Notes under the pieces: model-generated
The model's input: only the letters and a program-made list of their open reading frames with translations
Database searches by the model: none
What the model was told of the DNA's origin: nothing
Assembly (NCBI GenBank): GCA_029243225.1
Contig: JAQWSL010000038.1
Coordinates: 1-33,519 of the forward strand
DNA: 33,519 nucleotides
Reading direction: 5' to 3'
Origin: Flavobacteriales bacterium
GTDB lineage: Bacteria; Bacteroidota; Bacteroidia; Flavobacteriales_D; Parvicellaceae
Shown here: one piece after another, positions 1-33,519 of the stretch
Layout of the letters: every line of letters begins with the position of its first letter
Position numbering within the stretch: position 1 is the stretch's first letter
Made by a program: the position numbers and the translations under genes

Positions 1-12
1 AGTAGATATCAA

Positions 13-459
13 TTAAGCCCAATTTGAAACTCCTAAAGCCTCTCTAAATGGCCATGGAATTGATGCGAAAATTATAACTAAAGCAATTAAGTAAAACCAA
101 AAAACTCGATTGTGGTTATTTTGCTTCTTACATTTGATGTATCCAATAGTAATTAAAGCTATAGCAATTAACATCCCCAAAGAATGTTCTAGTGTGAAAA
201 ATCTAGTTATTTTATCTGCCATGGTAGAACTTGAAAAAACCACTTTACCGCTATAAATAAAATAAAGAATCAAGCCAATTAGTAGCTGAATATGTGAAAA
301 AATAAAAGCCGATAAATAAATGAGCTTTTGTTTCTTTTCTAATACACTATTTGATCTATTAGCATAAGAAACAATAATTGAAATAATTATTGTCAACAAC
401 AACAACCATCTTAATCCAGAGTGAGCAGAAATTAAAGCATTCATATAAATAATTTTCAT
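13..459 (-). CDS. Small four-helix membrane protein (HSGLRW...PWPFR family)
   Basis: The product is about 148 residues with four hydrophobic segments, near residues 10-30, 45-65, 90-107 and 118-135, so it is an inner-membrane protein. It keeps the pattern HSGLRW near the N-terminus, an EH pair before the third helix, a GY pair in it, and PWPFR near the C-terminus. I recall this pattern from a small Bacteroidota family often labelled 'cytochrome B' without experimental support. The conserved His residues could bind haem or metal, but that is inference. I take ATG at 459 as start. ATG at 444 would begin just before the HSGLRW motif and is equally possible. The gene is divergent from the amidohydrolase gene at 529, with about 70 bases between them. 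Its cellular role is unknown. Confidence 0.75.
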   Translation of the reverse strand: MKIIYMNALISAHSGLRWLLLLTIIISIIVSYANRSNSVLEKKQKLIYLSAFIFSHIQLLIGLILYFIYSGKVVFSSSTMADKITRFFTLEHSLGMLIAIALITIGYIKCKKQNNHNRVFWFYLIALVIIFASIPWPFREALGVSNWA

Positions 460-528
460 CAAATCTATAAAGATGAATTCAAAAAAATTAGAAATGAATT
501 GATTTTTTTTTGATATTGTTGTCCTGTT

Positions 529-3500
529 ATGAAAAAAATTCTCATTCTTATTGCATTTACTTGTTCTTTATTAAGTCTTATATCTCAAGAATATACTCCA
601 ACTAACGGAATAAAGGATGTCAATAATACCCCTACCTTCTTGAGCAACGCTGTTGTTCATGTTGACTCAAAAACGACAATAAATAATTGTGATGTACTTA
701 TTCAAAATGGTAAAATAAAAGCTGTTGGCGTTAATTTAACCGCTCCTAAAAACGCTTTAATTAAAGATCTTTCGGGTAAACACTTATATGCCTCTTTTAT
801 AGATTTACACTCCTCTTTTGGTGTTCCTTCACCGAAAAAAAAATCTAGACCTAATACACCACAATATGAAACTTCTAAAAAAGGACCTTATTATTGGAAC
901 GAAGCCATCCATCCTGAATACAAAGCTCTTCTTGACTTTACATTTGATGAAAAATCAAAAAAGGCATTATTAAAAAAAGGGTTTGGAGTTGTTTTAAGCC
1001 ACAAAGAAGATGGAATAGCAAGAGGTTCAGGCTTTGTTACAACATTAAATACATCTTCAAATAAAAGCCTGCTTATTGATGAGGCCGCTTATTTTTATTC
1101 TTTCAAAAAAGGAAGCGCTAACCAAGTTTATCCGTCATCATTAATGGGTTGCATCGCTCTTTTAAGACAATTTAATTATGACGCAGATTGGTATAATAAT
1201 AGCACCCCTGCATTTAAAGATTTTTCGATAGAAACCTATTTAAATTCCTTAAATAAACCTCAACTATTTATCACTAACAACAATTTAGACTTGTTACGCG
1301 CTGCTAAAATTGCAAACGAATTTAAATTGGATTATGTAATTAAAGGTGGAGGAGATGAATATGAAAGAATTACTGAAATTAAAAACATTGGAAATACGAT
1401 CATTGTTCCATTAACTTTTCCTAAAGCTTATGATGTTGAAGATCCTTACGATGCCTCTAAAATATCTACAAGAAAATTAAGGCATTGGTTATACGCTCCA
1501 TTAAACTTATCTATTATCGAAAAAAATGAAATTACTTTTGCCATTACATCTAAAGGATTGAGTGCTGAAGATTTTCTAAAAAATATTCGACTTGCTGTTT
1601 CAAAAGGCCTTTCTAAAGAAGCCGCTTACAAATCATTAACTGAAACGCCAGCATCTATTATAAAGATGAGCGAAGAGTTAGGGAAAATAGAGACAGGGAA
1701 ATGGGCAAATCTCATTGTTTGTTCTGATGAGTTTTTTGAAAACAAAGGTACAGTTCTAGAAAATTGGGTTCAAGGAAATCCAACTGTATTATCTATTTCT
1801 AAAGAACTTGATATTAGAGGAAAGTACAATTTAAATACCAACCAAAACATTAGAATTTTAATTGTTAATGGTGACAGAAATAAGCCCAAAGCAACAATTC
1901 AATACAATTTAATTACCGATAGCATTTTAAATGGTGATATAATTTTTGACCCCGTTACTGGGAAGCCTTATAAAATAACTAAGAAAAAAATAGTTCCTGT
2001 TTCCGTCTCACTTGAAGACACCAAAATTAATTTATCTTATCAGCTAAATAATGGTGCTTTCACCTTATCTGGAGTGGTTAATTTTGACAGTGGCTCATGG
2101 GATGGGAATGGTCAGAACCCTAACGGAGATTGGTTACAATGGACAGCTATTAGAAATGAAAAATTTGAAGAAAAAAAGAAAATTAAAAAACTCACAAATG
2201 ATTCAACGATTTACTCACCTCTTTATCCATCCTCCTCATTTGGTTTAGACACATTGCCTGTTAATCAGTCATTTTTAATTAAAAACACCACTGTTTGGAC
2301 TTCAGAAAACGATGGAATTCTATACAATACAGATGTTTTAATTAATAATGGTAAAATTAAATACATCGGAAATGTTTTGGATTTAGTAGACAAATCAACA
2401 ATCCTAATTGATGGTTCTAATAAACATTTAACGGCTGGGTTAATTGATGAACACTCACACATTGCTATTTCAAGGGGGGTAAACGAAGGGTCACACTCAG
2501 TTACAGCAGAAGTTCGTTTATTAGATGTTATTAATCCCAATGATGTTAATATTTATCGACAAATAGCAGGAGGAGTCACCACTTCGCAATTACTTCATGG
2601 ATCTGCCAACCCTGTAGGGGGCCAAAGTGCACTAATTAAACTTAGATGGGGAGCTACAGCAGAACAAATGAAATTTGAGAGTGCCCCTGGATTTATAAAG
2701 TTTGCATTAGGTGAAAATGTAAAGCAATCAAATTGGGGAGATAGAAACACTACACGATTTCCTCAATCAAGAATGGGGGTTGAACAAGTATATTATGATG
2801 CCTTTACAAGAGCAAAAGAATACGGAGAAAGTTGGGAACTATATTACAACACTAAGAAAAAAGGGAAACATATTCTCCCTCAACCAAGAAAAGATCTACA
2901 ATTAGAAACATTATTAGAAATTTTAAATTCAAACCGCTTCATTACATGTCATTCATATGTTCAATCCGAAATTAACATGCTAATGAAAGTGGCTGATTCT
3001 ATGGGTTTTAAATTAAATACATTTACACATATACTTGAGGGATATAAAGTTGCCGATAAAATGAAAAAACACGGTGCTGGTGGTTCAACTTTTTCTGATT
3101 GGTGGGCCTATAAGTATGAAGTAAAAGAGGCCATACCTCACAATGCTTCACTATTAAATGCTATGGGGATTACAGTGGCAATTAATTCAGATGATGCAGA
3201 AATGGGTAGAAGATTGAATCAAGAAGCAGCAAAAGGAATAAAATATGGTGGTATGAGTGAAGAAGATGCTATAAATATGGTAACTATTAACCCAGCTAAA
3301 CTTCTTCACATTGATGACAAAGTAGGCAGTGTTAAAGTAGGGAAAGATGCAGATCTAGTGCTGTGGACAGAAAACCCTTTATCTATTTATTCTAAAGTTG
3401 CCAAAACTTTTATTGATGGAAAATTATATTTTGATTTAAATAAACAACCTACAAAAGAAAGAGCCTTAAGAAAAGAAAGAGCAAGTATTATAAGTAAAAT

Positions 3501-3597
3501 GATTGCCTATAAAAACGCTGGTGGAAAAGTTCAAAAGGTTAAGCCACCTAACGAGACCTTACACAATTGTAGTTTAATTAAAGATGATGGGAACTAA
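529..3597 (+). CDS. Secreted double-domain amidohydrolase (imidazolonepropionase-like)
   Basis: This is a 1022-residue protein with an N-terminal signal peptide (about residues 1-20, ending near LISQ), so it probably acts in the periplasm or at the surface. Two amidohydrolase-superfamily modules lie in tandem. The C-terminal one (about 590-1000) keeps the metal-site pattern: H642-S-H644 in GLIDEHSH, H808, H834 and D888 in INSDD. It ends in the usual GSVKVGKDADLVLW composite-domain signature. The N-terminal module (about 35-440) has the flanking beta-sandwich and the GKIETGKWANLIV signature, but at the HxH position it reads H94-S-S, so it is probably not catalytic. The substrate cannot be told from sequence. 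Cyclic amides or dipeptides are usual for relatives. Its TAA stop shares one base with the next ATG, implying translational coupling. Confidence 0.88.
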   Translation: MKKILILIAFTCSLLSLISQEYTPTNGIKDVNNTPTFLSNAVVHVDSKTTINNCDVLIQNGKIKAVGVNLTAPKNALIKDLSGKHLYASFIDLHSSFGVPSPKKKSRPNTPQYETSKKGPYYWNEAIHPEYKALLDFTFDEKSKKALLKKGFGVVLSHKEDGIARGSGFVTTLNTSSNKSLLIDEAAYFYSFKKGSANQVYPSSLMGCIALLRQFNYDADWYNNSTPAFKDFSIETYLNSLNKPQLFITNNNLDLLRAAKIANEFKLDYVIKGGGDEYERITEIKNIGNTIIVPLTFPKAYDVEDPYDASKISTRKLRHWLYAPLNLSIIEKNEITFAITSKGLSAEDFLKNIRLAVSKGLSKEAAYKSLTETPASIIKMSEELGKIETGKWANLIVCSDEFFENKGTVLENWVQGNPTVLSISKELDIRGKYNLNTNQNIRILIVNGDRNKPKATIQYNLITDSILNGDIIFDPVTGKPYKITKKKIVPVSVSLEDTKINLSYQLNNGAFTLSGVVNFDSGSWDGNGQNPNGDWLQWTAIRNEKFEEKKKIKKLTNDSTIYSPLYPSSSFGLDTLPVNQSFLIKNTTVWTSENDGILYNTDVLINNGKIKYIGNVLDLVDKSTILIDGSNKHLTAGLIDEHSHIAISRGVNEGSHSVTAEVRLLDVINPNDVNIYRQIAGGVTTSQLLHGSANPVGGQSALIKLRWGATAEQMKFESAPGFIKFALGENVKQSNWGDRNTTRFPQSRMGVEQVYYDAFTRAKEYGESWELYYNTKKKGKHILPQPRKDLQLETLLEILNSNRFITCHSYVQSEINMLMKVADSMGFKLNTFTHILEGYKVADKMKKHGAGGSTFSDWWAYKYEVKEAIPHNASLLNAMGITVAINSDDAEMGRRLNQEAAKGIKYGGMSEEDAINMVTINPAKLLHIDDKVGSVKVGKDADLVLWTENPLSIYSKVAKTFIDGKLYFDLNKQPTKERALRKERASIISKMIAYKNAGGKVQKVKPPNETLHNCSLIKDDGN

Positions 3598-4886
3598 TGA
3601 ATAAACTTTTATCAATTTTATATATCGTTTTTTGTAGCACTATAATCTCTCAAGAAACACCTGGATCAATACAACAAAAAAGCATTCTGCTACTCGATGG
3701 AACCGCTCATATTGGCAACGGACAAGTAATAAAACGCTCTGCTATTGGAATTGAAAATGGAAAAATCACAATGGTAGAGAATTCTCTTGTAAGAACAATT
3801 GACACCTCCAAATATGATGAAATTATTCATGTAAAAGGAAAACATGTATACCCTGGGTTTATAACATGCAATTCAACTCTAGGCTTAATGGATATAGGTG
3901 CTGTTAGAGCCTCTAGAGACTTGTATGAGGTTGGTGAGTACAATCCAAACATTCGTTCAATTATCGCCTACAACACTGATTCTAAAATAACAACAACCGT
4001 TAGAACCAATGGCATACTTTTGGGACAAATTTGTCCAAAGGGAGGGATAATAAGTGGCAGCTCATCTGTGGTTCAGTTTGATGCCTGGAATTGGGAAGAT
4101 GCGCTTATAAAAGCTGACGAAGGAATTCATTTAAATTGGCCAAGATATTACAATCGCTCAAAAAAAGATAAAAACCAATTATTAAGTCATTATCAAACAA
4201 AGAAAAAAGAAATTATTGAATTCTTCAACAGGGCTATTGCTTACCAAAAAGATTCTAAACCAGTCACTACAAACATTAGATTAAAGGCGATGAAAGGTCT
4301 TTTTAATGGGGCTCAACAACTGTATGTACACGCTAATTACATTAAAGAAATAACAGATATAATAGATTTTAAAAAGGAATTTAACATCTCTAAGCTTTGT
4401 ATTGTTGGTGGGTATGATTCGTGGATGGTTGCAAAGCGTCTTAAAGAAAATAATATCAGTATTATGTTGCCAAGAGTACATAGCCTTCCTAAAAACAATC
4501 ACGATAATATTCATTTACCTTATTCTCTCCCTGCTAAGCTTGCTGAATCGAATGTTCTTTTTTGCATTCAAAATTCTGGGGATATGCAAGAAATGATAAC
4601 AAGAAATTTACCCTTTATGGTTGGGACTGCAGTTGCTTATGGATTAGACTACGAAACCGGTGTTGCTTCCATCACATTAAATGCAGCAAAAATATTAGGA
4701 ATAGACGATAGATTAGGAAGCTTAGAACTAGGAAAAGACGCTACATTATTCGTTTCAAAAGGTGATGCTTTTGACATAAAAACAAACCAAGTAGAAATTT
4801 CGTTGATAAACGGAAGAATTATGTCCTTAGATAATGATCAAATAAGGAATTACAATAAATATAAAAAGAAGTTTAATATAGATTAA
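3597..4886 (+). CDS. Secreted amidohydrolase-like protein, metal ligands lost
   Basis: This 429-residue protein has a signal peptide (about 1-19, ending in IISQ) and belongs to the amidohydrolase superfamily. The features are a beta-sandwich start (LLLDGTAHIGNG), KGKHVYPGFIT entering the barrel, and LGSLELGKDATLFV at the C-terminus. The position that should hold HxH reads C91-N92-S93. The later ligand positions are also altered: the INSDD motif of its neighbour reads IQNSGD here. It is therefore probably a non-catalytic partner or scaffold, or uses a different site. It starts one base before the upstream stop codon ends (TAATG), so the two products are probably made in fixed ratio and may form a complex. 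Such pairs of secreted amidohydrolases are, from memory, common in Bacteroidota. The gene ends one base from the convergent gene. Confidence 0.85.
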   Translation: MNKLLSILYIVFCSTIISQETPGSIQQKSILLLDGTAHIGNGQVIKRSAIGIENGKITMVENSLVRTIDTSKYDEIIHVKGKHVYPGFITCNSTLGLMDIGAVRASRDLYEVGEYNPNIRSIIAYNTDSKITTTVRTNGILLGQICPKGGIISGSSSVVQFDAWNWEDALIKADEGIHLNWPRYYNRSKKDKNQLLSHYQTKKKEIIEFFNRAIAYQKDSKPVTTNIRLKAMKGLFNGAQQLYVHANYIKEITDIIDFKKEFNISKLCIVGGYDSWMVAKRLKENNISIMLPRVHSLPKNNHDNIHLPYSLPAKLAESNVLFCIQNSGDMQEMITRNLPFMVGTAVAYGLDYETGVASITLNAAKILGIDDRLGSLELGKDATLFVSKGDAFDIKTNQVEISLINGRIMSLDNDQIRNYNKYKKKFNID

Positions 4887-4887
4887 C

Positions 4888-5289
4888 TCACTTTTGAATT
4901 CCATTTTGGTACCACAAAGTATTTATTGGCTCTTGTTCTTTATTGTAGTATATCCACTTTCCGTGCTTTTCACCTTCCACATAAAAACCTTGGTAAAGTA
5001 GTTTGCCGGAAATTAAAAACACCTCAATGCTTCCGTTCAAAAATCCATTTTTATAATGATGCACGCTTTGTTTAGTCCCATTTTCAAAATATGAAATCCA
5101 CATGCCCTCTCTTTTGTTTTTCAGAAAAGATCCTAAAACCTTAACATTTCCATTATTATAATGCTCAATAAAAGAATCTGTTTGACTATCAGTTTCAATA
5201 ACAACATTAGATGTTCCTTGAACGTCATTAACATTGCTAGCACAACTACTAACAGTAATTAATAGAATAAACACTTTTAAAGTTTTCAT
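4888..5289 (-). CDS. Lipoprotein with YwqK/MORN-like repeats
   Basis: This is a 133-residue lipoprotein. The N-terminus MKTLKVFILLITVSSC ends in a lipobox with Cys16 as the lipidated residue, followed by a Ser/Thr-rich linker. From about residue 42 there are four short beta-hairpin repeats of the type YxNGxxKxxGxFxxxKxxGxW (EHYNNGNVKVLGSF, EGMWISYFENGTK, NGSIEVFLISGKLLYQGFY, HGKWIYYNKEQ). They resemble the MORN-variant repeats of the YwqK family. That family is often called an 'antitoxin' in annotation, but no toxin gene lies nearby and I do not propose that role. The protein is likely anchored in the inner leaflet of the outer membrane or in the inner membrane. The gene is convergent with the amidohydrolase gene (one base between stop codons) and divergent from the DUF3108 gene, with 57 bases between. 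Confidence 0.8.
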   Translation of the reverse strand: MKTLKVFILLITVSSCASNVNDVQGTSNVVIETDSQTDSFIEHYNNGNVKVLGSFLKNKREGMWISYFENGTKQSVHHYKNGFLNGSIEVFLISGKLLYQGFYVEGEKHGKWIYYNKEQEPINTLWYQNGIQK

Positions 5290-5316
5290 GGATTCAAATA
5301 TAATTTAAAAATTATT

Positions 5317-5335
5317 TTTCGGCATACTTATTGTA
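5317..5335 (+). promoter_or_regulatory. Possible sigma-54-type promoter element
   Basis: The element reads TTTCGGCA at 5317-5324, six bases, then TTGT at 5331-5334. The GG and GT pairs are ten bases apart, the geometry of the -24/-12 elements bound by sigma-54 (GG-N10-GC), with T in place of C. The same 12 fixed bases at the same spacing recur at 6486-6503. If used, transcription would start about one base before the ATG at 5347, giving a nearly leaderless mRNA. That makes the assignment uncertain. Confidence 0.35.
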
Positions 5336-5346
5336 AATGTTTAACC

Positions 5347-6147
5347 ATGAAGAAAATTCTATTGGTAATAGTTTTGATAATGGGTTTTAATTATAAAACC
5401 TATAATGCTTCATATGCAAACAATCAAGAATATTTACATTTTAGAAAAATAAAAAATGAATCCTTTAAAATTGGTGAGAAATTAACTTATAGAATGCACT
5501 ATGGTATTATAGATGCTGGAGAAGCTATTTTAGAAGTACAGGAAAGTAAGATTAAAGCAAAAGGAAGGAAATTGTTCAAAGTAGTAGGTGTAGGAAGAAG
5601 TATAAGAGCTTTTGATTGGTTTTTTAAAGTAAGAGACAGGTATGAATCCTATATAGATACAGAAAGTATTATTCCGTGGTTTTTCATTAGGAGAGTAAAT
5701 GAAGGAGGATTTAAAATAAAACAAGATTATACTTTACACCAAGATCTTAGATATGTAGACGATGGAGAAACTAAAATTAAAACCCCTGAAAACATTCAAG
5801 ATATGCTTTCAGCTTATTATTATGCTAGAACATTAGATTTTCAATCTGCGGAAATTGGTGACACTTTTGAGTTCAATACAATTGTTGATGAAGAAATATT
5901 TCCGTTGAAAATAAAATTTTTAGGAAGAGAAGAAATAAAAATTAGAAGTGGGAAATATAAAGCTCTTAAATTTTGTCCAATCATTCAAACAGGAAGGGTC
6001 TTCAAAAAAGAGGAGGATCTAACTGTCTGGATATCAGATGACAAGAATAAAATTCCTCTGTACGGGAAAGCCAAAATACTATTTGGTTCAATAAAATTAG
6101 AGGTTATAAAATATGAAGGATTACTTAATCCTATCGCCAAATTGTAA
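5347..6147 (+). CDS. DUF3108 domain-containing exported protein
   Basis: This 266-residue protein has an N-terminal signal peptide (MKKILLVIVLIMGFNYKTYNAS, cleavage near residue 20-24). The rest matches DUF3108 as I know it: it opens FKIGEKLTYRMHYGIIDAGEA, contains IRAFDWFFKVRDRYESYID, IQDMLSAYYYARTL and TVWISDDKNKIPL, and closes with a beta strand of the type GSIKLEVIKYEG. The family is predicted to be a periplasmic beta-barrel-like fold, and its function is unknown. Only this ATG gives a signal peptide, which fixes the start. A sigma-54-like element lies immediately upstream. It is followed by the small gene at 6257, which probably has its own control region. Confidence 0.87.
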   Translation: MKKILLVIVLIMGFNYKTYNASYANNQEYLHFRKIKNESFKIGEKLTYRMHYGIIDAGEAILEVQESKIKAKGRKLFKVVGVGRSIRAFDWFFKVRDRYESYIDTESIIPWFFIRRVNEGGFKIKQDYTLHQDLRYVDDGETKIKTPENIQDMLSAYYYARTLDFQSAEIGDTFEFNTIVDEEIFPLKIKFLGREEIKIRSGKYKALKFCPIIQTGRVFKKEEDLTVWISDDKNKIPLYGKAKILFGSIKLEVIKYEGLLNPIAKL

Positions 6148-6184
6148 ACCTGAAACTCCTCTGTAAAATAAAACTTATTGTTTT

Positions 6185-6217
6185 TTCGAAGAAAAAATAG
6201 GAATATTCGAAGAAAAA
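6185..6217 (+). repeat. Two TTCGAAGAAAAA direct repeats, 21 bp apart
   Basis: TTCGAAGAAAAA occurs at 6185-6196 and again at 6206-6217, an offset of 21 bases or two helical turns. The sites therefore lie on one face of the DNA. TTCGAA is itself palindromic. They sit 40-70 bases before the ATG at 6257, a position suited to a regulator. No protein can be named as the binder. Confidence 0.5.
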
Positions 6218-6256
6218 TTAATATCTTCATCATTATAACATAAAAATTTATTAAAT

Positions 6257-6451
6257 ATGGGTTATTCACACACAAACAGTAAAGGGAAAACTTATTTCCT
6301 TCATTCAAAAGATGTTCAGCTTAAAGGCGGAAGAAATCAAACAATTTATTACTTTGCTAAAGACCAAAGAGCAGAAGCTTGCGATCTTCCTAGTAACAAA
6401 GTTGTTGTAGAAAGTCCAAAAACAGGACTGCCTTTCTGTAAAGGGAAATAA
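6257..6451 (+). CDS. Conserved 64-residue protein of unknown function
   Basis: This small soluble protein begins MGYSHTNSKGKTYFLHSKDVQLKGG, continues QTIYYFAKDQR and ends VVVESPKTGLPFCKGK. I recognise the layout (YFLHSK - GG - IYFFAK - gap - vvEs.kTGLP..k) from short proteins scattered across bacteria, with no known role. The fold is probably a small beta structure like DUF1508/YegP-type domains, but that is inference. It has neither signal peptide nor membrane segment. One Cys lies four residues from the end, in GLPFCKGK. It stands between the DUF3108 gene and the 44-residue gene, preceded by the paired TTCGAA repeats. Confidence 0.7.
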   Translation: MGYSHTNSKGKTYFLHSKDVQLKGGRNQTIYYFAKDQRAEACDLPSNKVVVESPKTGLPFCKGK

Positions 6452-6485
6452 ATATTTTCTTCTCCGTTTCAGTATGCTAAAATAA

Positions 6486-6504
6486 TTTCGGCACGGTACT
6501 TGTT
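6486..6504 (+). promoter_or_regulatory. Possible sigma-54-type promoter for the 44-residue gene
   Basis: The element is TTTCGGCA (6487-6494 within this span), six bases, then TTGT (6500-6503), giving GG-N10-GT. It is the second copy of the pattern before the DUF3108 gene. Transcription about 12 bases past the second element would start near 6515, leaving a leader of roughly 22 bases before the ATG at 6537, which is a normal distance. Confidence 0.45.
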
Positions 6505-6536
6505 TAAGTATTCATGTAACTTAAAATAAATAAGAC

Positions 6537-6671
6537 ATGAATACTACAATAAACAATTACGGCTCCCTAAAGTCTTTAGCTAAAGAAATGATGAAACGAG
6601 GAAATATTGATGAATATTTTTATATTCTCAATAAAATTTTATTATCTAAAATGCCAGAAATTAAGAGTTAA
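6537..6671 (+). CDS. Small 44-residue protein, unknown function
   Basis: The reading frame encodes MNTTINNYGSLKSLAKEMMK followed by RGNIDEYFYILNKI and LLSKMPEIKS. The central part looks like an amphipathic helical pair (SLKSLAKEMMKRGNIDEYFYIL), and there is no signal peptide. Support for it being a gene comes from its setting. A promoter-like element lies 33 bases upstream, and a strong rho-independent terminator begins inside its last codons (Met39 onward), so it forms a complete single-gene transcription unit. From memory, short Bacteroidota proteins with a similar 'LK.LAKEMM..G....Y' pattern exist, but I cannot name one. Alternatively the unit is a small RNA with an incidental frame. Confidence 0.55.
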   Translation: MNTTINNYGSLKSLAKEMMKRGNIDEYFYILNKILLSKMPEIKS

Positions 6672-6703
6672 TTAAACGCTTAATTTTTCTGGCATTTTTT
6701 TTT
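6651..6703 (+). terminator. Rho-independent terminator overlapping the end of the small gene
   Basis: ATGCCAGAAATTAAG (6651-6665) pairs with CTTAATTTTTCTGGCAT (6679-6695), with a two-base bulge, and is followed by nine T residues (6695-6703). The left arm encodes the last residues of the 44-residue protein (MPEIK), so coding sequence and terminator share bases. Confidence 0.85.
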
Positions 6704-6706
6704 CTA

Positions 6707-6727
6707 CCTTTATCATTAAGATAAAGG
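6707..6727 (+). promoter_or_regulatory. Perfect 8-bp inverted repeat just before the LysE-type gene
   Basis: CCTTTATC (6707-6714) and GATAAAGG (6720-6727) form a perfect inverted repeat around a 5-base AT spacer, ending two bases before the ATG at 6730. It could be an operator. As RNA it would be a hairpin at the start codon holding the AAAGG that resembles a ribosome site. Confidence 0.45.
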
Positions 6728-6729
6728 AC

Positions 6730-7371
6730 ATGACAGTTAACATTATAATTAACGGTATTCTATTTGGGCTTTTGCTTAGCTTCTTTTTCGGCCCTGCCTT
6801 TTTTATTTTAATTAATACAAGTATAAATAAAGGTTTTAAAAAAGCACTATTTCTTGACATAGGCATACTCTTTAGTGACATTCTTTATCTTTGTGCAGCA
6901 TACCTTTTTGCTGAAAAAATCAATCACTATATTTACGACAACATCTACGTAAAGTATCTTACAGGAGGGGTGTTTTTTATACTTGGAATAATTTATCTTC
7001 TTAAAAAAAGTAATCCTTCACAAAACACACAATCAATAAATTTATCGCATCAAAATGAAAGCACTAAAAATCTAATGGGCTTAATTGCTAAGGGGATTGG
7101 TATAAACGCAATTAACCCAGGTGTTCTGCTCTACTGGATAGCAGCGTGTACATACGCTACAGAGACTCTTGAAATTAAAGAATTTAATTTGGTATACTAT
7201 TTTATGTCAACCATCCTTACCCTGTTCATTGTAGATCTAATCAAAATATATTTTGCCAGTAAACTAAAAAGCCATCTAAACAATAAAACTCAAAACATTC
7301 TAAAGAACATTCTCGGAATAGGCTTAATCGTATTTGGAATAATTATTTGCTTAAAAGGTTTTAATGTTTAA
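6730..7371 (+). CDS. LysE/RhtB-family amino-acid exporter
   Basis: This 213-residue integral membrane protein has six hydrophobic segments, and its opening GILFGLLLSFFFGPAFFILINTSINKGFKKALFLDIGI matches the LysE/RhtB family signature (GPAF...G...G). A second conserved block reads GLIAKGIGINAINPGVLLYW near residues 117-137, the family's 'NP' motif region. Members export amino acids or small metabolites by proton antiport, and the substrate cannot be inferred here. Its length is normal for the family. It overlaps the next gene by eight bases, so it is co-transcribed with a DAO-type flavoprotein, which points loosely to amino-acid or amine handling. A perfect inverted repeat sits directly at its start. 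Confidence 0.85.
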   Translation: MTVNIIINGILFGLLLSFFFGPAFFILINTSINKGFKKALFLDIGILFSDILYLCAAYLFAEKINHYIYDNIYVKYLTGGVFFILGIIYLLKKSNPSQNTQSINLSHQNESTKNLMGLIAKGIGINAINPGVLLYWIAACTYATETLEIKEFNLVYYFMSTILTLFIVDLIKIYFASKLKSHLNNKTQNILKNILGIGLIVFGIIICLKGFNV

Positions 7372-8437
7372 AGTTGATTTTATAATCTTTGGACAAGGTC
7401 TTGCTGGGACAAGTTTAGCCCATTCTCTTGATTTTAAAAACAAGTCTTATATAATTATAGATAATTGTTCTTTGGAAACAAGTTCTTTTGCAGCAGCGGG
7501 TATTTACCATCCCATTTCTTTTAAAAGGTTATTGCTTTCATGGAAATCAAATTTATTAATCCCATTTGCTGAAAATTTTTACAAAAAAATAGAACTGAAT
7601 TTAAATTCGAAGTTTTTAAAACCACACAATCTTTTTCGAATCTTCTCATCTATTGAAGAACAAAACAATTGGCTTTCTAAAGTTGCTGATCCCATTTACA
7701 AAAACTACATATCAGAATCTAATAAAGAGCTAAACAATAATTCTATTAATTTTCCTTATGATTACGGAAAAGTTTCTAGTGCTGGTCGCTTAGATGTTTC
7801 AAAATATATTTTAGAAAGTAGAGCATACTTTCTGAAAAATAAATCGATTAGAATCGAAAACTTCGAATTTCAATCAATTAAGAGACTAAGTAATGGATTT
7901 AATTATAAAGATATTAGTTGTAATCACTTGGTGTTTTGTGAAGGACAAAACTATGTTAAAAATCCATTTTTCAACTATTTACCCAGTAAACCTAGCAAAG
8001 GAGAAACAATTGTTATTGAGTGTGATCAATTCCCCGAATTATTAATCAATAAAGGATGCTTTGTTTATCCATTGTTAAAAAATAATTTCTTAGTTGGAGC
8101 TACTTATAAGCACAATGACTTAAGCCACAAAAACACTAAAGAAGCCCGAGAAGAGTTAATTAGTAAACTTCTGAATATTGGTGATTTTAAATTCAAAATA
8201 ATTCAGCAAAAAGCAGGAGTTAGACCCACAACTTATGACAGAAGACCCATTGTTGGAAATCATCCCGAAATAAACAATATGCACATTTTGAATGGGCTAG
8301 GCAGCAAAGGAGTAATGTTTGCTCCTTACTTTTCAGATCAATTAATAGCAAACATTTATGAAGGTGAACAAATAGATTCCGAAGCTAATGTTAGGAGGTA
8401 TTCAAAGAAGCATTTTCAAGAATTGAAGAATCCTTAA
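7364..8437 (+). CDS. DAO-family FAD-dependent oxidoreductase
   Basis: This 357-residue cytoplasmic protein has an N-terminal Rossmann motif, DFIIFGQGLAGTSLAHSL (GxGLAG at residues 10-15), and an acidic residue ending the second strand (IIIDN). A C-terminal block reads AGVRPTTYDRRPIVGNHP...NGLGSKGVMFAPYFSDQL. This is the layout of the D-amino-acid/glycine oxidase (DAO) superfamily, in which the C-terminal block contacts FAD. The usual N-terminal Arg-rich segment after the first helix is replaced by SFAAAGIYHPISFKR. The substrate is unknown. It overlaps the upstream exporter by eight bases and lies 13 bases before the kinase-family gene, so the three form a probable operon. Confidence 0.85.
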   Translation: MFKVDFIIFGQGLAGTSLAHSLDFKNKSYIIIDNCSLETSSFAAAGIYHPISFKRLLLSWKSNLLIPFAENFYKKIELNLNSKFLKPHNLFRIFSSIEEQNNWLSKVADPIYKNYISESNKELNNNSINFPYDYGKVSSAGRLDVSKYILESRAYFLKNKSIRIENFEFQSIKRLSNGFNYKDISCNHLVFCEGQNYVKNPFFNYLPSKPSKGETIVIECDQFPELLINKGCFVYPLLKNNFLVGATYKHNDLSHKNTKEAREELISKLLNIGDFKFKIIQQKAGVRPTTYDRRPIVGNHPEINNMHILNGLGSKGVMFAPYFSDQLIANIYEGEQIDSEANVRRYSKKHFQELKNP

Positions 8438-8450
8438 CCTTAAATCTTTA

Positions 8451-9362
8451 ATGAGAATCTCATTCATAATAAAAGAAAATCGAAAAAGAGAAAAAGAACT
8501 AAACTCTTTGTTGGAACAAACTAAAACCCTTATTGGATTTAATGATGTTGCAATTTTTAAAACAGAATATGCAGGTCATGCTATTGATCTTGCTTCAGAA
8601 CAAGTAAAAAACAATTCAAACATTATTGTAGCCGTTGGAGGTGACGGCACATTAAACGAAGTATTAAATGGTGTTTTAAGAACACCTTATAATGAAACTA
8701 TTTTAGGATATTTTCCTTTAGGAACTGCAAATGATTTCCAAAAAACTGCTGGGGAAATTCGTTCTGTAGAGCATTTTATAAACTGTTTAAATAATATTTC
8801 AGTAAAAAAAATAAATATTGGCAAGCTTACCTGTTGTTCTTTAAATGAAAAGAACATACGTTATTTCATAAATATTGCTGATACAGGTCTCGGGGGTTTT
8901 ATAGCTAAAAGAATTGCCCAGGATTCAAAAAAATTAGGTGCTCACCTCACCTATTTTAAACACACAATAACAGGCTTTCTTAATTACAAGAAATCAAAAG
9001 TTAACGTTAAAATTGACAACCAGGAGTACAACGGGAAATTATTAAGTATTGCTGTTTGTAATGGTAAAGTGTTTGGAAGTGGCCTAATAATTTCTCCAAA
9101 TGCAAAACTAAATGACAACTTCTTTCAAGTTACATTGTTAGGTAATGTTTCTTTATGGGATTACATAAAAAACTTGAAAAACTTGAAAAAAGGAAATTTA
9201 ATTATTAATGATAACATCCATTATTATTCAGCTAAATCTATTGTTATCAACTCATCTTCTACTATTGAAACGGAAGCGGATGGAGAATATATAGGTGGAG
9301 GAAAAGTCAGTTATGAATTGTTACCCTATTCTTTAAATTTATTGGCTACAACCAAGGAATAA
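8451..9362 (+). CDS. Diacylglycerol kinase-family lipid kinase (YegS/BmrU type)
   Basis: The product is 303 residues, normal for bacterial DagK/YegS-type lipid kinases. The nucleotide-binding motif VGGDGTLNEVLNG is at residues 62-74 (G63-G-D-G-T67) and the second family motif GYFPLGTANDF at 86-96, with the expected G-T-x-N-D-F. A C-terminal beta-sandwich holds DTGLGGFIAKRI and ETEADGEYIGG. These enzymes phosphorylate diacylglycerol or related lipids with ATP at the cytoplasmic membrane face. The exact lipid is not inferable. It follows the flavoprotein gene after 13 bases and is probably the last gene of that operon, because a separate promoter precedes the next gene. Confidence 0.87.
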   Translation: MRISFIIKENRKREKELNSLLEQTKTLIGFNDVAIFKTEYAGHAIDLASEQVKNNSNIIVAVGGDGTLNEVLNGVLRTPYNETILGYFPLGTANDFQKTAGEIRSVEHFINCLNNISVKKINIGKLTCCSLNEKNIRYFINIADTGLGGFIAKRIAQDSKKLGAHLTYFKHTITGFLNYKKSKVNVKIDNQEYNGKLLSIAVCNGKVFGSGLIISPNAKLNDNFFQVTLLGNVSLWDYIKNLKNLKKGNLIINDNIHYYSAKSIVINSSSTIETEADGEYIGGGKVSYELLPYSLNLLATTKE

Positions 9363-9374
9363 CTAAATAATCAA

Positions 9375-9404
9375 TTGTCTAATAAAAAATATTGTATATT
9401 TTTG
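9375..9404 (+). promoter_or_regulatory. Bacteroidota-type promoter (TTG - TAnnTTTG)
   Basis: TTG at 9375-9377 and TATTTTTG at 9397-9404 are separated by 19 bases, matching the -33 (TTTG/TTG) and -7 (TAnnTTTG) elements known for the Bacteroidota primary sigma factor. Transcription would begin a few bases after 9404, leaving a leader of roughly 45 bases before the ATG at 9458. Confidence 0.65.
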
Positions 9405-9457
9405 AAACTATTGCTTGTTTATTCTGTATAAAGCAAATCAGAACTAAATTTTATTTA

Positions 9458-9871
9458 ATGAAAACATTTACTATTACAGCTATTTTATCCTTTTTTATTT
9501 CTTTTAATTCTTATTCTCAATGCATTAAGGGGAATTGTTATAAAGGACACGGAACTTTCCAGTGGGAGAACGGAGATATGTATATCGGCTCATGGGTTAA
9601 TGGTTTACCAAACGGTCAAGGTAAATTCATTTGGGAAAATGGAGATAATTACATGGGTGCATTTGATGATGGTAAATTAAGCGGTAAAGGTACATACAAG
9701 TGGAAAACTGGTAACTCTTACAATGGCATTTGGTCTGAGAATAAGATGAACGGAAGAGGAACATACTACTGGGCTCAAGAAGGTGCGTCTTATGAAGGTT
9801 TCTTTCAAGATGATAAGATTATTAACATTGAGACTGATGACTCTCAAGATGTTCCAGAAGGTAAAGATTAA
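9458..9871 (+). CDS. Secreted MORN-repeat protein
   Basis: This 137-residue protein has a signal peptide (MKTFTITAILSFFISFNSYS) and then four to five MORN repeats: CYKGHGTFQWENGDMYIGSW, GQGKFIWENGDNYMGAF, GKGTYKWKTGNSYNGIW and GRGTYYWAQEGASYEGFF. MORN repeats are beta-hairpins that often mediate binding to lipid or protein. The C-terminal tail is acidic (ETDDSQDVPEGKD). A TTG lies in frame upstream at 9392, but starting there would put the signal peptide 22 residues inside the protein and would overlap the promoter, so I chose ATG 9458. Its stop codon shares the palindrome TTAA with the stop of convergent comF. Function unknown. Confidence 0.85.
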   Translation: MKTFTITAILSFFISFNSYSQCIKGNCYKGHGTFQWENGDMYIGSWVNGLPNGQGKFIWENGDNYMGAFDDGKLSGKGTYKWKTGNSYNGIWSENKMNGRGTYYWAQEGASYEGFFQDDKIINIETDDSQDVPEGKD

Positions 9872-10524
9872 GCAATAGCTAAAACTGCTATACTTATTTT
9901 AACTTTTCCATACTTTCTAATTGCCTTAACACATGCCTCTATCGTAGCTCCAGTTGTTATAACATCATCAATTATGAGCACATGATTAACTTGGACCTTA
10001 CTATTACTTTTAAGAGAAAAACTATCTTTTACATTTAACCACCTTTCATACTTCTTTTGTGCTGTTTGAGATTTTCCTTTTTCACTTTTTCGTAAAATTT
10101 CTTTCACTGGAGCATTAATTATTTTAGCTACTCCTTTTGCAATATAATAGCTTTGATTGTACCCTCTTTTTCTCTTTTTATTTCTATGAATAGGAACTGG
10201 AACAATTAAATCAACCTCTTCATACTTATCATTTCTTAGAATCAATTTACCTAGCTCGATTCCCAAGACTAGACCAACAGATGATTTTCCATTGTATTTT
10301 AAAGCATGTATTAATTGTTGAATTACATCGTTATTATATTTATACAACCCAATAATAAAATTATATTCTTCTAGCCCTATTGAAATACTATTTTGAGTGT
10401 GAAAATTTGATTTTGGAAGTTCAATAAAACAAGACAAACAAATTAGGTTTTCGTTAGAAACTAAAATTGTTCCGCAACCCATACAAATCTTTGGATATAT
10501 TAAAGACAAGAAATCCTTCCACAT
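9868..10524 (-). CDS. comF: ComF-family phosphoribosyltransferase-like protein
   Basis: This 218-residue cytoplasmic protein matches ComF in length and layout. An N-terminal zinc ribbon has Cys14, Cys17, Cys29 and Cys32 (CMGC...CLSC). The segment KRGYNQSYYIAKGVA lies near 119-133, and the phosphoribosyl-diphosphate loop VLIIDDVITTGAT at 182-194. ComF proteins take part in natural DNA uptake, working with the PriA helicase on incoming single strands in species where this has been studied. Whether this organism is competent is not shown here. No other competence gene is in the window. The gene is convergent with the MORN gene (4-base overlap) and divergent from the coiled-coil gene, with 81 bases between. 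Confidence 0.9.
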   Translation of the reverse strand: MWKDFLSLIYPKICMGCGTILVSNENLICLSCFIELPKSNFHTQNSISIGLEEYNFIIGLYKYNNDVIQQLIHALKYNGKSSVGLVLGIELGKLILRNDKYEEVDLIVPVPIHRNKKRKRGYNQSYYIAKGVAKIINAPVKEILRKSEKGKSQTAQKKYERWLNVKDSFSLKSNSKVQVNHVLIIDDVITTGATIEACVKAIRKYGKVKISIAVLAIA

Positions 10525-10551
10525 TTCGTTATGAATACAAAATTACATTAG

Positions 10552-10585
10552 AAGGTAATCATAAAGCTATTTAGAATTACCTTTG
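10552..10585 (+). promoter_or_regulatory. Inverted repeat around a TACCTTTG box before the coiled-coil gene
   Basis: AAGGTAAT at 10552-10559 and ATTACCTT at 10576-10583 are exact reverse complements with 16 bases between. The right arm overlaps TACCTTTG (10578-10585), which fits the -7 consensus TAnnTTTG. No convincing -33 TTG lies at the right distance. This may be an operator overlapping a promoter for the gene at 10606. AT-rich chance pairing is possible. Confidence 0.35.
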
Positions 10586-10605
10586 AGGTATAGAATATAA
10601 TAATT

Positions 10606-11580
10606 ATGGAAAATTCAGAGCAAGCAAAAAAAAGAAACTTGTTTTACATGTTGGTTATTTTTGCTTTACTAGTAATCGTTGGTTATTTAGCTATTCAAAT
10701 TAATTCTGCAAATAAAAAAAATCATGACTTTGGTCAAAAAATAAACTTACTAAACTCTGAAAAAAATGAGTTAAACTCAATATTAGAATCTTCAGGAATA
10801 ATAAATGAACAAGACAATAAAAACTTAAGAACCAATCTACAGAACTTACTTTCAACTTATGATACCTTAAAGTTTGATAATGAAAAAATTAAGGACAGCA
10901 TCGAAAATCAGAAATTGGTAATAAACAATCTAATGCTAGAAGCTGAACAACTAGAGAATCAGAAAAAGAAAGATTGGGGAAGAATTTACAAACTCAAAAA
11001 AGAAACTGAAACACTAAGATCTATTATGAAAGGATACATTCAAACCATTGATTCTCTTAACACTGAAAACATTAATTTGACCAACTCACTAAACAAAACA
11101 AATAAAGAGCTTTCTCAAGTTCAATCAGAAAACAAAAATATTAAAGATGAAAATCAAGAACTTCAACAGACTGTTGCCTTGGGTTCAATCTTACAAACGA
11201 CCAATTTCATAGCTCAAGCGATTAGAGTTAAAGGCAACGGCAAGCAAACAGAAACTTCTCGAGCAAGTCGAACGAACATGCTAAAAGGATGTTTCACCAT
11301 TCTAGAAAATAAAATTTCATCGGCAGGAAATAAATACATCTACTTAAGAGTATTGAATCCTAACGGTAAGGTTCTTTCTCAAAATAAAAAAGAAGTTATA
11401 TCATTAGAAAATTCTGAAGAAATTGAAATTAGTGCTAAAAGAGAAATTAATTACCAAAATGAAAACACAGATGTTTGTATTTACTATGAAGTTGAAAATG
11501 CTATAGCTCCTGGTAATTATGAAGTAGAAATTTATGCTGACAATAATAAAATCGGCATAACTTCTTTTGCTTTAAAATAG
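10606..11580 (+). CDS. Membrane-anchored coiled-coil protein
   Basis: The 324-residue protein has a short polar N-terminus, one transmembrane helix at about residues 12-31 (LFYMLVIFALLVIVGYLAI), then a long coiled coil from about 35 to 195 rich in Lys, Glu, Asn and Gln heptads. The C-terminal domain, about 195-324, looks beta-rich (GNKYIYLRVLNPNGKVLSQ, DVCIYYEVENAIAPGNYEVEIYADNN). The topology suggests a short cytoplasmic tail with coiled coil and beta domain in the periplasm. Similar Bacteroidota proteins are often mislabelled as chromosome-partition proteins because of the coiled coil, and I see no ATPase motif. It probably stands alone as a transcription unit. Function unknown. Confidence 0.78.
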   Translation: MENSEQAKKRNLFYMLVIFALLVIVGYLAIQINSANKKNHDFGQKINLLNSEKNELNSILESSGIINEQDNKNLRTNLQNLLSTYDTLKFDNEKIKDSIENQKLVINNLMLEAEQLENQKKKDWGRIYKLKKETETLRSIMKGYIQTIDSLNTENINLTNSLNKTNKELSQVQSENKNIKDENQELQQTVALGSILQTTNFIAQAIRVKGNGKQTETSRASRTNMLKGCFTILENKISSAGNKYIYLRVLNPNGKVLSQNKKEVISLENSEEIEISAKREINYQNENTDVCIYYEVENAIAPGNYEVEIYADNNKIGITSFALK

Positions 11581-11583
11581 TAG

Positions 11584-11694
11584 TTATAAAATGAAAATAA
11601 GCCCAATTAAAAATATTAGAACAATTAAAAGATATTGCCAAACATCTAAAAAATAAGGATAATAATTTTCCCAAAATTCTTTAAACTTTTTCAT
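11584..11694 (-). CDS. Possible 36-residue single-pass membrane protein
   Basis: The frame encodes MKKFKEFWENYYPYFLDVW followed by a hydrophobic helix QYLLIVLIFLIGLIFIL. It reads as a plausible tail-anchored miniprotein, with a basic and aromatic N-terminus and a 17-residue membrane helix at the end. It lies entirely between the coiled-coil gene (three bases from its stop) and the beta-barrel gene (17 bases before its ATG), so it would need a promoter inside or overlapping the neighbouring gene. The frame can be extended to 11769, but that would overlap the barrel gene's signal peptide. Unverified and possibly chance. Confidence 0.35.
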   Translation of the reverse strand: MKKFKEFWENYYPYFLDVWQYLLIVLIFLIGLIFIL

Positions 11695-11711
11695 ACTAAA
11701 AATAAAATTTA

Positions 11712-12500
11712 ATGTCAAAGCTATACAAATCAATTGGTTTAATTTGTTTTTTAATTCTATCACTCTCATTTACATCTCAAAACATTGGAGACACAATAAA
11801 TATTGAAATGGGAGGGTCTAAAGTTTTAATTATCAATAAAAATATTGAGCAGGGTTGGGATTTTGAAGATGAAGAAGCTGATCTAAAAAAACGATCTCTA
11901 GGATTTGAATTCATTTTGGGCAGCAATGGATGGGTTAATTGGCCTCTTTCAAAAATTGAAAATTCTTCAAGCTATTGTATAGATTATTTAAACTCAACTA
12001 AAGTAGGTGGTGCTTTTTTATTGAAAGGAATAAGTGTGAAAAATGAAAGATTGTATTTTTTACCAGGAATTGGGTTTAGTTGGGATAATTATGTTTTTAA
12101 AAACAATGTGATGGTAGAATCTATAAACGGAAACACATCCTTTACTATAGACACACTAAATACTATTAATAAATCTAAATTACGTACAACCTATTTACAA
12201 GTTCCTTTATTGTTAGGTTTCCGATTAGGGAACATTAATAAAAACCCCTTTGGTATTCAAATTGGAATTGAAGGGGCGTATCAGTTGCAAGCAAAAACAA
12301 CTGTTAAAAGCGAAAATGGCAATACTCAAATTAACAGAACAAAAGATAATTTCAGTTTAAATCCTTATAAATTATCGGCTTTATTGCGTTTAAGCATTGG
12401 TAATTTTGGATTGTTTGGAAGCTTTTCATTAATACCCATTACTTCAAACAACTTAGACTATTTTCCAATAAGTGCTGGAATAATAATTGCTAGTTTTTAA
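11712..12500 (+). CDS. Outer-membrane beta-barrel protein (PorT-like)
   Basis: This 262-residue protein has an N-terminal signal peptide (about 1-22, ...LSLSFTSQ), a short beta segment (INIEMGGSKVLIINKN), and then alternating beta strands typical of small outer-membrane barrels in Bacteroidota: GFEFILGSNGWVNWPL, AFLLKGISVKNERLYFLPGIGFSWDNYVF, LRTTYLQVPLLLGFRLG, PFGIQIGIEGAYQLQAKT and YKLSALLRLSIGNFGLFGSFSLIP. The last residue is Phe (IIIASF), as expected for recognition by the BAM machinery. The cargo or substrate is unknown. It precedes the DUF4837 lipoprotein gene by 16 bases and is probably co-transcribed with it. Confidence 0.82.
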   Translation: MSKLYKSIGLICFLILSLSFTSQNIGDTINIEMGGSKVLIINKNIEQGWDFEDEEADLKKRSLGFEFILGSNGWVNWPLSKIENSSSYCIDYLNSTKVGGAFLLKGISVKNERLYFLPGIGFSWDNYVFKNNVMVESINGNTSFTIDTLNTINKSKLRTTYLQVPLLLGFRLGNINKNPFGIQIGIEGAYQLQAKTTVKSENGNTQINRTKDNFSLNPYKLSALLRLSIGNFGLFGSFSLIPITSNNLDYFPISAGIIIASF

Positions 12501-12516
12501 TTAAAATCGATTACAC

Positions 12517-13545
12517 ATGTTTAAACATTCCTTTATAATTGCTATTGCCTTTCTTTGTTTAGGATGCAGTGGTGATGACTTTAATCAAGACATTCTCAAG
12601 CCTGAATCAAAAAAAAATATGGGGGAATTACTAGTTGTTTTGGACAAAAAATACTGGGAGAATTCTAACATAGCATTTGCAATTAAAAATAATTTCGGAC
12701 AGCTTGTTACCTCTACACCGTTACCATATGAACCAGAATTTAATGTTGAATTTGTTGATCAAGGAGGTGTAAATAAAATAATCAAAAGACATAAAACTAT
12801 TTTAATAGTAAATATAAATCCATCGTCAAATATTAATTCGAAAGAAATACCTACACCAATTTTTGATTTATGGGCTAAAAATCAAATTGTTTACAAAATC
12901 AATGCCTCTTCAGAAAAAAATGCTATTACAATTATTAACCACCATGCCGATTCAATTAAGCTTGGTATAAATCAGTTTTACTACTCATCAATTTTATCTT
13001 TTGCAGGAGAAAATAAAAAAGCCAATGCCGTTTTAAAGGAAAATCATTCTATCGAATTGAAACTTCCAAGCAACATGCTAATTAAAAAATCTGCTTCTAA
13101 TTTTACTTGGCTAAGCAGAACAAAAATAAAAAAGGACAACAATGGCGATCACGAAATTCAGCAAGGTGTTTTGGTTTATAGTTACCCTTACGTAAATGAA
13201 AATATTTTCTCTTTAGAACACCAAATTAAACTAAGGGATTCTTTACTTAAAAAGCATGTGCACGGTACTGTTGAAAATTAATACATGACAACAAGAAAAG
13301 ATGAGCTTGCAAATAATCAATCACAAGCTCAATTAATTAACAATAAATATGTCTTTACAATAAGAGGGTTGTGGAGAGTTGAAAATGACAAGATGGGAGG
13401 GCCGTTTATTAGTGTCTCTACTCTATCAAAGGATCAAGAAAGAGTAATAACAATAGAAGGATATGTTTATGCTCCAAATTTTAAAAAAAGAGAGCTACTT
13501 AAGGAGCTAGAAGCGGTAATTCACTCTTTCGAACTTACTAATTAA
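12517..13545 (+). pseudogene. DUF4837 lipoprotein gene interrupted by an in-frame TAA
   Basis: Two same-frame segments together make one DUF4837 protein of about 342 codons. The first, 12517-13281 (254 residues), has a lipobox (IAIAFLCLGC, Cys17), then the family opening GELLVVLDKKYWEN. The second, 13285-13545 (86 residues), holds the family's C-terminal block RGLWRVENDKMGGPFISVS and TIEGYVYAPNFKKRELLKELE. Between them the frame reads GAA AAT TAA TAC ATG: one stop (13279-13281), one Tyr codon, then ATG. A single C-to-A change from TCA would explain it. Both halves otherwise look intact with no drift. Possible readings are a recent nonsense mutation, a sequencing error, readthrough, or reinitiation giving two chains. 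It follows the barrel gene by 16 bases. The function of the family is unknown. Confidence 0.8.
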
Positions 13546-14162
13546 GATGAGAAATAAATATTTCTTTGAAATGCATTTTCTTTTATTTTAGCTTCAAACG
13601 ATTGCTTATCTTTTTCATTAATTAAATCTAAATCAATCAATCTAACTTTTTTGTTTTTTAACTTGAATTGAAGATCGTTATGCCTTAAAGTAATAGTAAC
13701 AATATCGTTCCATGAAATAACCAAAAGCGCATGATTAACTAAAGTAATAGCATTATCTGTTATAACAATTTTGTAATTATTTTTCCCAATTAATAAATGA
13801 AACAAGCTTTCGATTACATACAAAAGTAAAACTACCTTAAAAAGAAACCCTACCTCAATGTAAAGAACCATAAATAAAACTATTAATAAATTAAAAACCC
13901 ATAAAACTGCTTCATAAGTGAAGCTTTTTATCCACCCTTTTTTACTTAATAAAAGCCCTGTTGTTGTTTTAATTCTAAATACAGCTAACCACCTTATCAA
14001 TCCTCTAATAATTAAAATAAACAATAAAAATACTGCAACTACATCTAACCATTTAGAAACTTGATATAGGGTGAAATCTATGTGGTAATTGAAAGATAAG
14101 AAACATAAAATACTGGTCCCTATGCTTGTAAATAATGCTATTCTAGAGTATGCTGTTATCAT
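13542..14162 (-). CDS. Membrane protein with C-terminal PH-like domain
   Basis: This is a 206-residue protein. Hydrophobic segments occupy roughly residues 5-22, 35-55 and 85-125. The last 70 residues (YKIVITDNAITLVNHALLVISWNDIVTITLRHNDLQFKLKNKKVRLIDLDL) look like the bacterial PH-like domain of the YcxB type, in which a short helix follows strands containing 'I.W..I..I....'. I start at ATG 14162, seven bases after the stop of the upstream transglycosylase gene. A start at 14219 would overlap that gene by 50 bases and add a poorly fitting N-terminus. It is probably the last gene of the long minus-strand run. Its stop shares TTAA with the convergent DUF4837 gene. Function unknown. Confidence 0.72.
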   Translation of the reverse strand: MITAYSRIALFTSIGTSILCFLSFNYHIDFTLYQVSKWLDVVAVFLLFILIIRGLIRWLAVFRIKTTTGLLLSKKGWIKSFTYEAVLWVFNLLIVLFMVLYIEVGFLFKVVLLLYVIESLFHLLIGKNNYKIVITDNAITLVNHALLVISWNDIVTITLRHNDLQFKLKNKKVRLIDLDLINEKDKQSFEAKIKENAFQRNIYFSS

Positions 14163-14169
14163 TGATAAA

Positions 14170-15111
14170 CTAAAAGGGTTGACATTCAAAAATAAAATCG
14201 CAATGATCATATATTTCATCTTGAAGGCTTAGTAAAGCTGCTATGGCTACTTGTGTGTAATTTTGTGAAGCATTTTTAAATCCGCCCCATTCATTTTGCC
14301 AAATCCAAAGAATAAGTTTTTTCCCGGACAATGGTGATTCTTGCTGCTTAAGCAAACCCTCAACATTACCAGCTCCAGCATGGTATATATGAAGCACTAA
14401 AAGTTTAAACCACAAATCATTTTCTGAATAACTAACATCTAGGCTACCTAAGATTCTTCGTGCTTCCACAATACATACAGAAGATAATAAGGATGCGGCC
14501 GCTTTTGCTGATTTATCAAAATCCTTTCTCTCATCTATTGTTTTATTTACAGTTAGCCCATGAGCTTTCGCAACAGATTTCATTAATTGAAAGGGGCCGA
14601 AAGCTCCTACGTTAGAATACTCTAGCTTCTTAGGACTTTCGATTAACAATATTGCTTGAGCATACCAAGGATCAACATTATTATCATCAAAAATATTAAC
14701 TGCCTTACTTATGCTAGGCATTGTTTTATTTACCAAATAAAAATCTCGCTTTCCAGATGTAACATAAATCTTATTATCGTCTTCTAAACAATGCAATAGA
14801 CGCAAAGAGTCTTTGTATTTTAATTTTTGTTCTGCCGTTTGGTTTGTCCACAACTCAGTATTTTCAAAACATAAAATTTCTCTTGATGAAGCAATGTTAA
14901 TGATACATGTATCAGGACCCAACTTCATTATTTTCTTCCAAAATAATGGTTGCGCTAACGTATCCCACCTTTCGGAAAACAAATCATCAACATCTACAAT
15001 TGTATAAGAGCTTGAGTCTCTATCTGAACAAATATCAAGCAATTGTGATTGTTGCCCAAGGCAAAAGACACAAGTAAAAAAAAGGCATATGACAACACAA
15101 AATCTAAACAT
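14170..15111 (-). CDS. Exported lytic transglycosylase-domain protein (SLT/family 23-like)
   Basis: This 313-residue protein has a signal peptide (MFRFCVVICLFFTCVFCLG). The C-terminal half carries the SLT fold signatures: the catalytic-type Glu158 in AILLIESPKK, then GAFGPFQLM at 169-177 (usual G-x-x-G-x-x-Q-x-M), and HIYHAGAGNVEGLL, equivalent to the usual AYNAGxG, with Asn replaced by His. It should cleave the glycan strands of peptidoglycan in the periplasm. The N-terminal 140 residues show no domain I recognise. The gene sits directly downstream of PBP1A and the aminotransferase in the same run, so synthesis and cleavage of the cell wall are encoded together. The unusual N-to-H change leaves activity uncertain. 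Confidence 0.78.
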   Translation of the reverse strand: MFRFCVVICLFFTCVFCLGQQSQLLDICSDRDSSSYTIVDVDDLFSERWDTLAQPLFWKKIMKLGPDTCIINIASSREILCFENTELWTNQTAEQKLKYKDSLRLLHCLEDDNKIYVTSGKRDFYLVNKTMPSISKAVNIFDDNNVDPWYAQAILLIESPKKLEYSNVGAFGPFQLMKSVAKAHGLTVNKTIDERKDFDKSAKAAASLLSSVCIVEARRILGSLDVSYSENDLWFKLLVLHIYHAGAGNVEGLLKQQESPLSGKKLILWIWQNEWGGFKNASQNYTQVAIAALLSLQDEIYDHCDFIFECQPF

Positions 15112-15189
15112 TTATCAAACTTAGCGAGTATTTCTATTCAAACCTCATGCTAGCTGTATTAAATCTTAATAAATAATTGTGCACAAACA

Positions 15190-16347
15190 TTATATTTTAG
15201 TTAATATTTCTCCAGCTAAACGTAGTGTTCTCTCTTTTTTAGCAAAACAAAATCTTAATACTTTTTCATTTAAAGGCGAATTATAAAATACAGAGACCGG
15301 AATAGCAGCTATTCCATGTTCTTGCACAAGCTTTTCTGCAAAATTAATATCGATTTCATCAGTTATTTCAGAATAATCAAGCAATTGAAAATAAGTTCCG
15401 TGGCTAGGTATTATTTTAAATCTTGAATTACTTATGGATTCTATAAACACATCTCTTTTCTGTTGATAAAAGCTTCCTAATGATTGGTAATTAGTTGGTT
15501 CTTTTAAATATTCTGCTAACGCGTGCTGTAGGGGATGATTACTTGAAAAAACATTGAATTGATGAACTTTTCGAAATTCAACCATCAATTCTTTAGGCCC
15601 TATACAATAGCCCATCTTCCAACCAGTAATGTGAAATGTTTTTCCAAATGAATATACTGCCAAAGTTCTGTCTGCAAGTCTTTTATTTTTACATATACTG
15701 GCATGTTCAATTTCATCAAATACAATGTGCTCATAAACCTCATCACTCAAAATAATTATTTCTGAATCTGCTGTTATTTTATCAAGTTCTTTCAAATCTT
15801 CAATTGAAAGCAAGGTACCTGTTGGATTATGTGGGGTGTTTATAATAATCATTCTAGTACGTTGAGATATCAACTTTTTAACTTCCTCCCAGTTCACCTT
15901 ATATTCTGGGGATTTCATTTGAACAAACACTGGCTTACCTCCTACTAATTCTATTGCAGGTTGATAGCAATCATATGCTGGTGTAAAAATAATAACCTCA
16001 TCTTCTTCTTTAACGAATGCTGCAATAGCAGTAAATATTGCTTGTGTTGCACCAGAAGTAATGGTGATTTCAGATTCAGGATTGTATTCGATTTGATATT
16101 GGTTAAAAATTTTCTCAGCTATTCTCTCCCTTAGCTGCATTAATCCAGGCATTGGAGCATACTGGTTAAAACCAGACTTCATACTCTTCTGTGCTAATTG
16201 AATTAGTTGGTCATCTATCTGGAAATCTGGAAATCCTTGAGATAAATTTAGCGCTTTATACTGAGTTGCCATTGCAGACATTTTCGTAAAAATTGTAGTT
16301 CCTACCTTAGGGAGTTTTGAAAATATTGAGTTTTTATATTTAGGCAT
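15190..16347 (-). CDS. PLP-dependent aminotransferase, methionine/kynurenine aminotransferase type
   Basis: This 385-residue cytoplasmic protein belongs to fold-type I class I/II aminotransferases. It shows LNLSQGFPDFQ near 33-43, NQYAPMPGLMQLRE (61-74), the PLP phosphate-binding TSGATQAI (97-104), NTPHNPTG (170-177, Asn174), SDEVYE with Tyr205, and SFGKTFHITGWKMGY with the Schiff-base Lys236. The start SKLPKVGTTIFTKMSA and the GFPDF pattern resemble YbdL, a methionine aminotransferase, and the kynurenine aminotransferases. I favour an enzyme acting on methionine or aromatic acids with an oxo-acid acceptor. Its place between PBP1A and a lytic transglycosylase is probably operon convenience and not a functional link. 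Confidence 0.9.
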   Translation of the reverse strand: MPKYKNSIFSKLPKVGTTIFTKMSAMATQYKALNLSQGFPDFQIDDQLIQLAQKSMKSGFNQYAPMPGLMQLRERIAEKIFNQYQIEYNPESEITITSGATQAIFTAIAAFVKEEDEVIIFTPAYDCYQPAIELVGGKPVFVQMKSPEYKVNWEEVKKLISQRTRMIIINTPHNPTGTLLSIEDLKELDKITADSEIIILSDEVYEHIVFDEIEHASICKNKRLADRTLAVYSFGKTFHITGWKMGYCIGPKELMVEFRKVHQFNVFSSNHPLQHALAEYLKEPTNYQSLGSFYQQKRDVFIESISNSRFKIIPSHGTYFQLLDYSEITDEIDINFAEKLVQEHGIAAIPVSVFYNSPLNEKVLRFCFAKKERTLRLAGEILTKI

Positions 16348-16390
16348 TTATTTAAAAAAAACTTGGTTACTGAATCAACTAATGGCTCTT

Positions 16391-18694
16391 TCACAACCAA
16401 GGATTATTAGACTGTGGGTCTGCAAATGTACATTTAATTTCTGTTGACATGCCTTCGACTGGAGCTGTGAAATCCGCTTTGTTTATCTTTATTTTCTTGT
16501 CTTTATATACGTTTTTCATAAAATAACCCCAAATAGGTAGCGCTGTATTTGCTCCTTGACCATTTGTAGTTGTCTTAAAGTGTACCGATCTATCTTCTGC
16601 TCCTACCCAAACTCCAGTAACCAAATCTGGAGTATGCCCCAAGAACCAACCGTCTGAATTGTTTTGTGTTGTACCTGTTTTTCCTGCCATAACTCCAGAA
16701 AAAGAATAGGGTTTATTACCTCTCAGCCTTCTCGCTGTTCCTCCTCTAGCTCCAGTAATTGGATTGGTAACTCCAGAAACTCCCTTCATCATTTTTAAAA
16801 CATTAAATGCTGTTACTGGATCCACTATCTGTTTCACTTCTTGTTTAGGTTCCCATATTAGGTTCCCATATTTATCTTCTATTCGAACAATACTTATTGG
16901 TTCAACAAATAAACCATTGTTTGAAAAAATACAATGTGCCGCAGTTTGATTCAAAACAGAAAGGTCACAGACTCCCAATCCAAGAGAAGAAACTTCTTCA
17001 ATAGATTTGTTCCATAAACCCATACTTTTAAAATAACTTACCACTCGAGAGTTTTTACCCCCTGTTTCTTTAATAACTTGAGCTGTTATGTTGTTCTGTG
17101 AATTTGCTAAAGCAAAATATACTGGGACTTGGTCTCCTGAATAAACTTTTTGACCTCCAGGACACCATTGCTTTGTTAATTCTCCAAATGGTATGTCAAT
17201 ACAATATTTAATGTCAGGATAAGTAGTACATGGTGTTATTTTACCACTCTCAATTGCAGCGGCATATACAAAAGGTTTTATGGTAGAGCCAACTTGTCTT
17301 TTTGCTTTGCTTGAACAATCAAATTTAAATTGCCGATAATTAATTCCTCCAACCCATGCTTTAATAAAACCCGTATGAGGATCTATTGCAATTAAACCAG
17401 CTCTTAAAATAGACTTATAATATAGAATTGAATCGAGAGGAGTTATTTGACGTTCTTTTAGTTGCCCTTTACTTTTCCAATCAAACACCTTGATTGCCTG
17501 TTTTGTATTAAAGTTTTTCTTAATGTCATCTTCAGACCATCCTTGAGCTTTCAATTTTTTGTACCTGTCAGAGTTTTTTATTGCTCTATTAACGATGTTT
17601 TGTCTTGTTTTTTTTGAGGTTTCATTGCTAAAAGGCCAATTCTTATTTCTTTTTATTTCTTTATTTAAGAGTGCCTGTAAACTGTTTTTTAAATGTGTTG
17701 AAACTGCATCTTCTGCATGCTTTTGTATTCTTGAATCTAATGCTGTATAAATTTTAAGCCCATCTGAATAAAGATTTGTTAGCTTACCAAACTCATTAAG
17801 AATTTCATTGTCTTTAATTATTCTTTTGGCTTTTAACCTTATATGCTCTCTAAAATATGGGGCTAATCCAGTATTATGTGTTTCTGGATGATAGTTTATC
17901 CCTAAAGGCAATAGTCTTAATGAATCGTATTCATTTTGATTAAGAATTTCATTTTTTTTCATTTGAAACAAAACCACTTCTCTTCTTTTAAGCGTTTTTT
18001 CTGGGCGTCTTATTGGATTGTATATGGATGGATTCTTTGCCATTCCAACAAGCATTGCAGCTTCTTGAACGGTTAATTCATTTGGAAGTTTATTAAAATA
18101 AATACGCGATGCTGAATGAATACCAACGGCTGTGTTTAAAAAGTCGAACTCATTGAAATACATCGAAATAATTTCTTCTTTTGTATACCTTTTTTCTAAC
18201 CTTGAAGCAATAATCCATTCAGCAAATTTTTGTAAAACTCTTTTAAACTTAGATTTTGGTCTCTCGTGAAACATCATTTTAGATAATTGCTGAGTTATTG
18301 TACTTGCTCCACCCTTGTTCTTTCCAATAAAGACACCAAAGACAGCTCTCGTTAAAGCTTTAACATCTACACCAGAATGGTCTCTAAACCTCACATCTTC
18401 TGTTGAAATTAAGGCGTCTATAAGATGAGGGGAAAGGTCATTATAATTAACCTTAGTTCTGTTAGAAATGTAAAAGCTTCCTATTTGATTGCCATCAGAC
18501 GAATATACAGCACTTGCTTCGTTACTTCTTGGGTTTTCTAGCTCATCTATTGAAGGGAGGCTTGATTCAGAAATAAATAACATAATAATAACAATGACAA
18601 AAAATGGAGAAATAAACAAACTCCATAATAAAAGAATAGATCTCTTTTTTACCTTCTTGGAAACTATTGTGGAATCTGTTTGTTTTTTAGCCAC
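16391..18694 (-). CDS. mrcA: Penicillin-binding protein 1A, bifunctional class A
   Basis: This 767-residue peptidoglycan synthase is anchored by one helix at about residues 18-42. The glycosyltransferase domain (about 70-240) contains the catalytic Glu99 in STEDVRFRDHSGVD, GGASTITQQLSKMMF (128-142), and RLEKRYTKEEIISMYFNEF. The transpeptidase domain (about 430-730) holds S470-T-I-K473, S532-Q-N534 and K672-T-G-T. It polymerises lipid II and cross-links the stem peptides in the periplasm. The start codon is GTG (18692-18694). The next Met is at residue 38 inside the anchor, so GTG is the sensible choice. It follows gldH after 11 bases, an arrangement I associate with Bacteroidota (RicT-GldH-PBP1A). 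Confidence 0.93.
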   Translation of the reverse strand: MAKKQTDSTIVSKKVKKRSILLLWSLFISPFFVIVIIMLFISESSLPSIDELENPRSNEASAVYSSDGNQIGSFYISNRTKVNYNDLSPHLIDALISTEDVRFRDHSGVDVKALTRAVFGVFIGKNKGGASTITQQLSKMMFHERPKSKFKRVLQKFAEWIIASRLEKRYTKEEIISMYFNEFDFLNTAVGIHSASRIYFNKLPNELTVQEAAMLVGMAKNPSIYNPIRRPEKTLKRREVVLFQMKKNEILNQNEYDSLRLLPLGINYHPETHNTGLAPYFREHIRLKAKRIIKDNEILNEFGKLTNLYSDGLKIYTALDSRIQKHAEDAVSTHLKNSLQALLNKEIKRNKNWPFSNETSKKTRQNIVNRAIKNSDRYKKLKAQGWSEDDIKKNFNTKQAIKVFDWKSKGQLKERQITPLDSILYYKSILRAGLIAIDPHTGFIKAWVGGINYRQFKFDCSSKAKRQVGSTIKPFVYAAAIESGKITPCTTYPDIKYCIDIPFGELTKQWCPGGQKVYSGDQVPVYFALANSQNNITAQVIKETGGKNSRVVSYFKSMGLWNKSIEEVSSLGLGVCDLSVLNQTAAHCIFSNNGLFVEPISIVRIEDKYGNLIWEPKQEVKQIVDPVTAFNVLKMMKGVSGVTNPITGARGGTARRLRGNKPYSFSGVMAGKTGTTQNNSDGWFLGHTPDLVTGVWVGAEDRSVHFKTTTNGQGANTALPIWGYFMKNVYKDKKIKINKADFTAPVEGMSTEIKCTFADPQSNNPWL

Positions 18695-18705
18695 TTATTA
18701 AAGCT

Positions 18706-19188
18706 TTAATGCTGAAGTTCAACTTTCTTTATTTTTACACCAACATCCATTATTCCCTTTAAATTAAGATCTCTCATCGCTTGGTGGACAGTGAAATGAT
18801 AGTTACCTTTTAATGGAAAATTAACCTTTTTATTATATAGCTTAATAGAATTTTCAACTGTTACTCCAGATTTATTCCCATGCCATTTCCCATATTTATC
18901 TGCTAATTCAAATTCAAAAGTGTCTCTTCTAGTTTTTTGGTTTGGAAAAGTTAAATCTGAAAAAATAAATATATTACTCCAGTCATAACTTGTAGTTGTT
19001 CTTAGCTCAAGAAATACATCATAAGACATTAGGGTGTCTTTAATTTCAAATTCAAAATCTATTGAATCGCTATGATTCCATGATGAATCATGAATTTCTT
19101 TATATTCTAAAAAATGAACGTTTTTTTCTGTGCAAGAGTAAAGGAAAAGCATTAAAATAAAACAAAAAATTGGATTGCGTTTCATCAT
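18706..19188 (-). CDS. gldH: Gliding-motility lipoprotein GldH
   Basis: This is a 160-residue lipoprotein. MMKRNPIFCFILMLFLYSC ends in a lipobox with Cys19, and the body holds WNHSDSIDFEFEIKDT, YDVFLELRTTTSYDWSNIFIF, DTFEFELADKYGKWHG and HFTVHQAMRDLNLKGIMDVGVKIKK. This is the GldH pattern, in particular 'R....Y...N...F' and the C-terminal 'R...L.GI.DVGi.ie'. In Flavobacterium johnsoniae GldH is needed for gliding on surfaces and belongs to the set connected with the T9SS. Its ATG overlaps the ricT stop (ATGATGA), so translation is coupled, and PBP1A follows. Its presence suggests a gliding or T9SS-bearing cell but does not prove motility. Confidence 0.9.
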   Translation of the reverse strand: MMKRNPIFCFILMLFLYSCTEKNVHFLEYKEIHDSSWNHSDSIDFEFEIKDTLMSYDVFLELRTTTSYDWSNIFIFSDLTFPNQKTRRDTFEFELADKYGKWHGNKSGVTVENSIKLYNKKVNFPLKGNYHFTVHQAMRDLNLKGIMDVGVKIKKVELQH

Positions 19189-20363
19189 TTGTTTGTTAGG
19201 TTTTTTGCCTTGTTTTTATTTCTATTATTTCGTTTATTATTGTTACGCTTTTTTGATTTTTTCTTTTTAAATACTTTATCAAACCTTGTTAAATCATCCT
19301 GACCTACAACGTTGTCATAATCGGGCGTAGATTCTTCTACCTTAAGGTGAATAAATTCATTGAAATTATCTGGTTTTTCTCCATTTTTGTTCATTTTAAT
19401 AATCTCATGAACTCTATCAGTTGTAAACTCGGATACAGAATTCATTCCAGATTTATTTTCTGTGAAATAATACATTACATTTTTAAAAACATCTGTTTTA
19501 AAATGCGTTGCTTTTCCTGTTTTAGATTCTAAAACTTTTTTTGGATTAGGAAACTTTTTTACCTGTTCAACATATTGATCCAACTCAAAATTTAAACAAC
19601 ATTTAAGTTTACCACATTGCCCTGCTAGTTTTTGAGGGTTTAGAGAAAGTTGTTGGTACCTAGCAGAACCTGTTGTTACTGATCTAAAGTCGCTCATCCA
19701 AGTAGCACAACACAATTCTCTTCCACAAGAGCCAATTCCTCCAAGCCTAGAAGCCTCTTGCCTAGTGCCAATTTGTTTCATTTCTATTCTAATCTTAAAC
19801 TCATCTGCCATGAGTTTAATTAGCTCCCTAAAATCTATTCTTGATTCTGCAGTATAATAAAAAACAGCCTTTGATTCATCTCCTTGAAACTCGACATCAC
19901 TGAGCTTCATATCTAACTTTAGCTTCATTACTATTTCTCTAGCTCTGTGCATTGTATCATTCTCTCTAGCTCTTGCCTTTTTCCACTTTTCAATGTCGTT
20001 TTCATCAGCCTTTCTAACAATTTTTCTTAATTCTCTGCTTATGGTTTTAACTTTTTTTCTTGCCATTTGATGTTTTACCAATAAGCCTGTAAGAGAAATC
20101 ATCCCCACATCTTTTCCTGGAGAAGATTCTACTACAACAGCATCACCAACATATACAGGGATTTGTTTTTCGTTGTAAAAAAAACCTTTCCTGCCATTTT
20201 TAAAACTAATTTCTGCAACTTCAAAATTGTTAGCGGCTTGATCAAGGTTATTTAACCAATCGAAAGATGACATTTGACTGCATCCGCCAGAAACACAATG
20301 GCCGTTACTTCTACAACCATTTGGTTTACCGTTTATATTGTTAGAACAATTAGCACAACTCAT
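19185..20363 (-). CDS. ricT: RicT/YaaT-like PSP1 domain protein
   Basis: This 392-residue cytoplasmic protein has a cysteine-rich N-terminus (Cys at 3, 6, 17, 23 and 28), then the PSP1 core. The core carries VYVGDAVVVE and the diagnostic cysteines in GSCGRELCCATW (Cys213, 218, 219) and GQCGKLKCCLNFE (Cys250, 255, 256). In Bacillus the RicT/YaaT protein forms a complex with RicA and RicF that carries iron-sulfur clusters and helps RNase Y mature mRNAs. The last 40 residues here are a Lys/Asn-rich tail (KKKSKKRNNNKRNNRNKNKAKN), a likely RNA-binding segment. RicA and RicF are not in the window. The gene overlaps gldH by four bases and follows holB after 54 bases. Confidence 0.9.
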   Translation of the reverse strand: MSCANCSNNINGKPNGCRSNGHCVSGGCSQMSSFDWLNNLDQAANNFEVAEISFKNGRKGFFYNEKQIPVYVGDAVVVESSPGKDVGMISLTGLLVKHQMARKKVKTISRELRKIVRKADENDIEKWKKARARENDTMHRAREIVMKLKLDMKLSDVEFQGDESKAVFYYTAESRIDFRELIKLMADEFKIRIEMKQIGTRQEASRLGGIGSCGRELCCATWMSDFRSVTTGSARYQQLSLNPQKLAGQCGKLKCCLNFELDQYVEQVKKFPNPKKVLESKTGKATHFKTDVFKNVMYYFTENKSGMNSVSEFTTDRVHEIIKMNKNGEKPDNFNEFIHLKVEESTPDYDNVVGQDDLTRFDKVFKKKKSKKRNNNKRNNRNKNKAKNLTNK

Positions 20364-20417
20364 AATTAATTGACCATTTTAGAATAACAAATTTATTAAA
20401 AATAAGCTTTAAGGAAA

Positions 20418-21542
20418 TTATACTTTCTTTAATAAAGAATAGAATTTTAAAGATACATCTAAAAGCAAGATTTTAGGATTAGCGTTTCGCTCTAAATGAT
20501 AATACGCTTTATTTATTGTTTGGTCTAATCCAACAATGTTTAAATGGTTAATAAACGGAGAAAATTTACTTAAAAATTGATGCTGTTTATCATTTAATAG
20601 CGTTAGTGTTTCACCTGAATAATGACCGATTATACATTGCCTAAACATTTCTAATGAAAATAATAAAAACTCCTTTTGTTGTTCTCTTCCAATTGTAGCC
20701 ATTTCATCTACCCAATCTATTGTATCAGAAATATTACGAGAATAACATAAACGCATCCAACTAACGAAAGATGATAGATAAAAGTTGTCATTTTCATTTG
20801 AATTAATATTTTGTTCTGCTTTATGAAAATTACCGTCTGCAAGATTAGCACAATACTCAGCTTTTTCATTACTAAGCTGATGTCTAGAGATTAAATTCAT
20901 TTTAATTTCTTCAGCTTTAAGGTTTAAAAAATTCACCTTTTGTGTTCTAGATAAAATAGTGTCTATTATTTTATCAGCAGAATCTGCGACTAAAAGAAAA
21001 ATTGTTTTTTTAGGTGGCTCTTCAATCAATTTTAAAAGCTTATTTGCCGCCTCTTTATTCATAAGTTCAGGAAGCCACATAATTAAAATCTTATAGCTTC
21101 CTTCATAAGCTTTTAAGCTTAGCTTTTTTATAATTGCTTCGCTTTCTTTTACAGCAATAATTCCTTGTTTGTTCTGATTTCCTAAAAATTCATTCCAATG
21201 ACTTATTCCAATGTATGGACTTTGACTAATCATTTCCCTAAACTCTTTAATCACATCATCCGATTGTGTTATTTTATTTGTTTTAGATAAATGAACAGGG
21301 AAAGAGAAGTGAACATCAGGATGAGCTAATTGTTGGATTTTAACACATGAAGAACAAGTTCCACAGGAATCTTCAGCCCTATTTTGACATAATAAATACT
21401 GTGTATATGCAACCGCCATTGCAAAATGACCACTTCCTTCTTGGCCACAAAAAAGCTGGGCGTGACTAACCTTATTACTCTTGATGGTTTTTATTAATTG
21501 CTCTTTAAGCTCCTGTTGAGCTATAACATCTTTGAATAGCAT
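20418..21542 (-). CDS. holB: DNA polymerase III subunit delta'
   Basis: This 374-residue protein belongs to the clamp-loader AAA+ family. It begins MLFKDVIAQQELKEQL, with SHAQLFCGQEGSGHFAMAVAYTQYLLC over the Walker A site. Here the Lys is replaced (GQEGSGHF), as is usual in delta', which does not hydrolyse ATP. The zinc-binding CGTCSSC follows, then KILIMWLPELMNKEAANKLLKLIEEPPKKTIFLLV and TILSRTQK (the sensor/SRC-like region), and a C-terminal helical collar. It works with delta and gamma/tau to load the beta clamp on DNA. I start at ATG 21542. A TTG three codons upstream (21551) adds only MTH. It lies between cvpA and ricT in the minus-strand run. Confidence 0.9.
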   Translation of the reverse strand: MLFKDVIAQQELKEQLIKTIKSNKVSHAQLFCGQEGSGHFAMAVAYTQYLLCQNRAEDSCGTCSSCVKIQQLAHPDVHFSFPVHLSKTNKITQSDDVIKEFREMISQSPYIGISHWNEFLGNQNKQGIIAVKESEAIIKKLSLKAYEGSYKILIMWLPELMNKEAANKLLKLIEEPPKKTIFLLVADSADKIIDTILSRTQKVNFLNLKAEEIKMNLISRHQLSNEKAEYCANLADGNFHKAEQNINSNENDNFYLSSFVSWMRLCYSRNISDTIDWVDEMATIGREQQKEFLLFSLEMFRQCIIGHYSGETLTLLNDKQHQFLSKFSPFINHLNIVGLDQTINKAYYHLERNANPKILLLDVSLKFYSLLKKV

Positions 21543-21605
21543 ATGTGTCAAAGTTAAAAGAAAGTTTGTTTTAATTCCTTGTAATAAAAGAGAAAGTAGT
21601 TTCTT

Positions 21606-22121
21606 TTAATCTTTAGGCTTAATTTTGCTATTTGTTTCATAGAGCTTACTATTTTTAATAGCAGGGATTAGCACATTAGGGAGCTCAACAAGTGGCTCAT
21701 AAATAAGGGAGTTTTCTGAAAAATCTTCTGGCAAAAAATTAAACTGTTGATTATATCTATCTGTAATAAACAAAAGGATAGATATAATTAATCCAAATTT
21801 TAATAACCCAAAACATGCACCAGCAAGTTTATTTATAAATTTCAATTGTACAATGTCAATAATTTTTTCAAGTAATCTTCCTAAGAAATAAACAACCAAA
21901 ACAATTGCCAAGAAGGTCAACATAAAAGCTGTAATTGGAATATATTTATCGTCTACCTTCTCAATAATTAAATTTACAGCGTAATCAGAAAAATAAACAC
22001 CCCCCCATATTCCTAAACCCAATGCTGCCAAACTTACGACTTCAATAATTAGCCCCTTCTTAAATCCTTTAAAGGCTCCCCAAAGTAAAGGAACAATAAG
22101 AAAAATATCAATGTAATTCAT
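21606..22121 (-). CDS. CvpA-family inner-membrane protein
   Basis: This 171-residue protein has four hydrophobic helices at about residues 5-25, 28-45, 62-85 and 97-120. It contains the family patterns DIFLIVPLLWGAFKGFKKGLIIEVVSLAALGLG at the N-terminus and GRLLEKIIDIVQLKFINKLAGACFGLLK in the middle. CvpA is required for colicin V export in Escherichia coli, and its general role is poorly known, possibly in envelope homeostasis. The C-terminal tail (about 135-171) is soluble. The spacing to holB is 63 bases and to porZ 80 bases, so it could share a transcript with either. Confidence 0.88.
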   Translation of the reverse strand: MNYIDIFLIVPLLWGAFKGFKKGLIIEVVSLAALGLGIWGGVYFSDYAVNLIIEKVDDKYIPITAFMLTFLAIVLVVYFLGRLLEKIIDIVQLKFINKLAGACFGLLKFGLIISILLFITDRYNQQFNFLPEDFSENSLIYEPLVELPNVLIPAIKNSKLYETNSKIKPKD

Positions 22122-22201
22122 GAAGATAAAAGTATACTTAATGTGATTTGAGAAATAAGTAGTCTATGAAACATTTCAACAATAAAATGCTAGAAAAAAC
22201 T

Positions 22202-24541
22202 TTAATTAAGCACTAATATCTTGGTCTTAGTCTTTTGCGTTCCATCTTGACTAGTTGCAAAAACATAGTACACTCCCGATTTTACTCTATTTCCATCTAG
22301 CGTGTTTCCAGTCCATATGGCTTGCCCACCAATAGAAACGGTACTGTAAACCAAATTTCCAGCAGCGTCTGTAATTTTTACTTCAGATTTCTCCATAAAT
22401 CCTTTAACAGCGATATTGCCTCGATATTCGGGTCGAACAGGGTTTGGATAGGCATAAATATCTGAAAACTGTGTTTCAGGGCTAGTTGCCTCTGCCTTAA
22501 AGCCCATTAACCCTTCAGCTGTAGCAATGTACAACTCACCTGTATTTTCATTCATTGCCAGTGATGATATACTGTTGCTAAATAAAGGGCTGTTGTCTTT
22601 ATTAAATGAATAAATCATTTCCGTGCCATCTTCAGACATAAGAAACAACCCACCACCAGCAGATGCTAACCATTTTCGATTTCCACCATCAATAAGAATT
22701 TCGCTAATGTTCTCATTCTCTAACAAAAGTTGAACAGACCCATCAAGGTTTAAGAGAATTTGTTGTGCATCAATATCATTTGAGCTAAAAATATCATAAA
22801 CATTGTAAATAACCGCAGGGCCTTGCTCAGTGCCAATCCATATTTCACCATCTCTATCTTCAGTAATAGTATTTACAACATTATTAGGCAATCCTCCCTG
22901 GCCAGTATTAGAATTTAGCACTTTATATTGATCATCTGATGCTATTAATGGTGTCTGGTTATTATCGTAAACAAGAATTCCTACATCTTTAATGGACATC
23001 CATATGTATCCCATGGTTTTATCTATGTACAAGTCGGTACATAATTGATCAGAAGCACTTGAACCACAATTAAAAGACATCCATTCTCCTTCAGGTGTCA
23101 ACATGGATAATGGTTCACTAACAAATGAATTACAAACCCAAAGATTACCTTCATTGTCAAAACAGCTTCCAGAAACAAATACATTTTCGCCTCCTTGATT
23201 AATTCTAGTTTGTAAGCTGGAATTGTAATAGGTGTGTCTTTTAATCATTTCACCAGATAAAACCTCTACTAGCCCCCCTCTGAAAGAAGATAAAAAAACA
23301 TGCGCTGTGTTTGATGGATCAATGGTGGTCCAGATAAAATCTGAAACAATATCCACACTGTCGGCTAATTCGGAAACAGATGTTCTATTAATTGCTTCCC
23401 AATCAAATTGATTGAAATGAAAACAACCCCTCCAATTGTATGTGTTGTTCCAATTAGAGCCAGTTGTTCTACCTGCAGAAACCCAAAGCTCATTTTCTAA
23501 GCAAACTAAATGAACCCCTTCATTTGAATAAGGCCCACTTATAGGATATTGATTCGCTTTCCAATTGCTTTCAAGGGCAATTAGTCCTAATTTCTTATCT
23601 CCTATCCAGTATTTACCATCATCCCAAACTGCTTGGTTGGGTGTAATGTTACTTCCCCCAGAAAAAGTGAAAAGACTCTCTATCACATTAAAATACCAAT
23701 CATATTCAATAACACTTCCATTTTTTGATACAACTAAATTAGAAGTATTAAGTTCAATCGAATTAATTTCATCATTATTGAGTTCATTAGGAGAGCTCCA
23801 AGCATTGTTTTCAAAACAAAACCCAACGTCATCATTTAAAGAAGCTCCCTTTTGAACTACAACTAACCGCTCAGAGCTTGCACCATTAATATATTCAATT
23901 AATTCAAAATTTGTAGCTGAAGTTAATGGGACAATTAGCTCCGCCCAAGATGCAGGGTTGGCTAGAAAAGGAGTGCTTTCACTGGCGAATAAAATGCCTA
24001 AATCTGTAGCTGCATAAATGTTTCCGCCACCAATAGTTATGTCATTAACCTTTATTTGTTCACCATTATTTCCAATGTAATAAGTGTCTTTTATTTCTTC
24101 TTTATTAACATCCAATACAACTATTCCAAAACCTGTTGCCAAGTAAGTAAGGTTCTCCTTAGAATACATGCCGTAAATCTTCCTGTCTCCTATAACACTG
24201 CTGTTAACTATTGCGGAAATATTTATTATTTGATTGCCCTTAATAAGGTCAATATTACCAGAGTTGTAACCTACTACTATTGCATTGTTTTGTTGGTTTG
24301 GATGAATGATAGACACCCCTAATTCAGACAAGCCATTTATTGTGGTTAATCTGTTTACAGAATTGTCCTCTAAATCAAAATAATACAAAGAATATTCAGT
24401 TGATGCATAGCATTTATCATTAATCGGAACTACGTATTCAACATTTGAATATGGCAAGTGATCTCTCCATGATCCAACGCTGAAATCTTGAGAAAATAAA
24501 ACAAGTGGTGATAGTATTATAAATAAGATTGCTTTTTTCAC
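22202..24541 (-). CDS. porZ: PorZ-like T9SS beta-propeller protein
   Basis: This 779-residue secreted protein has a signal peptide (residues 1-18, ...LVLFSQ), then the PorZ-like opening SVGSWRDHLPYSNVEYVVPI, two seven-bladed propeller-like halves made of repeats such as YFDLEDNSVNRLTTINGLSE and GEIWIGTEQGPAVIYNV, and a type A sorting domain from about residue 700 (YAYPNPVRPEYRGNI...GVYYVFATSQDGTQKTKTKIL). In Porphyromonas gingivalis, PorZ sits on the cell surface in the attachment complex that joins anionic LPS to T9SS cargo, and it is about the same length. The start is GTG (24539-24541), the only start that leaves the signal peptide intact. The sorting domain here may mean PorZ is itself a T9SS cargo. 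Confidence 0.85.
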   Translation of the reverse strand: MKKAILFIILSPLVLFSQDFSVGSWRDHLPYSNVEYVVPINDKCYASTEYSLYYFDLEDNSVNRLTTINGLSELGVSIIHPNQQNNAIVVGYNSGNIDLIKGNQIINISAIVNSSVIGDRKIYGMYSKENLTYLATGFGIVVLDVNKEEIKDTYYIGNNGEQIKVNDITIGGGNIYAATDLGILFASESTPFLANPASWAELIVPLTSATNFELIEYINGASSERLVVVQKGASLNDDVGFCFENNAWSSPNELNNDEINSIELNTSNLVVSKNGSVIEYDWYFNVIESLFTFSGGSNITPNQAVWDDGKYWIGDKKLGLIALESNWKANQYPISGPYSNEGVHLVCLENELWVSAGRTTGSNWNNTYNWRGCFHFNQFDWEAINRTSVSELADSVDIVSDFIWTTIDPSNTAHVFLSSFRGGLVEVLSGEMIKRHTYYNSSLQTRINQGGENVFVSGSCFDNEGNLWVCNSFVSEPLSMLTPEGEWMSFNCGSSASDQLCTDLYIDKTMGYIWMSIKDVGILVYDNNQTPLIASDDQYKVLNSNTGQGGLPNNVVNTITEDRDGEIWIGTEQGPAVIYNVYDIFSSNDIDAQQILLNLDGSVQLLLENENISEILIDGGNRKWLASAGGGLFLMSEDGTEMIYSFNKDNSPLFSNSISSLAMNENTGELYIATAEGLMGFKAEATSPETQFSDIYAYPNPVRPEYRGNIAVKGFMEKSEVKITDAAGNLVYSTVSIGGQAIWTGNTLDGNRVKSGVYYVFATSQDGTQKTKTKILVLN

Positions 24542-24584
24542 TTGAACTAAAAACTTACTTTAAAAAAAAATATTGCACTTAGCA

Positions 24585-26057
24585 TTATTTACTATTGATA
24601 AAATTAACATAAACATGTTGCTTTATGGTGTCTTTAGTTATAGAATTAATAAACATTAATCTTTTTGCACTAAACAGATTTACATCTATTTTAAGCTCTT
24701 TATTAGATTGAATTAATTTTAAATCTTCTGTAAAGTTGATTCCAGAGTGGTTTGCAAGCAATAATTTGTCGTTATAATACACATCAATCGGACAAAAAGA
24801 ATCGGCATTAAAGCTTAATTGCTTTTTAGATTTGTCGTAAGTACAATAAATGTGTGCATAATTAAGGTATTTGCTTATTAGACTAAAAGCTGTTTTTACA
24901 ATGTTTTTTTGTCTTTTTGCCCTATTTAAATGGATGTACTTTTTATCCTCTTCAATTAGATTCATTACAGCGCTGTTATTGTGATGAACTTTTTCTATTT
25001 CTCTAATTATATTTTCTTTATTGTTTAAAAATTGATATAAATATTTATCTCTTTTAATTCTAAATTCAGTATCTGAAATTAATAGTGCGAAAAATTGCAA
25101 AAAAGGAGCTTTTGAATAATGTTCTCCTTGAGAGTGAAACAGAAATCTATTAAGTTCTATAAAATTTGTGTCTAGAAAAGTTTCAAAAGGAATCCCCTCA
25201 GATTCTATTCTAAAAAGAGGATAAAACTTTTCTTGTTCAAAATCATATAATAGTTTTAGGTTATCGCCTGTCATAAAGTGCACATCGTTAAAGATTAAAG
25301 CAAGTGCTAAGTAGTTAGCCATATAATCTATATCAACCTTTGCTTTTAAATTACCAGTGTTCTTTTTAATTATATCTTCAGATAATAGCTTATAATGATG
25401 TAACGCTTTAGGGAAAAGAGGGTTTTTATTGTTCTCTATATGCCCAGCAAACAAGTCATTTTTACTCCAATGAGATGGGCGTTTACCGTTTCTTTCTTTT
25501 CTAGACCAGTCTGACGTATGAGAAAGAATTGCGAATTCTTTGTGCTTAAAATTTCTTTTAATATTATTATGCTTAAGAGGTTCAACTAAATAATAAACAC
25601 CCTTATTTAATCCGTTTATTATACCTATTCTCATAGAACCTGACGAGCTAATAAGTTTGTTGTTTAATGCTATTTTATTTATGGCTGCTATTGCCGGAAA
25701 AGCTTCTTCCCCTTTAATAAGTTTAAAAAAATTTGTTCCTAATGAATCTTTCCACTTAATAGAATAGGAGTATTTATTATCTTGGTAATGTTTAATGTTA
25801 GTACCGTGAAATTTAATTTGAGCATCGTACTTAGTTCCTTTTAAAGTGATGGTTCCTTTAACCCATTTTTTACTTTCACTATTCATAAAGGGGGTGTCCA
25901 AATTTGTAAACGCAAGCTTTTTGATTGAATCTAGTTTTTCTTGCTCTAAAATATTTAGATACACATAAAGAGAATCATGAATAATAGATGCTTTTCCTAT
26001 TTTTGTTTCTGAACAAGAAATTAATACAAAAGCAAATAAAAGAATGACGTATTTCAT
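24585..26057 (-). CDS. CotH-like lipoprotein
   Basis: This 490-residue lipoprotein has MKYVILLFAFVLISC with lipidated Cys15. The middle resembles CotH-kinase-family proteins. GTKYDAQIKFHGTNIKHYQDNKYSYSIKW corresponds to the early 'G...R.RG.......K.S..ikf' part, GMRIGIINGLNKGVYYLVEPLKHNNIKRNF-type sequence at about 140-172 to 'ING...G.Y.l.E', and YMANYLALALIFNDVHFMTGDNLKLLYDFEQEKFYPL to the helix before the catalytic end. Where CotH has pWD.D, this protein reads FRIESEG, so a metal-binding residue is probably missing. CotH of Bacillus spore coats is a protein kinase. Whether this relative has activity is doubtful. The gene is the first of the long run and follows 81 bases divergent from tRNA-Arg. 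Confidence 0.6.
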   Translation of the reverse strand: MKYVILLFAFVLISCSETKIGKASIIHDSLYVYLNILEQEKLDSIKKLAFTNLDTPFMNSESKKWVKGTITLKGTKYDAQIKFHGTNIKHYQDNKYSYSIKWKDSLGTNFFKLIKGEEAFPAIAAINKIALNNKLISSSGSMRIGIINGLNKGVYYLVEPLKHNNIKRNFKHKEFAILSHTSDWSRKERNGKRPSHWSKNDLFAGHIENNKNPLFPKALHHYKLLSEDIIKKNTGNLKAKVDIDYMANYLALALIFNDVHFMTGDNLKLLYDFEQEKFYPLFRIESEGIPFETFLDTNFIELNRFLFHSQGEHYSKAPFLQFFALLISDTEFRIKRDKYLYQFLNNKENIIREIEKVHHNNSAVMNLIEEDKKYIHLNRAKRQKNIVKTAFSLISKYLNYAHIYCTYDKSKKQLSFNADSFCPIDVYYNDKLLLANHSGINFTEDLKLIQSNKELKIDVNLFSAKRLMFINSITKDTIKQHVYVNFINSK

Positions 26058-26138
26058 GAGCCGTAATTAAAAAATTAACTAAATATATCATTTATAAATT
26101 ATAAAAATTATAGGTTTTTAATTCTACTTTTGATAAAT

Positions 26139-26212
26139 GGCCTCGTGGCGCAACTGAATAGCGCACTGGATTTCGGCTCCAGCGGTTGCAGGTTTGAATC
26201 CTGCCGGGGTCA
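26139..26212 (+). tRNA. tRNA-Arg (anticodon TCG)
   Basis: The cloverleaf can be drawn in full. The acceptor GGCCTCG (26139-26145) pairs with CGGGGTC (26205-26211), with two wobble pairs, and discriminator A is at 26212. The D-arm pairs GCGC with GCGC. The anticodon stem is CTGGA/TCCAG with loop TTTCGGC, giving anticodon TCG, and the T-arm is GCAGG/CCTGC with loop TTTGAAT. The length is 74 bases and CCA is not encoded, as in most Bacteroidota. It reads CGN arginine codons. A rho-independent terminator follows 11 bases later. Confidence 0.95.
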
Positions 26213-26223
26213 CACTAGTTTGA

Positions 26224-26250
26224 AGCTCAGCATTTAGCTGGGCTTTTTTT
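26224..26250 (+). terminator. Terminator after tRNA-Arg
   Basis: AGCTCAGC (26224-26231) pairs with GCTGGGCT (26237-26244), with one G-T pair, around loop ATTTA. T residues run from 26244 to 26250. It ends the tRNA transcript. Confidence 0.85.
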
Positions 26251-26273
26251 AGTTTCAATTTTATTTCATCCCT

Positions 26274-26305
26274 AAAACATTGGGTTTCGTCCCAGCAAAT
26301 GTTTT
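26274..26305 (+). other. Imperfect hairpin between the tRNA terminator and the protease gene
   Basis: AAAACAT (26274-26280) pairs with ATGTTTT (26299-26305), and inside that TGGG (26281-26284) pairs with CCCA (26291-26294) around loop TTTCGT. Four bases (GCAA, 26295-26298) are bulged on the right side. It has no T tract, so it is not a standard terminator. It lies about 110 bases before the protease ATG and could be part of its leader or an operator. Confidence 0.35.
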
Positions 26306-26413
26306 AAGAATGTCATTTAATCACTAAAATAGCTGCTTTCAAAACATTACCAACCTTAAGCTTTTATATCGCTATTAGTCTTATGATTTTTGTTCAAATT
26401 AAAAATTTAAACC

Positions 26414-28384
26414 ATGAAAAAAATGACAAGACTACCAAAAAAAATTAAAGCCTTATTATTAGGTTTTATATTACTTACATCCTCTACTTATAGTGCTCAA
26501 ACAGGAACTGTTTGGGGAAGTGTTAAAAATTTATCTGCATTAGGTAAATCCACTGCTTATTTAACTGCTGTAAAGAAATTAAACATTAAGTATAAGCAGG
26601 CCTTACCCAGTTCAAAAACACCTCATTTATTAAATGTATATGAATTCAGTTGTAATTGTAATGAAGCAGATCTTTATACTGCTTTAAATAATGTTTCTGT
26701 AATAAGCGGCATAGAGTATGGTCCAAAATATGAGCCATTAGTATTACCGGATGACTACACTATGAATTTTGATCCAATGTGGTCCTTAGACTTAATAAAC
26801 GCAGAAGGTGCATGGAATTATACCCATGGAGACCCTAGCATAAACGTAGCTGTTTCTGATCAAAACCTTTGGCCAAATCATGAAGAGTTAATTGGTGCGT
26901 TAAATTATTACGATGCATCAAATACTGCATCACAAGGTCACGGCACTGCCGTTACTTGCTTAGTTGCAGGAAACACCCATAATTCTATTGGAATGAGCTC
27001 TATTGGGTGGGATCTAACTGTTAATTTTTACAGGATGAATTACAACGAAGTATTAGCTGCTTCAAATGCTGGAGCAAGAGTAATTAATCTAAGCTGGACT
27101 TCTGGATGTCAATTCAATCAATACCAACAAGATGCAATTAACGAGGTATATAACAACGGTACTTTTATTGTTGCTGCAGCAGGGAATGGACCAACTTGTA
27201 ATGGCCCCAACACTTTAGTTTATCCTGCTTCATATGACAATGTATTTTCAGTAACTAGTATTGGGAAAAACGACAATCACGAAAGAATAATTGGAGATCC
27301 TAATAGTACTCACCAGCATAATATTGCTGTTGATTTAAGTGCTCCAGGTTATGATGTTCCAATAACTGCTGCGCCAAATTGGTATTTAGATGGAAGTGGT
27401 ACATCTTATGCATCTCCAATAGTTGTTGGAACCGTTGGATTAATGCTTTCTGTTAATCCTTGCTTATCAAATTGGGAAATAGAGACTTACCTAAAACAAT
27501 CTTCAGTTAATATAGACGCCATAAATCCAAATTATGCTGGATTAATTGGTGCGGGAAGATTAAATGCAGAAGGCGCTGTGGCCTTAGCCGCAAATAGTAT
27601 CTCTAATACAGCTCCATGCGGTGACCCTTTTGAGGGTTGTGAAAACTCTGATCTCTCTGTATGGGCAGGATTATGTCAAACAACATTTTGGGGTTATACA
27701 GATGATTATGCAGAAGTTAATTTAAATGGAATATCATCAGGTGGTTATGGAAATATTTCTAGTGTTTGGACAGATCAGGATGGCAATGTTGTAGGAACAG
27801 GGAGCGCTACATCTTTTCTCACAAATGCATCTACAGTAGGTATGGGTGATTACATTACATCAACGTATACATTAACTAACACAGATGAATTTGGCTGCTC
27901 TGTTAGTGATGATGTTGAAGTTACAACCTACAATATAATCTGTTCTAAGCCTAACGCCAACATGAATTTCATTCCTAGTACAAACAACAGAAAGATTATG
28001 GTTTGTTCTAAAGGCGGCTTTAGATGTGTTCCATATAATGCTGTGGCAAATGTTTTAGCTGCGTGCCAAAATTGCAAATTAGGTCCTTGCGATGCAATTC
28101 CTAATTGTAAGGGATTTGCTGGGAAATCTTCAACTGAAATTTCATTTGACAAACCAGCAATTAAGGTTTTCCCCAACCCTTCTAATGGGATAATAAATGT
28201 TGTTAGTGAAGACATGGAAATAATAAATAAAATAGAAATTTATAACCACATGGGGCAGCTTATTCTAACTAAGCACAATGAATATAATTTTGAAATTGAC
28301 TTAACAAGTCAAAGCACTGGCATCTATTATGTAAAAGCATATATGGGTGATCAGGTATTATCTTCAGTGGTGTCTTATTTTTAA
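26414..28384 (+). CDS. Secreted S8 (subtilisin-like) serine protease with T9SS sorting domain
   Basis: This is a 656-residue protein. The signal peptide spans about 1-28 (ALLLGFILLTSSTYSAQ), followed by a short prodomain to about 115. The peptidase S8 domain is about 125-395 and has a complete catalytic set: Asp149 in VAVSDQNLWPNHEEL, His176 in GHGTAV, oxyanion Asn258 in AAAGNG, and Ser331 in GTSYASP. Beyond residue 400 there is an Ig-like beta region (about 410-510), then a Cys-rich module at about 526-565, and a type A sorting domain at about 581-656 (VFPNPSNGIINV...STGIYYVKAYMGDQVLSSVVSYF). It should be exported by Sec, moved across the outer membrane by the T9SS, and act outside the cell. 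It stands alone between two terminators. Confidence 0.9.
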   Translation: MKKMTRLPKKIKALLLGFILLTSSTYSAQTGTVWGSVKNLSALGKSTAYLTAVKKLNIKYKQALPSSKTPHLLNVYEFSCNCNEADLYTALNNVSVISGIEYGPKYEPLVLPDDYTMNFDPMWSLDLINAEGAWNYTHGDPSINVAVSDQNLWPNHEELIGALNYYDASNTASQGHGTAVTCLVAGNTHNSIGMSSIGWDLTVNFYRMNYNEVLAASNAGARVINLSWTSGCQFNQYQQDAINEVYNNGTFIVAAAGNGPTCNGPNTLVYPASYDNVFSVTSIGKNDNHERIIGDPNSTHQHNIAVDLSAPGYDVPITAAPNWYLDGSGTSYASPIVVGTVGLMLSVNPCLSNWEIETYLKQSSVNIDAINPNYAGLIGAGRLNAEGAVALAANSISNTAPCGDPFEGCENSDLSVWAGLCQTTFWGYTDDYAEVNLNGISSGGYGNISSVWTDQDGNVVGTGSATSFLTNASTVGMGDYITSTYTLTNTDEFGCSVSDDVEVTTYNIICSKPNANMNFIPSTNNRKIMVCSKGGFRCVPYNAVANVLAACQNCKLGPCDAIPNCKGFAGKSSTEISFDKPAIKVFPNPSNGIINVVSEDMEIINKIEIYNHMGQLILTKHNEYNFEIDLTSQSTGIYYVKAYMGDQVLSSVVSYF

Positions 28385-28414
28385 TATGGTTTAAATATAA
28401 AATTCATCCTGATT

Positions 28415-28441
28415 AAAAGCCCGGCAATAGCTGGGCTTTTT
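28415..28441 (+). terminator. Terminator after the S8 protease gene
   Basis: AAAAGCCCGGC (28415-28425) pairs with GCTGGGCTTTT (28430-28440), with one G-T pair, around the loop AATA. A short T run follows. The A-rich left side means it could also act weakly for the convergent DinB gene. Confidence 0.85.
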
Positions 28442-28497
28442 AGATAAGAAAAAATCGGTTAGCTATTGTATGTCAAACTTAGATTTTAGCCATAAGA

Positions 28498-28980
28498 TTA
28501 CTTAGTATCGGCACTGTAACCATAAACAGCTGGATTTTTACCACCCATTGGTCTAATGTATGAAGATAATTGACCCCGATGATGAATAATGTCGTTGTGA
28601 TAAAACCACATCATGTGCATTCTTGGTAATGTTATAAAAGATTTTCCATGAACAAGTAGTTCAACCAAATCTTCTTCCCAATGTTGATCTGTTAAATTTG
28701 CCAAGGATTTTTGTGCTTTTTCCCAGTGAATCTTCATTTCATCGGCTAAACTTAGCGGAGAATCAAAAGGGTATTCAAGTTTTTCATCAACTTGATTGTT
28801 ATTAATGACAATGTCTAAGTCAAAAACATGACCAACAATGTGTTCAGCTATTTCATAAGCTGACCTATTAATAGGATGGGGTTTGTAATCAAGTTTATCT
28901 ACTGGAATTGCAGCAATCATTTCATATGTTGCTTTTAATTCGTTTTTAAAATAGGCTTTAAAAAATTCAAGGTTTGTCAT
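28498..28980 (-). CDS. DinB-family four-helix metal-binding protein
   Basis: The 160-residue cytoplasmic protein has the DinB/YfiT four-helix layout. The first helix is NLEFFKAYFKNELKATYEMIAAIP, His47 and His51 lie in YEIAEHIVGHVFDLD, and the late motif MWFYHNDIIHHRGQLSSYIRPMGGKNPAVYG supplies His128, His133 and His134. The family binds a divalent metal through a three-His site. Some members are thiol-dependent transferases or hydrolases and many are uncharacterised. The 'HHRGQ...lR..G...P..YG' ending is typical. It is convergent with the S8 protease and divergent from the lipoprotein gene at 29111, with 130 bases between in which I see no clear promoter. Confidence 0.88.
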   Translation of the reverse strand: MTNLEFFKAYFKNELKATYEMIAAIPVDKLDYKPHPINRSAYEIAEHIVGHVFDLDIVINNNQVDEKLEYPFDSPLSLADEMKIHWEKAQKSLANLTDQHWEEDLVELLVHGKSFITLPRMHMMWFYHNDIIHHRGQLSSYIRPMGGKNPAVYGYSADTK

Positions 28981-29110
28981 GATAGAAGTGATTTGTAATT
29001 GGAATTAAACGTTCGATTTATTATTAATTAAAATACAAAAAAAATTAAATCTCCCATAATAAATAAAATATGAAGCTAAAGGAATACTAATTTTATCGTA
29101 TTTTTTTCAA

Positions 29111-29893
29111 ATGAAAAAATTCAAGCGCTTTTTATTTCTAAGCCTTTGGTTAATAATTATTAATTCTTGTTCAACAACTAATGACGTTGTACAAAACAAC
29201 AGGATTAATAAAAGAAAATATACAAAAGGGTTAAATATTTATAAAAAAAATAAGAATAACTTTCTCGATCTAAAGGGAAAAAACAATGACCAAAATTTAA
29301 ATGTGGTTTCAAAAAAAAAATCAATTGTGATTAATGAATTTAATAATTCAAAAAACATAGATTCCTTGTTGGCTTACAATGATATTGTAATTGAAAGTGA
29401 AGAAGTTGAAAACAAAGATCCAAAGTCTTTGTCGCTGAGTAGTAATAAAGTCAACACAATTAAAAAAAATAGTAATAATATAATTACCCCAATTGTTAAC
29501 TCTAAAGAAAAGAAAAGCATTGTTAAGAAACACAGACAAAACCATGTGCTTAATATATTACTTACCAAGCTTAATGATGACGATAAGGGGGTGTACATAT
29601 TAAAATTAATTGGAATTTCTCTTCTTTTTGCAATTACAGGTTTAGATATCTTTTTAGCTGTATTCTCAATTGCTTTTGATGGGTTGTATGGAGCATCTTT
29701 GTTATTCTTGTTTTCAGCATTAATTTTAACTCTTATTTCAGTATCAATATTAAAAAAATTTAAAGAGAACTATCCTAAAAAAGAATCAGATGAAAAGGAA
29801 AATAGTAATGGAATGATTTTTTTAAAAACACTTGGTATAATAGCAGGCACATTCATTTTAACTGCGATTCTATTTTTTAATATAATTTTATGA
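29111..29893 (+). CDS. Lipoprotein with KRKYTKG motif and C-terminal membrane helices
   Basis: This 260-residue protein has a lipobox ending at Cys20 (SLWLIIINSC) followed by NDVVQNNRINKRKYTKGLN at about 24-42. That is a motif I know from many Bacteroidota lipoproteins ('...KR+Y.KG...'), function unknown. A low-complexity polar stretch (Asn, Lys, Ser) covers about 43-145. Then come three to four membrane helices between about 160 and 260 (LIGISLLFAITGLDIFLAVF, YGASLLFLFSALILTLISVSIL, LGIIAGTFILTAILFFNIIL). A lipid anchor together with several transmembrane helices suggests inner-membrane location. No partner gene is obvious. About 209 bases follow with no gene I would defend. Confidence 0.75.
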   Translation: MKKFKRFLFLSLWLIIINSCSTTNDVVQNNRINKRKYTKGLNIYKKNKNNFLDLKGKNNDQNLNVVSKKKSIVINEFNNSKNIDSLLAYNDIVIESEEVENKDPKSLSLSSNKVNTIKKNSNNIITPIVNSKEKKSIVKKHRQNHVLNILLTKLNDDDKGVYILKLIGISLLFAITGLDIFLAVFSIAFDGLYGASLLFLFSALILTLISVSILKKFKENYPKKESDEKENSNGMIFLKTLGIIAGTFILTAILFFNIIL

Positions 29894-30102
29894 TACTTAG
29901 TCTTAAGAAAAAGTGAAACCACTATAGTATCGTTAATGAAGCGTTTTAGTGCCAAAACAAATACAGTCTCTGAATTTTACAACACCGTTACTATTTATAA
30001 AGAAATTTCTCAAATTGTAAAATCACTTTATGTAAAATAATTCTACCCTAAATTCATGTGTAATCAACATTTAGTTTGATAAATTAGTCAAAAAAAAAAT
30101 TC

Positions 30103-30618
30103 ATGTTCATTCGTTTAGCATCTAGCCAAGATGAAAAAACAATTATTGCGCTTGCTAATCAAGTCTATTATACATCTGAAAAAGACTTTTGGAAAGATGG
30201 ATATTATAGACTTGACAAACAAGAATTTGATTTACACCTATCAAAAAACCAACTGTTTGTTGGAGAGCTAAAGAATGAAATAGTTGGGTGTGTCTTGATG
30301 AAGCAAGTAAACAAAATAACAGCATCTTTTTCAATGCTAATTTGCCACCCCAATCATAGAAAAAAAGGAATTGGAAAAACTCTAGTTAATCATGTGTTTT
30401 CTGAAGCTAAAAAAAAGAATTACAAAAAAATGCAACTGGAAATATTATCGCCTTTAGAATGGGTTCATCAGGAGAAAGAATTTCTTAAAACCTGGTATAA
30501 ATCTATTGGCTTTAAATTAATTAAAGAAGTTGATTTTCTTGATTATTATCCTACTCACGATAAATACATGAAATGTCCTCTAATTTTCTCCCTTTATGAA
30601 AAAGATTTAGTTGCTTAA
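30103..30618 (+). CDS. GNAT-family N-acetyltransferase
   Basis: The 171-residue cytoplasmic protein starts MFIRLASSQDEKTIIALANQVYY, as GNAT enzymes do. It carries strands QLFVGELKNEIVGCVLMK and ASFSMLICHPNHRKKGIGKTLVNHVFSEAKKKN, where the R-K-K-G-I-G-K loop (motif A) binds the pyrophosphate of acetyl-CoA. The motif B end is represented by LKTWYKSIGFKLIKEVDFLDYYP. It transfers an acetyl group to an amine of an unknown substrate. It lies alone in a plus-strand group, 209 bases after the lipoprotein gene and 70 bases before yebC. Confidence 0.88.
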   Translation: MFIRLASSQDEKTIIALANQVYYTSEKDFWKDGYYRLDKQEFDLHLSKNQLFVGELKNEIVGCVLMKQVNKITASFSMLICHPNHRKKGIGKTLVNHVFSEAKKKNYKKMQLEILSPLEWVHQEKEFLKTWYKSIGFKLIKEVDFLDYYPTHDKYMKCPLIFSLYEKDLVA

Positions 30619-30688
30619 ATCTTTGATGAGGCTGACTTAACTGAAAAAGTGAAATAGATTTTTTACTTTTAAAAAATATTTAAAAATC

Positions 30689-31411
30689 ATGGGTAGAGCA
30701 TTTGAATTTAGAAAAGCAAGGAAGTTTAAAAGGTGGGGGCAAATGGCAAAAGTATTCACCAGAATTGGTAAAGACATTGTTATGGCCGTTAAAGACGGGG
30801 GCCCCGATCCAGATTCAAACTCTAGATTAAGAGCGGTCATTCAAAACGCAAAGGCAGCTAATATGCCAAAAGACAATGTTGAACGAGCCATTAAAAGAGC
30901 GTCAGATAAAGATACTAGTGATTACAAAGAAGTTGTATTTGAAGGCTACGCTCCTCACGGAATTGCGGTGCTAGTAGAAACAGCCACAGACAATAACAAT
31001 AGAACTGTTGCTAACATTAGAAGCTACTTTAACAAAAATAACGGAAGCCTTGGAACTTCAGGATCCGTAGTGTTCATGTTTGACCACACTTGCAATTTTA
31101 GAATTGCAGATGATGGAACTGACCCAGAAGATTTAGAATTAGATTTAATAGATTATGGTGCTGAAGAAGTTTTTAAAGATGAAGATGGTGTTTTAATATA
31201 TGCCTCATTTGAAAATTTCGGAGACATTCAAAAATATTTAGAAGAAAACAAAAAAGAGATTTTATCTTCTGGCTTTGAAAGAATTGCCCAACTAACAAAA
31301 GAGGTGACAAAAGAACAAGAAGAAGAAATAAACAAGCTATTGGAGAAAATTGAAGAAGATGATGATGTTCAAAATGTATATCACACAATGAAAGACTCTA
31401 TTGAAGAGTAA
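30689..31411 (+). CDS. yebC: YebC/TACO1-family protein
   Basis: This 240-residue protein is full length for the family. It contains RKARKFKRWGQMAKVFTRIGKDIVMAVKDGGPDP (usual '+KW.+IK..K...D..+...F.kl.reI..Aa+.GG.DP'), NMPKDNVERAIKRAS, EVVFEGYAPHGIAVLVETATDNNNRTVANIR, and GSLGTSGSVVFMFDH. Members have been described both as DNA-binding regulators and as translation factors that relieve ribosome stalling at proline stretches. The family's ribosome role is the more recent view. The last 30 residues are acidic. It is followed after 14 bases by the methionine sulfoxide reductase gene. Confidence 0.93.
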   Translation: MGRAFEFRKARKFKRWGQMAKVFTRIGKDIVMAVKDGGPDPDSNSRLRAVIQNAKAANMPKDNVERAIKRASDKDTSDYKEVVFEGYAPHGIAVLVETATDNNNRTVANIRSYFNKNNGSLGTSGSVVFMFDHTCNFRIADDGTDPEDLELDLIDYGAEEVFKDEDGVLIYASFENFGDIQKYLEENKKEILSSGFERIAQLTKEVTKEQEEEINKLLEKIEEDDDVQNVYHTMKDSIEE

Positions 31412-31425
31412 ATTTCTTATTTAGT

Positions 31426-31899
31426 ATGACTGAATTAAGCGTAGAAAAATTAACAAAAAATTATTCTTTATTACACCAAGAAATCAGTGCTCTTATTGAG
31501 GGTGAAAATAACATGTTCGCCAATATTGGCAATATTTTAGCCGCCATAAAGTTTAGAATGAATTGGTTTTGGGTAGGGTTATATAAAGTGGACCAAGATG
31601 AGCTGGTTCTTTTTATGTTTCAAGGACCTCACGCATGTACTAGAATTAAAAAAGGGAAAGGTGTTTGTGGCACCGCATGGGAAGAAAACCGAACAATAAT
31701 TGTTGAAGATGTAGAAAAGTTTGATGGGCACATTGCTTGTAATAGTAATTCAAAATCTGAAATTGTAATTCCAATAAAAGATATAAGTGGTACCATCTCA
31801 TATGTTCTAGATATTGATAGTGCTGAGTTGAATACTTTTACAAAACTTGACGCAAAAGAGCTAAATAAAATTAAAGCTGTAATCGAAACCTTAATTTGA
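31426..31899 (+). CDS. msrC: Free methionine-(R)-sulfoxide reductase (GAF domain)
   Basis: This 157-residue cytoplasmic enzyme consists of a single GAF domain. It carries the family sequence FMFQGPHACTRIKKGKGVCGTAWEENRTIIVEDVEKFDGHIACNSNSKSEIVIPI with Cys71, Cys81 and Cys105. Their spacing (10 and 24 residues) equals that of the three cysteines of the Escherichia coli enzyme (84, 94, 118). It reduces free methionine-R-sulfoxide, with thioredoxin usually recycling the disulfide. It begins 14 bases after yebC and its TGA overlaps the TTG start of the next gene by four bases (TTGA), so the three are probably one operon. Confidence 0.92.
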   Translation: MTELSVEKLTKNYSLLHQEISALIEGENNMFANIGNILAAIKFRMNWFWVGLYKVDQDELVLFMFQGPHACTRIKKGKGVCGTAWEENRTIIVEDVEKFDGHIACNSNSKSEIVIPIKDISGTISYVLDIDSAELNTFTKLDAKELNKIKAVIETLI

Positions 31900-33473
31900 A
31901 ACTTTTTATAAATATTATTTTTATTTTCTTTCTATGCTCTTGTGCTCAGCAAGCTGCATTAACTGGTGGGAATAAAGACACAACACCTCCAAGGATATTT
32001 GAAGAGAAAACAATTCCAAAACCACTTTCTATAAATTTTAAATCCAAAACAATAATCCTAGGATTTGATGAATATGTTAAGTTAAAAAGCCTTAAGAAAA
32101 ATTTTTTTGTAAACCCACAAATAAAACAGATCGAAGTTGAAGAAAGAGGGAAAACAATATTTATTTCTATTAATGAGCCATTAAAAGACAACACCACTTA
32201 TACATTTTATTTTGGCAATGCGATTGAAGACATTACAGAGAGCAACGTTTTAAAAGACTTTAAATATGTTGTTTCAACCGGATCATTTATAGATTCCAAT
32301 TTCTTTGAAGGAACTGCTATTGATGCTTTCTCGAAGAAACCTCTTGAGGATTCAAAAATATTTTTGTTTGACACTAAAATTGATACTTTACACAAAGATA
32401 TTGTTCCAAAATACATAACAAACGTAAGTGAAAGTGGTTATTTTAGATTTGACAACTTAACTGAAAAAGAATTTTATTTAATTGCAATTGAAGATGTTAA
32501 CTCTAATAACAAATTTGAGAAAAATACAGAAAAAATAGGGTTTATAGAATCCCCCATAATTCCTGTGCCAGTTAAAGATTCTAACGCCTTGGCTTCAAAA
32601 ACCTTGTTATTTCCACAAATAAAAGCATTGAAAATAATTGAAAAAAAATACACCTTTCCAGGAAAGGTATTACTAATATTTAACCAAAAAGTAGATTCCA
32701 TTTCGTTATTATCATCAACAAGTAAGCTAATTCCTGTTCATAGAAAAAACATTTCAGATTCAATAGCATTTTGGGCAGAGACTCTAAGCGATCGTTTATT
32801 AAAAATAGAAGCTAAATCACTTTTATTTGACTCAATTAAAACAATATCTGTAACCACATCATCTCCAAAAAAAATTGACAGCTTGTTTTCTTTCAAAGAA
32901 AAAAATCTTTCGAATATTAAGCCAGGAATGCCTTTGATTTTAAATTTCAATCATCCCATTAAAACCATTGATACATCTAAAATGTCACTTTTAATTGACA
33001 GCACAAAACAGAATATTGATTGCAGTATTAAAACAGAAAAATTTAGCTTGTTTTTCCCAAAAAACAAGCAAACTAAATATACGTTTATTGCAGAACCCGG
33101 GGCTTTTAATAGCATATATGGGTTTACAAATGATAGTATTAAAATTTTAATCACTGTTAAAAAAGCAAATGATTTTGGGTCTATTTTATTAAACTTAACA
33201 ACCAGTGACAGCACAAGATTTATTACCCAACTATTAAAAAACAACACCTTAGTTCATACATTTTCTTCCTCTCAATTTAATCTCAAAGAAAAAACTCAGT
33301 TCTTAAATCCAGGTAGCTATAATCTTAGAGTAATAAAAGATAGTGATGGAAATGGAAAATGGTCTTCGGGTAATTTCAACATTAAAAGACAACCAGAATC
33401 AATTGCTTACTACAATAAACCAATTGAAATTAAAGCCGGGTGGGACATTGAAGTAATATGGGATTTCAAATAA
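31896..33473 (+). CDS. Ig-like domain lipoprotein
   Basis: This 525-residue lipoprotein has a lipobox in MKLFINIIFIFFLCSC (Cys16), followed by AQQAALTGGNKDTTPPRI, a Bacteroidota pattern ('P.GG.KD.tPP'). The rest is built of beta-sandwich modules. There is a bacterial Ig-like domain at about 40-130 (TTYTFYFGNAIEDITESN), a carboxypeptidase-regulatory-like segment at about 135-205 (SEKGYFRFDNLTEKEFYLIAI-type), and more sandwich domains toward the C-terminus, ending DIEVIWDF. The start is TTG (31896-31898), the only codon that puts the signal peptide first, and it overlaps the upstream TGA. It may have an envelope or surface role. Function unknown. Confidence 0.85.
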   Translation: MKLFINIIFIFFLCSCAQQAALTGGNKDTTPPRIFEEKTIPKPLSINFKSKTIILGFDEYVKLKSLKKNFFVNPQIKQIEVEERGKTIFISINEPLKDNTTYTFYFGNAIEDITESNVLKDFKYVVSTGSFIDSNFFEGTAIDAFSKKPLEDSKIFLFDTKIDTLHKDIVPKYITNVSESGYFRFDNLTEKEFYLIAIEDVNSNNKFEKNTEKIGFIESPIIPVPVKDSNALASKTLLFPQIKALKIIEKKYTFPGKVLLIFNQKVDSISLLSSTSKLIPVHRKNISDSIAFWAETLSDRLLKIEAKSLLFDSIKTISVTTSSPKKIDSLFSFKEKNLSNIKPGMPLILNFNHPIKTIDTSKMSLLIDSTKQNIDCSIKTEKFSLFFPKNKQTKYTFIAEPGAFNSIYGFTNDSIKILITVKKANDFGSILLNLTTSDSTRFITQLLKNNTLVHTFSSSQFNLKEKTQFLNPGSYNLRVIKDSDGNGKWSSGNFNIKRQPESIAYYNKPIEIKAGWDIEVIWDFK

Positions 33474-33519
33474 CTTCAAATGTGTCTGCATCAAGGTTTG
33501 CTGGGAATTTTTTTCTAAA
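33466..33519 (-). CDS. C-terminal end of a gene running off the window (partial)
   Basis: On the minus strand the last bases read in one open frame FRKKFPANLDADTFEVI and then TGA at 33466-33468. It overlaps the convergent lipoprotein stop by eight bases. Only 17 codons are visible, so the family cannot be named. I believe it because the overlap resembles other convergent ends in the window and the frame stays open to the window edge. Confidence 0.4.
   Translation of the reverse strand, partial: FRKKFPANLDADTFEVI

Follow-up and report, generated by a model that had tools for sequence, protein, structure and literature searches.

The window, the whole stretch of 33,519 nucleotides of a Flavobacteriales bacterium that was analyzed, carries at 12517-13545 a DUF4837 (PF16125) lipoprotein gene interrupted by one in-frame TAA. 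Translation of this region gives 254 residues, the TAA at 13279-13281, a TAC codon and an ATG at 13285, from which a chain of 86 residues (Met counted) runs to the natural stop, TAA 13543-13545. The features of the gene are as follows.

12517..13545, forward strand: whole ancestral DUF4837 (PF16125) lipoprotein gene (PF16125 score of 220.8 bits with one TAA inside; aligned with 33 homologues)
12517..12567, forward strand: lipoprotein signal peptide and lipobox ending at Cys17 (LCLGC in the sequence; Cys17 invariant in 34 sequences)
12517..13278, forward strand: translated N-terminal part, 254 aa (PF16125 positions 3-213, E 1.7e-34)
13279..13281, forward strand: in-frame TAA stop (a sense codon, mostly Ser, in 40/40 aligned homologues)
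13285..13287, forward strand: restart-like ATG, the conserved, nearly invariant Met257 of the [ST][YF]M motif in the homologue alignment
13282..13545, forward strand: C-terminal 87 aa that the truncation removes, the second half of a predicted PsbP/Mog1-like domain, with 7 of the 10 family-invariant residues

The initial annotation had claimed that the residues before and after the TAA lie in one frame and together make up a single DUF4837 protein, and this is borne out by the profile. The two parts match consecutive stretches of PF16125, positions 3-213 and then 226-295 (E 1e-23 for the latter), with 119.7 and 84.3 bits when scored separately and 220.8 bits when the frame is read through, all above the curated membership cut-off of 25 bits. 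The lipoprotein signal is likewise in place, ending at the invariant Cys17. The C-terminal invariant block, however, is not in the same chain here, as the TAA separates it from the rest. The stop is not a chance pattern, since relatives can be aligned to both of its flanks codon by codon. The gene at 12517-13545 is a DUF4837 gene by descent, and its present product is incomplete. No second DUF4837 copy, intact or otherwise, was found elsewhere in the source genome, a 2.2 Mb draft of 112 contigs that is 86.5% complete.

Across 10606-15111, the coiled-coil gene upstream of DUF4837 is kept in 24 of the loci of relatives, and in the closer genera genes for an outer-membrane barrel and for an SLT transglycosylase also lie nearby, a neighborhood that hints at a role in the envelope. 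The family can nonetheless be lost: a DUF4837 match is absent from five of 60 relatives, two of which are listed as 100% complete, so that it appears to be dispensable in some lineages. No DUF4837 relatives were found in viral contigs.

Two congeners were compared with the window, both of them drafts: G001 (CALSPA010000006.1, uncultured Flavobacteriales), which has 90.8% DNA identity to the window over 26 kb, and G002 (PAZE01000045.1, Crocinitomicaceae). The comparison also brought up features at some distance from the DUF4837 gene. For an acetyltransferase-like gene at 30103-30618, named by eye from its sequence, the window and G001 differ by a dS of 0.063, where the other genes give 0.19-0.68; the two species may have exchanged it recently. 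At 26139-26212 is a tRNA-Arg (tcg) gene, inside a stretch of 77 bases that is identical in G002. The genes that follow it, one for a subtilase bearing a secretion-tail domain and a pair of small ones, have no counterpart in the compared G002 stretch and a partial one only in that of G001; 26139-30000 may be a variable spot adjoining the tRNA. A codon-score scan of 340 kb for other split genes returned, as judged by eye, only ordinary neighbor pairs or antisense frames; the scan missed DUF4837 itself and is thus of low sensitivity. Reassignment of the stop codon is ruled out, as TAA terminates 23 of the 30 genes in the window.

The initial annotation had proposed comparing the interrupted codon in close relatives and aligning the gene to its family. 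At this site both congeners have Ser, one base away from the TAA of the window, and the stop is common to no relative: all 40 aligned homologues have a sense codon, encoding Ser in 28, Thr in eight, Gln in two, Pro in one and Ala in one, the single Ala coming from a poorly aligned row (L031). After the site the homologues have Tyr or Phe and then a nearly invariant Met. By this alignment, the ATG at 13285 is the old internal Met257 of the [ST]-[YF]-M motif rather than a new start, and it resembles a restart only because the family conserves a Met at that position. Thus, of the suggestion that an ATG one codon past the stop would allow reinitiation, the presence of the ATG stands, but its place in the family argues against a start that arose for that purpose.

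Between the window and G001, the DUF4837 gene has a dN of 0.040 and a dS of 0.577, giving a dN/dS of 0.069; with 24 other genes spanning 0.025-0.308, this is toward the strict end. Split at the stop, the gene gives ratios of 0.074 for the part ahead of it and 0.053 for the part past it. When G002 serves as the outgroup, the window branch receives five amino-acid changes ahead of the stop and none past it; two past the stop are unassignable to a branch. The part past the stop is also the more conserved in the family, as the commonest residue at a position has a mean share of 0.59 there (residues 256-338) against 0.42 in the part ahead of it (residues 33-254), and it holds G284, G294, G295, P296, A319, P320 and K324, seven of the ten residues that are invariant in the family. 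The initial annotation saw neither frameshift nor drift around the stop, and the codon-by-codon alignment of the flanks and the low ratio past the stop agree with that view. On these sequence comparisons, the gene was intact and constrained until very recently; the disruption is private to this lineage in a gene that is otherwise constrained, as in a young pseudogene.

An AlphaFold2 model with the stop read as Ser (mean pLDDT 91.7 and pTM 0.85 over the full chain) predicts a PsbP/Mog1-like domain at about residues 161-342 (12997-13542). Residues 161-341 match the cyanobacterial PsbP 2xb3 with a Z of 13.2 and an rmsd of 3.4 over 149 aligned residues, and match DcrB, Mog1 and LpqN with a Z of about 9-10, DcrB being at about 10 and LpqN at 9, with concordant results from Foldseek; on the read-through model, the structural match extends over the whole domain. 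The model suggests a likeness of fold only, with no function implied. The stop, at residue 255, is just ahead of a strand at 256-259, which is followed by four more strands and a helix, and it would halve the single predicted domain and remove its second half. Modeled alone, the N-terminal part (30-167) forms a confident alpha/beta domain (pLDDT 90.9) with no clear structural match, the best Z of 7.9 being within the range of common arrangements. Among PDB sequences, no DUF4837 match to a solved structure was found. As it lacks the best-conserved region, the 254-residue product is probably non-functional. As a by-product, the model offers a predicted PsbP/Mog1-like fold for the C-terminal half of DUF4837, a family on which we found no paper in the literature searched.

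The stop might not exist in the living cell. In a contig assembled from a metagenome, an error of base calling, polishing or strain mixing could have hidden a sense codon, and we regard this, the main rival reading, as unlikely, though worth serious thought: the stop is a singleton, the draft genome is fragmented (112 contigs, 86.5% complete), and the assembly of the nearest relative, G001, illustrates how error-rich such drafts can be. However, the other 29 genes of the window are open from start to stop, and in the ~78 kb aligned to G001 there is only one in-frame nonsense codon in a real gene opposite a sense codon, the other four stop hits being in antisense or non-coding frames, as judged by their position and pattern of differences. 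In the DUF4837 gene 130 of 343 codons are stop-prone, and about 1 in 20-25 random substitutions gives a stop; because stops are so rare among random substitutions, errors frequent enough to make one stop likely ought to be accompanied by many more. Low dN/dS around the stop and the position of the site outside any long homopolymer also speak against an error, and we infer that the TAA base is real. The G001 copy of the gene matches in pieces only, with several frame changes, which might suggest that DUF4837 is decaying across the genus; this was weighed apart, as it would overlap with a recent nonsense mutation, and is very improbable. Each of the five breaks in the G001 copy is an insertion of one base, in a cluster that extends from 12364 to 14360 (window coordinates) into the neighbor genes on both sides. 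A second such cluster is found at 243-822, 14 insertions or deletions of one base crowd into 3.4 kb of the stretch aligned to L071, and one-base insertion clusters run across several genes on the G001 contigs L033, L040, L089 and L090. When the insertion columns are left out, the codons of the G001 copy are as constrained as those of its neighbors, and the third member of the genus, G002, has an intact copy. From this pattern we take the G001 frame breaks to be assembly errors, which would carry no information on decay of the gene in the genus, and genus-wide decay was rejected; apparent frameshifts in that assembly are not trustworthy.

Other readings give the stop a function. Readthrough, one of the options raised in the initial annotation, would yield some full-length lipoprotein, and we consider it quite improbable. 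In-frame stops under purifying selection have been reported to be widespread in bacteria, and many were argued to be tolerated or read through (Belinky et al., 2021; PMC7918605); the sequence past the stop is conserved here as well (dN/dS 0.053). That study, however, accepted only stops common to at least two genomes, in order to exclude sequencing errors, whereas a stop is at this site in 0/40 homologues, and the measured constraint belongs to intact ancestors. Moreover, the leaky bacterial stop discussed in that work is TGA, while the stop here is TAA, the usual terminator in the window, and neither a TTA anticodon nor any suppressor tRNA was found among the 25 tRNA genes detected, an incomplete set from an incomplete genome. 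It is highly improbable that the TAA is real, fixed in the species and partly read through as a regulatory in-frame stop, which, if true, would lower the level of an envelope lipoprotein. A natural two-chain protein, with termination, reinitiation at ATG 13285 and an 86-residue chain that joins the first, borders on the negligible. The ATG one codon past the stop invites the idea, but it coincides with the nearly invariant internal Met of the family, the break would fall inside the PsbP/Mog1-like domain, and no relative is divided there. A natural split would be kept in relatives and would bring both chains to the same compartment; relatives encode a single DUF4837 chain, and the second chain here starts inside the mature domain. 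The first chain is predicted to be exported and the second, which is without signal peptide and lipobox, to stay in the cytosol, where it would not be expected to meet the first chain in the envelope. A working two-chain protein is implausible for this reason.

The TAA at 13279-13281 is thus probably a very recent nonsense mutation of an ordinary kind, the option of the initial annotation that is best supported by the sense codons of all relatives, a dN/dS of 0.07 and the lack of drift past the stop. A single-base change would have struck a DUF4837 lipoprotein gene that was intact, present in one copy and under strong constraint in this Flavobacteriales bacterium; translation would end after 254 residues, midway through the C-terminal PsbP/Mog1-like domain; and the outcome would be a newly formed pseudogene or a null allele at the level of the strain. 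Occasional private stops in DUF4837 do occur in these drafts, as the DUF4837 gene of another relative, G012 (L037), is interrupted by a single TAA of its own at codon 78, a position that encodes Lys, Thr or Asn in three congeners of G012. The locus provides a clean negative, as a stop followed immediately by an ATG mimics a designed restart, yet the ATG encodes an ancestral internal Met. The locus also illustrates that two broken copies in one genus may differ in cause, a point mutation in one and assembly errors in the other.

Set beside known systems, the gene shares with DUF4837 (PF16125) the lipobox Cys, a full-length profile match across the stop, the conserved [ST][YF]M, GLWR..N.KMGGPF and GYVYAPNF blocks, the same coiled-coil gene upstream and, in closer relatives, the same SLT transglycosylase gene downstream; it differs in the one in-frame TAA that truncates it at residue 255. 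Like the conserved in-frame stops of Belinky et al. (PMC7918605), this stop is in frame and has low dN/dS around it, but it is not found in two or more genomes, the entry criterion of that study. With singleton nonsense mutations and young pseudogenes it has in common one stop in a constrained gene, with no further decay and absent from relatives, and nothing notable differs. The event is of a kind already known, and we consider the finding ordinary.
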